A stretch of DNA of 64,000 bases, from positions 38,559 to 102,558 of the forward strand of contig JAHZJB010000064.1 of assembly GCA_022601135.1 (NCBI GenBank), in the 5' to 3' direction. Position numbers and translations under genes: made by a program. Numbering within the stretch: the stretch's first letter is position 1; the number at the start of each line of letters is the position of its first letter. This DNA is from Actinomycetes bacterium. Lineage in GTDB: Bacteria > Actinomycetota > Actinomycetes > Mycobacteriales > Mycobacteriaceae. Below are positions 1 to 64,000 of this stretch, piece after piece. The notes under the pieces were generated by a model. It saw only the letters and a list, made by a program, of their open reading frames with translations. It was not told the DNA's origin and made no database searches.

Positions 1-26
1 GCGCACAAGCATGAAGGACTGACAAC

Positions 27-1394
27 ATGGCCACGGCCACCACCGATCCGGTGCGGCTCCCACCGGGCCCTCGGGCACCGAAGCTCATCCAGGGTGTCGC
101 CGTCTTGACCGCGCGCTACGGTGCGATCGCCGCGTTGGGTCGGCGGTATGGATCCACCTTCACCCTCAACCTCCCGGTGTTCGGCGAAACCGTGGTGATC
201 AGCGATCCTGTCCTGGTCAAGGACCTGTTCAGCACCAGCCGCGAGCTGATCGGCAGGCCCAAGAACAACCTTGGCGGCAACGTGCTCGGCCCTGGATCGA
301 TATTCAACCTCGATGGCGATGCGCTGCTGGCACGCCGCAAACTTCTGCTGCCACCGTTCAGCGGCAAGAGCATGCGTAGCTACGCCGATATCACCGAGCA
401 AGAAGTGCTGCGCGAAATGCGAACCTGGCCAGAGGGCGTCGAGTTCAAGACGCTGGAACCGATGATGCGCATCACGCTGAACACCATCCTGCGCGCTGTG
501 TTCGGCGCGGAGGGCGACGAGCTCGATGAGTTGCGCTCGCTGATGCCCGCGGCAGTCGAGTTCGGCTCCAAGATCGCGCTCATGCCCTCGGTGGTACGCC
601 GCGACTTCGGACCGTGGAGCCCGGGCGGGAAGTTCGGCGCCTACCGGCGTCGGATGGACGAGCTGCTCAACTCGCTGATGTCCGCTGCCCGTTCGGACCC
701 CAACTTCACCGAACGCGGCGATGTCTTGTCGCTGCTCCTGCAGGCCCGCTACGACGACGGCGAACCCCTCCCGGACGCGTACATTGTCGACGAACTGTTG
801 ACGATGCTGGTGGCCGGTCACGAGACGACCTCAACTCAGCTGGCCTGGACGATCGAACGAATCCGCCGTCATCCGGAACTCTTGACTCGCCTGACCGAAG
901 AGGTCGACGCGGGAGGTTCGGAACTGCTGCTGGCCACGATTGCAGAGTCACAGCGCACCCGACCCGTGCTGACGGCCGCGCTGCGCCGAACAAAGACCCG
1001 ACTCAAGTTGGGGGAGTGGGTCATTCCAGAAGGTGACACGATCATGGCCAGCACCCAACTGGCGATGGCTGCGGAGTCGAGCTTCCCGGACGCAGAGACG
1101 TTCAATCCCGATCGTTTCGTCGGCAACCCCCCCAACCCATTCGCCTGGATTCCGTTCGGCGGCGGCATGATGCGCTGTATCGGCGCCTCGTTCGCGACGA
1201 TGGAGATGGAAGTCACACTGAGGACGATGCTCCGCGAGTTCCGGCTGGAGCCGACGAGCGAGCCCGATGAGAAGCCACACAGCCGCGGCGTCACCGTTAC
1301 CCCCGCCCGGGGCGGCAGGGCGGTGGTGCACCGCAGAGATCACGGCAGGCCGAGTGATGCCGATTCGGTGTCGGTGGCCGAGAACGGCGGCTAA
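27..1394 (+). CDS. cyp138: Cytochrome P450, CYP138-like
   Basis: Soluble haem monooxygenase of 455 residues, the normal length for a bacterial P450. It shows the I-helix oxygen-binding motif AGHETT (about 262-267), the K-helix ExxR as ESQR (about 305) and the haem loop FGGGMMRCIG with Cys384 as thiolate ligand. The N-terminus (LPPGPRAPKL), the GEWVIPEG segment and the FAWIPFGGG block match my memory of mycobacterial CYP138; the substrate is unknown. The ATG follows an AAGGA ribosome site at 13-17. A TGA at 20-22 may end an upstream gene cut by the window edge. The 3' end overlaps the convergent methyltransferase by 4 bases. Confidence 0.9.
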   Translation: MATATTDPVRLPPGPRAPKLIQGVAVLTARYGAIAALGRRYGSTFTLNLPVFGETVVISDPVLVKDLFSTSRELIGRPKNNLGGNVLGPGSIFNLDGDALLARRKLLLPPFSGKSMRSYADITEQEVLREMRTWPEGVEFKTLEPMMRITLNTILRAVFGAEGDELDELRSLMPAAVEFGSKIALMPSVVRRDFGPWSPGGKFGAYRRRMDELLNSLMSAARSDPNFTERGDVLSLLLQARYDDGEPLPDAYIVDELLTMLVAGHETTSTQLAWTIERIRRHPELLTRLTEEVDAGGSELLLATIAESQRTRPVLTAALRRTKTRLKLGEWVIPEGDTIMASTQLAMAAESSFPDAETFNPDRFVGNPPNPFAWIPFGGGMMRCIGASFATMEMEVTLRTMLREFRLEPTSEPDEKPHSRGVTVTPARGGRAVVHRRDHGRPSDADSVSVAENGG

Positions 1395-2218
1395 AACCGG
1401 TACTGCAACACTCTGGCCTTGCGGGCGATGGATGGCACGCGGCGGGATAGCCGGCTCGCCAACCGTAGCCCGGCAGGAAACAGTTGGGATTCGGGCTGTT
1501 GCAGCACGCTGGCCTCCTCGATGAGAGCCAGGCCGCTGTGCCAGCCCTCCGGGTGCCGGGCATCCTTGAAACCCGGGAATCGCCATTGACTGTGCGGTGA
1601 GTTGGTCTTGCGCGAGGTGGCCAGTCTGCCAACCAGCTGATTCGCTTTGCTGACCGAGCCATAGTCGTTGAACGCGATCACACCCGAGCCGAAATGTCCG
1701 GTGATGTCGCGCACGATCGCGACGACCTCCTCCTCACTCAGAAAGGCGACCAGCCCGTCCGCGAACACCATTGTCGGGCGACCTGGGGGAATCGAGTCGG
1801 CCCATCCCGGCTCGAGCAGCGACGCCGCCACTGTCTGGTCGGCGGTGCCAGCCGGCAACAGAGCCTCGCGCATCGCGATGACCCTGGGCAAGTCGACGCT
1901 GTACCAGGCCACAGTTGGCGGGGGATCGACGCGAAGGACGGCTGAGTTCAGGCCCGCGCCGATGTCGACGATCACGGCTGCGGGGTTTTCGACGAGGAAC
2001 CGACGGATCCGGTGGTCGAGCATTCTCGCCCGCAACGCCACCAGCGCTACCACGCTGGGCGTGGCGGCAAGCCGAGAAAAGTCGAAGTCGATCCTGTTGA
2101 CCGTGTTATCGGCCTGCGGATCACCCAGGATCGGGCGCGCCGCCCGGCTGTCGAGCGCGCGGCAGTACTCGGTGAGCAGCGCGGTCTGTTCTATGGGTCC
2201 AAGGGCGCCGGCGTCCAT
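1391..2218 (-). CDS. LCM/TcmP-family SAM-dependent O-methyltransferase
   Basis: About 275 residues. The SAM site is IVDIGAGLNS, followed by YSVDLPRVI and later VFADGLVAFL, the pattern of leucine-carboxyl-methyltransferase-like enzymes (PF04072) that methylate carboxyl or hydroxyl groups of small acids or polyketides. I chose the ATG at 2216-2218; an in-frame GTG at 2243-2245 would add nine residues. It converges on the P450 gene with a 4-base overlap, so the two do not share a transcript. The substrate cannot be told from sequence. Confidence 0.8.
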   Translation of the reverse strand: MDAGALGPIEQTALLTEYCRALDSRAARPILGDPQADNTVNRIDFDFSRLAATPSVVALVALRARMLDHRIRRFLVENPAAVIVDIGAGLNSAVLRVDPPPTVAWYSVDLPRVIAMREALLPAGTADQTVAASLLEPGWADSIPPGRPTMVFADGLVAFLSEEEVVAIVRDITGHFGSGVIAFNDYGSVSKANQLVGRLATSRKTNSPHSQWRFPGFKDARHPEGWHSGLALIEEASVLQQPESQLFPAGLRLASRLSRRVPSIARKARVLQYRF

Positions 2219-2307
2219 ACCGCCAGCCAAGCACACCAAGCCCACGGCGACACACCGGGGTTGCCGCGATCACGAGTCGCGCCAGCCAAAAGCGTTGCCC
2301 AGCTTGG

Positions 2308-3642
2308 CTACTCGCCGTTGTCGGCCGAATCCCCACTGTCCGAAGACCCCGCACCGCCCGAGTCCGTGTCATTGCCCGCGGACGCAGAATCCGCGCTCGA
2401 CGAGCTTGCCGGCGAATCGCCGTCTTCCGATACGGCCGCAGCAGCCGCGCCGTCCTGATCCTCGGCTACCTCAGACTCGAGCGCGTCATCTTCGAAGTCA
2501 TCAGGTTCCGTGCCGTCGGCTGCTAGGTCACCGGACTCCGCACCTTCGCCTTCGGAGCCACCCGACTCGGTGCCATCGCCGTCGGAGCCCGCCTGTGTGC
2601 CGCCGGCTTCGAGTTCAGCGTCGACCTCCGCGCCCTCGGCCGCCGACCCGGACCCGTCCTGAGAAACTGCACCGTCCTGCACCGAGGCCTGGTGAGAAGT
2701 CTCGTCGGCAGCCGGCGCGCCGTCAGCCATGGCCAGGGCAGCCGTTGGCGGCTGTTCCGCCCCCGCCAACGGCTCTTCAGGCTCAGACTCGGGCTCAGCC
2801 GGTGGCCACCCGGGCTCGGCCGGCAGATAGCTGCGGTCGTAGGCCTTCTCGATTTGCGGCCTCAGGAAAGTGTCGAGTGAGTCGGCGAACCCGGCCAGCC
2901 CCAGCGAGTACAGGAAGCCGAGCATCGGCAGGCGCTCGGTCGGCACAAAGACGTAAGTGGTGTTCCCCTCCTTCCACACATAATTGGCCGGATCGTAGAT
3001 GTCGACATCCTCGTAGTCCACGTGAATCGAGGAGAATCCAGCGTAGGCGTTGATCATGGCCAGCAGATTAAGGGGATTGTCCGGAGTGTCGGAGGACAGA
3101 TCATATTGCCGTGACACGTCCAGCACGTTGTACTCGGCATCGGGCGTCATCTCTCCCAATTTCACCCGCGAACCGCCGTACTTTCGGCCGGGATTCCCGA
3201 TCAGGATGAAGCTCAACGCACTCGGCGACAGAGCGTCTTCGGTTCCGGCATATTGGTCAAGCCAGTCTTTGGCTACCCGCGCGCCCTGACTGTAGCCGTA
3301 GACGATCTGCTGCTCGGATGCATAAGTGCGCAGTGCCCCGTCGAGTGCGACCACACCGGCCGGTCGGTTCAAATACGGATAGGGCACGGCCGTACAGACA
3401 CGGGGCGCCGCGCACACCACGCCCCTCAAGTCGTCGGCGTTGCCGCCCGCAGTCAATGTGTCCACGGTCAGTACCCGGGCGGCACCGGGCGGTAACGCGT
3501 CGAACACAGGGACGTCAGCCGCCGCCGTACCGACAGCCGGTAAGACAAGAAGCGGCACGGAGACGACGGCCGCGGCGAGGCACTTTGCGCGCTGGCCACC
3601 TTTTCGGGCATTGCCTGCCTCGACCTCGTTGCCTATGCTCAT
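2308..3642 (-). CDS. Exported PE-PPE-domain serine hydrolase with acidic tail
   Basis: 444 residues. A basic N-terminus and hydrophobic segment (about 20-42, ending near AAADVP) form a signal peptide. The body is an alpha/beta-hydrolase of the PE-PPE C-terminal type (PF08237) with nucleophile motif GYSQG (Ser118); such domains in M. tuberculosis are esterases. No PE or PPE N-terminal domain is present. From about residue 280 the protein is a low-complexity tail of Glu, Asp, Gly and Ser, ending SSDSGDSADNGE. A similar protein lies at 6074-7456 and a cutinase is next door, so a role in hydrolysing lipid esters outside the cell is likely but inferred. Confidence 0.8.
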   Translation of the reverse strand: MSIGNEVEAGNARKGGQRAKCLAAAVVSVPLLVLPAVGTAAADVPVFDALPPGAARVLTVDTLTAGGNADDLRGVVCAAPRVCTAVPYPYLNRPAGVVALDGALRTYASEQQIVYGYSQGARVAKDWLDQYAGTEDALSPSALSFILIGNPGRKYGGSRVKLGEMTPDAEYNVLDVSRQYDLSSDTPDNPLNLLAMINAYAGFSSIHVDYEDVDIYDPANYVWKEGNTTYVFVPTERLPMLGFLYSLGLAGFADSLDTFLRPQIEKAYDRSYLPAEPGWPPAEPESEPEEPLAGAEQPPTAALAMADGAPAADETSHQASVQDGAVSQDGSGSAAEGAEVDAELEAGGTQAGSDGDGTESGGSEGEGAESGDLAADGTEPDDFEDDALESEVAEDQDGAAAAAVSEDGDSPASSSSADSASAGNDTDSGGAGSSDSGDSADNGE

Positions 3643-3717
3643 GTGCCGCCGCTCCCGTCTCGGAAGGTTTGCTGACTGAAAGTCAGATTACTACCGAGTC
3701 GGGCAGAAAATCTGCCG

Positions 3718-4383
3718 TTATTGCAGCCGACCCGCCACGAAGTTCGCCGCTTCTTCGACCATCCCGTTTTCGATGTAGGCGAAGTGCGCCGGCAGGTTGA
3801 AGCCGGTCGAGCAAAACGGATCCCCTGCCCCGCAAAGGTCGATCGTCCTCGACCCATAGGTGGAGCTCATCTGGGGCAGGGGACCGCCGCCGCGAATGTC
3901 GCGGAGCGGATTCCCGAAGACGGCGACCGCCGCGACGTGGTCAGCTACCTGAGACGGCAGCGGGGTAGGGGTGAAGCGACCCAGCGGCCGCGGGTCCACG
4001 GTGATGAGATCGATCACCCCCGCACCCTGGGAATTGCCACCGAGCACCAGTTTGGTGTCCGGACAATTGTCAGCCATCCACTGCACTCGTGCAGCGGCAT
4101 CGCTGGCACCCTGCGGCGCGGAGGCATCGAAGTTGAAGCCGGCCGGATAGTTGACGCCATACGCGCCCACAGATCGGTCACCGACCTTGGCGCGCAAGGA
4201 GTCGACGAACGCCTCTCCGAGCCAGCCGAGCCCGGGTGGGGCACCGGTCCCACGCGCGAAGATCACCTCGATGTCAGGGCAGGGGTCAGCCGCGGCCAGC
4301 GGCATCGCGATAGCAGCCTGCGCCATCGCCGCCGGTAGCGCGATCGTGGCACCCAGCAGTCCGAGAACTCGCCTCACCAGCAT
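3718..4383 (-). CDS. Secreted cutinase-family esterase
   Basis: 221 residues with a signal peptide (1-32, VRRVLGLLGATIALPAA core, cleaved near AAADP). The mature part starts with the cutinase pattern CPDIEVIFARGTGAPPG, has the nucleophile elbow GGNSQG (Ser118), the Asp of GDPFCSTG (Asp188) and the late His200 in LPAHFAY, giving the full triad and a conserved disulfide pattern. Mycobacterial cutinases (Culp) hydrolyse lipid esters or phospholipids at the envelope. The start is the ATG at 4381-4383; longer in-frame starts would run into the next gene and bury the signal peptide. Confidence 0.9.
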   Translation of the reverse strand: MLVRRVLGLLGATIALPAAMAQAAIAMPLAAADPCPDIEVIFARGTGAPPGLGWLGEAFVDSLRAKVGDRSVGAYGVNYPAGFNFDASAPQGASDAAARVQWMADNCPDTKLVLGGNSQGAGVIDLITVDPRPLGRFTPTPLPSQVADHVAAVAVFGNPLRDIRGGGPLPQMSSTYGSRTIDLCGAGDPFCSTGFNLPAHFAYIENGMVEEAANFVAGRLQ

Positions 4384-4442
4384 GTACCCATGCTGACACA
4401 TCGCTGCGGGTAGACCGCCGAGACCACACCTGAACTGCAGGT

Positions 4443-5933
4443 TCAGCTGATCCGGTAATCGCTCAGCGGGAACGTATCGTTCTCTCGGTTGGTCTGGTTG
4501 GTCGACGCGGGCCGCACCAGCGTCTCCCCGCTGGGGCTGAAGTAGTAGGACCGCGCGCGGCTGCAATCGCCCGTTCCGAAGACCGTCTTGCCGAGGAGAC
4601 CCGACATGCGTTCGCGGAACTTGGCATTGGCGTCATCGGTTACCTCGAACGTGGTCGCATCGCGACGCTGCACTTCGCTGAACAACCGGTCCATGTGCCG
4701 CATCTGATACTCAACGGTGTTGAAGAACGACAGCCCACTGGAGGCGTAAGGTCCGGCCAGGCTGAGGAAGTTCGGAAACGCCGGAATCGACACACCTTGA
4801 TAGGCTTGAAAACCGTTGTCGCGCCACCACTTTCCAAGGTTGCAGGCATCGCGGCCGATGATCTCGATCGCGGGGATATTCGCCTCCCAGAGGTCAAAAC
4901 CTGTAGCCAGAACCAGCGTGTCGATTTCCGACTTCGTCCCGTCACACGCGACGATTCCGTCCGCCTCGATCCGCGCGATGCCCGCAGATTGCAGATGCAC
5001 GTTCGGCCTGCTGAACATCCGGTAATACGAATTCGAGTACGTCGGCCGCTTACAACCGAAGTCATAGTCGGGCGTCAGCTTGGCGCGTAGTTCTTTGTCG
5101 CGGATCGACACAAAGCGCAGAGCCTGCGACAGATAGGACGCGCCCACATTGAGGTGTCTGAAGTACTTGAAGTTCAGCACCGACAGAATCATCATCGCTT
5201 CGAGGTTGATGTCGGTGGTGAAGCGGAACGCACGCTGCACCAGGGGCATCCGGGCAAACAGTCGACGCAGCCATACCGGAATCGCGAAATCGAGCTTGGG
5301 TACGACGTGAATGGGCGTGCGCTGGTAGACGATGAGGTCCGCGGCCGTCTTGGCCAGCTGCGGAATCAGCTGCACCGCTGTTGCGCCGGTGCCGATCAGC
5401 CCGATCCTCTTGCCCCGGGGTGAGTAGCTGTCATCCCAGTCGGTGCTGTGGATGACGCGGCCCGAAAAATCGCCGATGCCGGGGATGTCAGGTGTATGGG
5501 GCTGCGAGAGGTAGCCGGTGGCGGCGATGAGGAATCTGGCGGACACCGTTTCGCCGTCCGAGAGCGCCACTTGCCAGGCCTGCGAGTCTTCATCCCAGCG
5601 AGCGCCGTCGACCGGGCTGTTGAACCTCATGTGTCGCCGAACGTCGTACTTGTCGGCGACATGGTCGGCGTAGACCTTCAGCTCAGCGCCCGGCGCGTAC
5701 AGCCGCGACCAGTAGGGGTTGGGTTCAAACCAGTACGAGTAGGTAGGCGACGGGATGTCCACGGCCAACCCCGGGTAGTGGTTGACGTGCCATGTCCCGC
5801 CCAAGTCATCTTCACGGTCCAGGATCAGAATGTTCTGGTAACCCAGCCGTTTGAGCTGGATCACAGCCCCCATTCCGCCGAACCCGGCGCCCACGACGAT
5901 CACGTCGAATTGCGGCTTGCTCATGGCACTCAC
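4443..5933 (-). CDS. Flavin-containing monooxygenase, Baeyer-Villiger type
   Basis: 496 residues. Two Rossmann sites: FAD at GAGFGG (15-20) and NADPH at GTGATAVQ in the middle. Between them is FSGRVIHSTDWD, which fits the BVMO fingerprint FxGxxxHxxxW(P/D), and GGTWHVNHYPG follows the FAD site. The enzyme should insert oxygen next to a ketone or S-oxidise a substrate, using NADPH and O2. It resembles the EthA/MymA group of mycobacteria; the natural substrate is unknown. A second ATG at codon 4 (MSKPQFDV) is an alternative start. Its promoter faces the terminator of the 6074 gene. Confidence 0.87.
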   Translation of the reverse strand: MSAMSKPQFDVIVVGAGFGGMGAVIQLKRLGYQNILILDREDDLGGTWHVNHYPGLAVDIPSPTYSYWFEPNPYWSRLYAPGAELKVYADHVADKYDVRRHMRFNSPVDGARWDEDSQAWQVALSDGETVSARFLIAATGYLSQPHTPDIPGIGDFSGRVIHSTDWDDSYSPRGKRIGLIGTGATAVQLIPQLAKTAADLIVYQRTPIHVVPKLDFAIPVWLRRLFARMPLVQRAFRFTTDINLEAMMILSVLNFKYFRHLNVGASYLSQALRFVSIRDKELRAKLTPDYDFGCKRPTYSNSYYRMFSRPNVHLQSAGIARIEADGIVACDGTKSEIDTLVLATGFDLWEANIPAIEIIGRDACNLGKWWRDNGFQAYQGVSIPAFPNFLSLAGPYASSGLSFFNTVEYQMRHMDRLFSEVQRRDATTFEVTDDANAKFRERMSGLLGKTVFGTGDCSRARSYYFSPSGETLVRPASTNQTNRENDTFPLSDYRIS

Positions 5934-6011
5934 GCTACCTCACAGCAAATCGAACATCGGTGCCCGTCGCGCTACCCGGCCGGCCCTGGCCCCGGCGATG
6001 TCCCGACGCCA

Positions 6012-6042
6012 CGAAGCCCCGGAGCGGGGCGCCGGGGCTTCG
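6012..6042 (-). terminator. Stem-loop terminator after the second PE-PPE hydrolase
   Basis: Perfect 11-bp inverted repeat (CGAAGCCCCGG at 6012-6022, CCGGGGCTTCG at 6032-6042) with a 9-base loop, 32 bases past the stop of the minus-strand gene ending at 6074. There is no T-run, as is common for mycobacterial terminators. Confidence 0.65.
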
Positions 6043-6073
6043 CGGTGTGCGTCGTTGGGCGATCGACCGTGGA

Positions 6074-7456
6074 CTACTCCGAGTCGGACGAGTCAGCCGA
6101 CCCGGAATCGCTCGACGGCGCATCGTCGGCAGCCCCCACGTCGGCTGCGTCGGTGTCATCAGCAGCCTCGGCTTCCGCAGCCTCCGCCTCGGCGGCCTCG
6201 GCCTCCGCAGCCTCGGCCTCCGCAGCCTCAGCCTCCGCGGCCTCCGCCTCCAAAGCTTCCGCTTCCGCGGCCTCAGCCTCAGCCGCCGCAGCCTCCGCCT
6301 CCACAGCCTCAGCCTCCACAGCCTCAGCCTCCACGGCCTCGGCCTCCGCGGCCTCGGTGGCCTCTGCGGTCTCCGTGGTCTCAGCCTCAGCAAACTCGGC
6401 GTCGTCCTCGTTCACCGACGCTGTCTCGTTGGCCGTGTCGTTCGCTGTGTCGTTGCCCGCCTCGGCGTCGTCCTCGTCTGTGCCGTTGCTCTCATCCACT
6501 GGTGCAGACTCAACGGGTTCGGCCGCCGGGGCCGCGACCTTCGTCTCGGCGGCTGGGGAGTCATCGACGTCTTCGGCGACGGCGGGCGCCGCTAGCGCTG
6601 CAGCTTGCACCGCGCTGGGCTTGTTGTCGTAGCGGCTATATCCCCTTTCGACCGCTCTCCTGAGCGATGCTTCCGACGACTTGAGGAAGGGGAACAACTT
6701 CACCAGCGGAAGTTCCTCGGCGGGTACCAGGTAGGTGGTGGTTGTGCCGCCCTTGCTGTTCACATCCACTTCGATGTTCGTGACGGGTACCTCGGAGAGG
6801 TCGGCGAACATCACCGGAAGATGTCCGACGATCGCACCGGCGATCGAGTTGATAACCGCGGTGAAGTGCCACCAGCGATCCGGGAAATCGTGCGTCCCGT
6901 CGAACTCGGCAACAACCACGGAGACGTCGTACTTCACCTCCGGCGCCGGCTGGTAGGTGTAGTCGTATTGGGAGTTGTACTTCGCCTTGTCGATCACATC
7001 TTGGCGGCTCGAGTCGGCCACCACGACGAAAGTGACTTGGTCTTTACCGGGCGCGTTGGCATCATTGACCAGATCCCGGAGAACCTCGTTGACCACCAGC
7101 GAGCCTGCGGACAGGCCGACCACGGTCACCTGCTCACCCGGCCCGGAGAGCCTGCTGAGCGCCGCGTCCAGCTCGGCGTCGAGATTGTCGACGCCGACAG
7201 CGATCGACTCGCCCAGGCTCAGGCCATTCGAAGGCTTGTGCTCTGCCGGCCAGTTGACACTGACCCACTGCTGCCCCTGCAGCGCGCCGCCGAGCAGCTG
7301 CGACATCACCACGTCGTGCAGCGTGGAGGTCTCCAATCCGCCCACGACGAGCGCGGAGCTGCTGGCCCATGCCCCGTTCGCGGTGCTGACGGTCAAGGCG
7401 GTAGAGGCGAGGAGGGCGCCACAGGCAACCCCTGCTTTTCGAATCGCTGTGCGCAT
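6074..7456 (-). CDS. Exported PE-PPE-domain hydrolase with Ala/Glu-repeat tail
   Basis: 460 residues from the ATG at 7454-7456; an upstream in-frame start would lack a signal-peptide context. Residues 1-31 are a signal peptide (basic MRTAIRKAG, hydrophobic core, ANGAWA). The hydrolase domain has the elbow VGLSAGS (Ser116) and the PE-PPE signature block VPAEELPLVKLFPF. From about residue 300 the tail is acidic and between about 360 and 430 is nearly pure repeats of EAEAA/EAEAV, encoded by short DNA repeats. The end (SSDSGSADSSDSE) resembles that of the 2308 protein, so the two are probably paralogues. The tail may bind cations or act as a wall spacer; this is inference. Confidence 0.8.
   Translation of the reverse strand: MRTAIRKAGVACGALLASTALTVSTANGAWASSSALVVGGLETSTLHDVVMSQLLGGALQGQQWVSVNWPAEHKPSNGLSLGESIAVGVDNLDAELDAALSRLSGPGEQVTVVGLSAGSLVVNEVLRDLVNDANAPGKDQVTFVVVADSSRQDVIDKAKYNSQYDYTYQPAPEVKYDVSVVVAEFDGTHDFPDRWWHFTAVINSIAGAIVGHLPVMFADLSEVPVTNIEVDVNSKGGTTTTYLVPAEELPLVKLFPFLKSSEASLRRAVERGYSRYDNKPSAVQAAALAAPAVAEDVDDSPAAETKVAAPAAEPVESAPVDESNGTDEDDAEAGNDTANDTANETASVNEDDAEFAEAETTETAEATEAAEAEAVEAEAVEAEAVEAEAAAAEAEAAEAEALEAEAAEAEAAEAEAAEAEAAEAEAAEAEAADDTDAADVGAADDAPSSDSGSADSSDSE
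6160..6370. repeat. Ala/Glu-coding short tandem repeats
   Basis: Degenerate 12-18-bp units of the type GCCTCGGCCTCCGCA on the + strand, coding EAEAA-type residues of the hydrolase tail on the - strand. Units differ at third positions and are in multiples of three, so copy-number change would keep the frame. Confidence 0.8.
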
Positions 7457-8090
7457 GAGAACTCCAAGATCGACGCAGACAAATTGGCCGTGATCGGCGT
7501 GAGATAAATCATATGACGTCGCAGAAGCGAAAGATAGCAAATCATCGACTGTTCATTGGCTGGCGATTTTGGCAAAGGCTCAAATACTTGCTGAAAATCA
7601 ACCCCGAGGGCAAAAACGTGACCTCGCAGACCTCTGCCAGTGGTGCAGCCAGGCCTATGGCGCCACCGATTGATCACTCAATTGTGTGCTGCTAAAGACT
7701 ATATTTAAGCGCGTGTAACGACTGTGCTTACGTCGAATCACTACTAATGACAAATATGTAATTAAATGCCGAAATAGGCGTTTGCCAGAAGGCACATTCG
7801 TTGCTGTAGTACACCACGCAAAAAATAATTTGTGATCTGGGCCACACAACTCAGCACATATTTTCGCCGAGCAAATCGACCGCCGCACAAACCGATATGC
7901 CCCTCGCCTCCGTCTCCCGATGGTGGCCGGCGTGACCGCCCCAGAACCGATGGGATGCGCGCTGGGCAAAGCGCCGCCAGGCCCGGTCCGGTTAGCTGAT
8001 CACACGCACGTACCCGGGGACATTACGAATCCGAAGCCGGAGGGCCGGAGGGCCGGAGGGGAACAGTCACTCGGAGGCTATTCTGCGCGG
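7457..8090. other. AT-rich divergent intergenic region
   Basis: 634 bases without a convincing gene, between the minus-strand hydrolase and the plus-strand SDR. About 7680-7800 is near 40 percent GC, far below the neighbouring genes. It holds TATATTTAAG and GTAATTAAATG tracts and an A7 run near 7820. It probably carries both divergent promoters and is the kind of DNA the xenogeneic silencer Lsr2 binds. Open frames here have no coding character. At 8039-8060 a GGAGGGCC-type unit is repeated just before the SDR. Confidence 0.5.
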
Positions 8091-8948
8091 GTGGCACCCA
8101 AAGGCACGTCTGATCTGTCCGGCAAGGTCGCCTTCATCACCGGGGGAGCGTCCGGTATCGGCGCCGCGTTGACGACGACACTGGTTGACTCCGGCGCGGA
8201 GGTCTGGATCGCCGACCGCCAGGTCGCGGCAGCCGAGCGGCTCGCCGCGCAACTCCAGTACGCCGGCGCCGCCGCGCATGCCGTCGAATTGGATGTCCGC
8301 GACCATTCGGCGTTCGAGCGGGCCGTCGCCCACACCGTGGAGGTATCCGGACGGATCGACTATCTGTTCAACAACGCCGGAATCGGCATCGGCGGCGAGG
8401 TGGCCTCCCTCACCGTCGAAGACTGGAACGACATCATCGACGTGAATCTGCGGGGGGTGATCCACGGCGTCCTGGCCGCGTACCCCGCGATGATCAGGCA
8501 GGGCAGCGGCCACATCGTCAACACCGCGTCGATGGCCGGGCTGGTCAGCACCTCGGCGCAGGCCGGCTACTCGGCAACCAAGCACGCGGTTGTCGCCCTG
8601 TCCAAAACCATGCGGGTAGAGGCGGCCGCGCACGGCGTACGGGTGTCGGTGCTGTGCCCGGGGGTGGTTCGCACCCCGATCCTGGTCGGCGGCGAGTACG
8701 GCCGCAACCGCGACGTCAATCGGGAGGATCTGCTCGCGCTGAGTGAGGCGTTGCGTCCGATGGAACCCGCTCCCTTCGCCAAGCTGGCGCTGCGGCAGGT
8801 AATGCGGAACAAGGCGATCATCGTGGTCCCCAGGCGCTGGAAAGCACTGTGGTATCTGGAACGTATTTCGCCCGCCCTGTCGATGCGTCTGGCCGGTGAG
8901 TCACTGCGACGTACCCGCCAGGTGCAGTCAGGAGTACCGCCGCGCTAA
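8091..8948 (+). CDS. Short-chain dehydrogenase/reductase
   Basis: 285 residues from a GTG at 8091; the frame is open further upstream but without coding character, and CGGAGG at 8072-8077 could serve as ribosome site. Classical SDR features are present: cofactor loop TGGASGIG (17-24), ADRQ after beta-2 with Asp suggesting NAD preference, NNAGIG, NTASM with the catalytic Ser region, YSATK with catalytic Tyr and Lys, and PGVVRTP. Substrate unknown. It overlaps the convergent alkB gene by 21 bases. Confidence 0.87.
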   Translation: MAPKGTSDLSGKVAFITGGASGIGAALTTTLVDSGAEVWIADRQVAAAERLAAQLQYAGAAAHAVELDVRDHSAFERAVAHTVEVSGRIDYLFNNAGIGIGGEVASLTVEDWNDIIDVNLRGVIHGVLAAYPAMIRQGSGHIVNTASMAGLVSTSAQAGYSATKHAVVALSKTMRVEAAAHGVRVSVLCPGVVRTPILVGGEYGRNRDVNREDLLALSEALRPMEPAPFAKLALRQVMRNKAIIVVPRRWKALWYLERISPALSMRLAGESLRRTRQVQSGVPPR

Positions 8949-10187
8949 ACGCCGAGCCTTGCGGGGGCTCAACGCGGCGAGTCGCATATCGCCCCCGTAA
9001 TGGCTGAGTACCCGCCGGTCCATCACGCGGCGCCACAATGGCGGGACCAGCGCCAACATCATCATCGTGGCGTAGCCGGCGGGCAACTGCGGAGCCTCGT
9101 CGGCGTGGCGCAGCGCTTGGTACCGCCGCTGCGGGTTCGCGTGGTGGTCCGCGTGGCGCTGCAGATGGAACAGGAACACGTTGGAGATCACCGAGTTGCT
9201 GTTCCAACTATGCGCCGGAAGCACCTGCTCATAGCCTCCATCAGACCGCCGTTGGCGACGTAGCCCGTAATGCTCGAGGTAGTTGATGGTCTCCAGCATG
9301 AAGATCCCGATGACCGCTTGGCCGAGCAGCCAGGGCAGCACCTCCACACCAAAGCCCGCCACCAGGGCCGCGAACAGCACGATGGTGATGAGCCATCCGT
9401 TGAGCACGTCGTTGCGCAGCGTCCACACGGGCTTGTCGAGGCGCGCCAGCCGGCGGCGTTCGATCCGCCACGCCGACCGCAAGCTGCCGAAGATGGACCG
9501 GTAGTGAAAGAAATAGAGGTTCTCGCCCAACCGGGAACTGGCCGGGTCCTCCGGGGTGGCGACGCGGACGTGATGTCCGCGATTGTGTTCGACGAAGAAT
9601 TGCCCGTAGCCGGTCTGTGCGAGCGCCACCTTGCTGAGCCAGCGCTCCGACTGCGCCCGCTGGTGACCCATCTCGTGGGCGGCGTTGATCGCGACGCCGC
9701 CCACGCCGCCGACGGTCAGCATCAGGCCCAACTTGTCGATGTCACTCAGCGTGACCCCACCGCCACCACTCCACAACCAGCAGGCAAGCACCAACGCCAG
9801 GTACTGCGCGGGCAGGTAGAGATAGGTCGCCCACCGGTAGTAGCGGTCCTGCTCCAGCCAGGCCAGCGCGCTGTCGGGCGGGTTCTCTGAGTCCAGGCCG
9901 ACCACATAATCCAGCACCGGGATGACGACGAGCATCAGCAGGGGCCCGGACCACCACAGGATGCCCCAGCCGGTCAGCGCGACGGCAGCCCACGACACCG
10001 GGACAAGGGTGGGCACGACCAGACCTGCCAGCCACAGGTAGCGCTTGCGATCTCGCCAACCGCGAACGGACGGGTGATGCTGGGCCGCACCTGTCGTTGC
10101 CGGAGGCTGCTCGCGCACGGTAGCTGCTTGCACCCCCTCGGAAGCGAACGGCGCTCCCAGTTTGCAGTTCGATAAGTCACAGTTCAA
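8928..10187 (-). CDS. alkB: Alkane 1-monooxygenase (AlkB, membrane diiron)
   Basis: 419 residues with several membrane spans. All His boxes of the AlkB family are visible: HEMGHQ, EHNRGHH, NYLEHYG and LQRHADHHANP, which ligate the two irons. The enzyme hydroxylates the terminal carbon of alkanes using electrons from rubredoxin. No rubredoxin domain is fused and no rubredoxin gene lies nearby, unlike many actinobacterial alkB operons, so the electron donor must come from elsewhere. The core starts near WRDRKRYLWLAG; the first 45 residues are poorly conserved and the start is uncertain. Confidence 0.92.
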   Translation of the reverse strand: MNCDLSNCKLGAPFASEGVQAATVREQPPATTGAAQHHPSVRGWRDRKRYLWLAGLVVPTLVPVSWAAVALTGWGILWWSGPLLMLVVIPVLDYVVGLDSENPPDSALAWLEQDRYYRWATYLYLPAQYLALVLACWLWSGGGGVTLSDIDKLGLMLTVGGVGGVAINAAHEMGHQRAQSERWLSKVALAQTGYGQFFVEHNRGHHVRVATPEDPASSRLGENLYFFHYRSIFGSLRSAWRIERRRLARLDKPVWTLRNDVLNGWLITIVLFAALVAGFGVEVLPWLLGQAVIGIFMLETINYLEHYGLRRQRRSDGGYEQVLPAHSWNSNSVISNVFLFHLQRHADHHANPQRRYQALRHADEAPQLPAGYATMMMLALVPPLWRRVMDRRVLSHYGGDMRLAALSPRKARRLARRYS

Positions 10188-10212
10188 TCAACGGAACCGT
10201 CACGCCCTTATA

Positions 10213-10238
10213 CCATTGCCGCGGCGGAGCGGCAATGG
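10213..10238 (-). terminator. Stem-loop after the VWA-protein gene
   Basis: Perfect 10-bp stem CCATTGCCGC / GCGGCAATGG with a 6-base loop, directly after the stop of the minus-strand gene ending at 10241 and before alkB. Confidence 0.65.
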
Positions 10239-10240
10239 CC

Positions 10241-12058
10241 TCAGGACAGCAGCGTCGCGATCGCCGAGGTCAATTCCGGCGATGCCGAGCTCGCCAGGTT
10301 TCGATAGCTACCGCCGGTGATCTGCGCTACCGACTCCCAGGTAGCCCGATCGGAATCTTCGCCGAAGTCGATGACATTGACCGCCACCGGACGGGCCGGG
10401 TCGAATGCACCCCGAATGTACTCCTGGAGACCGTCGGCGCCCAGCGACCGATCAGTGTGCGGTCCCGCGGTGATGACCAAGACAGAGTTTTTCTGGCCTT
10501 CGCGGTAGTTGGCCGACGCGTCGGTGTAGACGAGGCGCAGCGTGGTGAAAGACACCGCGCCGCCGCCCGACGCGATCTGGCCGTCCAGCGCAGCAGCCAG
10601 GGCATCGGACCGTGGCCGGCCCTCGAGTGGTTCGGGCAGCGGGCCCACCGCGATCACCGAACGCCCCGCTACCCCGTCGAACGTCCACAGTCCGACGGCA
10701 GCATCGGGCGGGAGCACCCGCAGTCGCGCCGTCAGCGCTTCCACCACATTGGTCAGGCGTGTCTTGCCGCCCTCGTCGGTCGGCATCGACTGATCGAGCA
10801 TGATCGTGACAGCCGGGCCGGCGACCGGTGTGGTCAACGCGTCGGCGATCGTCACCCGCAGCGCGTCTTCGCCGAGGTCCAACGGTGCGGCCACCGGCCC
10901 GAAGTCGACGACGTCGCTGGCCGGAGGTGTGTCGTCACCGACCCGGAACCCGGCGTTGAGGAGTTCGCCAAGCTGCTCGGGTTTGCGCATGAATCGGGAA
11001 AGCTCGCTCGCGGCGGTGATCTGTTCCCCCGTCAGCCAATCGCCGTCGAGTAGCACGGTGGGGAAGTCGGCCGTCGCGGGCGGCCCCGGCGGCAACCAGG
11101 CCGCGAGCTTGGACCCTGCATCCGGCAGCGACGACGCCCGCTGGAAGAGTCGCTGCTCCGTCGTCACCACGGCGTGAACCGGGGCGGTGGCCGGATCTCC
11201 GGCATCCACCAGGGCCTGCAAGGCGGTGTCGGCGTTGGTGTCGGCGAGCTCCGGAGCTCCGCCCACCAGAGCGCTGACAGCCCCCAGTCCAGCGCTGGCC
11301 GGCAGGCCGGGCGGTGCGGCCGCGGCTGCCACCGCCTCGGCCGCCAGCAGCGAGGCGTCGCTGTCCTGGGCCAGGGGTACCGCCAGGCGAAGACCGCCCC
11401 AGCCTGGTAGCCCCAGCCCGTCAAGGGAAACCGGATCGGCCTGCAGCCGCGGGAGCGTGCCCCAGTTTTGGTCATCCAGCGCGTCGGTCAGCTGGGGAGA
11501 CACCGCGAGCAGCACCGGGGAAGTCACCAGTGAGCGGCTGTCGCTGACGGTTTCGGTCCCGACTGCGGCTTCCAGTCGGGCTACCGATACCGAGCTACCC
11601 GGGATCCACAGCGCCGGTCGGGCACCGAGGTCGGCGGGCCACGGACCAAGGAATCCGTTGACCACCCGACCCGAATCACCAGCCTCGACCTGGACGACGA
11701 CGCATCGGTCACCCACTGGGGCGGCCGTCTCGTTGTAGCGCTGCGCCAGCGCCGACACGGGTTCGGCGATCGCTGGATCCGCGATGACGGCAACATTGAC
11801 TTCGCCGTCCACGCATCGCTTGGTCGCGACATCGGATCGGTCCGACAGCGCGGCTCCGAAGAAGCGCCACAGAATCACCACGCCGACAACAACGACGACG
11901 CTGACCAGGGCGACGATCACGCCGAGGCTGATGCCGCGCCGTCCCGCCGTCACCGCGCGGTGGCTGCCGGTCCATTCGCCGCTGTCCCCGCCGTGCCCGA
12001 ACTGCTTGGTGCGCGGCTCGTCGGCTGGATCCGGGCCCGAGCGGCTATGGCGTCCCAT
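10241..12058 (-). CDS. Membrane-anchored VWA-domain protein (Rv1836c-like)
   Basis: 605 residues. A hydrophilic N-terminus (1-43) is followed by one membrane helix (about 44-68). The extracytoplasmic part first resembles a substrate-binding-protein-like domain (from CVDGEVNVAVIADP), then ends in a von Willebrand A domain with a MIDAS-like start, MLDQSMP, and a later conserved acidic segment NVIDFGEDSD. VWA domains bind partners through a metal ion. It sits next to glcB exactly as Rv1836c does in M. tuberculosis. Function unknown. Confidence 0.75.
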   Translation of the reverse strand: MGRHSRSGPDPADEPRTKQFGHGGDSGEWTGSHRAVTAGRRGISLGVIVALVSVVVVVGVVILWRFFGAALSDRSDVATKRCVDGEVNVAVIADPAIAEPVSALAQRYNETAAPVGDRCVVVQVEAGDSGRVVNGFLGPWPADLGARPALWIPGSSVSVARLEAAVGTETVSDSRSLVTSPVLLAVSPQLTDALDDQNWGTLPRLQADPVSLDGLGLPGWGGLRLAVPLAQDSDASLLAAEAVAAAAAPPGLPASAGLGAVSALVGGAPELADTNADTALQALVDAGDPATAPVHAVVTTEQRLFQRASSLPDAGSKLAAWLPPGPPATADFPTVLLDGDWLTGEQITAASELSRFMRKPEQLGELLNAGFRVGDDTPPASDVVDFGPVAAPLDLGEDALRVTIADALTTPVAGPAVTIMLDQSMPTDEGGKTRLTNVVEALTARLRVLPPDAAVGLWTFDGVAGRSVIAVGPLPEPLEGRPRSDALAAALDGQIASGGGAVSFTTLRLVYTDASANYREGQKNSVLVITAGPHTDRSLGADGLQEYIRGAFDPARPVAVNVIDFGEDSDRATWESVAQITGGSYRNLASSASPELTSAIATLLS

Positions 12059-12117
12059 GGCAAGCCGCCCCGTCCCGGTGGTCGATTCCCACGCCTGCCA
12101 GCCCTGATTTCACCACG

Positions 12118-14331
12118 TCAGCCAACGGTACTGGCTGCCTTGAACTCTCGGCGCCGCCGGTGCAGGATCGGCTCGGTGTAGCCGTTGGGCTGCGCACCGC
12201 CCGACAAGATCAACTCCTGTGCCGCCTGGAAGGCGATGTTGTTGTCCGGATCGGGTGCCATCGGACGGAATTCGGGGTCGTCGGCGTTTTGCTCGTCCAC
12301 CACCGCGGCCATCCGCCGCAGGCTGGTCTTGACGTCCTCTTCGGTGATCACGCCGTGGCGCAACCAATTGGCCAGCAGCTGGCTGGAAATCCGCAACGTT
12401 GCGCGATCCTCCATCAACGCGACGTCATGAATGTCGGGCACCTTCGAGCACCCGACGCCGGCGTCGATCCAGCGCACCACGTAGCCGAGGATCGACTGGC
12501 AATTGTTGTCGACCTCCTCGCGAATCTCCTCCGGCGCCCAGGCCAACTCCTCGGACAGCGGGATGGTCAGCAGCTCCTCCAGAGTGGAGCGCTTCTTGCC
12601 CGCGAGGTTCTGTTGCACCGCATGGACATCGACCTGGTGGTAGTGCATGGCGTGCAGCGTGGCCGCTGTCGGAGACGGCACCCAGGCGGTGGTGGCACCG
12701 GCTCTGGGTTGACCGATCTTCTGTTCGACCATGTCGCCCATCAGCTCGGTCATCGCCCACATGCCCTTGCCGATCTGAGCCCGGCCGGAGAAACCGGTCG
12801 CCAGCCCGACATCGACGTTCTGATTCTCATAGGCCTGGATCCACGGCTGCGACTTCATCGCACCCTTGCGGATCATCGGACCCGCCTGCATCGAGGTGTG
12901 GATCTCGTCGCCGGTGCGGTCCAGGAATCCGGTGTTGATGAACACCACCCGGTCGGCGGCGGCCTGGATACAGGCTTTCAAATTGAGCGTCGTGCGCCGC
13001 TCTTCGTCCATGATGCCGACCTTGATCGTGTTCTGCGGCAGCCCGAGGAGGTCCTCGACGCGGCTGAACAACTCGCACGTGAAAGCGACCTCGTCCGGAC
13101 CGTGCATCTTGGGTTTCACGATGTAGATCGAGCCGGTGCGACTGTTGACCAGAGGCCCGGTCGATGCGCCGTCCTCCGACCCGGCCCGCAGTCCGTGAAT
13201 GCCGATCAGGCTGGTGAACACCGCGTCCTGGATTCCCTCCGGCACCTCGGCACCATCGGCTCCGTCGTCATCGAGCACGATTGCGTCGTTGGTCATCAGG
13301 TGCCCGACATTGCGCACGAACATCAGGCTGCGGCCCGGTAGCTCGAGCTCGCCCCCGTCCGGCGCGGTGTAGGTGCGATCTTCGTTGAGCACGCGGGTGA
13401 AGGTCGTCTCACCCTTGGCGACTTCCTCGCTCAGGTCGCCACGATTGAGTCCGAGCCAGTTGCGGTAGCCAAGCACCTTGTCGTCGGCGTCGACAGCGGC
13501 CACCGAATCCTCGAAGTCCATGATCGTGGTGACGGCGGATTCCAGCACGACATCCTTGATCCCAGCCCTGTCGGTGGATCCGATCGGGGAGTGCGGGTCG
13601 ATCAAGATTTCGATATGCAGGCCGTGGTTGACCAGTAGCAGGCATTCCGGGCTGTCGGCCTCGCCGGTGTAGCCGGCGAACTGCCCGGGGTCGACCAAAG
13701 CGACGGACCCACCGTCGTCGAGGGTGGCGCGCACGTGCCCATCCTTGACGAGGAGCCCAGTGATGTCCGACCACGATCCGGACTCCAGCGGCACGGCGCC
13801 GTCAAGGAAGCGACGGGCATAGGCGATGACTTTGTCGCCGCGAATCTTGTTGTAACCGCTGCCCTTCTGCGCACCATCCTCCTCGGAGATGACATCGGTG
13901 CCGTAGAGCGCGTCATAGAGCGAACCCCAGCGCGCGTTCGCCGCATTCAAGGCGAACCGCGCGTTGAGAATCGGGACCACCAGCTGCGGACCCGCCGTGG
14001 TCGCGATCTCGCCGTCGACACCGGCGGTGGTGATCGTGAAGTCGGCCGGTTCGGGCTGCAGGTACCCGATGTCGATCAGGAACTGCTGGTACTCCTCGGC
14101 GTCGAACGGCCCGATCACCCGGGCCCGGTGCCACTTGTCGATCTGCGCCTGCAGATCGTCACGGCGGGCGAGCAGTTCCTCGTTTTTCGGGGTCAGATCG
14201 GCGACGACCTTGTCGACGCCGGACCAGAACGTATCGGGCTCGAGTTCGGTGCCCGGCAAAACCTCGGTGTTGATGAATTCGTACAACACGGGGGCGACGC
14301 GCAGGTTACCCACCGTTACGCGTTCGGTCAT
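12118..14331 (-). CDS. glcB: Malate synthase G
   Basis: 737 residues, the usual length of the single-chain G isoform. It condenses glyoxylate with acetyl-CoA to malate in the glyoxylate shunt, needed for growth on fatty acids. Visible motifs include [16 protein letters not shown], with acidic residues near the Mg site, the loop [41 protein letters not shown], and the Cys and acid-rich late segment. Neighbour order (VWA protein, glcB) matches Rv1836c-Rv1837c. The fat-utilisation role suits the lipid-oxidising block upstream. Confidence 0.96.
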
Positions 14332-14351
14332 GGTTACTCCCTCGTCTGCCC

Positions 14352-14369
14352 GTGCGCCGCGGGGCGCAC
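14352..14369 (-). terminator. Short stem-loop between the 14409 gene and glcB
   Basis: 7-bp stem GTGCGCC / GGCGCAC with a 4-base loop, about 40 bases past the stop of the upstream minus-strand gene and in the glcB leader. It may end the upstream operon or be a leader structure. Confidence 0.35.
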
Positions 14370-14408
14370 TTGCCCTGTCAGATCCCTATGCAGCAGTGTC
14401 GGCCTAGC

Positions 14409-15302
14409 TTACCCAGCGCTAACAGGCCTCACCCCGGGTACGTGCTGCACGAGCGCCGCGCAGCGATCCAGCAGCCTGGCCCGCAGCGGCGCGGCCCGGT
14501 CAGTGATCACCTTCTGGGCCCTCGCGTACTCGACCCGCCCGCCGGCGGTTTCGACCGCGATCGGCTCAAACCCGAGTCCGCGCAGGTCGTAGGGGCTGGC
14601 ACGCATATCCAGCACGCGGGCGTCCGAGGCCAACTCGAGGCAGTCCAGGACCAGGCCGGATTCGATCAGCGGCCCCAACTTGAACGCCCATTTGTACAAA
14701 TCCATCCCCGCGTGCACACATCCGGGTTGCTCCTGAACGATCTGGGATTGCCTGGTCAGGTGCACGGCGTTCTGCCGGGCTGCCGCGTCGGTAAAGAATC
14801 TGTAGGCGTCGAAGTGACTGCAGCGCAACGGCATCGAATCGACAACCGCGTTCGTCGCGGCAGCGCTGAGACGTAACGGCAGGTCAACGTGGCGCACCGT
14901 CGGCGACCTGTACACCATTGCCCACTCGTGCAGACCGAAGCAGTTGAATCGTGCGGGCCGCGATGCGGTCGCGCGTAACAGGGCGGCCACGAAGGTCACT
15001 GTGCCCAGCCTGTTCTGCAGATGGTCCCGGCTGACGGTCACCCCGTCGCCCTGCCGGGTATACCCGGCGCGTCCGAGATAACGTCGCGCCGATGCGCCCG
15101 TCAGAACGACGCCATAGCCGGGATGCCAGACCCGCAGCTGACTCGGCCGAAGACGGTAGTAGGTGAACAGGAAATCGAAGATCGGGTGCGCCATTCCGGC
15201 TCTGCGGCGCGCGAGGTGAGGTTCGAGGAATTCGTCGGCGCGTCGGCGGTGCGCGGCCTCCAGGTCATGCCAGTCAGCGGCGGCGGACCGCTGTTCAGAC
15301 AC
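14409..15302 (-). CDS. Conserved actinobacterial protein, usually called 3-methyladenine DNA glycosylase
   Basis: 297 residues from a GTG at 15300-15302 that overlaps the last codons of the upstream DUF21/CBS gene, so it is translationally coupled to it. Recognisable blocks are LARRRAGMAHPIFDFLFTYY, RPSQLRVWHPGYG, FNCFGLHEWAMVY and PYDLRGLGFEPI. I recall this family carrying a glycosylase name in many actinobacterial genomes, but I see no helix-hairpin-helix or AAG signature, so the name is doubtful. HEWAMVY and the many His and Arg residues might form a phosphate or metal site; this is a guess. Confidence 0.75.
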   Translation of the reverse strand: MSEQRSAAADWHDLEAAHRRRADEFLEPHLARRRAGMAHPIFDFLFTYYRLRPSQLRVWHPGYGVVLTGASARRYLGRAGYTRQGDGVTVSRDHLQNRLGTVTFVAALLRATASRPARFNCFGLHEWAMVYRSPTVRHVDLPLRLSAAATNAVVDSMPLRCSHFDAYRFFTDAAARQNAVHLTRQSQIVQEQPGCVHAGMDLYKWAFKLGPLIESGLVLDCLELASDARVLDMRASPYDLRGLGFEPIAVETAGGRVEYARAQKVITDRAAPLRARLLDRCAALVQHVPGVRPVSAG

Positions 15303-16356
15303 GGTGGGTGCCGTCCCGGACTGTTCCCACCAGGTCCTCGACCAGACCCTCCAGCGCGACCACCGCGGTGACCTTTCCATCGGCGCCGGTGACCAGGGCG
15401 AGATGGCTGTTGCTGCGCCGCAGTCGGGACAACGCGTCGGGCAGCGGTAGCGAGGCAGGCACTCGCGGGAGCGGCCGAACCATCGACGAGTCCACCACCG
15501 CGGTCTGGTCGTGCGGGTCATCGACCATCGGCAGCACGTCCTTGATGTGCAGATAGCCGATGAACTCACCCCCGGCGTCCGCCACCGGAAACCGCGAGTA
15601 CCCGGTCTCGGTCAGTGCCTGCTCGAGGACACCGACGGTGGGACCGGCACCCTCGTGCGCGACCGGGACGGCCCGGATCTGCTGCAACGGTATTGCCACG
15701 TCGCCGACGACCCGGTTACGGATTTGCAGCGCCCTGGTCAGCCTGCTGTGCTCCTCGGGGTCGAGTAGCCCCTCCGACAGCGACTCGGCGATCATCTCGG
15801 AAAGCTCCACGGTCGATACGGTGACGTCGAGTTCGTCCTTGGGCTCTACGCCGAACGCGCGCAAGGTGACATTGGCGCACCAGTTGTAGAACGCGATGAA
15901 CGGTCCGGCCGCACGAATGAACACCAGGTAGACGGGTATCAGCAGCATCGCAGTCGACTCCGGGCCGGCAATGGCGATGTTCTTGGGCACCATCTCCCCG
16001 AGCAACACATGCAGCGTCACGACGATGGACAGCGCCACCAGAAACGACACCGTGTGCACTAACGCGTCCGGGATACCCAGGACACCGAACGGAACCTCCA
16101 GCAGATGCGCGACGGCGGGCTCGGCGACCCTGCCCAGCAAGATCGAACAGACCGTGATGCCCAGTTGCGCACCCGCCAACATCAGCGAGAGATTCTCACT
16201 GGCCCTGATCACTGTGACGGCGCTCTTCTTGCCCTGCTCGGCCAGTGCCTCCAACCGGTCGCGACGTGCGGAGATCAGCGCGAACTCCGAAGCCACGAAG
16301 AACGCGTTGGCGCCCAACAGCAACACCGTCAGCAAGACCCCGAAAATATCTCCCAT
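15295..16356 (-). CDS. DUF21 (CNNM)/CBS-pair membrane protein (Rv1841c-like)
   Basis: 353 residues. Residues 1-190 form the CNNM/DUF21 membrane domain with four hydrophobic segments (start [20 protein letters not shown]); about 205-335 is a CBS pair (VPVAHEGAGPTVGVLEQAL, YSRFPVADAGGEFIGYLHIKDVLP). Unlike its partner it has no C-terminal CorC/HlyC domain. Such proteins are linked to Mg2+ or other cation transport, with CBS domains sensing adenine nucleotides; hemolysin in old annotations is misleading. The ATG overlaps the stop of the upstream gene as TGATG. Confidence 0.85.
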   Translation of the reverse strand: MGDIFGVLLTVLLLGANAFFVASEFALISARRDRLEALAEQGKKSAVTVIRASENLSLMLAGAQLGITVCSILLGRVAEPAVAHLLEVPFGVLGIPDALVHTVSFLVALSIVVTLHVLLGEMVPKNIAIAGPESTAMLLIPVYLVFIRAAGPFIAFYNWCANVTLRAFGVEPKDELDVTVSTVELSEMIAESLSEGLLDPEEHSRLTRALQIRNRVVGDVAIPLQQIRAVPVAHEGAGPTVGVLEQALTETGYSRFPVADAGGEFIGYLHIKDVLPMVDDPHDQTAVVDSSMVRPLPRVPASLPLPDALSRLRRSNSHLALVTGADGKVTAVVALEGLVEDLVGTVRDGTHRV

Positions 16357-17717
16357 CAGCTCGGCCCGGTCTCGTCGCCGCCGCGCCCCAGCGAGGTGAG
16401 CTCGAGCAGGTCGATTCGGCGGCCATCCATCCGCAGCACGGTCGCCAGCCAGTACACCGGATCCTTCATCACACTGTCTGGCTCGAAGGCCCTCAGTTCG
16501 ACCGATTCACCTTCCTCCGGGATGTGGCCCAGCGTCTCCAACACCAGCCCGCCGATGGTTTCGTAGTCGCCTTCCGGTGCCCGGAACGCGGTGCTCTCGG
16601 CCACCTCGTCGATGCGCAACAACCCCGAGACCTGCCAGCCGCGTCCTGCGGGCACCACATCCGGCGGTTCATCGTCGTGCTCGTCGCGCACGTCTCCGAC
16701 GATCTCCTCGATCAGATCCTCCAAAGTGACCATGCCGGCGGTGCCGCCGTACTCGTCGACCACCAGCGCGGTCTGCAGTCCGTTGGCCCGCACTTCCGAC
16801 ATCACCGCGTCGCCGTCCAGCGTCGAGGGCACTGTGGCGACCTGTTGCGCGATGTCGGCCAACCGAGTCGATGAGCGCGTTGGGTGCGGCACCGCGAAAA
16901 CCTGCTTGACGTGCACCACACCAATCGTCTCGTCGAGGTCGCCGAGGATCACCGGGAAGCGCGAATGCCCGGTTCTGACGGCTGCCTCGCTGAGATCGGC
17001 CACTGTTTCGTCGGCTTCCAACGTGACGATCTTCGATCGTGGAGTCATCAGTTCCTCGGCGGTGCGCTCGCCGAACTGCAGGGAACGGTCCACGAGGACC
17101 GCGGTGAGTGGGTCCAGCGAGCCACTGCGCGCAGACGTGCGCACCAGCGATACCAGCTCCTGAGGTGAGCGTGCGGAACGCAGTTCCTCCGCCGGTTCTA
17201 TGCCCAGCGCACGCAGGATTCGGTTCGCGGTGCCGTTGGTCAGCTTGATCAGGGGGGTGAACACGAAGGAGAAGAACAGCTGCGGACCCGACGACCACCG
17301 CGCGGTCGGCACCGGCAGCGCGACCGCAAGATTCTTGGGTACCAACTCACCGAAGACCATCGAGAGGGACGTTGCGATCAAGATGGCCAGCGCCAGCGCC
17401 AAACCGGCGGTGAAGCGCCCAGGTATCCGCATGGCGGTCAACCCTGGTTCGATGAGCCGTGCGACGACCGGTTCGGCGAGGAATCCGGTGGCCAGCGTGG
17501 TGATCGAGATGCCCACCTGGGCACCTGACAACTGGGTGGAAAGCGTGCGGTGAGCCTTCTGCACCATCCGGTCGCGACGATCACCGGTGCGCACATTGGA
17601 GTCGACGGTGCTGCGTTCCAGCGCGGTCAGGGAGAACTCCGCGGCCACGAAGACCGCCGTTCCCGCGGTGAGCAGAACGATCGCGATCACGGGCAACAAC
17701 GACAGGACGACGTTCAC
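16356..17717 (-). CDS. DUF21 (CNNM)/CBS/CorC-HlyC membrane protein (Rv1842c-like)
   Basis: 453 residues. N-terminal CNNM/DUF21 membrane domain (1-200), CBS pair (about 215-340, with [20 protein letters not shown]) and a C-terminal CorC/HlyC transporter-associated domain (about 355-440, [24 protein letters not shown]). Probably a cation exporter or transport regulator in the inner membrane. First gene of a coupled three-gene minus-strand operon; the two DUF21 proteins may form a heteromer. Confidence 0.87.
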
Positions 17718-17915
17718 CGAAGCGCTCCCGCGACTACGCCACTCCGGCGTCGGCCGATCGAGTGACCGGAGAAGCCGGCCTGCGGCACCTGATCCCTTTC
17801 GTCTTCGTGCGACGACTCATGACAGGCTGCAGCACCCGAAGGAGCACCCGAAATCGTCTGATGGTCGACACATGCTAGCCGAATCAGCGCACGCTCCCAG
17901 CAGGGCGGCAAACAG

Positions 17916-17934
17916 TAAGGATAACCTCACCTAA
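17916..17934. promoter_or_regulatory. IdeR-type iron box before the Fe3+ ABC operon
   Basis: TAAGGATAACCTCACCTAA matches the palindromic mycobacterial iron box TTAGGTTAGSCTAACCTAA at 15 of 19 positions by my count. It lies 72 bases before the lipoprotein ATG, in the divergent region shared with the DUF21 operon. IdeR with Fe2+ would repress here and release the importer under iron shortage. Confidence 0.7.
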
Positions 17935-18006
17935 TGGTAGGTTGGGCGCCAGATCGATCAGGCGGCACCCGGCCGAGGTCGGTTCACCGGAAGGGGTTTC
18001 CACGCA

Positions 18007-19059
18007 ATGTCCGTATCGAGGTCCGTATCGAGGTCCGTATCGAGGTCACGGGTGGCCGGCGTGGTCGGAGCAGTCGCGACAATGCTGGCTCTGAACGCCT
18101 GCGGATCAGGGACCGGTACCGAGGCCGCCGACCAGATCGTCGTGTACTCGGGCCGCAGCGAAGCCCTGGTCGGGCCTCTGATCAAACAGTTCACCGCCGA
18201 CACCGGCATCGAGGTCGAGGCTCGGTACGCCGGTTCGGGCGAGTTGGCCGCCCAACTCGTCGCCGAGGGGGACAAGTCGCCCGCCGACGTGTTCCTGTCT
18301 CAAGACGCAGGCGCGCTGGGCGCGGTGTCCAAGGCTGGACTGCTGGCTCCTGTCGACACCGCGACGTTGCAGGCGGTCCCCAAGGCGTACTCGGCGGCCG
18401 ACGGCACCTGGGTCGGCGTATCCGGTCGCGCCCGGGTAGTGGTCTACAACCCGACCCTGGCGCCCAATCCGCCCGACACGATCGACGGCCTACTGGCCCC
18501 CGAGTGGAAGAACAAGATTGGTTTTGCCCCCAGCAATGCCTCCTGGCAGGCCTTTGTGACCGGGCTGCGCGTCATCCGCGGCGAGGACGGCGCCGAGCAG
18601 TGGTTGCGTGCGTTCAAGGCTCAGAATCCGCGGGCTTTCGAGAACAACGTGGCGGTCCGCGATGCCGTCGACTCCGGCCAGATCGCGCTCGGCCTGGTCA
18701 ATCACTACTACCTTTACGAATTGATCCACACCAAAGGCGCCGACGCAGTCGCCGCGAAGAACCAATTCATGGCCCCGGGGGATCCAGGCGGACTAATCAA
18801 CGTCGCCGGCGTCGGGATACTGAAGTCGGCACCGAATCCCGAAGGGGCACAAGCATTTGCTGCGTATCTGGTAGGCGAATCCGCCCAGAAGTACTTCGCC
18901 GGGGAGACGTCGGAATATCCACTGTTGGCGGGCATCGCCACCTCGCCCGAAATGCCGCCGTTGAGCGATCTCCAGCCGCCCGAGGTGGACCTCTCGCAGC
19001 TCGACGACATCGAGGCGACGCAGGAACTGCTCGTCGAGACCGGCTTGCTGACCAACTGA
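18007..19059 (+). CDS. Fe3+ ABC transporter substrate-binding lipoprotein
   Basis: 350 residues. The N-terminus has a SVSR unit three times, then a hydrophobic core and lipobox LNAC with Cys32 as lipid anchor. The mature protein begins with the ferric-binding family pattern IVVYSGRSEALVGPLIKQF, then ADVFLSQDAGALGAV, and carries the paired tyrosines of NHYYLYEL (Tyr234-Tyr235) that coordinate Fe3+ in FbpA/FutA proteins. This and the two-half permease mark it as an iron importer rather than ModA, although modA lies in the same chromosomal neighbourhood in M. tuberculosis. An iron box precedes it. Confidence 0.88.
   Translation: MSVSRSVSRSVSRSRVAGVVGAVATMLALNACGSGTGTEAADQIVVYSGRSEALVGPLIKQFTADTGIEVEARYAGSGELAAQLVAEGDKSPADVFLSQDAGALGAVSKAGLLAPVDTATLQAVPKAYSAADGTWVGVSGRARVVVYNPTLAPNPPDTIDGLLAPEWKNKIGFAPSNASWQAFVTGLRVIRGEDGAEQWLRAFKAQNPRAFENNVAVRDAVDSGQIALGLVNHYYLYELIHTKGADAVAAKNQFMAPGDPGGLINVAGVGILKSAPNPEGAQAFAAYLVGESAQKYFAGETSEYPLLAGIATSPEMPPLSDLQPPEVDLSQLDDIEATQELLVETGLLTN
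18009..18044 (+). repeat. Three perfect 12-bp tandem repeats in the signal-peptide code
   Basis: GTCCGTATCGAG is repeated three times without mismatch, immediately after the ATG, each adding the four residues SVSR to the lipoprotein N-terminus. Confidence 0.95.
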
Positions 19060-19069
19060 CGGGGTTGCG

Positions 19070-20600
19070 GTGAGCACCGGTCGCAGCCGCCCGCCGGTAC
19101 TGCTGCTGATACCGGCGGTGCTGGTGGCGACGGGCACCCTGATCCCGCTCGGCTACCTGGCAGGTCGAGCGCTGCAGCGCGGCTGGCCTTTCGTCGTCGA
19201 GGAACTGATTCAACCGCGCACCGCGGCCCTGGTGGGCCGGTCGCTGCTGCTGGTGGTCACGGTCACCGCAGCATGTGTGGTGCTCGGTGTGGGCATGGCC
19301 GTGCTTGTCAGTCGCACAGACCTCACGGCCCGACGTGCACTGGCGGTGGCACTCACGCTGCCGTTGGCCATGCCGAGCTATCTTCTGGCCTATCTGTGGG
19401 TGTCCCGCTATCCCACAGTCGCCGGATTCTGGGGTGCCTGCCTGGTGCTGACCCTGGTCAGCTATCCCCTGGTCATGCTGACCACGATGGCGGCGCTGGC
19501 CCGGGCCGATTCGGCTCAGGAGGAGGTGGCGCGATCATTGGGCCTCGGCGGGTTCGCCGTGCTGTTCCGGGTCACCCTGCGCCAGGCACGCGCCGCGATC
19601 GCGGCGGGCGCCCTGCTGGTCGCTTTGTATGTGCTCAGCGACTTCGGCGCGGTGGCGGCGATGCGGTTCGAGGCGTTCACCTGGGTGATCTACGGGGCGT
19701 ACCGCTCAGGTTTCAACCCGGCGCGGGCAGCGGTTCTTTCGCTGGTGCTGATGGTGTTCGCCGTGGTCCTGGTGATCGCCGAAGGCCGCGCCCGAGGACT
19801 GGCAGCCTCGACTCGGGTCGGCAGCGGCTCCCCACGACCGGCCCCGTTGAACCGTCTCGGATGGTGGAACGGGGTCGCGCTCCTGCTTCCGGCTGCCGTC
19901 CTCATCGCCGCGATCGTGGTGCCCGGCGCAGCGCTCGCGGACTGGCTGCTGACCGCCGGCCCTCGGTGGAACGCCGCGGAATGGGTTGGGGCACTCGGCT
20001 CCACACTGTGGCTTTCGGTCGCCGCGGCGCTGGCCGCGACGGCAGCAGCCTTACCGCTCGGCGTGCTCGCCGCTCGCTACCGCGATCGTGCGACGCGGAC
20101 CCTGGAGGGCGCAAGCTATGTGGCGCACGGACTTCCGCCGATCGTCATCGCGATCTCGATGGTGTCACTCGGCGTTCTGTTGCTGCGTCCGATCTACCAG
20201 CGCGAGCCACTGCTGATCCTGGCCTATACGGTTCTGTTCGTGCCGTTGGCAATCGGATCGATCCGTACGGCGGTCGAGGCTGCGCCGATTCGGTTGGAGG
20301 AGGTGGCCCGCTCCCTCGGCCGGCCGCCACTGCGGGCTTTCAGCACGGTGACCGCGCGGGGGGCGCTGCCCGGGATCGCGGCCGGAGCAGCACTGGTGCT
20401 GTTGACCTGCATGAAGGAGTTGCCGGTCACCCTGCTGCTACATCCCAACGGCACCGACACCTTGGCCACGCGTCTATGGAGCTACAGCTCGGTAAGCGAC
20501 TACGCGGCGGCAGCACCGTACGCGGCGGCACTGCTGCTGTTCGCGGCCGTCCCGACCGCGGTGCTGGGCATGTGGAGTACGGGCGCGGTGAGGGTTCGGG

Positions 20601-20608
<8 letters not shown>
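19070..20608 (+). CDS. Fe3+ ABC transporter permease, fused two-half
   Basis: 512 residues from GTG 19070, 10 bases after the lipoprotein stop. Twelve or so membrane segments arranged as two homologous halves, each with a permease EAA loop: ARSLGLGGFAVLFRVTL in the first and ARSLGRPPLRAFSTVTARG in the second. Such doubled permeases are typical of FbpB/SfuB iron importers; ModB would be about half this length. Second gene of the operon. Confidence 0.88.
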
Positions 20609-23096
<2,488 letters not shown>

Positions 23097-23100
23097 CTAG

Positions 23101-23280
23101 GTGCCCGGCGGGCGCCCCCTGGTCGGACTGGGCGCGAGTCCTCCCGAGGACGCGGTGTATCCACTACTCGTCACGGACTCCGACGGGCAGCAACTTCCCG
23201 GCGAGAACGACTACATCCTCGTTCGGTGCCGGATGTTTCGCGCGACCTGCAGGCAGCTGCTGTGGGCTACCCGCCGCTGA
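23101..23280 (+). pseudogene. Relic of a DUF1254/DUF1214-family gene
   Basis: In this short frame the segment VGLGASPPEDAVYP followed by LLVTDSDGQQLPGENDY is the pattern I know from DUF1254/DUF1214 proteins (GLGANPPEDAxYP then D-x-DGxPLxGxNxY). After NDYIL the family sequence breaks off; the next expected residues (an FGAG-like stretch) appear in another frame, then a stop follows. No start or N-terminal domain precedes it. I read it as a decayed fragment, overlapping the end of the amidase on the other strand. Confidence 0.5.
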
Positions 23281-24769
23281 CCAATGTCGGCGTGAATCGG
23301 GGCGGGGTTCGCAGCCGAGTCGCGCGCTCGAACGCGTACGCATAGCCGATGATCTTCGCCTCCTGATACGCGCCCGCGAAGAACGACAAACCCACCGGCA
23401 GTCCGCTCAGGTAGCCGACCGGGACGGAGATGTGCGGGTAGCCGGCCACTGCGGGGGCCGTCGAGCAACCACCGGGAAGCAGATTGTCGCCAACGATGGG
23501 GTCAATGACAAATGAAGGCGAGCCCTCGGTGGGGGCGATGATCGCGTCGAGCCGGTGGACACGCAGGGCCATATCGATTCCATGGGTCCGGCTCTGGCGC
23601 CGTAGCGCCGCCTGGATTCGTTGACAATCCGCGTCGGCGGGGTCACCCTTCTCCCGCGCCTGTTCGAACAACTCCTGCCCGAAGTACGGCATCACCCGAT
23701 CGGCATTGGCCACGTTGAACGCGATGAGTTCGTCCAGGCTCCGCACTCCCGCCAGCGGGTGGGAAGCGAAATAGTCGTTGAGGCTCGCCTTCAGGCCGTA
23801 CAGCAGGAGTTCGAGCTCGAGGTCGCCGAAGAAAGGAAGTGAACTCGCCCGGACCGGATCGACGATCTCGGCCCCGAGCCCTGCCAGCTGAGCTATTGCC
23901 GCCTCGATGAGCGAGTCGGTTCCCTCATGCTGACCGAAACACTCCCGGGCCACTCCCAACCGAGCCCCCCGCAGGGAACCCGGGTCCAGAAAACGGCCGT
24001 AATCCATCGCCCGGGGCGCCTCGCGGGTCGCAGGATCATCCTCATCGGCACCGGCCATCGCCGTCAGGAGGGTCGCGGCGTCGGCGACCGTGCGCGTCAT
24101 CGGGCCCGCCGTGTCCTGTTGTGCCGCAACGCCGATCACTCCAGAGCGGCTGACCAGCCCGACAGTCGGCTTCACACCGACGATCGAGTTGCTGGAAGCC
24201 GGCCGCACGATCGAGCCGTCGACCTCCGCGCCGACCGCGGCGACGCAGAGGTTGGCCGCCACCGCCACCGCCGACCCGGAACTCGACCCTAGGGGGCTGC
24301 GATCCAGTACGTAGGGGTTGCGGACCTGACCGCCCCGACTGCTCCACCCGCTGCAAGGCCGGGTAGAGCGCAGGTAGCCCCATTCGCTCATGTTGGTCTT
24401 GCCCAGAATCACCGCACCGGCGGCCCGCAAGTTCCTCACCAGATAGGCATCGCGTGGCGCGACGTTGTGTTCGAGGGCCAGCGAGCCTGCCGAGGTCACC
24501 ATCTTGTCACCGGTGTCGATGCTGTCCTTGACGACTATGGGTATGCCGTGAAGGGGTCCTCGCAGCCGTCCCCGCAGACGCTCGGCATCGAGCGCTTCGG
24601 CGATTGGCACCGCGTCGGGGTTGATCTCGATGATCGACCGTAGCCGAGGTCCGGCCCGGTCGATTTCCGAGATTCGCCGGAGATAGCCTTCAGTCAGACT
24701 CGCGGCGGTCCACTCACCACGCTCGAATGCGGCTTGGGCTTCGGCGATGGTGAATTCCGGCACATCCAT
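23267..24769 (-). CDS. Amidase-signature family amidohydrolase
   Basis: 500 residues from the ATG at 24767-24769, preceded by GGAGG; longer in-frame starts would overlap gnd1. Amidase-signature catalytic elements: Lys in IPIVVKDSIDTG, the Gly/Ser-rich stretch LGSSSGSAVAVA, and the nucleophile region VDGSIVRPASSNSIVGVKPT. The enzyme should hydrolyse a carboxamide to acid plus ammonia; there is no GatA context (no gatB or gatC). It sits between gnd1 and guaB1, 31 bases after gnd1, and is probably co-transcribed. Confidence 0.87.
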   Translation of the reverse strand: MDVPEFTIAEAQAAFERGEWTAASLTEGYLRRISEIDRAGPRLRSIIEINPDAVPIAEALDAERLRGRLRGPLHGIPIVVKDSIDTGDKMVTSAGSLALEHNVAPRDAYLVRNLRAAGAVILGKTNMSEWGYLRSTRPCSGWSSRGGQVRNPYVLDRSPLGSSSGSAVAVAANLCVAAVGAEVDGSIVRPASSNSIVGVKPTVGLVSRSGVIGVAAQQDTAGPMTRTVADAATLLTAMAGADEDDPATREAPRAMDYGRFLDPGSLRGARLGVARECFGQHEGTDSLIEAAIAQLAGLGAEIVDPVRASSLPFFGDLELELLLYGLKASLNDYFASHPLAGVRSLDELIAFNVANADRVMPYFGQELFEQAREKGDPADADCQRIQAALRRQSRTHGIDMALRVHRLDAIIAPTEGSPSFVIDPIVGDNLLPGGCSTAPAVAGYPHISVPVGYLSGLPVGLSFFAGAYQEAKIIGYAYAFERATRLRTPPRFTPTLVSGG

Positions 24770-24800
24770 TCCGCTACCTCCGAGGGCCGCGCGGCAACCG

Positions 24801-26270
24801 TTAGGCCTCGACCTCGCTGCGGTCCCCACCCCACAGCGTATGGAACCGCTTGGCCGGATCGGCGTCGGTGCGGCCATAGGTGTGCGCACCGAAGAAGTCG
24901 CGCAATCCCTGTGTCAGGGCAGCCGGCAACCTTTCCGTGCGTAGCCCGTCGTAGTAGGACAGCGCGGAGCTGAATCCCGGTATCGGGATGCCCAGCTCGG
25001 TGGCCATGACCACGACTCGCCGCCAACTGTCGATCGCATTCTCGACCGCGCTGCGGAAATATGGCGCCACGATCAGCGTGGGCAGATCCGGGTCTTCGTC
25101 GAAGGCGTCTTTGATGCGGTTGAGGAATTTCGCTCGGATGATGCAGCCGCCGCGCCAGATGGTCGCAAGGTCCCCCGGGGTGATGCCCCAGCCGTATTCC
25201 GCCGATCCGGCCTGAATCTGATTGAAGCCTTGAGCGTAGGCGACGATCTTGGACGCGTACAACGCTCGGCGAACGTCCTCGGTGAACTGAGCCGAGGCGC
25301 TCGGGCCGGATAACGGATTACCGAGCTTGCCCGACGCCAGCCCTGTCGTCGCTCGGCGTTGGGCCACCGAACCCGACAGCGCTCGAGCGAAAACGGCTTC
25401 GGCGATACCGGTGACCGGAACACCCAGATCGAGTGCTGATTTCACGGTCCACCGACCGGTGCCCTTCTGCTCGGCTTCATCGAGGATCAGGTCCACGAGC
25501 GGCCTTCCGGTCTTGGCGTCGATCTGCCGCAGCACGTCCGTGGTGATCTCCACCAGGAAGCTGTCCAGGTCGCCCTTGTTCCACTCGCCGAACACATCGG
25601 CGATTTCTGGCGCGGATTTGCCCAACCCGTCACGCAACAGCTGGTAAGCCTCGCCGATCAGTTGCATGTCGGAGTACTCGATGCCGTTGTGCACCATCTT
25701 CACGAAATGCCCCGCGCCGTCGGGCCCAATGTGGGTGCAGCACGGGACACCGTCGACGTGGGCGGAGATCTCCTCGAGCAGCGGCCCGAGGCTCTGGTAG
25801 GACTCGGCGGGCCCGCCCGGCATGATCGACGGGCCGTTGAGCGCGCCCTCCTCGCCACCTGAGATGCCGGCTCCGACGAAATGCAACCCACGGTCCCGCA
25901 TCGCCTGCTCACGACGGATGGTGTCGGTGTAGAGCGCATTGCCGCCGTCGATGATGATGTCGCCGGACTCCATGGACTCGGCGAGCTCCTCGATCACCGC
26001 ATCGGTGGGGTCGCCGGCCTTTACCATGATCAGCACTCGCCGCGGCTTCTCCAGCGCACCAAGAAACTCCGGAATTGTCTCGGTGCGCACGAAGTCGCCG
26101 TCGGATCCGTGCTCAGCGAGCAGCGCGTCGGTCTTGCCGATTGAACGGTTGTGCAACGCCACCGTGTAGCCGTGCCTGGCAAAGTTGCGTGCGATATTCG
26201 ATCCCATGACTGCCAGACCGGTGACGCCGATCTGCGCTGTGGGAGCGGGGGAGTGCGAACTCATAGACAA
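24801..26270 (-). CDS. gnd1: 6-phosphogluconate dehydrogenase, decarboxylating
   Basis: 489 residues, the long Gnd1 type. NADP site GVTGLAVMGSNIARN with HNRSIGKTD; substrate motif GAGISGGEEGALNGPSIMPGG; catalytic Lys in FVKMVHNGIEYSDMQL; C-terminal GTGRWT and the tail ending in RTDADPAKRFHTLWGG. It makes ribulose 5-phosphate, CO2 and NADPH in the pentose phosphate pathway. A second ATG at codon 3 is an alternative start. Probable first gene of gnd1-amidase-guaB1. Confidence 0.95.
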   Translation of the reverse strand: MSMSSHSPAPTAQIGVTGLAVMGSNIARNFARHGYTVALHNRSIGKTDALLAEHGSDGDFVRTETIPEFLGALEKPRRVLIMVKAGDPTDAVIEELAESMESGDIIIDGGNALYTDTIRREQAMRDRGLHFVGAGISGGEEGALNGPSIMPGGPAESYQSLGPLLEEISAHVDGVPCCTHIGPDGAGHFVKMVHNGIEYSDMQLIGEAYQLLRDGLGKSAPEIADVFGEWNKGDLDSFLVEITTDVLRQIDAKTGRPLVDLILDEAEQKGTGRWTVKSALDLGVPVTGIAEAVFARALSGSVAQRRATTGLASGKLGNPLSGPSASAQFTEDVRRALYASKIVAYAQGFNQIQAGSAEYGWGITPGDLATIWRGGCIIRAKFLNRIKDAFDEDPDLPTLIVAPYFRSAVENAIDSWRRVVVMATELGIPIPGFSSALSYYDGLRTERLPAALTQGLRDFFGAHTYGRTDADPAKRFHTLWGGDRSEVEA

Positions 26271-26345
26271 CTACCTTCCCATTACCTTCCGATCGCTTGT
26301 TGCGGCACAGCTTGTGCTCATCCAACACCAGTGCGGCCTGGGTGC

Positions 26346-27272
26346 TCAGGAGAGGAACAGTCGATGGAGCTCAGCCAGCCATGGCACCGCCAATGCGACG
26401 GTGGGGATCACGAACACTGCCGCTGCGGCGAAGTACGCACCTGCGGCGAGGACCAGACTGTTGGGCCTGCCGCCCAGTCGGCGCACCCGCACCACCGTCG
26501 TGGGCCCGCCGGCAGCCAGAGCGCCCCTGGGGGCACGCCCTTCGGCACAGGCGACCAGGGCGCGCGCCAGCGGGGTGGGTCCGGTGGCGCGAACCGCCGC
26601 ATCATCGGCAAGTAGTTCGATCAGGAGCCGCACGGCATTGAGCGCGTTCGCACTGCGAACGAACCGGGGAAACGCGGCGTGCACCGCGGTGAACATCTCC
26701 AACACCAGATCGTGACGGGCCCGCAGGTGGGCATGCTCATGGGTGAGGATCGCGGCAATCTCGCTGTTCGACAAGGTGTTCAAAGCACCCTCGCTGAGGA
26801 CCACGCGGCTGCGGACCCCGGGCAGGCAGTACGCCAGTGGTTCGGCGATGTCCAGAATGCGCAGTTGCGGTGCGGTGGCGTGGGACGCGCCGACCAGATC
26901 GACCACCATCCGGTGGTGGGCACGGCGACGTCGCGTGGCAATGGCGACGTTGAGCACTGATACGACCAGCCGAGCGCCGATCATCAGCGTGATGGCGAGC
27001 ACCACCACGTAGGCCGCCCACAGCGGCCACCCGAGCAGGTCGGCCTCGCCGGTCAACGTCACGGTGGGGCGACCGTCTTCGCCGGGTACGAATAACCGAC
27101 TGGTGATGGCGATTCCGGCAGAGAACGCCGAGAGGACCGCCGCCAGCGCGATGGACTGCCACAGCACGATCGCCGACCTGGGCGCGCGCAACGGCCAGGT
27201 AGTGCGCGCCAACAGGGCAGGCACCGGCCCTGACAGAAGAAGAGCGACAACAGTGAAGGCCAGCGCGGACAC
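26346..27272 (-). CDS. M56/BlaR1-like membrane metallopeptidase (Rv1845c-like)
   Basis: 308 residues with N-terminal membrane helices (from MSALAFTVVALLLSG), a zinc site HEHAH (about 178) in AAILTHEHAHLRARHD, and a C-terminal membrane helix. It lacks the penicillin-binding sensor domain of staphylococcal BlaR1. It follows blaI by 14 bases; in M. tuberculosis this pair controls the beta-lactamase/respiration regulon, the peptidase presumably acting on BlaI. Confidence 0.85.
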   Translation of the reverse strand: MSALAFTVVALLLSGPVPALLARTTWPLRAPRSAIVLWQSIALAAVLSAFSAGIAITSRLFVPGEDGRPTVTLTGEADLLGWPLWAAYVVVLAITLMIGARLVVSVLNVAIATRRRRAHHRMVVDLVGASHATAPQLRILDIAEPLAYCLPGVRSRVVLSEGALNTLSNSEIAAILTHEHAHLRARHDLVLEMFTAVHAAFPRFVRSANALNAVRLLIELLADDAAVRATGPTPLARALVACAEGRAPRGALAAGGPTTVVRVRRLGGRPNSLVLAAGAYFAAAAVFVIPTVALAVPWLAELHRLFLS

Positions 27273-27286
27273 GCGGTAAGTGTCTC

Positions 27287-27703
27287 TCAGCGGCTGCCCG
27301 TACCGCCAGCGGTTGGGTTGTTTCTTTCGGCGTTCTCGAGGTCAGCCAGCGCACGGCGTAGCGCAGCTGCCTCGTCGTAGCCAACCCGCTCGACGAAATG
27401 CACCAACGCAGCTTCCCGGCTGCCGGAATCGGCGGCCTGGTCGAGAGCATCGACCATCAACCCGGCAACCAGTTCATCCCTGCCGTAGGCAGGGGCGTAA
27501 CGATGCGCTCGATCGTCGCGGTGCTGGACGACCAGATTCTTCTTCGCCAACCGCTGCAGCACGGTCATGATCGTCGTGTAGGCAAGGTCGCGGTGGACCG
27601 AAAGGACTTCGTGCACCTGACGGACGGTTTGCGGCCCGTCCGCAGACCAGAGATGGTCCATGACGGAGCGCTCCAACTCGCCGAGCCGCGTCACCTTGGC
27701 CAT
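27287..27703 (-). CDS. blaI: BlaI-family winged-helix repressor (Rv1846c-like)
   Basis: 138 residues. LGELERSVMDHLW opens the winged helix; LAYTTIMTVLQRLAKKNLV is the recognition region and DRAHRYAP the wing. The C-terminal part dimerises. BlaI represses its own operon and other genes until cleaved on cell-wall stress. A direct repeat TACTAC-5-TACTAC at 27739-27755 just upstream is a possible operator. Confidence 0.9.
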   Translation of the reverse strand: MAKVTRLGELERSVMDHLWSADGPQTVRQVHEVLSVHRDLAYTTIMTVLQRLAKKNLVVQHRDDRAHRYAPAYGRDELVAGLMVDALDQAADSGSREAALVHFVERVGYDEAAALRRALADLENAERNNPTAGGTGSR

Positions 27704-27732
27704 CTTCCGTCCATCTCCTGCCAGCTGTACTT

Positions 27733-27897
27733 CTAGCCTACTACGGGATTACTACCGTCGGTCGTATCGCGTTCCGCGCCCATCGGTCTCAGCCGCGGCG
27801 GTGGGCCGCTGATGTCGACATCGTCGTTCTCTCCGACCTGGTCGCCGGAGCCCGGTGCGGCGAACTCCTGAGCGGCACTCCCTGGGGTTCCCTGCAT
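27733..27897 (-). CDS. Possible 54-residue small protein upstream of blaI
   Basis: ATG at 27895-27897, stop TAG at 27733-27735, 29 bases before the blaI start. The product is acidic and proline-rich (SGDQVGENDDVDISGPPP) with no membrane helix. Third-position GC (about 70 percent by my count) is below that of clear genes here, so coding is uncertain. Its 5' end lies directly against an iron-box-like sequence, so it could be iron-regulated and cotranscribed with blaI. Confidence 0.25.
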   Translation of the reverse strand: MQGTPGSAAQEFAAPGSGDQVGENDDVDISGPPPRLRPMGAERDTTDGSNPVVG

Positions 27898-27913
27898 AGT
27901 AAGCCTTGCCTAA
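27895..27913. promoter_or_regulatory. Weak iron-box-like site
   Basis: CATAGTAAGCCTTGCCTAA matches the IdeR box at about 12 of 19 positions, good only in the right half. The 10-mer GCCTTGCCTA recurs exactly 100 bases downstream inside the better box at 27995-28013. Confidence 0.3.
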
Positions 27914-27966
27914 TACATTGGGCAAAGTTGAACAGGCGGATACATTGGGCAAAGTTGGACAGGCGG
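27913..27966. repeat. 27-bp tandem duplication between two iron boxes
   Basis: Two adjacent 27-base units (27913-27939 and 27940-27966), 26 of 27 bases identical, each starting ATACATTGGGCAAAGTTG. Not coding. Confidence 0.95.
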
Positions 27967-27986
27967 CCGGGCGGTTCCCGGAAAGC

Positions 27987-28016
27987 TTGCAAATTTAGGG
28001 CAGCCTTGCCTACTAT
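27987..28016 (+). promoter_or_regulatory. Iron-box-controlled promoter of the MrsI-like RNA
   Basis: -35 TTGCAA (27987-27992) and -10 TACTAT (28011-28016) are 18 bases apart. The spacer and -10 contain TTAGGGCAGCCTTGCCTAC (27995-28013), which matches the IdeR box at 14 of 19 positions and is itself palindromic. IdeR-Fe2+ bound here would block the promoter. Confidence 0.65.
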
Positions 28017-28022
28017 CTCGGT

Positions 28023-28150
28023 GGTCTTCGAGGGCAGCATTCCTGAATCTCGAAAGCCGCCGGACCGCCCCGGGGTCCTGAGGGCTGCAGAGACCCCCGG
28101 TCCGCAACCAGGACGGGCCCCACGCAACGCGTGGGGCCCGTCCGACTTCC
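28023..28150 (+). ncRNA. mrsI: Candidate MrsI iron-starvation sRNA
   Basis: About 120-130 nt RNA predicted from the promoter ending at 28016. It has a first stem-loop (CGGACCG 28061-28067 and GGGGTC 28072-28077 paired with GACCCC 28092-28097 and CGGTCCG 28098-28104, with a four-C bulge) and ends in a perfect 15-bp hairpin at 28111-28143. In M. tuberculosis the iron-sparing sRNA MrsI (ncRv11846) is encoded in the same Rv1846c-Rv1847 gap, is IdeR-repressed and lowers bfrA expression. Position, iron box and structure agree. The exact 5' end and the pairing seed are not visible to me; both ends are estimates. Confidence 0.65.
28111..28143 (+). terminator. 15-bp hairpin ending the sRNA
   Basis: GGACGGGCCCCACGC (28111-28125) pairs perfectly with 28129-28143 around a 3-base loop AAC. 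No T-run follows. It lies 67 bases before the next GTG start, so it should insulate the thioesterase and urease genes from the iron promoter. Confidence 0.75.
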
Positions 28151-28210
28151 CCCCACGGCCCCCGCGACCCCCACTCGAATGCCCATCCGCCGTGGGTGTA
28201 GACACGACCG

Positions 28211-28615
28211 GTGACCACTGACCTCCCCGAAGGCCTCGGCGTCGGATTCGACCGAGAGCTCGGTCTGACCTACCTCGAGATGACCCCCGACGGCGGCCGC
28301 GCGGAGCTGCCGATTACCGAAAAACTGCTGCAGCCGTACGGCATCGTGCACGGTGGCGTGTACTGCGCGATCGTCGAGAGCCTGGCCAGCGTCTCGGGGG
28401 CGGTGTGGCTGAAAGCCAACGGCGGGGGCAAGGTCGTCGGGGTCAACAACAGCACCGACTTTCTGCGCGCAGTCGGGTCCGGCATGGTGACCGCCGCGTC
28501 TTCTCCGATCCACCGCGGACGCCGTCAGCAGCTCTGGCTGATCACCATCACCGACGCCGACGGCCGCCTCGTGGCACGCGGCCAGGTCCGGCTGCAGAAC
28601 CTGCCGACCGGGTAG
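28211..28615 (+). CDS. PaaI-type hotdog thioesterase (Rv1847-like)
   Basis: 134 residues from GTG 28211. Hotdog-fold signature YGIVHGGVYCAIVESLAS with the conserved HGG, followed by VGVNNSTDFLRAVGSG. It should cleave an acyl- or aryl-CoA thioester. It comes just before ureA, as Rv1847 does, but nothing links it to urea metabolism. Confidence 0.87.
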   Translation: MTTDLPEGLGVGFDRELGLTYLEMTPDGGRAELPITEKLLQPYGIVHGGVYCAIVESLASVSGAVWLKANGGGKVVGVNNSTDFLRAVGSGMVTAASSPIHRGRRQQLWLITITDADGRLVARGQVRLQNLPTG

Positions 28616-28667
28616 CTGATTTCCCCTGCGCTGCTGATTTCCGCCAGCCGTGGCAGGATCGCCAACT

Positions 28668-28970
28668 ATGCGTTTGACCCCGCATGAACAGGATCGGCTG
28701 CTGATTTCCTATGCAGCCGAGCTCGCCCGGCGCCGCCAGGCACGTGGCCTGAAACTCAACCATCCCGAGGCAGTCGCGGTCATCACCGATCACATTCTCG
28801 AAGGTGCGCGAGATGGCCGCACCGTCGCCGAACTGATGGTCACCGGCCGCGCGGTTCTCACCCGCGACGACGTCATGGAGGGAGTAGCCGAGATGCTCGG
28901 CAATGTCCAGGCGGAAGCCACGTTCCCGGACGGCACCAAGCTTGTCACCGTCCACCACCCCATCCCGTGA
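28668..28970 (+). CDS. ureA: Urease gamma subunit
   Basis: 100 residues, normal length. [12 protein letters not shown] start, [23 protein letters not shown] and the conserved end VTVHHPIP. An in-frame ATG 18 bases upstream (28650) is not conserved. First gene of the urease cluster ureABCFGD. Confidence 0.95.
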
Positions 28971-28980
28971 GGCAGGGTTG

Positions 28981-29347
28981 GTGAGCAACGAACCTCCCCA
29001 CCACCGATATCTCACCCCGGGCGAGATCCTCGTGGCCGAGGGTCTCATCGAGATCAACGCCGGCGCCAAGAGGCTCGAGCTGGAGATTGTCAACACCGGA
29101 GACCGGCCGGTCCAGGTCGGCAGCCACGTGCACCTGCCCCAGGCGAACGGCGCGCTGCAATTCGATCGGGGCGCCGCACACGGGCACCGATTCGACATCC
29201 CGGCCGGTACCGCGATCCGGTTCGAACCCGGCGTGACACAACGTGTCCACCTCGTTCCGCTGGCGGGCACCCGGGAGGTGCACGGCCTGAGCTTGAGCCC
29301 TCCGGGCAAATTAGACGGCCCACCGCGGGCAGATCGGACGAAAACGA

Positions 29348-29355
<8 letters not shown>
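28981..29355 (+). CDS. ureB: Urease beta subunit
   Basis: 124 residues from GTG 28981, 10 bases after ure[11 protein letters not shown] start, [18 protein letters not shown] and [17 protein letters not shown] are beta-subunit hallmarks. The C-terminus runs about 15-20 residues past the usual end with a basic, Pro-rich tail. The last 8 bases overlap ureC. Confidence 0.93.
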
Positions 29356-31068
<1,713 letters not shown>

Positions 31069-31069
<1 letters not shown>

Positions 31070-31722
31070 TGCCGACGCCGACGGGCCTTGCCACGCTGAT
31101 CGCCCTGTCCGATTCCCGGCTACCGGCCGGAGGCCACGTGCACTCCGGCGGCATCGAGGAGGCGGTGGTCAGTGCGCTGGTGACCGATATCGTCACGTTG
31201 CGCGCGTACCTGCGCCGCCGGATACGCAGCCACGGCCTGGTCACTGCCTCGCTGGCGGCAGCGGTGCACAGGGGAACACTATCGGCAACCGCCGGAGCTA
31301 GCGGCGACACTGAAACCGATGCCCGCACACCAGCTCCCGCCGCGCGCACGGCGTCGCGGGCCCAGGGGCGCGGACTCGTTCGGTTAGCCCGCCGGAGCTG
31401 GCCCGAGTTCGGGTGGGATCCGCTCGGCTCCACTCCGCACCTCGCGGTAGCAGCGGGCGCAGTGGGTGACGCAAGTGGCCTCGCACCCGAGCACACCGCT
31501 TTGTCGGTCGTCTATACGACGATGACGGGTTCGGCGACTGCGGCGCAACGGCTGCTGGCACTGGATCCAGGCGATGTCGCGGCGGTGACGTTCGAGCTGT
31601 CCCAGCTGTGTGAGCAGACCGCACGCCAGGCCACCGAGCAACTCGCCGATCTGTCCGACCCGCTGCTGGACGTGCTCGCCCAGCGCCACATCAAACGTGA
31701 ACGTCCCCTCTTCGCGTCGTAA
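31069..31722 (+). CDS. ureF: Urease accessory protein UreF
   Basis: 217 residues. ALSDSRLPAGGHVHSGGIEEAV is the UreF opening; all-alpha protein that acts with UreD and UreG in nickel insertion. Starts in a TGATG overlap with ureC. Confidence 0.9.
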
Positions 31723-31764
31723 TTCACCAGCTCATGATTCATCAACAGAAAGGGCGTACCCGCT

Positions 31765-32478
31765 ATGCCTCCGATGCCACCGCATTTCCTGTCGTCTGAT
31801 CCGTCCGACCGGCCGCACGGCCACGCCGACCGCCCGCGCCGGACCCGCAGGCCGGGGGAGCCACTACGCATTGGCATCGGTGGGCCCGTCGGCTCCGGCA
31901 AGACAGCCCTGGTAGCCGCGCTGTGCCGGCAGCTCCGCGACGAGCTGTCCCTCGCGGTGCTGACCAACGACATCTACACGACCGAGGACGCCGATTTCCT
32001 ACGCCGCAACGCGGTGCTGCCCGACGACCGGATCGCCGCGGTGCAGACCGGCGGCTGCCCGCACACCGCGATCCGCGACGACATCACCGCAAACCTGGAC
32101 GCCATCGACGACCTCGTGGCGGCTCACGCTGGGACCGCTAGCGGTCTGGACCTGATCCTGGTGGAGTCCGGTGGCGACAACCTCACCGCCACGTTCTCCT
32201 CCGGCCTGGTCGATGTGCAGATCTTCGTGATCGACGTCGCGGGTGGGGACAAGGTGCCCCGCAAGGGCGGGCCCGGTGTTACGTACTCGGACCTGCTGGT
32301 CGTCAACAAGACCGACCTTGCGCCGCTGGTCGGTGCCGACCTGGAGGTGATGCGCCGCGACGCGGCGACGGTGCGCGACCAGCGCCCCACGGTGCTGATC
32401 TCGTTGACCGACGACCCCGCCGCTACCGCCGTGCTGGGGTGGGTGCGTGAGCAACTCAACGTCGTGCAGGCGGTCTAG
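31765..32478 (+). CDS. ureG: Urease accessory GTPase UreG
   Basis: 237 residues. P-loop [15 protein letters not shown], metal-binding CPH in [13 protein letters not shown], and the G-motif [13 protein letters not shown]. The N-terminal 30 residues are a Pro/His/Arg-rich extension ([12 protein letters not shown]) that could help collect nickel in the absence of UreE. 42 bases after ureF. Confidence 0.94.
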
Positions 32479-33105
32479 GTGCGAACGGACGTTGTGATCG
32501 TGGCGAGACCGAACCGCCTACCCCACATCGAGTCCACCGGGGGGCTTGCGGCACGCCGCACCGAACCTGACACCGTGCACCTGGTGTCGTCGGCCGCGAC
32601 GCCGCTGGGCGGGGACTCGATTCACATTCGGCTGGTGGTAGAGCCCGGCGCGCGGCTGAAGCTGCGCGCCGCGGCGGCAACGGTGACCTTGCCGGGCGCG
32701 ACCGCCACCGACTCGTACGCCAACTGGACACTGGAGGTGGCTGGAGAGCTCGATCTCGACCCGCAACCGACCATCGTGGCGGCCGCATCGCGCCACTACG
32801 CCACAACGGTGATGAACCTCACCGATGGCGGCAGCCTGCGGCTGGTCGAGCGGGTTCAGATCGGCAGAACCGGTGAGCGCCAAGGCTTCTGGTCCGGTTC
32901 CCTGCATGCCGACGTCGACGGTGCGCCCTTACTGAGACACCGTGTCGAACTCGGCAGCGGCTCGTCCGCCGAGGACGAGATCGCTGCGCCGCTGGCCAGT
33001 ATCAGCGAACTGCACTATCCGCGCAGCGATGTCGAAGCCGCCGGGGTGACCCTGGCGTTGGCCGGCGGAGGCTGCCTGACAAGCTGGCAAGGCCACCGGC
33101 TGTGA
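32479..33105 (+). CDS. ureD: Urease accessory protein UreD
   Basis: 208 residues from a GTG that directly follows the ureG stop. HLVSSAATPLGGDSIHIRLVVEPGA is the UreD/UreH pattern, and RLVERVQIGRTGERQGFWSGS follows. Scaffold that docks UreF and UreG on the apo-urease. Last gene of the cluster; no ureE is present, as in M. tuberculosis. Confidence 0.9.
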   Translation: MRTDVVIVARPNRLPHIESTGGLAARRTEPDTVHLVSSAATPLGGDSIHIRLVVEPGARLKLRAAAATVTLPGATATDSYANWTLEVAGELDLDPQPTIVAAASRHYATTVMNLTDGGSLRLVERVQIGRTGERQGFWSGSLHADVDGAPLLRHRVELGSGSSAEDEIAAPLASISELHYPRSDVEAAGVTLALAGGGCLTSWQGHRL

Positions 33106-33141
33106 TTCCGGTGCGAATGCGCCGGTAACAGCCCTCGTGGC

Positions 33142-34515
33142 TTAGCTCGCCGCCTTCTCGGTGCCCTGGACGGCCGCGGCGATCTCCTGGAGTTCCTCGA
33201 GACGGGTGCGTGCGTAGGCCTGCTGTTCGGTGATGGTCAACTGCCCTCGGTTTCGCCCGAGGAACGTCACCGTCCACGACAGCAGGGTGGCCACCTTCGT
33301 CTTGAATCCGACCAGGTACACCAGGTGCAGGAATAGCCAGGCCAGCCACGCGATGAAGCCACTGAACTCCAGTGGCCCTATCTTGGCCACGGCGTTGAAC
33401 CTCGACACGGTGGCCATCGAGCCCTTGTCGAAGTAGCTGAACGGTTCACGCTGAGCGGGATCGGCACCCTTGAGGCCGGAAACGATGGCCTTGGCTGCGT
33501 AGTGAGCACCCTGCATCGCGCCCTGCGCCATGCCCGGAACGCCGTCCACCGCTGCCATGTCGCCAACGACGAACACGTCAGGATGACCAGGGATCGACAG
33601 ATCGGGCAGCACCTTCACCCGTCCGGCCCGGTCGAGCTCGACTCCCGACTGGGCGGCCAGGTCACGGCCCAGCGGACTGGCCGACACACCCGCCGACCAG
33701 ACCTTGCAAGCCGATTCGATACGGCGCAGCGTGCCGTCGGGATCCTTGACGGTGATTCCGTTGCGGTCGACGTCGGTGACCATGGCGTTGAGCTGGATGT
33801 CGACGCCCATCTTCTCCAGGCGGGCCTGAGCCCTCTTGCCGAGCTTCTCACCCATCGGCGGAAGCACCGCCGGGGCCGCGTCGAGCAGGATCACCCGGGC
33901 CTTGGTCGAATCGATATGGCGGAAGGCGCCCTTGAGAGTGTTGTCGGCCAGTTCGGCGATCTGGCCGGCCATCTCGACGCCCGTGGGACCCGCGCCGACG
34001 ACCACGAACGTCAGCAGCTTCTCCCGACGGACCGGGTCGCTCGACCGTTCGGCCTGTTCGAATGCGCCAAGAATCCGGCCGCGCAGCTCCAACGCATCGT
34101 CGATGGACTTCATCCCCGGCGCGAACTCGGCGAAGTGATCGTTGCCGAAGTAGGACTGGCCGGCCCCCGCGGCGATGATCAAGCTGTCGTATGGCGTGAC
34201 ATAGATGTGTCCGAGCAGCTCCGAGCGAACCGTCTTGGTCTCCAGATCGATGTGGCTGACGTCGCCCAGCAGGACCTGCACATTCTTCTGGTTACGCAGG
34301 ATCACCCTGGTAGCCGGGGCGATCTCGCCCTCGGAGATGATGCCGGTCGCGACCTGATACAACAGAGGCTGGAACAGGTGGTGGGTCGTGCGTGCGATCA
34401 ACTTGATGTCGACGTCGGCCCTCCTGAGGGCCTTCGCGGCGGTCAGCCCACCGAATCCCGACCCGACGATCACCACTTTATGTCGATCGGCTGCCGCACT
34501 TCCGGGCTGGCTCAT
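33142..34515 (-). CDS. ndh: Type II NADH dehydrogenase
   Basis: 457 residues. FAD site VVIVGSGFGGLTAAKAL (14-30) and NADH site VVVGAGPTGVEMAGQIAEL; the quinone-side AQGAMQGAHYAAKAI motif; C-terminal amphipathic and hydrophobic segments (FIAWLAWLFLHLVYLVG) that bind the membrane. Single-subunit, non-proton-pumping NADH:menaquinone oxidoreductase, the main NDH-2 of mycobacteria (Rv1854c position). Confidence 0.95.
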   Translation of the reverse strand: MSQPGSAAADRHKVVIVGSGFGGLTAAKALRRADVDIKLIARTTHHLFQPLLYQVATGIISEGEIAPATRVILRNQKNVQVLLGDVSHIDLETKTVRSELLGHIYVTPYDSLIIAAGAGQSYFGNDHFAEFAPGMKSIDDALELRGRILGAFEQAERSSDPVRREKLLTFVVVGAGPTGVEMAGQIAELADNTLKGAFRHIDSTKARVILLDAAPAVLPPMGEKLGKRAQARLEKMGVDIQLNAMVTDVDRNGITVKDPDGTLRRIESACKVWSAGVSASPLGRDLAAQSGVELDRAGRVKVLPDLSIPGHPDVFVVGDMAAVDGVPGMAQGAMQGAHYAAKAIVSGLKGADPAQREPFSYFDKGSMATVSRFNAVAKIGPLEFSGFIAWLAWLFLHLVYLVGFKTKVATLLSWTVTFLGRNRGQLTITEQQAYARTRLEELQEIAAAVQGTEKAAS

Positions 34516-34623
34516 CGCTACTCCTTGACCGATGTCGCTGGCGGATTACCTGTTTACTACCTCGAACACGTTAGCCGTAGCACTTGCGGTGGGCGAGGCA
34601 GAACAACCCAACTGGTCTGGCCG

Positions 34624-35553
34624 TCAGCCCGCCGTCAGTGGCCGGAGCGCCTCACCCAGTGCCGAAATCTGCCCGGGTTGATAGCCCTGAAGGCTGGTGG
34701 TCAGGTTCATGATCACCGAATCGATGCCGACGTCGAACACCTTCGCCTTGAGCTGCTCGGCGATCGAGTCGGCGCCGCCGACCACCATTCGTTGACGCAT
34801 CTCCGCGGGAACGAGATCAACGGTGGCGCGCTCGTCGACCATCGCCGTTACCAACATGCTGGTCTCCAGCGTCGCGGGGTCGCGGCCGGCGTCGTCGCAC
34901 CTCGCCCGGACGACGTCGAGCTTTGCGGCCAGTTCGTCGAAGCCGACGATCAGATTGAGGTGATCGAAATGGCGAACCGCCAACGGGATGGTTTTTTTCT
35001 CACCACTGCCACCGATCATCAACGGAATGTGGTCGCGAAAGCGAGGATTGGCCATTGCTTGCTCGACCCGGTAGTGCTTGCCCGCGAACGTGGGGCGATC
35101 GCCCCTGAGCATCGGCAGGATGACCTGCAGTGCCTCATCGAGTTTGTCGAACCGATCGGTGAACGTGCCGAACTCGAAACCGAGCTGATCATGCTCCAGC
35201 TTGAACCAGCCGGTGCCGATACCGAGGACCGCTCGCCCCGCGCTGATTACGTCGAGTGTGGTGATGGCCTTGGCCAGCAGCGTCGGGTTGCGATACGTGT
35301 TGCCGGTGACCAGCGTGCCCAACTGAACCCGTTCGGTGCTGGCGGCCAGCGCACCCAGCGCGGTATAGGCCTCCAGCATTGGCTGGTCAGGGCTGCCCAA
35401 CATGGGCAGTTGATAGAAGTGATCCATGACGAAGACGGAGTCGAAGCCGGCCGCCTCGGCCTCTTGCGCCTGCGCGATCATGGTGGGAAACAGCTCGGCG
35501 ACGCCGGTGCCGTAGGAAAAGTTGGGAATCTGGAGCCCGAGTCGAATGGTCAC
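34624..35553 (-). CDS. LLM-class F420-dependent oxidoreductase (Rv1855c-like)
   Basis: 309 residues. Luciferase-like TIM barrel: MTIRLGLQIPNFSYG start, GFDSVFVMDHFYQLP, LGTLVTGNTYRNPTLLAK and RAVLGIGTGWFKLEHDQLG. In mycobacteria such proteins mostly use F420 for hydride transfer; substrate unknown. Separate transcription unit downstream of the SDR. Confidence 0.88.
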   Translation of the reverse strand: MTIRLGLQIPNFSYGTGVAELFPTMIAQAQEAEAAGFDSVFVMDHFYQLPMLGSPDQPMLEAYTALGALAASTERVQLGTLVTGNTYRNPTLLAKAITTLDVISAGRAVLGIGTGWFKLEHDQLGFEFGTFTDRFDKLDEALQVILPMLRGDRPTFAGKHYRVEQAMANPRFRDHIPLMIGGSGEKKTIPLAVRHFDHLNLIVGFDELAAKLDVVRARCDDAGRDPATLETSMLVTAMVDERATVDLVPAEMRQRMVVGGADSIAEQLKAKVFDVGIDSVIMNLTTSLQGYQPGQISALGEALRPLTAG

Positions 35554-35641
35554 GTCATCGACCTTAATCGGCGGTTCCCCTGGATCGCCCGCGCCGAACT
35601 CCTCAACGCGGCTCGTCCCTCACCGCTTGATCGTCGTCCGA

Positions 35642-36322
35642 TCAGCCGAAGTTCGCCAGTGCGCCGTGACTGACATGCACCGTCTGGCCAGTGATGTGAC
35701 GTGCGGACGGAGTGGTCAGGAACAGCGACAGCCGGGCGATTTCAGAGCTGACCGAAGGCGGGTTGGTACCCAGACCGTCGTAGCCGGGCTCGATCCCACG
35801 ACCGGCAGCCACCGCATTGACGGTGATTCCCCTGGTGCCGAAATAGCTGGCCTGCCCGGCGGTCCATTCGGAGATCGCGGCCTTGACGGCGGCTTGGGCA
35901 CTGCCTTCGACGCCTGGGTCGGGGATGACCGTGACCACGGAACCGCCCGAACGTAGATGGTCACCCAAGACCTGAACCGTCAGCACCGTCGAGACCAAGT
36001 TCTTGTCGAAGATGCCTCTCCACACCGTCGCGTGGTCAGCCAGCGTGAAGGTGCGCGGATCGCGGTCATCGCTTCCCGAGATCGGTACGTTGACGACTGC
36101 GTCCAGGTGAGCGGGGAATTGACCGTGTGCGGCTGCGATCGAGGCCGGATCGGCGTTGTCGAACACGATCAGCCGGGCCTCGCTGAAGTCAAGGTCTTTT
36201 GCGGTGACCGCAAGGTCTGCGCGTCGGCTGCCTGCCAGAACTACGCTGTGGCCGGCGTCGCAGAAGCCCTTCGCCACGGCACGTCCCAGATCGGTGTCGC
36301 ATCCTGTGACCAGTACGTCCAT
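35642..36322 (-). CDS. SDR-fold protein lacking the catalytic Tyr (Rv1856c-like)
   Basis: 226 residues. The Rossmann start is LVTGCDTDLGRAVAKGF and the NAVAAG end is typical, but the active site is altered: NNAG is NVPIS, the Ser strand reads VVTVIPD, and the place of YxxxK holds QAAVK, so Lys is kept and Tyr is Gln. It may bind nucleotide without classical dehydrogenase activity. Position matches Rv1856c. Confidence 0.8.
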   Translation of the reverse strand: MDVLVTGCDTDLGRAVAKGFCDAGHSVVLAGSRRADLAVTAKDLDFSEARLIVFDNADPASIAAAHGQFPAHLDAVVNVPISGSDDRDPRTFTLADHATVWRGIFDKNLVSTVLTVQVLGDHLRSGGSVVTVIPDPGVEGSAQAAVKAAISEWTAGQASYFGTRGITVNAVAAGRGIEPGYDGLGTNPPSVSSEIARLSLFLTTPSARHITGQTVHVSHGALANFG

Positions 36323-36670
36323 CGTCGGCCCTCCTGCTGTCGTGTTCGACGCTGAACTCAGCGAGTGCGGCCAATGTTACTGGACGGTAAGTACAGGGCG
36401 AAACCGCGACCCGCGGAGGCGCCGACGGTCTCCGCCACGCCACACGTAACAGCGAGAACGGTCGCCACGATCAAGAGTTTGACACTGCAGACAGATCCCG
36501 TTCCGCAGAGCGGACGCCGTCCCCGCGCGACGCGCGGGGACCTTCGTGGTTCAGCAACTCAGACAATGCATGCTGTGCAGGTTTTTTGCGATTTTCAGCA
36601 ATGTCTCAGTTTGATACTTAATGTGCAACCAACACTTGCGTCACGGCGGTAACACGGTAGTTTCTTCCCC
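36323..36670. other. Divergent intergenic region before apa
   Basis: 348 bases with no credible gene. A perfect TTGACA stands at 36479-36484 and an orphan hairpin at 36519-36541; a T6 run and AT-rich stretch at about 36580-36625 may hold the apa promoter. In M. tuberculosis modABC lies in this interval; no trace of it is visible. Confidence 0.5.
36519..36541. terminator. Orphan hairpin upstream of apa
   Basis: Perfect 10-bp stem GTCCCCGCGC / GCGCGGGGAC with a 3-base loop, followed by CTTCGTGG. It does not follow the end of any gene on either strand. Confidence 0.4.
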
Positions 36671-37726
36671 ATGGTTCAGCCAGACGCAAATGCCCACCGC
36701 CGTAAGAGTCTCCCGAAGACGGGGCTCACCGGGTTGGCGGGCGCCACTACCGCAGCGTTGACGGCAGCGCTCATCCTGCCCATGGTCGCTCAAGCGCAGC
36801 CCGCACCGCCCCCGCCGCCCCCTCCGACGACCGCCGTCGAGGGCGCACCACCACCGGCCGACCCCAATGCACCACCCCCACCGCCGGCCGACCCCAACGC
36901 ACCCCCACCGCCGGCCGACCCGGACGCACCACCACCGCCGGGGCCGGAGCCGGGTCGCGTCGACAACGCCGCGGGTGGCTTCAGTTACGTAGTCCCCGCT
37001 GGTTGGAAAGTGGCCGACGCGACCCAGCTGTCCTATGGGCAGGCGCTGCTCACCAAGCTCCCGCCAGAAGGTGCACCGCCGGATGCACAGCCTCCCAGCG
37101 ACACCAGTGTGCTGCTCGGCAGGCTCGACCTGAAACTGTTCGCGGGTGCAGAGACCGACAACACCAAGGCCGCCCAGCGGCTGGCCTCGGATATGGGCGA
37201 GTTCTTCATGCCCTTCCCGGGAACGCGGGTCAATCAGCAGACGATAGAGCTGGATGCCGCAGGTATGCCCGGTGTGGCGTCCTACTACGAGGTTGAGTTC
37301 ACCGACACGGCCAAGCCCAACGGTCAGATATGGGCCGGCGTCGTGGGCGAACCCACCCCGACCGGGACGCCCCGCGGCCAGCGGGCACCCGAACGGTGGT
37401 TCGTTGTCTGGCTGGGCACCGCGGCAAGCCCGGTTCCGCAAGGCGAAGCGGTGACACTGACCAACTCGATACGTCCATGGACGCCCCCGGTGACACCGCC
37501 TCCGGTAGACCCGAACGCGCCACCGCCACCGCCGGCGGACCCGAACGCGCCACCCCCGCCGCCGGCGGATCCCAACGCGCCACCCCCACCGCCGGCGGAT
37601 CCCAACGCGCCACCGCCACCGCCGGCAGATCCCAACGCGCCACCCCCGCCGCCGGCGCCGGCTCCGGTAGGGGTGCCGGTACCGGTAGACCCGGCGACGG
37701 CTCCGGAGATGTTGCCGCCTGCATAA
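36671..37726 (+). CDS. apa: Apa, Ala/Pro-rich secreted fibronectin-attachment protein
   Basis: 351 residues. Signal peptide 1-42 (ending VAQAQPA). N-terminal and C-terminal Pro-rich arms with [10 protein letters not shown] repeats enclose a folded core (about 95-275): [69 protein letters not shown]. The core matches my memory of M. tuberculosis Apa (Rv1860), a mannosylated adhesin and culture-filtrate antigen. The C-terminal arm is longer and more regular than in M. tuberculosis. Confidence 0.93.
37511..37660 (+). repeat. Five 30-bp tandem repeats coding [10 protein letters not shown]
   Basis: Units start at 37511, 37541, 37571, 37601 and 37631 and differ only at third positions and the last codon. 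They encode the Pro-rich C-terminal arm of Apa, a likely O-mannosylation and stalk region. Confidence 0.95.
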
Positions 37727-37835
37727 CTTTTCGTATCCGTTTGTGCGGCCAAACCGTGATCTGCTGCGAGTATAAGTAGGGCATGGTTCGGTAGCGACCG
37801 CTGCGAACCCGGCTGGCAACAGGCAGGAGCTTCCC

Positions 37836-38141
37836 ATGGAGATCGTTGCAGCGACCGAATTCCTCGCGCGTTCGTCAACCCTGACGAGCGTTGGGTGGAT
37901 CGGCTACATCATCATCGGAGCGATCGCCGGGTGGATTGCCGGAAAGATCGTCAAGGGTGGCGGTTCCGGCATCTTGATGAACGTGGTCATTGGTGTGATC
38001 GGCGCCCTCATCGGCGGGTTCCTGCTGAGCTTCTTCCTCGACACCGCCGCTGGCGGTTGGTGGTTCACCTTGTTCACCGCGATCCTCGGGTCGGTGATCC
38101 TGTTGTGGATCGTGGGCATGGTGCAGCAGAAGAAGGTCTAG
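37836..38141 (+). CDS. GlsB/YeaQ/YmgE-family small membrane protein (Rv1861-like)
   Basis: 101 residues. Three membrane helices with glycine zippers: [39 protein letters not shown] and [17 protein letters not shown]. Transglycosylase-associated family (PF04226), stress-related, function unclear. AGGAG ribosome site. Followed 26 bases later by adhA. Confidence 0.9.
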
Positions 38142-38167
38142 CCGGCGACCGAGGTAGCTTCACAGCC

Positions 38168-39184
38168 GTGACCGGCCCGACCATGCGCGCATGGCAGGTA
38201 CACCGGCCCGGCCCGATGCCGAGCCGGCCCCTCGTTCACGCCATCGTGCCGATTCCCCGGCCCGACAGTGACGAATTGCTCGTGGCTGTGCGCGCGTGTG
38301 GGGTCTGCCGAACCGACCTGCATGTCGCCGAGGGTGATCTGCCGGTACACCGGCCACAAGTGATCCCCGGGCACGAAGTGGTCGGGGAAGTCGTCGAGAT
38401 CGGTACCGAGGCCCGAGCGCGGTTCGCCGTGGGGGACCGCGTCGGTATCGCGTGGCTGCGTCACACCTGCGGGGTCTGCATCTACTGCCGCCGCGGTCAG
38501 GAAAACCTGTGCCGGGCATCGCGCTACACCGGATGGGACGCCGACGGCGGCTACGCAGAGTTCGCGACGGTGCCTGCCGCTTTCGCCCTTCAACTGCCCG
38601 GGGGATACTCCGATCCCGAACTCGCACCACTGCTGTGCGCCGGGATCATCGGCTACCGAGCGCTGCTCCGCGCTCAACTGCCGGCCGGCGGCCGACTGGG
38701 CATCTACGGTTTCGGCGGTAGCGCTCATCTCACGGCCCAGGTGGCCTTGGCAACCGGCGCCGAGGTTCATGTCATGACGCGCGGGGCGAGCGCCCGCGAG
38801 CTCGCTCTGTCGCTGGGCGCCTCCTCCGCACAGGGCGCCAGTGATCCACCACCGGTATCTCTGGACGCGGCGATCCTTTTTGCGCCGGTGGGCGAGCTGG
38901 TGCTACCCGCACTGGAGGCATTGGACCGAGGTGGCACCCTGTCGATCGCCGGCATCCACCTGAGTGATATTCCGGCGCTCGACTACCAGCGCCACCTGTT
39001 TCAGGAGCGACAGGTTCGCTCGGTGACGTCGAACACCCGCGCCGATGCACAGGCATTCCTGCACTTCGCGGAACAGCATCGGCTGCAGGTCACCAGCCCG
39101 ATGTACTCACTCGACCGGGCCGACGAAGCACTCGGCGATCTAAGTGCCGGTCGGATCGCCGGCGCCGCGGTACTGACCGTGTAG
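38168..39184 (+). CDS. adhA: Zinc alcohol dehydrogenase, AdhA type (Rv1862-like)
   Basis: 338 residues from GTG 38168; an ATG at 38183 is the alternative start. MDR features: catalytic zinc Cys in [22 protein letters not shown], structural zinc Cys cluster [15 protein letters not shown], and the cofactor loop [14 protein letters not shown]. Ends with [16 protein letters not shown](P)-dependent alcohol/aldehyde interconversion; substrate unknown. Confidence 0.9.
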
Positions 39185-39237
39185 CACGCACGCTCCGCGC
39201 ACAGAGGGAACCGAGGCACGCTGATGCCCGAAGGGTG

Positions 39238-40005
39238 TCAGGACAGGTGCCAGACCAGGGCCGCGGCCAAGGCGCCCAGCCCATTGAGCGACCAGTGCAG
39301 GGCGATCGGGGCAATGAGACTGCCGCTCCGGCGCCGCAACCAGGTGAACACGAAACCCGCCGCCGCGGTCACCAAAACAGCTCCGAGCACACCAGCGGCC
39401 ATCCCGAACACTCCGCCGCCCAGAATCTTGGTGAAGCCGACATTGCTTGCGGTGAGCCCCATCGAGGTGGCGATATGCCACAGCCCGAACAACAGCGACC
39501 CCGCCGCCGCAACCCCGCGGAAGCCCCAGGCCCGGGTCAAGGCACCGTGCAAGACCCCCCGAAAGGCCAGTTCCTCCGGGATCACGGTCTGCAGTGGAAT
39601 GATGATCATCGAGGCGATCAACGCGCCCGAGAGCGTCGCATAGTTGTTGTTGAGGAACATCGGCCGGGTCCACGGCAGCAGCGCTCCGACCGCGATCACC
39701 GCCGCGACCAGCGCGACAGCCGCGAGTGCGTAGCCGGCGCCGGACTTCCAGTGTTCACGACCCAACCCGATCTCCGACCAGCCGAGCCCACGCGAGCGGA
39801 CCAGCAGGAGCAGCCCGACCGCGGCCGCGGGGACGACGGCGACATTCGCCCATGGCGTGGTGAAGTGGGCCAGCAAATTCGTCAGCGCCAGCACGACGAC
39901 GACGATCGCGATGTCGACGTAGATCCGAAAATGATGCAGCGCGGACAGCTGGGCCACCAGGGGGTGGGCCTCATGCGGCGCGACGGCCACGCTGACTTCT
40001 GACAT
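39238..40005 (-). CDS. CPBP (CAAX/Abi) family membrane protease (Rv1863c-like)
   Basis: About 255 residues from the ATG at 40003-40005; an ATG nine codons earlier is possible. Multi-span protein with the CPBP motifs VIPEELAFRGVLHG (EExxxR), FGLWHIATS and ALHWSLNGLGA. Intramembrane metal-independent glutamyl protease family; substrate unknown. Confidence 0.85.
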   Translation of the reverse strand: MSEVSVAVAPHEAHPLVAQLSALHHFRIYVDIAIVVVVLALTNLLAHFTTPWANVAVVPAAAVGLLLLVRSRGLGWSEIGLGREHWKSGAGYALAAVALVAAVIAVGALLPWTRPMFLNNNYATLSGALIASMIIIPLQTVIPEELAFRGVLHGALTRAWGFRGVAAAGSLLFGLWHIATSMGLTASNVGFTKILGGGVFGMAAGVLGAVLVTAAAGFVFTWLRRRSGSLIAPIALHWSLNGLGALAAALVWHLS

Positions 40006-40210
40006 AACTGTGCCAGCGTACCGGCATTTCACATCTGCGCAGCTCAGCTGTGGCCCTTTTCACCGACCTAATTCACCAAAGATGTCCGCGAGAGATGTCC
40101 GCGAGCTTCGCCGTCGCACCCCGGTGCTGTACCCGGTGGCCCGAGCAGTGATTCTCCGGGCACCGTTATGGTGATCAGTCACCGGCAGCAGCAGAAGGGC
40201 AGGACGGTCG

Positions 40211-42562
40211 ATGACCGAGGGAGCATTGCTGACCGCCGTACGCGTGCTCGATTTTTCGTCGGGACCCGGCAACGCCGTCGGCAGGCTGCTGGCCGACCTC
40301 GGCGCCGACGTGCTGACGATCGAACCACCTGGTGGCACACCCGTCCGGCGCGCGACCCCCAGGGTGGCAGGGGCCAGCATCGAGTTCCTGCTGAACGATG
40401 CGAACAAACGCTGCGCCGAACTGGATCCGGCCCAACCAGCGGACCGCCAGGTACTCGTCGAACTCGCCGGCGGTGCCGATATCGTCATCGATTCCGGAAG
40501 CCCCGGCAGTGCGGCGGCGTTCGGGACATCGCTGAAGTCCCTGGCGGAGCGATTCGGCCATCTAGTCGCACTGTCGGTGACCGACTTCGGCACCGTGGGG
40601 CCCCGCTCGTCCTGGCTCGCGACCGATGCGGTGCTGTACGCCATGTCATCGGCCCTATCCCGCACCGGGCCAACCGCGGGCACTCCGGTATTGCCGCCCA
40701 CCGGTGTCGCGTCGGGGACCGCGGCCGTACAGGCCACCTGGGCCACTCTGGTCGCTTACTACGATCGATTACGTTGCGGAAAAGGAGAATTCATCGATTT
40801 CTCCCGATTCGAGGGAGTCGTACAGGCTCTCGATCCAGCCTTCGGCGCCGAGGGACAGGCCGCCGTCGGCCTCAAAACCAGCAACCAGCTGTGGCGCGGG
40901 CGCCCCCGCAACCAGCAGATCTACCCGATTTTCGAGTGCCGCGACGGCCATGTGCGGATCTGTCTGTTGTCAGCCCGTCAATGGCGGAACATGCGGGCCT
41001 GGATGGGCGAGCCGGAGCAGTTCTCCGACCCCACTTTCGACACCATCGCCGCGCGCTACGCCGCCTCCGCAGAGATCAACGCCGCGATCGCCGAGTTGTT
41101 CGCACCGGAGACCATGGCGTCACTGGTCGCACAGGGCCAGGCACGCTCTGTGCCGATCGCCGCGGTGCGGACACCGGCAGAAGCCCTGTCAGCTGAACAC
41201 TTTCGGGCGGTAGGCGCCTTGTCCGACGCCGAGGTGACTGCGGGTGTCACCGTCACCATTCCCGTCGGCCCGCTGGTGATCGACGGTCGTCATCACGGGT
41301 ACCGCCGTGGGGCGCCGGACGTAGGGGCCGACCCGCCCGAGTGGACGGCACCGCGGTCCGCACCCGCGGGTCCGGTCGACGAGGCGGCCAACCGACCGTT
41401 CGACGGCCTCCGGGTTCTCGACCTCGGCGTCATCGTCGCGGGCGGTGAGCTGGGCCGACTGTTCGCCGATCTGGGCGCCGAGGTGATCAAGGTCGAGAGT
41501 CCGGCGTACCCCGACGGGCTGCGCCAAGCACCGCCGGGGATGCCCATGAGTAGGTCCTGGGCGCTGACACACCGCAATCAGTCCAGCCTCGGCCTGGACC
41601 TGCGGCAGCCCGCCGGCGCTGACCTGTTCAGCCGACTGGTACGCGGTGCCGACGCCGTGTTCGCCAACTTCAAGCCGGGAACCCTGGCAGCCCTGGGATT
41701 CTCCTATGACCGGCTGCGCTCCCTGAACCCCGGAATCGTACTGGCCGAGAGCAGCGCGTTCGGGGACCGCGGACCGTGGAGTGCACAGATGGGCTATGGC
41801 CCGCTGGTCCGGGCGGCGACGGGTGTCACTCAGCTATGGAGCTCACCAGACGCAGAGTCGGGCCGTTACTACGACGCGACGACGATATTCCCCGACCACC
41901 TGGTGGCCAGACTCACCGCGGTCGCCACCCTGGCCGTGCTGATCCGTCGCCGTCAGACCGGCGCCGGGGGACATGTGCACATTTCTCAGGCCGAGGCGGC
42001 GATCAACCAGCTGGCAGCAGCCTATGTCGCCGAATCAGCAAGGGCTGCAGGCATTCCGATTGTCGAAGACGAAGCAGTCCATGCGGTGTTCCCGTGCGCA
42101 GGCGACGATCAGTGGTGCGTCATCTCGATGACATGCCCGGCACACCGGACAACGCTCGCCGGCGTGGTCGGGCGGGTGGAGCTCCCCGAAGACCGGCACG
42201 AGCTGATCGCAGCGATCTCGCAGTGGACCGCGACCCGGGACAAGGACGAGGTCGCCGCGCAGCTCCAAGGCCTCGGCGTTCCCGCGGCGCCGATGAACCG
42301 CGCGGCCGATCTCGTCGTCGACCCGCAACTCGTGTTCAGACGGCTGTTCACCGAGCTGACGCATCCGCTTCTGGAGGTTCCCGTCCGCACCGAGACCGGC
42401 CCCGCGCCGTACACCCGGATCCCCAAAGCGCCGATGCGGCCCGCGCCGATGCCCGGCGAGCAGACGCGCACGATCTGCCAGAAGATCCTCGGGTTGAGTC
42501 CCGAACAGATTGACCGGCTTATCGCCGACGGAGCGCTGTTCACCCACCAGAATCAACGCTAA
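40211..42562 (+). CDS. Fused two-domain class III CoA-transferase (Rv1866-like)
   Basis: 783 residues, two CaiB/BaiF domains in one chain. First from VRVLDFSSGPGNAVGRLLADLGADV (to about 390), second from LRVLDLGVIVAGGELGRLFADLGAEVIKVESP. Both repeat the family pattern including GKGEFIDFSRFEG and GAGGHVHISQAEA. Should move CoA between carboxylic acids. The thiolase gene follows 14 bases later, so the pair likely serves one degradative pathway; the substrate is unknown. Confidence 0.88.
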   Translation: MTEGALLTAVRVLDFSSGPGNAVGRLLADLGADVLTIEPPGGTPVRRATPRVAGASIEFLLNDANKRCAELDPAQPADRQVLVELAGGADIVIDSGSPGSAAAFGTSLKSLAERFGHLVALSVTDFGTVGPRSSWLATDAVLYAMSSALSRTGPTAGTPVLPPTGVASGTAAVQATWATLVAYYDRLRCGKGEFIDFSRFEGVVQALDPAFGAEGQAAVGLKTSNQLWRGRPRNQQIYPIFECRDGHVRICLLSARQWRNMRAWMGEPEQFSDPTFDTIAARYAASAEINAAIAELFAPETMASLVAQGQARSVPIAAVRTPAEALSAEHFRAVGALSDAEVTAGVTVTIPVGPLVIDGRHHGYRRGAPDVGADPPEWTAPRSAPAGPVDEAANRPFDGLRVLDLGVIVAGGELGRLFADLGAEVIKVESPAYPDGLRQAPPGMPMSRSWALTHRNQSSLGLDLRQPAGADLFSRLVRGADAVFANFKPGTLAALGFSYDRLRSLNPGIVLAESSAFGDRGPWSAQMGYGPLVRAATGVTQLWSSPDAESGRYYDATTIFPDHLVARLTAVATLAVLIRRRQTGAGGHVHISQAEAAINQLAAAYVAESARAAGIPIVEDEAVHAVFPCAGDDQWCVISMTCPAHRTTLAGVVGRVELPEDRHELIAAISQWTATRDKDEVAAQLQGLGVPAAPMNRAADLVVDPQLVFRRLFTELTHPLLEVPVRTETGPAPYTRIPKAPMRPAPMPGEQTRTICQKILGLSPEQIDRLIADGALFTHQNQR

Positions 42563-42576
42563 GGGAGGCCAGTTCG

Positions 42577-44055
42577 ATGTCCCTCGACCCCAAAACTCCA
42601 GTACTCGTCGGCTACGGACAAATCAACCAGCACACCGAGAATCCCGGCGTCGAACCCGTCGACCTGATGGTCGCGGCCGCGCAGGCCGCCGCCGGCTCCC
42701 GGGTGCTCGAGTCGGTCGATTCGATCCGCATCGTCAACCTGCTCTCGTGGCGTTATCGGGATCCGGGGTTGCTACTTGCGCAGCGCCTGGGCGCCGACGA
42801 AGCCACGACCCGCTATACCGGCGTCGGCGGCAACGTGCCGCAAACCCTGGTGAACCGGGCCTGCCTGGACATCCAGCAGGGCAGCGCCGATGTCGTTCTG
42901 ATCGCCGGGGCGGAAGCGTGGCGGACCAGAAGTCGGCTACGTGCCTCAGGAGCCAAACCGGACTGGACGCGGCAGGACGATTCGGTACCGATCGCGCCGG
43001 GTTCCGACGAGGCGGTACCGATGGCCGGACCCGCCGAGATTCGCATCAACCTGGACCGGCCCTCCTACGTCTATCCGATGTTCGAGCAGGCGCTGCGGAT
43101 CGCCGCCGGTGAGACGCCTGACCAACATCGTCGTCGTCTCGGCGAGCTGTGGTCTCAGTTCAGCACGGTGGCCGCGACCAATCCGCACGCCTGGACCAGG
43201 CAAGCGCTGAACGCCGACCAGATCTGGCAGACCGCGCCCAACAATCGCATGATCAGCTGGCCCTACACCAAGCTGATGAACTCCAACAACATGGTCGACC
43301 AGGGCGCGGTACTCATCCTGGCGTCGGCCCAGAAGGCAGGCCAGCTTCAGATCCCCTCGGAACGCTGGGTTTTCCCGTACGCCGGGGCCGACTCACACGA
43401 CACCTACTCGATCGGGGAGCGGGCGCAGTTCTTCACCTCACCGGCCATCAGAATCGCCGGCCGGCGGGCGCTGGAACTTGCCGAATCCGGAATCGACGAG
43501 ATCGAGCTGGTTGATGTGTACTCCTGCTTCCCCTCGGCGGTTCAGATCGCCGCCCGGGAGCTCGGTCTACCGGTCGGGGATCCGAGTCGCCCGCTGACCG
43601 TGACCGGCGGACTGACTTTCGCCGGTGGCCCGTGGAACAACTACGTCACCCACTCCATTGCCACGATGGCCGAGCAACTTGTGTCACGACAGGGAGGCAG
43701 CCGCGGCCTGATCACCGCCAACGGCGGCTACCTCACCAAACACAGCTTCGGCGTGTATGGGACCGAGCCGCCCAAGCATGAATTCCGTTGGGAAGACGTC
43801 CAACCCGCTGTCGACCTGGAGCCGACACGCACGGCTCTGGTGGGCTGGAACGGAGTAGGCACGGTCGAATCGTGGACAACGCCGTTCGACCGCGACGGAC
43901 AGGCCGAGAAGGCGTTTCTAGCGGTGCGGACGCCCGAGAACGCCCGGGTGCTCGCCGTGATCACCACCCGCGCGGAGGCGGAGGCCACCGCGCGCAACGA
44001 CATCGCGGGCGCCGCGGTCCAGGTACATGCCGACGGGACGGCCTCGTTGGTGTAG
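42577..44055 (+). CDS. Thiolase-family acetyltransferase (Rv1867-like)
   Basis: 492 residues. Thiolase fold with TPVLVGYGQINQHTE start, nucleophile Cys in QTLVNRACLDIQQG, ELVDVYSCFPSAVQIAARELG, FAGGPWNNYVTHSIATM and the HSFGVYGTEPP region. SCP2-type thiolase-like proteins of this length often lack simple thiolytic activity. In an operon with the CoA-transferase; AAGGGAGG ribosome site. Confidence 0.87.
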   Translation: MSLDPKTPVLVGYGQINQHTENPGVEPVDLMVAAAQAAAGSRVLESVDSIRIVNLLSWRYRDPGLLLAQRLGADEATTRYTGVGGNVPQTLVNRACLDIQQGSADVVLIAGAEAWRTRSRLRASGAKPDWTRQDDSVPIAPGSDEAVPMAGPAEIRINLDRPSYVYPMFEQALRIAAGETPDQHRRRLGELWSQFSTVAATNPHAWTRQALNADQIWQTAPNNRMISWPYTKLMNSNNMVDQGAVLILASAQKAGQLQIPSERWVFPYAGADSHDTYSIGERAQFFTSPAIRIAGRRALELAESGIDEIELVDVYSCFPSAVQIAARELGLPVGDPSRPLTVTGGLTFAGGPWNNYVTHSIATMAEQLVSRQGGSRGLITANGGYLTKHSFGVYGTEPPKHEFRWEDVQPAVDLEPTRTALVGWNGVGTVESWTTPFDRDGQAEKAFLAVRTPENARVLAVITTRAEAEATARNDIAGAAVQVHADGTASLV

Positions 44056-44163
44056 TCCGGTGGTGTAGCCAACGGCGATCAGGCCGCACGCCGGTCCGCA
44101 ATGGTGGCCGAACCATGCCCCAGAGACCGGATACCTGGCAGACACAGCCAATGTCAGAAACAG

Positions 44164-44202
44164 CAAGGAGCCTGCCGTTCGGGGGAAACGGCAGGCTCCT
44201 TG
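44164..44202. terminator. Bidirectional 16-bp hairpin terminator
   Basis: CAAGGAGCCTGCCGTT (44164-44179) pairs perfectly with 44187-44202 around a 7-base loop. It lies between the convergent thiolase and antigen 85 genes and can end both transcripts. Confidence 0.85.
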
Positions 44203-44221
44203 GTTCTGGGCGTGATGGTTA

Positions 44222-45304
<1,083 letters not shown>

Positions 45305-45449
45305 TTAGCTGAACAGCCCTGCGACACAATGAAACGACGTCGCGTTTGGCTAACGATTCCGACTCGGGCCGGACTCGCCACCAGGGAAAGCCGGGTCAGG
45401 GCAGGGGATCTCGGCGTGACAGCAAGATCTCGCCGGCCGACCGGTACCA

Positions 45450-45822
45450 CGCTGACCGATGGCCAGCGGGACGGCCAGGGGCGTTCGACGCAGTCTGACT
45501 CGCCGCCATCCCGGTGGTGGTTGACGTCTCCGACAAACCACTCCCGCGGGAAGACTCCCCACCCCCGGGGCAGTGCCGGTACCCAAAAGTGTTCCAGGAC
45601 AGAGTATGCGGAATCCAGAAGCCCGTCGCGGTACCCGAAGTTCGCAGACTTGCCGTCGCGTATCGGGAACCACGATGTGTCCGCGCCGACTGCCGCGCCA
45701 CGGTATCGTGACAAGTCGGTTCCCACCTGGTCGAAGACACCGTCGAGCAGGATCCGCGGGCCTCGGTGGTGCGCCTGAGAGACACGGTGATCAAAGTCAG
45801 CATCGGCGCGGCCCGGACACGA
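45450..45822 (-). pseudogene. Possible gene relic upstream of antigen 85
   Basis: A minus-strand frame open from a stop at 45823-45825 reads like protein: ADFDHRVSQAHHRGPRILLD, then FGYRDGLLDSAYSVLEHFW and GVFPREWFVGDVNHH. Third-position GC is moderately high. No start codon fits except an internal GTG at 45724-45726, and the far end dissolves into Arg/Ser-rich noise. I do not recognise the family. The rest of the 45218-45884 gap holds a CAAAG/CTTTG inverted repeat near 45258-45280 and the antigen 85 promoter. Confidence 0.25.
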
Positions 45823-45884
45823 TTACGGTTGCGATCGCCCTGATTCCGCCGCGTGAGAGGCGGGGCAGCAAAAGGAGGTTGACA

Positions 45885-46280
45885 ATGATCCGATGCATCC
45901 GATTGTGGACCGGGCAGGACGGCGCTTCCCATGTCGAACTCGGCACAATCGACATCCAGCCGGGCCGCAACGACGATCTGGTGTCAGCGCTCATGCCGGC
46001 CACCCACGTCACCGTCGAGGAGACTGCGGGTGGCGCAGCGCTGGCCTGGCATACCGCACCGGTTCGCCAGTTGGTCGTAACACTCACCGGGACCTTGTTG
46101 TTCACCACGCGCGGCGGCGAAGAGTTCACGCTGCATCCCGGTGAGGTTCTGTTGGCCGAGGACACCGAGGGTTCCGGCCACCAGTGGCAGCTGCTGGGCG
46201 CCGACCCCTGGCGCCGGATGTACATCGTGCTGACACCGGGCGCCGAGGTGCCGTTCGTACCGGACCGACGTGTGTCCTGA
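45885..46280 (+). CDS. Cupin-domain protein
   Basis: 131 residues from an ATG preceded by a strong AAAGGAGG site (45871-45878), which decides the start. Cupin barrel: VRQLVVTLTGTLLFTTRGGEEFTLHPGEVLLAEDTEGSGHQW, with few of the usual metal His residues. Single-domain cupins bind or convert small molecules; function unknown. Convergent with the FUSC gene. Confidence 0.75.
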   Translation: MIRCIRLWTGQDGASHVELGTIDIQPGRNDDLVSALMPATHVTVEETAGGAALAWHTAPVRQLVVTLTGTLLFTTRGGEEFTLHPGEVLLAEDTEGSGHQWQLLGADPWRRMYIVLTPGAEVPFVPDRRVS

Positions 46281-46286
46281 TCCTGA

Positions 46287-48302
46287 TCAGCGAGCCGCGG
46301 TGAGCCCGGGACTGATCGCGACCATCGAAAGGTGACGGGTGATGGTGCCGATCTCAGCGACCAGCACACGAGCCGCGCCGATCTCTGGCCCATGCTCGGA
46401 GACCGCCTCGCGCAGGCGCTGGTCCGCGTCGGCCAGCTCGGCGGTGTCCACGGTCCACGGCGATGCCGGTGTCGGCGGGTCACCACACAGCGACTCCACA
46501 TACTCATCGACGGCCAGTACGAACTCCGGGCTCAACGCGTTGGAGAGATAGCCGGGTACGTCGCCGGGGACGTTGTCTTCCAACGTCGTGCACGCAGCCG
46601 TCACCGCATTCAGGGCGGTGCGATAGGAACTCAGCCAATGGCGCAGCTCGCGCGAGTCCATGCGAGTGGCACCGGCGGCAGCCTCGAACGCGGCACGGGC
46701 CCGGAATGCGGGTTGCCACGCTGCAGACGCGGCGTCAGCAGGGTTCTCAAGCTCGCGCACATAGCCCTTGATCACCGTTGCCGCGTAGTCGACCTCTGTC
46801 CGCAACAGTTCACCCGCCCGCTGCACCAGCCTGGTAAGAGCGTCGTCAGGCAACAGAACGTGGACGAGCACCGCGAGCACGCCGCCGCCGAGCGCGGCGA
46901 ACAACAGCTCACCGAGAGTCTCGGTGTTGGCGGATCGGTCGATGTTGATCATGAACACGACGGACGCCGTCAGCGCCGCCGCCACTGCCAGGTATCCGTA
47001 CCCTGCCACGGAGTAGCAGACAGCGAGCAGCAGGACAGCCAGCACCGCCGATGGCACCGGTCCTGGATGCAGCACGAACAGCACAGCGGACGCGGCAACG
47101 ATTCCCACAACTGCGGCGGCCACCCGCCCCGCGCACCGCGTATAGGTGTGGGCGGTCTCCGGCCGAAGCACCAGCAACACCGTGAGGGGTATCCAATATC
47201 CCTGTGCCACAGAGGCGTAGCGCTCGATAGCGGAACCCGCGGCCATCGCAACGCTGAGACGAAGGGCGTGCCGAGACACCGGCGAATGCCAACCGAGATG
47301 GCTGCGGGTGAGGTCCAGAGCCGACCGCAGCGAGGTCTGCAGCTCCGGCCGACGGACGCGGAGCGTATCAGGAGAGGAAGGGACGAAATCCCCCAGCCGG
47401 ATTGCCACCGCCTCGTGCAGCTGCATCGCGAGCCGATGCACCAGTGCCGAGTCCGGTCCGGACACTTCGGCGGCCACGCTATCCAGGCGGCGGAGGGTGA
47501 CATCGGCATCGTTACGGGCCGACCGGCCCGTCTCGGCCACTGCCGCCAACGTATCGGCCGCCGTCATCAGGACGTTGGTCAGAGCTGGCCGGCCAGCCAA
47601 CGCACTCAAGGTCGTCGCGATCCGTTCGGGCAGCCGGTACCAGTCGCGATAGCCGGCGGGACGCCGTCCGGTCTGGCCGTCGACGAAGGTGAAGGCGGCC
47701 CGCAGCTCGATCAGCGGCTCCATGTCGATCGGCGACCCTGCGCTGTCGGCGTCTTCGGCAAGCCTCCTTGCGTCGGCGGCCAGCGAGCGATAGACCGCGG
47801 CGAGCGCCTCCCGCTGCACCCGCCAGCGGTGCCGCGGCCAAATCGCGATGAGACCCGCCTGGACCAGGCCGCCTGCGACAACCAGCGCTGACGTACCCAA
47901 CGTTGACGAAACTGCAGGCGCGACAGGCGCAGCGATGACCATCAGCGCGGTTGATCCCGCTGCGATCAATCCGGCCTGCGCTCCCAACGCCCAGGTCATC
48001 GCCGCACCAAAGCTCCAGAGGGCGACCGTCGCTACGAAGGCCGCCGAGTTCGCGGACGTCAGCGCGCCCAGCAGAGCCGCGAAGCCCATCAGCAGCGAAA
48101 CCACGACGACGAGAGGTATGCGACCCCGCGGGCTGTCCTGCAGCGCTGCGGCACCGGCGATGGCGGCTGCGGCTGTGACGGTGCTGGCCGACCCCGGCGG
48201 ACCCCAGTTCAGAGCGACCACCGCGACCGCAGCGACGCCGAACAGGCTGCGCACGATCGCAGCGAGGTCCGGCACTACCGGCAGCTTCAAGCCTGTGAGC
48301 AC
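46287..48302 (-). CDS. FUSC-family multi-span membrane protein
   Basis: 671 residues from GTG 48300-48302. Two blocks of about five to six membrane helices (about 15-160 and 355-500) with a soluble region after each, the layout of FUSC/aromatic-acid exporter (AaeB, YccS) proteins. The second block contains YWIPLTVLLVLRPE, the typical FUSC turn. Probably an exporter of organic acids or drugs; substrate unknown. Confidence 0.82.
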   Translation of the reverse strand: MLTGLKLPVVPDLAAIVRSLFGVAAVAVVALNWGPPGSASTVTAAAAIAGAAALQDSPRGRIPLVVVVSLLMGFAALLGALTSANSAAFVATVALWSFGAAMTWALGAQAGLIAAGSTALMVIAAPVAPAVSSTLGTSALVVAGGLVQAGLIAIWPRHRWRVQREALAAVYRSLAADARRLAEDADSAGSPIDMEPLIELRAAFTFVDGQTGRRPAGYRDWYRLPERIATTLSALAGRPALTNVLMTAADTLAAVAETGRSARNDADVTLRRLDSVAAEVSGPDSALVHRLAMQLHEAVAIRLGDFVPSSPDTLRVRRPELQTSLRSALDLTRSHLGWHSPVSRHALRLSVAMAAGSAIERYASVAQGYWIPLTVLLVLRPETAHTYTRCAGRVAAAVVGIVAASAVLFVLHPGPVPSAVLAVLLLAVCYSVAGYGYLAVAAALTASVVFMINIDRSANTETLGELLFAALGGGVLAVLVHVLLPDDALTRLVQRAGELLRTEVDYAATVIKGYVRELENPADAASAAWQPAFRARAAFEAAAGATRMDSRELRHWLSSYRTALNAVTAACTTLEDNVPGDVPGYLSNALSPEFVLAVDEYVESLCGDPPTPASPWTVDTAELADADQRLREAVSEHGPEIGAARVLVAEIGTITRHLSMVAISPGLTAAR

Positions 48303-48449
48303 CCCTTCATTCTGGCCCGGGACAGGTTCACACCGTGGAGAAAGCCCTCATCACACTCGCCGTTCGGCGCCCAATCGCGAGGTCGCTGCAACCCCGTCGA
48401 GCCGTTATCTACTTGGCGCCGCGCTGGCGCCGACGACTACCCTGCAGCC

Positions 48450-49208
48450 GTGACACTGAAGATCAGCGACGACGGCCGGGTCCGCACCCTGCTTCTCGAC
48501 AGGCCAGAGGCCCTCAACGCGTTCAACGAAGCGCTGTATCACTCCACCGCGACGGCCGTACGGGACGCCGACGACGACCCCGATGTGGCGGTGGTGCTGC
48601 TCACCGGCGCGGGTCGGGCGTTCAGCGCGGGCAACGACCTCAAGGAGATGCAGGCTCGTATCGCCGATTCCTCGCTGAGCCGCGAAGGCAGCCACTTCTC
48701 GACGATGATCAGCGCATTGACCGACCTCTCGAAGCCGCTCATCTGCGCGGTCAACGGTATCGGACTGGGCATCGGTACGACCATCCTCGGCTACGCCGAC
48801 CTGGTCTTCATGTCGTCCACTGCTCGACTGAAGTGCCCGTTCACCAGCCTCGGTGTGGCGCCGGAGGCCGCTTCGTCGTACCTGCTACCGCAGCTGATCG
48901 GCAGACAAAACGCGGCGTGGCTGCTGTTGTCCTCGGAGTGGATCGATGCGGCCGAGGCCCACCGGATGGGAATCGCCTGGAAGGTCTGCGAGCCCGAGGA
49001 CCTGATGCCCGAGGCGCGCAGGCACGCCGACATCCTGGCGTCCCGTTCGACGGCGAGCCTGATAGCCGTGAAGAAGACCATCGTCGACCCGTACCGTCCG
49101 GGAATCGCTGCGGCCAGCGATCGCGAGAATGCGCACTTTCTGGAGTTGCTCGGCGGGACCGCAAACGCCGCGGCGCTCGCCGAGTTCACCGGACAGGACC
49201 GGGTCTGA
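48450..49208 (+). CDS. Enoyl-CoA hydratase/isomerase family protein
   Basis: 252 residues from GTG 48450. Crotonase fold: LDRPEALNAFNEAL, GAGRAFSAGNDLKEM and VNGIGLGIGTTILGYADLVF for the oxyanion hole, CPFTSLGVAPEAASSYLLP where the second catalytic Glu is expected. Acts on acyl-CoA; exact reaction unknown. Its stop is 4 bases from the convergent bfd stop. Confidence 0.88.
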   Translation: MTLKISDDGRVRTLLLDRPEALNAFNEALYHSTATAVRDADDDPDVAVVLLTGAGRAFSAGNDLKEMQARIADSSLSREGSHFSTMISALTDLSKPLICAVNGIGLGIGTTILGYADLVFMSSTARLKCPFTSLGVAPEAASSYLLPQLIGRQNAAWLLLSSEWIDAAEAHRMGIAWKVCEPEDLMPEARRHADILASRSTASLIAVKKTIVDPYRPGIAAASDRENAHFLELLGGTANAAALAEFTGQDRV

Positions 49209-49212
49209 ACCG

Positions 49213-49410
49213 TCAGCCGGTAGCGCTCTCCGGCGTGCATTCGGTGACTTCCAGATGCGCCGCGATGATCGCCCGCAAGGTGCGCCGACACCGACCGCAG
49301 TCACCTCCGGCGCCGCATGCCTGGGAGATCTCCCTGGATGTTCGCGCGCCGCTGGCCACGACCTCGTTGACCACGTGGCTCGTGGTTCCGGCACACAGGC
49401 AGACAAACAT
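49213..49410 (-). CDS. bfd: Bacterioferritin-associated ferredoxin
   Basis: 65 residues from ATG 49408-49410. Bfd-type [2Fe-2S] cysteines: MFVCLCAG (Cys4, Cys6) and GDCGRC (Cys38, Cys41). It donates electrons to bacterioferritin to release stored iron. It lies 8 bases after the 49419 gene, so both should be one transcript, read out from the iron box at 50087-50105, back to back with bfr. Confidence 0.9.
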   Translation of the reverse strand: MFVCLCAGTTSHVVNEVVASGARTSREISQACGAGGDCGRCRRTLRAIIAAHLEVTECTPESATG

Positions 49411-49418
49411 CGGTCCGG

Positions 49419-50051
49419 CTATCCCTGCTCGGTGACATTCAGCAGATGGGCGAACTTGCCCACGAAACGGGTGGGGTAGGCGCCCAGGCCCGCGTTGGTG
49501 ATCCACTCGGCGGCCGCATCAGGGCGCTCGATCCACCGCCGCGCGCTGGCCTCGTCGGCGATCTCCTGAAGGATCAGCACCTCGTTGCCGTCATCGAGGG
49601 CGCGGTAGACCCAGATCTTGCGCACACCGCCCCGCCTGAAGCGCTCCAGACCATCGTGAACCTTGATCATCAGCGCGGCGACATCCTCTACCGAGGACAT
49701 GACCCCTATGGTGACCCGACCGATCTTGCGCTCCGAGGTCGGCGCCTCGAGATCGATCTTCTCCACGACCTCACCACCGAAGATCGGCGGAATATCGTCG
49801 GCGCCGGAGACATTGAACCATTCGAAAATCGCCGGCGACCGCAGCACATCCCGAATCGAGTGGGCGTGCCGAATCCCGATGGTCACCAGTACTCGACAGG
49901 GTTCCCAGATCGACTCGTACAGCACGACGTGATGCGCGCCCATCAACGAGAGTCCGTCACGATGCTTGTTGAGCCATTCCCACATGTGATCGACATCGTC
50001 GGCATGGAAATCACAAGCCAGGATGAATGACTGCAGATCGTCGTCACCCAT
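49419..50051 (-). CDS. Tandem ABM-like protein in the bfd operon
   Basis: 210 residues, no signal peptide. Two halves of about 100 residues each look like dimeric ferredoxin-like (ABM) folds: SFILACDFHADDVDHMWEWL... and RVTIGVMSSVEDVAALMIKV..., each ending with a short aromatic-containing segment (FEWFNVSG, AAEWITNAG). I recall related mycobacterial proteins listed as fatty-acid-CoA ligases, which the length and motifs rule out. ABM folds include the haem-degrading MhuD/IsdG enzymes. The iron box and bfd partner suggest an iron or haem role; that is inference. It may be the counterpart of Rv1874. Confidence 0.75.
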   Translation of the reverse strand: MGDDDLQSFILACDFHADDVDHMWEWLNKHRDGLSLMGAHHVVLYESIWEPCRVLVTIGIRHAHSIRDVLRSPAIFEWFNVSGADDIPPIFGGEVVEKIDLEAPTSERKIGRVTIGVMSSVEDVAALMIKVHDGLERFRRGGVRKIWVYRALDDGNEVLILQEIADEASARRWIERPDAAAEWITNAGLGAYPTRFVGKFAHLLNVTEQG

Positions 50052-50086
50052 CGGATTACCCTGCCCATCTGAACCGAGTCTGATAA

Positions 50087-50105
50087 TTAGCTCAGTCTAA
50101 CCTTA
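50087..50105. promoter_or_regulatory. IdeR-type iron box between the bfd operon and bfr
   Basis: TTAGCTCAGTCTAACCTTA matches the IdeR consensus at 15 of 19 positions. It overlaps an AT-rich -10-like TAATTAT of the minus-strand operon, which starts 36 bases away; an adjoining CTTAGCCTAGG core may be a second half-site. Repression of the bfd operon by iron-loaded IdeR is expected. M. tuberculosis bfrA is also known to have tandem iron boxes and to be activated. Confidence 0.7.
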
Positions 50106-50220
50106 CTTAGCCTAGGCGGCCCAAGGGGGTTTGATCTGCACTCCGGGTAAGCCGCACCGAAAACCAAACGTCGGTGAAAACACGGCACGCGGGGCGGGGA
50201 CAGCGCGCTACCGGTACTCG

Positions 50221-50261
50221 GTTTGCACTAGATCCACTCCAGTTTGCACTACATTGGAGTG
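50221..50261. promoter_or_regulatory. Direct and inverted repeats in the bfr promoter
   Basis: GTTTGCACTA occurs at 50221-50230 and 50242-50251, two helical turns apart, and CACTCCA (50235-50241) pairs with TGGAGTG (50255-50261). They lie 63 bases or more before the bfr ATG and look like operator or activator sites for an unidentified regulator. Confidence 0.45.
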
Positions 50262-50323
50262 ATCGCACACAGCTCGTGCGGAGAACGCGTGCAATCACTT
50301 CATCAAGGTGTCGAGGAGTAACA

Positions 50324-50803
50324 ATGCAAGGCGATCCGGAGGTTCTGAAGCTGCTCAACGAGCAGTTGACGAGCGAACTCACGGCGATCAATCAGTATTT
50401 CCTGCATTCCAAAATGCAGGAGAGCTGGGGCTTCACCGAATTGGCGGGGCACACGCGCAAAGAATCCCTTGAAGAAATGGTTCACGCCGAGGAAATCACC
50501 GATCGCATCCTTCTTCTCGACGGTCTGCCCAACTATCAGCGGCTGTTCTCCCTGCGGGTCGGCCAGACGCTGCGCGAACAGTTCGAGGCAGACCTCGCGA
50601 TCGAATACGAGGTCGTCGCACGCCTCAAGCCCGGTGTCATCATGTGCCGCGAGAAGGGCGACGCCACCTCGGCGAAGCTTCTCGAGAAGATCCTGGCCGA
50701 CGAGGAGTTGCACATCGACTACCTCGAAACTCAGCTCGAGCTGATGGGCAAGCTCGGCGATGAACTGTACGCAGCCCAGTGCGTGTCCCGCCCGCCCCAA
50801 TAG
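50324..50803 (+). CDS. bfrA: Bacterioferritin
   Basis: 159 residues from ATG 50324 after GAGGAG. Haem-ligating Met52 in EEMVHAEE identifies bacterioferritin rather than ferritin; ferroxidase residues Glu18, Glu51, His54, Glu93, Glu126 and His129 are all present. Forms a 24-mer that oxidises and stores iron. Divergent from the bfd operon, with an iron box between them; a likely target of the MrsI-like RNA at 28 kb. Confidence 0.96.
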   Translation: MQGDPEVLKLLNEQLTSELTAINQYFLHSKMQESWGFTELAGHTRKESLEEMVHAEEITDRILLLDGLPNYQRLFSLRVGQTLREQFEADLAIEYEVVARLKPGVIMCREKGDATSAKLLEKILADEELHIDYLETQLELMGKLGDELYAAQCVSRPPQ

Positions 50804-50851
50804 AGCTTCCGGACACCCCGGCGCCGAAATGAGGCCGCGTACGATGCGGCC

Positions 50852-51334
50852 ATGAGCCGAATCGGGGACTTCGCCGACGACGACGTCTCGGGTTTCGCCG
50901 TGAAATCGCCGGAGTTGGGCGCCGCAATGGCTACCTTCAGCCAGGCGGTGTACACGAAGGGCAGATTGCCAAAGCGTGTCCGGGAGGCCGCCCGAATCGT
51001 GATCGCGCACGCTAACGAATGCGTGGTCTGTCAGAACACCCGGGACTCCGAGGGCGAAGCCAGCGGCATCGACGAGGAGTTCTACGACCACGCGGCGCAG
51101 TGGCAGACCTGGTCCGGCTATAGCGACACCGAGCGCATCGCGATGGAGTTCGCACACCGATTCGCCACCGACCACACCGGTCTTCGCGAAGACGAGGGCT
51201 TCTGGGAGCGAATGCACGCCCATTTCGACGACGAGTTACTCACCGATCTGGCTCTCTCGTGTGCGATGTGGGTCGGTATGGGCCGCATGCTGCGGACCCT
51301 CGACATCGGCCAGAGCTGCCGGATCACGCTTTAG
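50852..51334 (+). CDS. Carboxymuconolactone decarboxylase/AhpD-like protein
   Basis: 160 residues. The CMD fold is shown by PKRVREAARIVIAHANECVVCQNTRDSEG with the redox CxxC, as in AhpD peroxidases. It probably reduces peroxides or disulfides using the Cys pair. It lies 48 bases after bfr and 32 before glnA3, so it may be transcribed with either. Confidence 0.82.
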   Translation: MSRIGDFADDDVSGFAVKSPELGAAMATFSQAVYTKGRLPKRVREAARIVIAHANECVVCQNTRDSEGEASGIDEEFYDHAAQWQTWSGYSDTERIAMEFAHRFATDHTGLREDEGFWERMHAHFDDELLTDLALSCAMWVGMGRMLRTLDIGQSCRITL

Positions 51335-51366
51335 CATCTGGCGCGGCGACACCGAGGCTGGTAACG

Positions 51367-52728
51367 ATGGCTGACATGGACGCCAAACCCCTCGCAGCCG
51401 CAGCGATCGCGCAACTCGAGGCGGATGGGGTCGCCACCTTGATCGGCACTGTCGTCAACCCGGCGGGGCTCATCCACGCCAAGACCATCCCACTACGACG
51501 GATGGGGGCTTTCGCCGATCCGGGACTCGGCGCGAGTCCGGTCTGGCACGTGTTCGCCATCGACCAGTCCGGCATTGTGTTTGGCGAATCGACCGGGGTG
51601 GTGGGGGACCAGCGGATCCGTATCGACTTGGGCGGCCTACGCATTCTCAGCGAGGGATTGGCCTGGGCCCCAGCCTCCTTCTTCCATCAGGACGGATCTC
51701 CGGACCCCTACTGTTCCCGTGGAGCGCTAGCCCGAATTCAGACCAGGTTGGCCGATGCCGGCATCGGGGCTCGGGTAGGGCACGAGATGGAGTTTGTGCT
51801 CGTAGGTCCCGCCGGCGAGTCCCTTCCCTCGCACCTGTGGGCGCAGTACGGCCTGGCGGGGGTACTCGAGTACGAAGGATTCATCCGGGACGTCACTGAC
51901 GCCGCCACTGCCTCGGGCGTGGCCATCGAGCAGTTCCACCCCGAGTACGGCGCGAATCAGTTCGAGATATCGCTGGCCCCCGAGGAACCCGTGACGGCGG
52001 CCGACCAGCTGATACTGCTGCGCATCATCGTCGGCAGAGTCGCACGGCGGTATGGGATGCGGGTGAGCCTTTCCCCGGTTCCGTTCGCGGGAAGCGTAGG
52101 TTCCGGCGCCCATCAGCACTTTTCACTCACCCGGGCGGAGTCCCCGCTATTCGCCGGCGGTGAGCACTCGGCAGAGATGACACCGGAAGGTGCCTCCGCA
52201 GTCGCCGGGGTGCTGGCAGGCTTGGCGCAGGCTCAGGGCGTGCTGTGTGGCTCGATTCTGTCGGGGCTGCGCATGCAGCCCGGCCGGTGGTCTGGCGCCT
52301 ACACCTGCTGGGGCACCGAGAACCGAGAGGCAGCGGTACGTTTTCTGCCCCAGGGACCGGCCAACCCGTACGGTGGCAACATCGAGGTCAAGGTGATCGA
52401 CCCATCAGCGAACCCGTACCTCGCATCAGCCACGATCCTCGGTCTGGCGCTCGACGGTATAAACCGCGCGCTGGCCATGCCCGAGCAGGTAACCGTCGAC
52501 CCCGCCACCCTGAGCGGGGCCGACCGCGCGAAGGCCGGCATAGACCCGCTGACACCGAACCAGTCCCACGCGATCGACGCACTCGACCGATCCGCACTGA
52601 TGCGTAGTCTTCTCGGGAATCAAGTAGTTGACGCCGTAGTGGCGGTGCGGCGCTACGAGCATGACAACTATGGCGGCCTGAGCCAGGACGAGCTTGCCGA
52701 GAAGTTCCGCCTCGCCTGGAGCGTGTGA
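51367..52728 (+). CDS. glnA3: GlnA3-type glutamine synthetase-like ligase
   Basis: 453 residues from ATG 51367. GS fold: N-terminal beta-grasp (LIHAKTIPLRRMG), ARVGHEMEFVLVGP, EQFHPEYGANQFEISLAPE, PVPFAGSVGSGAHQHFSL, and NREAAVRFLP. Not the housekeeping GlnA1: the adenylylation loop is absent. GlnA3 enzymes of actinobacteria gamma-glutamylate polyamines. The amidohydrolase gene begins right after its stop. Equivalent to Rv1878. Confidence 0.9.
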   Translation: MADMDAKPLAAAAIAQLEADGVATLIGTVVNPAGLIHAKTIPLRRMGAFADPGLGASPVWHVFAIDQSGIVFGESTGVVGDQRIRIDLGGLRILSEGLAWAPASFFHQDGSPDPYCSRGALARIQTRLADAGIGARVGHEMEFVLVGPAGESLPSHLWAQYGLAGVLEYEGFIRDVTDAATASGVAIEQFHPEYGANQFEISLAPEEPVTAADQLILLRIIVGRVARRYGMRVSLSPVPFAGSVGSGAHQHFSLTRAESPLFAGGEHSAEMTPEGASAVAGVLAGLAQAQGVLCGSILSGLRMQPGRWSGAYTCWGTENREAAVRFLPQGPANPYGGNIEVKVIDPSANPYLASATILGLALDGINRALAMPEQVTVDPATLSGADRAKAGIDPLTPNQSHAIDALDRSALMRSLLGNQVVDAVVAVRRYEHDNYGGLSQDELAEKFRLAWSV

Positions 52729-53835
52729 GTGACGGCACTGCGCGAGCACATCGGGGAAGTGCCTCTGGTCGATCACCATGTGCACGGTTGCTGGCTCACC
52801 CCCGGCGACCGCAGCCGGTTCGAGAACGCACTCAACGAGGCCAACACCGAGCCCCTGGCAGCGTTCGACTCGTCGTTCGACACCCAGCTCGGCTTCGCGG
52901 TCCGCGCCCGCTGCGGCCCCTTGCTTGGCCTGGCCCGCCACGCGGACGCCGAGGCGTACTGGCTGCGCCGCAGCGAGGTACCCGAGCCCAGCCTCGCCGA
53001 GCTGTTCCTGTCTGCCGCGAAGGTATCCGATTGGCTACTCGACACGGGATTCGCCGGTGGAGTAGCCACTCTCGAGGACATGGCAACTCTCACCGCCGGT
53101 GGGGTGCGGGAGGTGGTCCGGTTGGAGTCGATCGCCGAGAACGCCGCGGCCGCGGCGGGGGACTACATTTCGGCGTTCGACGACATCCTCTTGCGGCGGA
53201 CCCGTGATGCGGTGGCCACCAAGTCGATCCTGGCCTACCGCGGCGGTTTCCCCGGCGACCTGTCCGATCCTTCCCCCGCTGAGGTCACCGAGGCCGCCGC
53301 CCGGTGGCGTCACGACGGCGGCCAGCGCCTCACCGACCGGGTGTTGCTGCGCTTCGGTCTGCACAGGGCGTTGCGGTTGGGCAAGCCGCTGCAGCTTCAC
53401 GTCGGGTTCGGCGACCGGGAATGCGACCTGCACGCCACCAATCCTGTTCATCTTCTCGATTTTCTGCGGGTCAGCGGTGACACACCGGTCATGCTGCTGC
53501 ACTGCTACCCGTATGAGCGAGAGGCCGGTTATCTTGCTCAGGCGTTCAACAACGTCTACGTCGACGGCGGCCTGGCGATCAACTACCTCGGCTCAAGCTC
53601 GGCCGCCTTCATCGGCCGACTGCTGGAAATGGCTCCGTTCCGCAAGATCCTGTACTCGTCGGACGGTTTCGGCCCGGCCGAGTTGCACGACCTGGGCGCT
53701 GCGCTGTGGCGCGACGGTATGGCTGCCACGCTGCAGCGGTTCGTCGACGCCGACGAGTGGAGCGAAGCCGACGCGGTGCGGATCGTCGACATGATCGCGC
53801 ATGGAAATGCCCGGCGCGTCTACCAACTCGGCTGA
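52729..53835 (+). CDS. Amidohydrolase partner of GlnA3 (Rv1879-like)
   Basis: 368 residues from a GTG directly after the glnA3 TGA, so translation is coupled. Amidohydrolase_2 fold: VPLVDHHVHGCWL with metal-binding HxH, LQLHVGFGD, VMLLHCYPYEREAGYL, and the late ILYSSDGFGPAELHDLG with the catalytic Asp. In fungi FluG and plant nodulin-GS proteins this domain is fused in front of a GS-like domain; here they are separate genes in the reverse order. Confidence 0.88.
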   Translation: MTALREHIGEVPLVDHHVHGCWLTPGDRSRFENALNEANTEPLAAFDSSFDTQLGFAVRARCGPLLGLARHADAEAYWLRRSEVPEPSLAELFLSAAKVSDWLLDTGFAGGVATLEDMATLTAGGVREVVRLESIAENAAAAAGDYISAFDDILLRRTRDAVATKSILAYRGGFPGDLSDPSPAEVTEAAARWRHDGGQRLTDRVLLRFGLHRALRLGKPLQLHVGFGDRECDLHATNPVHLLDFLRVSGDTPVMLLHCYPYEREAGYLAQAFNNVYVDGGLAINYLGSSSAAFIGRLLEMAPFRKILYSSDGFGPAELHDLGAALWRDGMAATLQRFVDADEWSEADAVRIVDMIAHGNARRVYQLG

Positions 53836-53937
53836 CCAACCGCACGCGAATAACCCGGCACACCCATCCGGCGGCGGCCAAGAACCCCGCTACTACCGCC
53901 TCTGACCAGCGGCGTCGAGCGTGGCGCTGGCGGATCG

Positions 53938-53980
53938 AACGGGTCGAAAGGGGCCGCACGAGCCGAGCGAACGACCCGTT
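53938..53980 (+). terminator. Possible stem-loop after the glnA3 operon
   Basis: 9-bp stem AACGGGTCG / CGACCCGTT with a 25-base loop, about 100 bases past the amidohydrolase stop. Confidence 0.3.
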
Positions 53981-54029
53981 GCTGCCCATTGCCCGATAAA
54001 CCTGCCCCGTCGTGACTTACCATTCACCA

Positions 54030-54425
54030 ATGTTTCGGATGTTCACCATCTTGGCGGCGATCGCGCTGGCTCTCGGCTCGACTTCGGCGGTGGCCGGCGC
54101 GCAGCCAGAAGAATCACCGTGCAGCTACGAACTGACGCCACCCATGGTGGCGAACGTGTCAGGCACCGACATGGTGACCGCAACGATCTCCCCGAGGGCC
54201 TGCGACGGGGCGAACATCATTCAGATGGTGGCTTGCATCCAGATGCAGGGCGGCCAGAGCGGCGGGCAGTGCGCAAGGTCCAACGGCATCCTGCCCGCGA
54301 CGGTGTTCTACCAGCCCTATCACCCGGGCACGACATACACGACGACCGGACGCGGCTGTGCCGCGAAGGGGAACCCGCCGCAGAAATACTGCCAGGAGCA
54401 CGGACCGCTCGCCGCCACGCTGTAG
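54030..54425 (+). CDS. Small secreted Cys-containing protein
   Basis: 131 residues from ATG 54030; GTG 54012 would add six residues. Signal peptide 1-27 (MFRMFTILAAIALALGSTSA, cleaved near AGAQP). The mature part has about six cysteines (CSYELTPP, RACDGAN, VACIQMQGG, QCARSNG, GCAAKGN, YCQEHGP), suggesting three disulfides. I recognise it only as a mycobacterial secreted hypothetical. Convergent with cyp124, 15 bases apart. Confidence 0.75.
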   Translation: MFRMFTILAAIALALGSTSAVAGAQPEESPCSYELTPPMVANVSGTDMVTATISPRACDGANIIQMVACIQMQGGQSGGQCARSNGILPATVFYQPYHPGTTYTTTGRGCAAKGNPPQKYCQEHGPLAATL

Positions 54426-54440
54426 GACGCGGGTGGCGTT

Positions 54441-55727
54441 TCACGCTCGCCAGGTCACCGGCAGCCGTTTGATCCCATGGATGAATGCCGAGTGCAATCG
54501 GTCGGGTTCCTCGACGGCATGAATGTCGGGAACTCGACGGTGCAGTTCCTCGAAGACCACCGTGATCTCGCGGCGTGCCAGGTTGGCGCCGAGGCAGAAA
54601 TGGGCACCGCCCCCGCCGAATCCGACATGCGGATTGGGATGGCGCCGAACATCGAACATCCACGGATCGGCGAATTTCGACTCGTCCCGGTTAGCCGAGC
54701 TGTACCACAGCGTGACCTTATCTCCCGCAGCCATTTTCACACCACCTAGCTCCACATCGCAGGTCGTGGTACGCCGCATGTAGGCCACCGGGGAACCCCA
54801 CCGGATGATCTCCTCGACCGCGGTCGGCGTGACCGCCTGGTAATCCGACCACCAGATATCGCGCTGCTCGGGATACCGGCTGAGCGCGAGCACGCCGTGG
54901 CTGATGGCGTTGCGGGTGGTCTCGTTGCCCGCCACCACCAACAGGATGAAAAACGAGGCCACCTCGGCCGAGCTCAGCCGTTCGCCGTCGACCTGAGCCT
55001 GGACCAGGCTGGATGTCAGGTCGTCGCCCGGGCGTTCCCTGCGATCCTCAGCGAGCTGTTTGGCGTAGGCGCCGATCGCCATGGCGACCGAGACGAAATC
55101 GTCGTAGTCGGTGGCGATGTCGGGGTCGCCGAAGCCCAGGATCACGTTCGTCCAATGGAAGATCCGGCCATGGTCCTGCTCGGGTATGCCCATCATGTCG
55201 CAGATGATCTGCAGCGGTAGCGGGCCGGCCAGCTCCGAGACCAGTTCACCGTGACCATCGGGATGGGCAGCAATCATCTCCTCGACCAGGCGGCGCGCGC
55301 GTTGCCGCACCGAGTCCTCGATGAGTGTCAGCACTCTGGGGGTGAAGGCGCTGCGGACGATATTGCGCAGCCGGCTGTGCCGTGGGTCGTCCATCGCAAT
55401 CATGGAGCCGAAATACTCGTTCAGCTCGGCGCTCTGGTCACCGATCGTGATGCCAAGCGCTGAACTGAAGATGTCGGGATGTCGGCTGGCATAGAACACG
55501 TCGTCGTAACGGGTGAGCGCCCAGTGCCCGGCGACCTCGGTGCCGGGGTTGTGGACGAAGGCACGGTGGAACGTGATCGGCGCCTCGCGGCGAAGGGTGG
55601 CGAACGCGCCGTCCCGGATGTCGTCGTCGAGACCCCAGAAGCCCCAATTGCCGAGGTCGATGTCAGAGAGCGGAACCTCAGGCGGTGCGACCCCATTGAT
55701 TCGGTGCACGCCCGTTCTCGAGCCCAT
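54441..55727 (-). CDS. cyp124: Cytochrome P450 CYP124, methyl-branched lipid omega-hydroxylase
   Basis: 428 residues from ATG 55725-55727, the same length as M. tuberculosis CYP124A1; an ATG seven codons earlier is less likely. PPEVPLSDIDLG start, FATLRREAPITF, PLPLQIICDMMGIP, I-helix VVAGNETTRN, ExxR as EEIIR, and haem loop FGFGGGGAHFCLGANLAR closely follow remembered CYP124. The enzyme hydroxylates the terminal carbon of methyl-branched lipids such as phytanate and the cholesterol side chain. In M. tuberculosis the same slot after Rv1879 holds cyp140 (Rv1880c). Confidence 0.92.
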   Translation of the reverse strand: MGSRTGVHRINGVAPPEVPLSDIDLGNWGFWGLDDDIRDGAFATLRREAPITFHRAFVHNPGTEVAGHWALTRYDDVFYASRHPDIFSSALGITIGDQSAELNEYFGSMIAMDDPRHSRLRNIVRSAFTPRVLTLIEDSVRQRARRLVEEMIAAHPDGHGELVSELAGPLPLQIICDMMGIPEQDHGRIFHWTNVILGFGDPDIATDYDDFVSVAMAIGAYAKQLAEDRRERPGDDLTSSLVQAQVDGERLSSAEVASFFILLVVAGNETTRNAISHGVLALSRYPEQRDIWWSDYQAVTPTAVEEIIRWGSPVAYMRRTTTCDVELGGVKMAAGDKVTLWYSSANRDESKFADPWMFDVRRHPNPHVGFGGGGAHFCLGANLARREITVVFEELHRRVPDIHAVEEPDRLHSAFIHGIKRLPVTWRA

Positions 55728-55836
55728 GCAGGCCAAGCGTAGCCTCACGGGCTGGCTTCGTGACCCTTTCCAAACACAGAGCAGGAGCGTGTTCTGCTTG
55801 GTGGGCGGCCCGAACGGTCGTGGGTCGCCCGAACCG

Positions 55837-55852
55837 CCTGCCGGGTGGCAGG
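55837..55852 (-). terminator. Short stem-loop after the F420/PPOX gene
   Basis: 6-bp stem CCTGCC / GGCAGG with loop GGGT, 20 bases past the stop of the minus-strand gene ending at 55873, with A/T flanks extending it. Confidence 0.3.
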
Positions 55853-55872
55853 TTGAGGCGTGAATATCGAAG

Positions 55873-56313
55873 CTAAGCCTGGCCCGGTGGTGAACTGGCG
55901 TAATCCCATGACACGGTTTTGAGGGGTGTCACGCGGATGTAAGCGATGCCCGGTCTCGGTGCGGTAGGCCACTCGGACTCCGGCACCCCTCGCGCCCGGG
56001 CGCCTGCTCTTGCGAGCTGAAGTGCTTCGCTTTCTTCGCGGACGATGTGCGCGTGACCCTGGAACATCACCCCCCGGATATCCGCCATCGTGGAGCCGTC
56101 TTCGAGCAAGATACTCACGTTCGGGTTCTTTTCGACGTTGGCAACCTTGCGTGTCCCATCCCGCACGCCCAAGATGATGTCGCGGCCAAGGCGAAAGTAC
56201 CCAAGGGGCACGGTGTGCGGGAATCCGTCGGCGTCGATGGTGCTCAGCATGGCCCAGCTCGGACGACTATCGAGATACTCCACAATTTGATCGTCGCTGA
56301 ATTTCCGCGGCAT
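55873..56313 (-). CDS. PPOX-class F420-dependent oxidoreductase
   Basis: 146 residues from ATG 56311-56313. Split-barrel flavin-like fold: VEYLDSRPSWAMLSTIDADGFPHTVPLGYFRLG, TRKVANVEKNPNVSILLED, and VMFQGHAHIV. FDOR-B type, using F420 or FMN to reduce or bind small molecules. In M. tuberculosis Rv1875, near bfrA, is of the same class, but it is not certain this is its orthologue. Confidence 0.8.
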   Translation of the reverse strand: MPRKFSDDQIVEYLDSRPSWAMLSTIDADGFPHTVPLGYFRLGRDIILGVRDGTRKVANVEKNPNVSILLEDGSTMADIRGVMFQGHAHIVREESEALQLARAGARARGVPESEWPTAPRPGIAYIRVTPLKTVSWDYASSPPGQA

Positions 56314-56438
56314 CGAACTAGGGTAGCAAGACCGAACCCGGCTCAATGCGTGGCGGTTCGGCGAAATCAGCTTTGACCTCTCGCTGCCTCCATGGGCGAA
56401 AATGCACTGTCGCGCAGAGGATTTGGACTAAGCGGCCC

Positions 56439-56642
56439 TCATACCAACAGCGGCACAATGACCAGCGACAACAGGGCCATGCCAGCAACGACCGGCCAAA
56501 GCGCACCGGCCAGGACAGCGAACGCTACGCGAGTGAGGGGCCTTCCTTCTGTGCTTGGATCGGACAACGGGATGGCGCCGCCGATCACTGCCAGTGCAAT
56601 AACGAACGCGCCGCACAGGTACGTGACGAGCACTTGGATCAC
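56439..56642 (-). CDS. Small two-helix membrane protein
   Basis: 67 residues from GTG 56640-56642. Two hydrophobic segments, VLVTYLCGAFVIALAVIGGA and VAFAVLAGALWPVVAGMALL, separated by a short polar loop (PLSDPSTEGRPLTR). The frame is open further upstream but without coding character. Function unknown. Confidence 0.5.
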   Translation of the reverse strand: MIQVLVTYLCGAFVIALAVIGGAIPLSDPSTEGRPLTRVAFAVLAGALWPVVAGMALLSLVIVPLLV

Positions 56643-56898
56643 CTCAATCTGTTCGCAGGCTACTTCGCTCCATACTGCGGAGACACACTGTGCTCCAGCC
56701 AATGACGGCCTAAGCTCAACCTGTGGAGTTGGTAACGGAAAATGCACGGCTAGAACACTTTTCGGACTTGATCGGGCTATCTCTAGCCTGTCGGTCAAGC
56801 TGCCGCAGTTTCGACGCCCCTGAGCGAGGTCGACTTCTGTGGCACGACTGCCCAGATCAACGCGGATCACACCGCGGCCTCTGCCACTGAGTCGACCG

Positions 56899-56913
56899 GG
56901 GGCGGCGCGCCCC
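56899..56913 (-). terminator. GC-rich hairpin after the SRPBCC gene
   Basis: 6-bp stem GGGGCG / CGCCCC with a 3-base loop, 5 bases past the stop on the minus strand. The rest of 56643-56898 shows nothing recognisable. Confidence 0.3.
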
Positions 56914-56918
56914 TTCGC

Positions 56919-57371
56919 TCAGCCCTCCGCGACCGCCTTGATGCGTTCAAGGGTCTTGCGCATGTCCCGAATGTTGCGGCGCCGTCGAAGCTGGCCGCCA
57001 AACACCGAATACAAGGCCGTCAGTGGGTTCTCGTCCAGCCGGAACGACTCGGTGACCTCGGTCACCGAACCCGACTGCCTCAACCGATAGTGCCAGTTGT
57101 TGACCGGCCGGTCACCGGCGAGCACCTCGAAGCCGAACTCCCGGCCGGGGTCGCAGGCCGTGACCCGACACGTCGTCCAGTAGACCGGGCCGATCTCGTT
57201 GCGTCGAACGTGCCCGCGGAAGCGGGCACCAAGTGCCGGACCGGTGGCACCATCAAGCCATTCCGCTTCGAACGTCTCCGGCGAAAACTTGCCGGTGTTG
57301 CGAACGTCGGCGATAAGCTCCCAAATTCGCTCTGCGGGTGCCGCCATCGAGATCGTCACCGAAGCCTGCAT
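56919..57371 (-). CDS. SRPBCC-family lipid/aromatic-binding protein (Rv1883c-like)
   Basis: 150 residues from ATG 57369-57371. START/Bet v 1-like opening ASVTISMAAPAERIWELIADV, then a long beta-sheet and C-terminal helix (RRRRNIRDMRKTLERIKAVAE). Such polyketide-cyclase-like proteins bind hydrophobic ligands. In M. tuberculosis Rv1883c in this region is of the same family. Confidence 0.82.
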   Translation of the reverse strand: MQASVTISMAAPAERIWELIADVRNTGKFSPETFEAEWLDGATGPALGARFRGHVRRNEIGPVYWTTCRVTACDPGREFGFEVLAGDRPVNNWHYRLRQSGSVTEVTESFRLDENPLTALYSVFGGQLRRRRNIRDMRKTLERIKAVAEG

Positions 57372-57690
57372 CCTCACGCTCCTCTCTTGCTTGACGACGT
57401 CACGCCGATTCGTCCACGGGTGCGGCGGTGGCCTGTTCGACGAGATCACCCCATGTTATCCCCGCTGGACTTGGGTACCCGATCCCGCAGCAATCACCAG
57501 CGCACAGCACAGCCTCGGCCGCTGGGCCCATGCCGTCTCATCTGACTGTTGCTCCACGGGACGAAATGGTGCTTCACTGGACCTGACAACCCGCGGACAC
57601 TGTGTGGATTGCGCGCGACGACCACTCGGGCTCTCACGCCAGGCAGGGCCGGCCATCGACCATCATCGCCGAACCTCAAAGGCCTGAATC
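57372..57690. other. Intergenic region before the mycolate methyltransferase
   Basis: 319 bases with no credible gene, between divergent SRPBCC and methyltransferase genes. I see no clear promoter pair, repeat or relic. Confidence 0.5.
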
Positions 57691-58575
57691 TTGCCAAGAA
57701 TCACCGAAGACGCCCGGAATCTGGAACCCCACTTCGAAGACGTCCAGTCGCACTACGACCTGTCCGACGACTTCTATCGACTGTTCCTCGACCCCACTCA
57801 GACCTACAGCTGCGCATATTTCGAGCGCGACGATATGACCCTCGAAGAGGCTCAGATCGCCAAGATCGACCTCTCGCTGGGAAAGCTCGGCCTAGAACCT
57901 GGCATGACGATTCTCGACATCGGTTGCGGCTGGGGTGCGACCTTGCTGCGCGCGATCGAGCAGTACGACGTGAACGCGATCGGACTCACCCTGAGCCGCA
58001 ACCAGCAGGCGCACGTCCAACGACTATTCGACCAATCGGCTCGCCCACGCAGCAAGCGGGTTCTCCTGGAGGGCTGGGAGCGGTTTCGCGACCCGGTCGA
58101 CCGAATCGTCTCGATCGGAGCCTTCGAACACTTCGGGAGCGACCGCTACGACGACTTCTTCAGGATGGCCTACCAGGTGCTGCCCGCCGACGGCGCGATG
58201 CTGCTGCACACGATCATCAAGCCCAGCGACGCGGACTTCGCCGAGCGCAAGCTGCCGTTGACGATTACCAAGCTGAAGTTTTTCAAATTCATCATGGATG
58301 AGATCTTCCCCGGGGGCGAGCTTCCCAAAGTAGAGGACGTCGAAAAGCACGCCGCAAAAGCAGGTTTCGGGATCTCCCGAGTCCAGCCGCTGCGGTTGCA
58401 CTATGCCCGCACGCTTGAGACCTGGGCCGCGGCGCTCAAGGCCCGCGAGGGCGAGGCCATCGCAATTCAGTCCCGCCAGGTCTACGACCGGTACATGCGG
58501 TACCTCACCGGCTGCGCTGAGCTGTTCAACGAGGGATACACCGACATTTGCCAGTTCACCCTCACGAAGGGCTGA
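57691..58575 (+). CDS. Mycolic-acid cyclopropane synthase/methyltransferase family (CmaA/MmaA/UmaA)
   Basis: 294 residues from TTG 57691; the family core starts soon after (FEDVQSHYDLSDDFYRLF). SAM site LDIGCGWGATLLRAIE, TYSCAYFERDDMTLEEAQIAK, RIVSIGAFEHFG with the bicarbonate/catalytic Glu, and FIMDEIFPGGELP are the signature blocks. It should modify double bonds of mycolate chains (cyclopropane or methyl branch). Which of the paralogues it equals cannot be settled by eye. It overlaps the convergent ureohydrolase by 14 bases. Confidence 0.9.
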   Translation: MPRITEDARNLEPHFEDVQSHYDLSDDFYRLFLDPTQTYSCAYFERDDMTLEEAQIAKIDLSLGKLGLEPGMTILDIGCGWGATLLRAIEQYDVNAIGLTLSRNQQAHVQRLFDQSARPRSKRVLLEGWERFRDPVDRIVSIGAFEHFGSDRYDDFFRMAYQVLPADGAMLLHTIIKPSDADFAERKLPLTITKLKFFKFIMDEIFPGGELPKVEDVEKHAAKAGFGISRVQPLRLHYARTLETWAAALKAREGEAIAIQSRQVYDRYMRYLTGCAELFNEGYTDICQFTLTKG

Positions 58576-59617
58576 TATCTGGATGCGCACGCGCCGGCGG
58601 CCCCGGCTCAGCCTGGGCGGCATCCCGGCGTCGGGCCGCCATCCCCGCCAGCGCCTCGAACACCACTCGGTGCGCGGCGTTAACCGTCAATTCGGCGTGG
58701 TCGTAGGCCGGCGACACCTCGACGACGTCCACGCCGGCGACATCGTGCTCGTAGCAGAGTTGGCGAACCATGCGTAGCAGGTCCGCGCTCGTGATTCCGC
58801 CGGGTTCCGGGGTGCCCGTGCCCGGTGCGTGCGCCGGATCCAACACGTCGATGTCGACCGAGACATAGAGCTTGTCGGCCTTGGCGAGAGCCTCACCCAC
58901 CGCGTCACGCATCACGTCCTTGAATCCACGCTCCCAGATTTCCTGCATGGTGTGCCACGTCATTCCCTGTTCGAGCATCCACTCGAATGTGTCTTGGGGT
59001 GGCCAGTATCCGCGCAGGCCGACCTGGACGAAATGCGTACCAGGTACGGCTCCGGATTCGATCAGCCGGCGCATCGGTGTGCCGTGGCTTGCCAGATTGC
59101 CCTCGATCTCGTCTGCGGTGTCCGCATGGGCGTCGAAATGAACAATGCCCACATTGCCGTAACCGTGCACATCCGCCACCGCGGTGGCGGCCGGCCAGGT
59201 GATCGAATGATCACCGCCCAGAATCACCGGAACGATGCCGCGCTCGGCGAGGGCGTGAACCCGTGCGCGAATGTTGTTGTGCGACACCTCAGTCTGACCG
59301 TGCGGGCAATAGGCGTCGCCGAAGTCGACGACCTCCAGCCAGTCGAAGATCTCCAATCCGAGGTCCAGGTGATAAGTGCCCGGCTCATAGGCTGCGGCCC
59401 GGATCGCGCGCGGCCCGAAACGCGCCCCCGGCCGATTGGTGGTCCCAATGTCGAAGGGCGCGCCCACGATGGCCGCGTCGGGTTTCCACCCGTCGAGTTG
59501 TTCGGCCTCGGTCAGAAAGGGTCGGTGGCCGAAGGACACCAGGCCGGCATTGGCCAGGTCGAGTTGCTCCGCCATCCCCGATGGAATCTCGCGGTGATGA
59601 TCGTGATCGTGCCCCAT
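58562..59617 (-). CDS. speB: Agmatinase-family ureohydrolase
   Basis: 351 residues. Metal-site motifs of the arginase fold: VILGGDHSITWP, IVHFDAHADT, and VSVDIDVLDPAHAPGTGTPEPGG. It should cleave a guanidino compound to urea plus an amine. Agmatine, guanidinobutyrate and related substrates are used by similar actinobacterial enzymes, so speB is a family name. The first eight residues, MGHDHDHH, are a metal-binding-like His tag of natural origin. Urea formed could feed the urease encoded in this window. Confidence 0.87.
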   Translation of the reverse strand: MGHDHDHHREIPSGMAEQLDLANAGLVSFGHRPFLTEAEQLDGWKPDAAIVGAPFDIGTTNRPGARFGPRAIRAAAYEPGTYHLDLGLEIFDWLEVVDFGDAYCPHGQTEVSHNNIRARVHALAERGIVPVILGGDHSITWPAATAVADVHGYGNVGIVHFDAHADTADEIEGNLASHGTPMRRLIESGAVPGTHFVQVGLRGYWPPQDTFEWMLEQGMTWHTMQEIWERGFKDVMRDAVGEALAKADKLYVSVDIDVLDPAHAPGTGTPEPGGITSADLLRMVRQLCYEHDVAGVDVVEVSPAYDHAELTVNAAHRVVFEALAGMAARRRDAAQAEPGPPARAHPDISPS

Positions 59618-59659
59618 GGGTAGACCGTACCGCTCGTCGAGTCACCGAAAGGCGCGATG

Positions 59660-60082
59660 TCAACTCGTGGCAGAACCGCTCAGAGCATCCCGCAACATCC
59701 CCGGAATCGGCCGCTTGGTCCAGTCCTCGGTGGACACCACGACATAGACGTTGTGGCCCTGCACGGCGATGCGCTCGTCGGCCCCGGCGGTCTTGCAGCG
59801 CACCCCGAATCCGACGGTGAAGCTGGTGGCTCCGATCCGCGTGCACACCGCGGTAACCCGCACCTGATCACGCCACCGCACCGGCGCCCGGAAGTCGATC
59901 TCGCTGTGCACCACCTGGAAGTCGTAACCAGAAGACACCAGATCCGGGTAGGTGAGACCGAGATCCTCGATAAGCCCGGTGCACGCCTCGTCGAACCAGG
60001 TCAGGTAGTGGCCGTTGAACACCACACCCTGCTGGTCGACCTCGGCGTAGCGGGGCACGATAGGCAGCGAAAACGCGCTCAC
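59660..60082 (-). CDS. 4HBT-type hotdog thioesterase
   Basis: 140 residues from GTG 60080-60082. Motif LPIVPRYAEVDQQGVVFNGHYLTWFDEA is the YbgC/4-hydroxybenzoyl-CoA thioesterase pattern with the catalytic Asp (VDQQG). Releases free acid from acyl-CoA. 42 bases downstream of the ureohydrolase start, same strand but upstream of it in transcription. Confidence 0.85.
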   Translation of the reverse strand: MSAFSLPIVPRYAEVDQQGVVFNGHYLTWFDEACTGLIEDLGLTYPDLVSSGYDFQVVHSEIDFRAPVRWRDQVRVTAVCTRIGATSFTVGFGVRCKTAGADERIAVQGHNVYVVVSTEDWTKRPIPGMLRDALSGSATS

Positions 60083-60197
60083 ACCGGCCACCCTAACCAC
60101 CGCCGTGGGCGGAACTGGGATTCCATGGTGGTCCGCGAGCGCCGTCTCACCGCAATCGCGACTGGGCAACGGCGCCGCGCTGTACGACACTCGGGCA

Positions 60198-61163
60198 ATG
60201 AAGCTCGTGACGATCGCCGATATCCACGCCGCGGCCGAGCGAATCCGACCCCATGTCGTACGCACTCCGCTGCTGGCCGCGCGGCGCGCGGACGACCATC
60301 GGCCGCTATGGCTCAAGCCCGAGAACCTGCAACCCATCGGCGCGTTCAAGGTGCGCGGCGCATTCAACGCGATCGCGGTCGCCGCGGCCACCGGGCCGAC
60401 GCCGGCGGCGATCGTCGCGTACTCGAGCGGCAACCACGCACAGGCGGTGGCCTACGCGGCAGCCGTCTACGGACTGCCCGCCCACATCGTGATGCCCGAG
60501 GAAACTCCACGTGTCAAAGTTGATGCGACCCGCGGGTACGGGGCCGAGGTCGTGCTGTGTGCGGCCGGCGAGCGGGAAGCCGTCGCGGATCGGGTTGTCA
60601 ACCAGACCGGTGGCACGCTGATTCCCCCGTTCGACCATCGCGATGTCATCGCCGGGCAAGGCACCATCGGTCTGGAAATTGCCGCTGACCTGCCCTTGGT
60701 CAGCAAGGTACTCATTCCTGTCAGTGGCGGCGGACTGGCTGCGGGCATCGCCGTGGCCCTCCGCGCGTTGTGTCCGAACACACAGATCATCGGGGTAGAG
60801 CCCGAACTCGCTGCAGATACGGCCGACGGGTTGTCCCGGGGCCACCGCGTGGGCTGGCCGGTCGAGGATCGCAACCGCACCATCGCCGACGGCCTGCGTT
60901 CCCAACCCTCAGATCTCACCTTCGCCCACCTGCAGCAGTTGCTGGACGGGGTGATCACCGTGTCCGAGGGCGAAATACGTTCTGCAGTAGCCGAATTGGC
61001 GTACCGGGCCGGGCTGGTCAGTGAACCGAGCGGGGCGGTGGCGCTGGCCGCATTCCGCAAGGATCCGACGCCCTCGTCAGGACCGACGGTGGCGATCGTT
61101 TCGGGCGGAAACATCGATCCGCAGCTGCTCCTGGAAATCCTGGCGGCGTCACCGACCGGCTGA
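60198..61163 (+). CDS. Threonine/serine dehydratase-like PLP enzyme
   Basis: 321 residues from ATG 60198. PLP Lys51 in PIGAFKVRGAFNA, SSGNHAQAVAYAA, the glycine loop PVSGGGLAAGIAVAL, and the C-terminal SGGNID. No ACT regulatory domain, so it is a short catabolic type (TdcB-like or serine racemase/ectoine-type) rather than full IlvA. Converts a hydroxy-amino acid to ketoacid and ammonia. Confidence 0.87.
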   Translation: MKLVTIADIHAAAERIRPHVVRTPLLAARRADDHRPLWLKPENLQPIGAFKVRGAFNAIAVAAATGPTPAAIVAYSSGNHAQAVAYAAAVYGLPAHIVMPEETPRVKVDATRGYGAEVVLCAAGEREAVADRVVNQTGGTLIPPFDHRDVIAGQGTIGLEIAADLPLVSKVLIPVSGGGLAAGIAVALRALCPNTQIIGVEPELAADTADGLSRGHRVGWPVEDRNRTIADGLRSQPSDLTFAHLQQLLDGVITVSEGEIRSAVAELAYRAGLVSEPSGAVALAAFRKDPTPSSGPTVAIVSGGNIDPQLLLEILAASPTG

Positions 61164-61254
61164 TTAGACAGGTGTGCAATTTCGGTTAGGTAACAAGTTG
61201 GCTAACAGGTAGTGTCACCCGGGATTGCGTCACCTTGTCCCGCCGGAGGACCGT

Positions 61255-61288
61255 GGACGCGAAAAGGAGTTGGACGCGCAAAGGAGTT
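61255..61288 (+). repeat. 17-bp tandem duplication carrying the ribosome site
   Basis: Units 61255-61271 and 61272-61288 differ at one base; each contains GGACGCG and AAAGGAGTT. The GTGGACGCG start context occurs at 61253 and again at 61292, in frame, 13 codons apart. Confidence 0.9.
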
Positions 61289-61291
61289 TTT

Positions 61292-62479
61292 GTGGACGCG
61301 GTTCTGGGATTGTCGGTGACACCGTCTGGCGTTGGCCTGGTTGTGGTGCAGGGGCAGGACGCTGACGCGGCGACCATGGAAGGTACGGGGTTCGAGGTCG
61401 ACAGCTGCGGATCGTCGAGCGCACTTCAGACATCCGAGCAGGCAGCTGCGGCGGTGTTGCGCGCCCAGGCGATCGCTGCCGGTCGGGGGCAACGGATGCG
61501 TTCCATCGGTGTGACCTGGAGTGACGAGGCCGACCCGGAGGCGTCATTGCTGCTGAAATCGCTGAGCGATTCTGGCTTCGACAACATCGTTCCGGTCCGG
61601 CTGTCGGAGGCCTCCGATGCGTTGGCCCGGGGCATCGCCGAGCTCACGGACTATCGGACCACGGCGGTTTGCGTCATCGAACCCGAACAACTCATCGCCA
61701 TGGTGGTCCGGACCGATGTAGGTGCGGTTCAGACCGCGGTCAATCACACGGTCGTGACCGAAGAGGATCTCGTCGGCTGGCTGAGCGCGGTCTTCGCCCG
61801 GGCCGACTGGCAGCCTGAGGCGCTCGTGCTGGTCGGATCCGCCGAGGATCTCGACGGATTGCGGCCGGTACTCGAGGAAGCGCTCTCGGTGCCGGTATTC
61901 AGCCCTGCCACGGCGCAGCTCGCGTTGGCACGTGGCGCAGCACTGGCCTGTGCGCAGAACATCGATTTCCGGTTCGACGGCGCGGTCCGCGAGGCCGAGT
62001 TCGATGCCGATGCCGAGCGACCCATGCCTGTCGAGCGTCGGGCTCGTCGCCTTTCCCCAGGGGGCGCGGCAACCCTCCTGGCCGCTGGAGTGGTTACCCT
62101 CGTGGCATCGGCGTCTGCTGCGCTGGCATTGCAGGCCGCCCCGGAGCGTGCCGCGCCACAGCCCCGCCCGGCTACTGAGGCGTTCGCACACACGCCTCCA
62201 CCTGTGGGCGGAACTGCACCGACAGCGCCGCAGACAGCCCCGGTACTCGAGGCTGCACCACTGCCCGCCCCCGAGGTCGGGCCGGCGCAGGCTCCCGAGC
62301 GCGTAGTCGTCCCGCAGGCCAAACTCATTGTCCGACAAGCGCCCATGGCCGACGCAACACCGCCGGAGGAATCCGCCACCTTCAATCAGCGGACCCGGCA
62401 GCGGATCACCAGCTTCGGTGACGACGCCGTCGATGATCAAGATCCGCCCTTCGACATCGCGCCGCCGCCGCTGCCGTAG
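61292..62479 (+). CDS. DUF7159-family mycobacterial membrane protein
   Basis: 395 residues from GTG 61292, the start that matches the family opening DAVLGLSVTPSGVGLVVV and has AAAGGAG at the right spacing; GTG 61253 with its own GGAGG is an alternative. N-terminal half resembles an actin-like/HSP70-type ATPase fold (VLGLSVTP, VIEPEQLIAMVVRTD, LVLVGSAEDLDGL). One membrane helix (about 265-285, AATLLAAGVVTLVASASAAL), then a Pro/Ala-rich extracytoplasmic tail. Function unknown. Confidence 0.78.
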   Translation: MDAVLGLSVTPSGVGLVVVQGQDADAATMEGTGFEVDSCGSSSALQTSEQAAAAVLRAQAIAAGRGQRMRSIGVTWSDEADPEASLLLKSLSDSGFDNIVPVRLSEASDALARGIAELTDYRTTAVCVIEPEQLIAMVVRTDVGAVQTAVNHTVVTEEDLVGWLSAVFARADWQPEALVLVGSAEDLDGLRPVLEEALSVPVFSPATAQLALARGAALACAQNIDFRFDGAVREAEFDADAERPMPVERRARRLSPGGAATLLAAGVVTLVASASAALALQAAPERAAPQPRPATEAFAHTPPPVGGTAPTAPQTAPVLEAAPLPAPEVGPAQAPERVVVPQAKLIVRQAPMADATPPEESATFNQRTRQRITSFGDDAVDDQDPPFDIAPPPLP

Positions 62480-62626
62480 TTTCGGCCGGCACCACAGAGA
62501 ATGTGCCGTGAAACGTTCCGACACCTGCGGTCGATATCTGGTCAGAAGCGAACAGATGTCAGACTCCGATTCGCCGCGCGACCATAACGCCAGCGCCGAA
62601 TGCGGACGACGAACTAGGATGGAAAC

Positions 62627-63427
62627 GTGCTCGGCGCTTGTATTCAGCGAACTCACAGCCCGCACCGGGTCATGTCACGGCTGGGGGCGGTGATCGGTGC
62701 CCTCGTGCTGCTTGCCGGGCTTTCGGCACTCGGGCCGACCGCCACGGGATCGGCCTTGTCGACTTTACCGGCAACAGTCCAGAGCGTGTCGCCAGCGGCC
62801 GGTCAGACCGTGGGCGTGGCCCACCCCGTGACCGTCACGTTCACCGGCGCCGTCGATGACCGGGCCGCTTCGGAGCGAGCGATCACGGTGACGCCTGCGG
62901 GCATGTCCGATGCAGCCTCAGGCACATTCACCTGGCTCGATGATCACATCGTGGAGTGGACCCCGGCCGAGTTCTTCCCGGCGCACATGCCGATCAACGT
63001 CTCGGTCGGCGGGTACACCACCAGCTTTCAAACGGGTTCCTCGGTTGTCAGCGTCGCCGATATCAGCGCTTACTCGTTCACCGTGAGTATCGACGGTGTG
63101 ACTGCGCGGCGGATGCCCGCTTCCATGGGCAAACCCGGGTTCGCCACCCCGACCGGCCGATTTAGTGCGTTGAGCAAGGAACGCAGGGTCACGTTCGATT
63201 CCCGCACCATCGGGATTCCACTCGATGACCCCGAGGGCTACCTGATCAAGGGGGAGTACGGCGTCCGAGTGAACTGGGGCGGCGTGTACGTGCATTCCGC
63301 GCCGTGGTCGGTGGGTTCCCAAGGTTACGCAAACGTCAGCCACGGATGCATCAACCTCAGCCCTGACAACGCTGCCTGGTACTTCAACACCGTCCGCATC
63401 GGCGACCCGATCATCATTCAGGCCTGA
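62627..63427 (+). CDS. L,D-transpeptidase with one Ig-like domain
   Basis: 266 residues from GTG 62627 (site AGGATGGA); ATG 62672 is an alternative that gives a cleaner signal peptide (MSRLGAVIGALVLLAGLSAL). An Ig-like domain (about 50-135) is followed by the YkuD catalytic domain with nucleophile motif SHGCINL (Cys241) and VYVHSAPWSVG. It makes 3-3 cross-links in peptidoglycan or anchors to it in the periplasm, and is carbapenem-sensitive by family. Size fits the short LdtMt1/LdtMt3 class. Confidence 0.9.
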   Translation: MLGACIQRTHSPHRVMSRLGAVIGALVLLAGLSALGPTATGSALSTLPATVQSVSPAAGQTVGVAHPVTVTFTGAVDDRAASERAITVTPAGMSDAASGTFTWLDDHIVEWTPAEFFPAHMPINVSVGGYTTSFQTGSSVVSVADISAYSFTVSIDGVTARRMPASMGKPGFATPTGRFSALSKERRVTFDSRTIGIPLDDPEGYLIKGEYGVRVNWGGVYVHSAPWSVGSQGYANVSHGCINLSPDNAAWYFNTVRIGDPIIIQA

Positions 63428-63440
63428 GCCGGCGCAGGGC

Positions 63441-63460
63441 GCGGGCCGCGCCGGGCCCGC
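63441..63460 (+). terminator. Stem-loop after the L,D-transpeptidase
   Basis: 7-bp perfect stem GCGGGCC / GGCCCGC with a 6-base loop, 14 bases past the stop. Confidence 0.5.
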
Positions 63461-63576
63461 CGACTGCCCGATCTAGCGCGGTTGCGCCCCGCCAATGTGC
63501 GCTGTAACGATTCCGCGGCTATAACGGATGCAACGAGTGAGAAGCGGCGCAACCGCGAAACCCGGAGGGAACATCG

Positions 63577-64000
63577 GTGAAGTTCGTACTCGGCGCAAAG
63601 ACCGCGTGCATCGTTGGGGCGACGTCGTTCGCCACGCTGGTAGCTACCGCGGCGCCAGCCGCTGCCGAGCCCGCTCCGGCTCCGTCCCTACCAGCGCCGT
63701 CGCCGCTGCCCGAGCCCGCGTTGCCGCCAGCAGCCGAGGATTCCGCGCAAGCCATCACCAATGCTGCCGCTGAACCCCTCGTCGAGGGCGTGCCTCATTT
63801 ACCAAGCCTGGAGAACCTTCCGCCGGGCACCACTGACACCCCGTTGACTCCTAATCAGCCGCGGCTGTCCTACCTGCGAGATCTGTGGCACGCGATGCGG
63901 ACGCAGGAGGTCAGCGGTGGTGATGCCCTGCTCCTGCTGACCCAACGGCCCATGACTGCCGACGCGCCACGAGGACTGCCTACCGGACCTCAAACGCCGC
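63577..64000 (+). CDS. Exported Pro/Ala-rich protein, 3' end cut by window
   Basis: GTG 63577 with GGAGGGA at 63563-63569; open to the window end (141 codons). Signal peptide (FVLGAKTACIVGATSFATLV, cleaved near AAPAAAEP), then a Pro/Ala linker (APAPSLPAPSPLPEPALPP) and a more ordered part (PRLSYLRDLWHAMRTQEVSG). Family not recognised. Confidence 0.7.
   Translation, partial: MKFVLGAKTACIVGATSFATLVATAAPAAAEPAPAPSLPAPSPLPEPALPPAAEDSAQAITNAAAEPLVEGVPHLPSLENLPPGTTDTPLTPNQPRLSYLRDLWHAMRTQEVSGGDALLLLTQRPMTADAPRGLPTGPQTP

Follow-up and report, generated by a model that had tools for sequence, protein, structure and literature searches.

MrsI (ncRv11846) of M. tuberculosis, for which positions 2096766-2096867 are reported, is one of the few mycobacterial small RNAs with a reported job. 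As described in two reviews (PMC8628891, PMC11188477), it is a highly structured transcript of about 100 nt which lies between blaI and Rv1847, possesses an IdeR box, a short seed and a 7-nt loop, and has bfrA, fprA and hypF as targets; its induction by iron starvation is stated there and in a further paper (PMC7029489). RyhB is named as the counterpart of MrsI in PMC8628891, and PMC9410917 describes IsrR, an iron-sparing small RNA of S. aureus.

The locus considered here is situated in the window, that is, the whole stretch of 64,000 nucleotides that was analysed, and its position, promoter, loop, structure and terminator make it a predicted MrsI-type gene (Table 1). It very probably gives rise to a conserved structured RNA, predicted to be induced in the absence of iron and to spare iron by base-pairing with the mRNAs of iron proteins. 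The preliminary description of this DNA had already proposed an MrsI-like RNA, lying in the same gap as MrsI of M. tuberculosis, and both proposals agree with the reviews, which place MrsI between blaI and Rv1847: the iron box, size class, loop, seed and terminator correspond as well as the position. The putative gene occupies the gap between blaI and a thioesterase gene, and the predicted RNA is read from the same strand as the latter, as in the case of the MrsI position (blaI/Rv1847-type thioesterase). The range of 27895 to 28150 at first assigned to it holds only in part: the block conserved in the alignment with relatives extends only from about 27985 to 28144, and promoter and predicted RNA together span 27987-28143 (+), but positions 27895-27984 align to no relative.

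Table 1. Features of the predicted MrsI-type locus and of the bfrA region in the window (window positions)
Feature	Position	Strand	Remark
blaI	27287..27703	-	upstream, divergent neighbour; Pfam Penicillinase_R
-35 element TTGCAA	27987..27992	+	read from sequence; within block conserved in aligned relatives
IdeR/DtxR-type iron box (predicted)	27995..28013		inside promoter; 14/19 to consensus
-10 element TACTAT	28011..28016	+	read from sequence
5' bulged stem-loop	28020..28061	+	variable region; fold prediction
Predicted MrsI-family RNA	28023..28145	+	start inferred from -10 element, end from terminator stem
Core hairpin	28062..28103	+	fold and covariation
Apical loop AGGGCUG, 7 nt	28081..28087	+	seed GGGCUG at 28082-28087
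Terminator stem, 15 bp, 3-nt loop	28111..28143	+	exact arms 28111-28125 and 28129-28143
Hotdog (4HBT) thioesterase	28211..28615	+	downstream neighbour; Pfam 4HBT
IdeR-type box upstream of bfrA (predicted)	50087..50105		15/19
CAGCTC, one-wobble seed complement	50270..50275	+	5' region of bfrA
bfrA-like bacterioferritin	50324..50803	+	expected target; Pfam Ferritin

Just 5' of the promoter, a 27-bp unit is present in two head-to-tail copies (27913-27966, 96% alike), which were not seen in the aligned relatives. A promoter-like arrangement on the minus strand (TTGCCC, spacing 18, TACTAT; 27925-27896) stands beside a half box that repeats part of the iron box of the sRNA; we considered it and took it as a chance occurrence. 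This half box lies outside the 15 best box scores of the window, and about nine chance matches scoring at least 12 are expected per window. In several relatives a frame of about 260 aa (681-1466, +, in L003), for which the Pfam search gave no match, is found between blaI and the RNA; the window does not contain it.

The promoter initially claimed, TTGCAA and TACTAT separated by 18 bases, is present at 27987-28016, and a stricter sigma-70 scan listed no promoter at the sRNA locus. The iron box claimed within it, TTAGGGCAGCCTTGCCTAC, matches what we take to be the IdeR consensus at 14 of 19 positions on the better strand and at 13 on the other. Since the best scores obtained in 40 random 64-kb sequences were 12-14, such a box is borderline on the evidence of the window alone; the case for it is strengthened by its conservation, a box of at least 13/19 being found within 150 nt upstream of the loop in 59 of the 60 MrsI loci (at least 14 in 58). 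A box-like stretch also precedes the loop in those loci of the named genomes that could be read, and is degenerate in a few of them (e.g. L209 and L246). Elsewhere in the window, another IdeR-type box (17916-17934, 15/19) is located upstream of three consecutive frames (window 17916-21698, +, with the box) for a binding protein (18007-19059), a permease (19070-20608) and an ATPase (20601-21698); judged by eye, these frames (18007-21698, +) are read as a putative FbpABC-like iron transporter.

The predicted RNA would be about 120 nt long. Positions 28017-28152 fold at -81.5 kcal/mol (z -5.67), and none of 200 shuffled sequences folded equally well. The bulged stem-loop announced in the preliminary description is found at the 5' end of this fold, in a variable region which measures 69 nt in the window versus a median of 43 nt in 29 relatives, i.e. 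26 nt more. The perfect 15-bp terminator hairpin was correctly recognized as regards its exact arms, but no T-run follows the stem (CGACTTCCCC), so that a scan for T-tailed terminators finds none here.

A BLAST search with positions 27890-28215 covered 61 genomes, of which one is the window's own, 36 belong to the genus and 24 to the order. It matched 31 of them, the window's own among them and the other 30 all from the genus, and what aligned was the promoter box, the core and the terminator; GAGGGCTGC is invariant in all 30 aligned loci. From 29 of these 30 loci (L011, whose terminator is not conserved, was dropped) we built a covariance model. It matches 259 of 297 genomes of the genus (248 of 275 among the better genomes), with an E value of 2.6e-11 at the window copy, which belongs to the model's own sequences. 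Among 397 genomes drawn from the order the model matches 63, made up of 37 out of 42 members of the genus and 26 out of 38 members of other genera in the same family. The remaining 317 (314 of them counted as other families by sort order) gave no match, and one genus of small genomes (g27) has 0 of 9. As the model was built on the genus and the filters of the large scans were strict, distant copies may escape. A pattern scan of named genomes matched at least 117 stretches, and the matches listed include Mycobacterium and its segregates, Nocardia, Gordonia, Rhodococcus, Rhodococcoides, Prescottella, Williamsia and Lolliginicoccus, together with one unplaced actinomycete. Two copies appear to be decaying: in G098 (L176; 3.3-Mb genome), which counts among the MrsI-less genomes, the box and the loop are still present but the terminator has decayed, and in G146 (L114) the box contains three additional bases and the terminator stem is missing.

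The family is strongly supported by the covariation in a 39-sequence alignment, which combines 14 of the 30 Mycobacterium loci, two of four later ones and 23 of the 26 loci from outside the genus (L111, which is short, and the near-duplicates L097 and L102 were left out). In these 39 copies 97.9% of the cells pair, and 18 of the 23 pairs display compensatory changes on both sides: 15 form the terminator stem, all of whose pairs are included, two belong to the outer core helix and one to the 3-bp stem closing the loop, where U-A, C-G and A-U are all encountered. The covariation score amounts to 0.489; shuffled alignments give 0.197, none of 500 reaching the observed value, and sliding the structure gives no more than 0.107. 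The seed GGGCUG is fixed in all 39 sequences; frozen inside a pairing that is maintained, the loop thus has the look of a trans-acting seed. The same alignment weighs on two other readings of the locus. A short unannotated protein gene might be invoked, as open frames span the stretch (e.g. 97 codons at 27928-28221), but the spacing between box and loop ranges from 31 to 75 nt in 60 loci and the conserved changes are those of paired bases and not of codons, which makes this hypothesis scarcely credible. The other would see in the locus a 6C (B11) RNA or simply a strong transcription terminator. No Rfam 15 family attains its gathering score at the sRNA locus, so routine annotation would miss an MrsI-type gene, and the best match below threshold is precisely 6C (RF01066), with 24 bits where the gathering score is 47. 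The locus has an iron-box promoter of its own, its frozen loop is a different one and, besides the terminator, its core helix covaries; we regard this second reading as highly improbable. The sole Rfam match of the window that attains its gathering score, RF02514 (5_ureB_sRNA; 82.3 bits, 29509-29804, -), lies within ureC and most likely reflects urease coding similarity.

If the locus encodes an MrsI-type RNA, bfrA is the expected target, and the bfr gene was indeed found at the distance of 22 kb previously claimed. We searched 75 MrsI-bearing and 22 MrsI-less genomes of the genus, five of each being dropped for want of a clear bfrA; additional copies of bfrA were disregarded, as were two genomes from outside the genus. 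Of the 70 MrsI-bearing genomes, 53 have the seed complement CAGCCC within 80 nt upstream of bfrA, 13 of them more than once; of the 17 MrsI-less genomes, four of which are drafts of 80-93% completeness in which the RNA may have been missed, none has it there. The GC content of the two sets is equal (0.62 each); CAGCCC is the most frequent 6-mer before bfrA, followed by TAGGAG (36) and TAGATT (33), and when similar regions are collapsed the proportions become 25 of 38 and 0 of 7. The Fisher value of 4.7e-9 overstates the association, as p-values do here because the MrsI-less genomes have few independent origins. Among the genomes without an exact site, the one-wobble form is found in 9 of 17 MrsI-bearing ones versus 2 of 17 MrsI-less ones. 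In MrsI-less G092 a CAGCCC occurs at -114, beyond the 80-nt limit and upstream of the likely start; in G162, also MrsI-less, the sRNA segment is gone. Outside the genus, 30 genomes (24 MrsI-bearing) comprised four with a strong bfrA match, five with a weak ferritin match and 21 without a match, and two of six bfrA genes there have the CAGCCC site. The site thus tracks the RNA across genomes, and that genomes lacking the RNA also lack CAGCCC ahead of bfrA provides independent evolutionary support for seed pairing. The proposed link with bfr is accordingly supported in the genus, but weakly in the window, where bfrA has only the one-wobble CAGCTC. A pairing search against the bfr of the window, envisaged in the preliminary description, came out unfavourably: bfrA ranks only 28th by duplex energy among 32 start regions, which were set by hand. 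We consider the predicted link with bfrA to be well founded at the level of the genus and only plausible for the window's own species.

Outside the genus, all 26 loci (L088-L113, RNA from 2501 on) have the thioesterase gene downstream of the RNA, and it was found at 28 of 30 Mycobacterium loci, an association that would suit a cis-acting leader, or attenuator, in which iron would set read-through past the hairpin into the gene. Yet a complete terminator stem separates the two, a TAGACA motif just 5' of the thioesterase may be its own promoter, and in twelve MrsI-less genomes, eleven of them in the bfrA set, blaI and the thioesterase are direct neighbours and neither loop nor box is present. 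Because genomes without the RNA still keep the thioesterase, a leader role is unlikely, and we give it only a slight chance; a frozen loop in a covarying stem, whose complement accompanies bfrA only where the RNA is present, fits instead the trans-acting RNA that we favour.

Might such an RNA act beyond bfrA? CAGCCC followed by a ribosome site (AGGAG) and ATG occurs at 88 places in five relatives. The reversed pattern gives 49, but serves poorly as a control since gene starts favour the forward order; a shifted control hexamer, whose extra non-C letter lowers its rate, gives 40. The genome of the window has four such places and four reversed ones, the five relatives 14-22 each. A scan of 22 genomes with an 8-mer (CAGCCCTC, ribosome site, ATG) gave 33 sites versus 27 reversed ones, without overall excess, bfrA accounting for five of the 33. 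The groups that recur in at least two of six genomes are catalase, SufB and a SepH-like gene (four each), bfrA (three), and ferredoxin, R2-like, Rieske oxygenase and an NADH-dehydrogenase-like flavoprotein (two each); iron proteins thus represent six of the eight recurrent groups, and the control hexamer produced one, a short-chain dehydrogenase. Among the ORFs of 60 aa or more that follow the sites, iron proteins make up 19 of 73, versus 2 of 29 controls (one-sided p 0.024), where 19 of 73 can only be an underestimate since Pfam was run on all 29 control ORFs but on 20 of the 73. These 73 ORFs derive from 90 of the 92 places (two bfrA places were left out), three being from the window's genome; 15 of the 19 were identified by Pfam, bfrA (L412) by sequence and three SufB by grouping with L389, and two expected P450s (L503, L533), which gave no Pfam match, were left uncounted. 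Counted by gene group, the proportions are 10 of 58 and 2 of 28, an excess that is suggestive only. The catalase sites sit in 5' regions that differ between genomes; the SufB sites (at least that of L389) fall in the end of an upstream reading frame, and their conservation may therefore be due to coding. CAGCCC is placed directly 5' of the ribosome site of the SepH-like gene (Pfam DUF3071 in L405) in L405, L487, L522 and L530, the window's genome included. SepH, which is no iron protein, recurs as frequently as catalase, and it is possible that the SepH-like gene is a non-iron target or a chance occurrence. The catalase, SufB, ferredoxin, Rieske and R2-like genes are predicted candidate targets, and for the first four of these the sites lend themselves to direct testing.

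The model we propose for this locus is as follows. In the presence of iron, IdeR would occupy the box inside the promoter and block transcription. In its absence, the RNA of about 120 nt would be synthesized, ending at the 28111-28143 hairpin, and its exposed AGGGCUG loop would use GGGCUG to base-pair with CAGCCC, or with one-wobble forms of it, in the 5' regions of mRNAs. This pairing would lower the mRNAs of dispensable iron proteins, that of bfrA first, an effect which is reported for MrsI and which we infer here; in the window's species, the pairing site of bfrA would be the weaker CAGCUC.

Could this RNA be an old and general iron-sparing regulator of the mycolic-acid lineage as a whole, i.e. 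Mycobacterium, Nocardia, Rhodococcus, Gordonia, Williamsia and Lolliginicoccus, with an invariant loop, IdeR/DtxR control and bfrA, catalase, SufB, ferredoxins, Rieske oxygenases and R2-like proteins as targets, the bfrA site being lost where the RNA is lost? We regard the odds of this broad view as evenly balanced. Searches of the open literature listed no work on MrsI in bacteria other than mycobacteria. What is new in this study is the occurrence of the family beyond Mycobacterium and the fact that the RNA and its target site are lost together; the range is wider, and the picture of the targets sharper, than what we found in print. Furthermore, the model and the frozen loop make MrsI-type genes findable in hundreds of genomes and several genera.

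In conclusion, the closest known system is MrsI of M. tuberculosis and M. smegmatis, with which, as far as the descriptions in the reviews allow the comparison, the locus shares the gap between blaI and an Rv1847-type thioesterase, the iron box in the promoter, the 7-nt apical loop, the short seed, the terminator hairpin and bfrA as the expected target of the family. It differs from MrsI by a predicted length of about 120 nt, versus the 100 nt or so given in these descriptions, by a longer 5' stem-loop and by a one-wobble bfrA site. With the 6C RNA (B11) it has in common GC-rich hairpins, the last of which ends the RNA, and it differs from it by its loop and promoter. The likeness to RyhB of E. 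coli and IsrR of S. aureus is one of idea only, and homology is not claimed: an RNA made in the absence of iron lowers iron-using proteins. RyhB and IsrR are controlled via Fur, whereas the RNA described here would be governed by a predicted IdeR/DtxR box.
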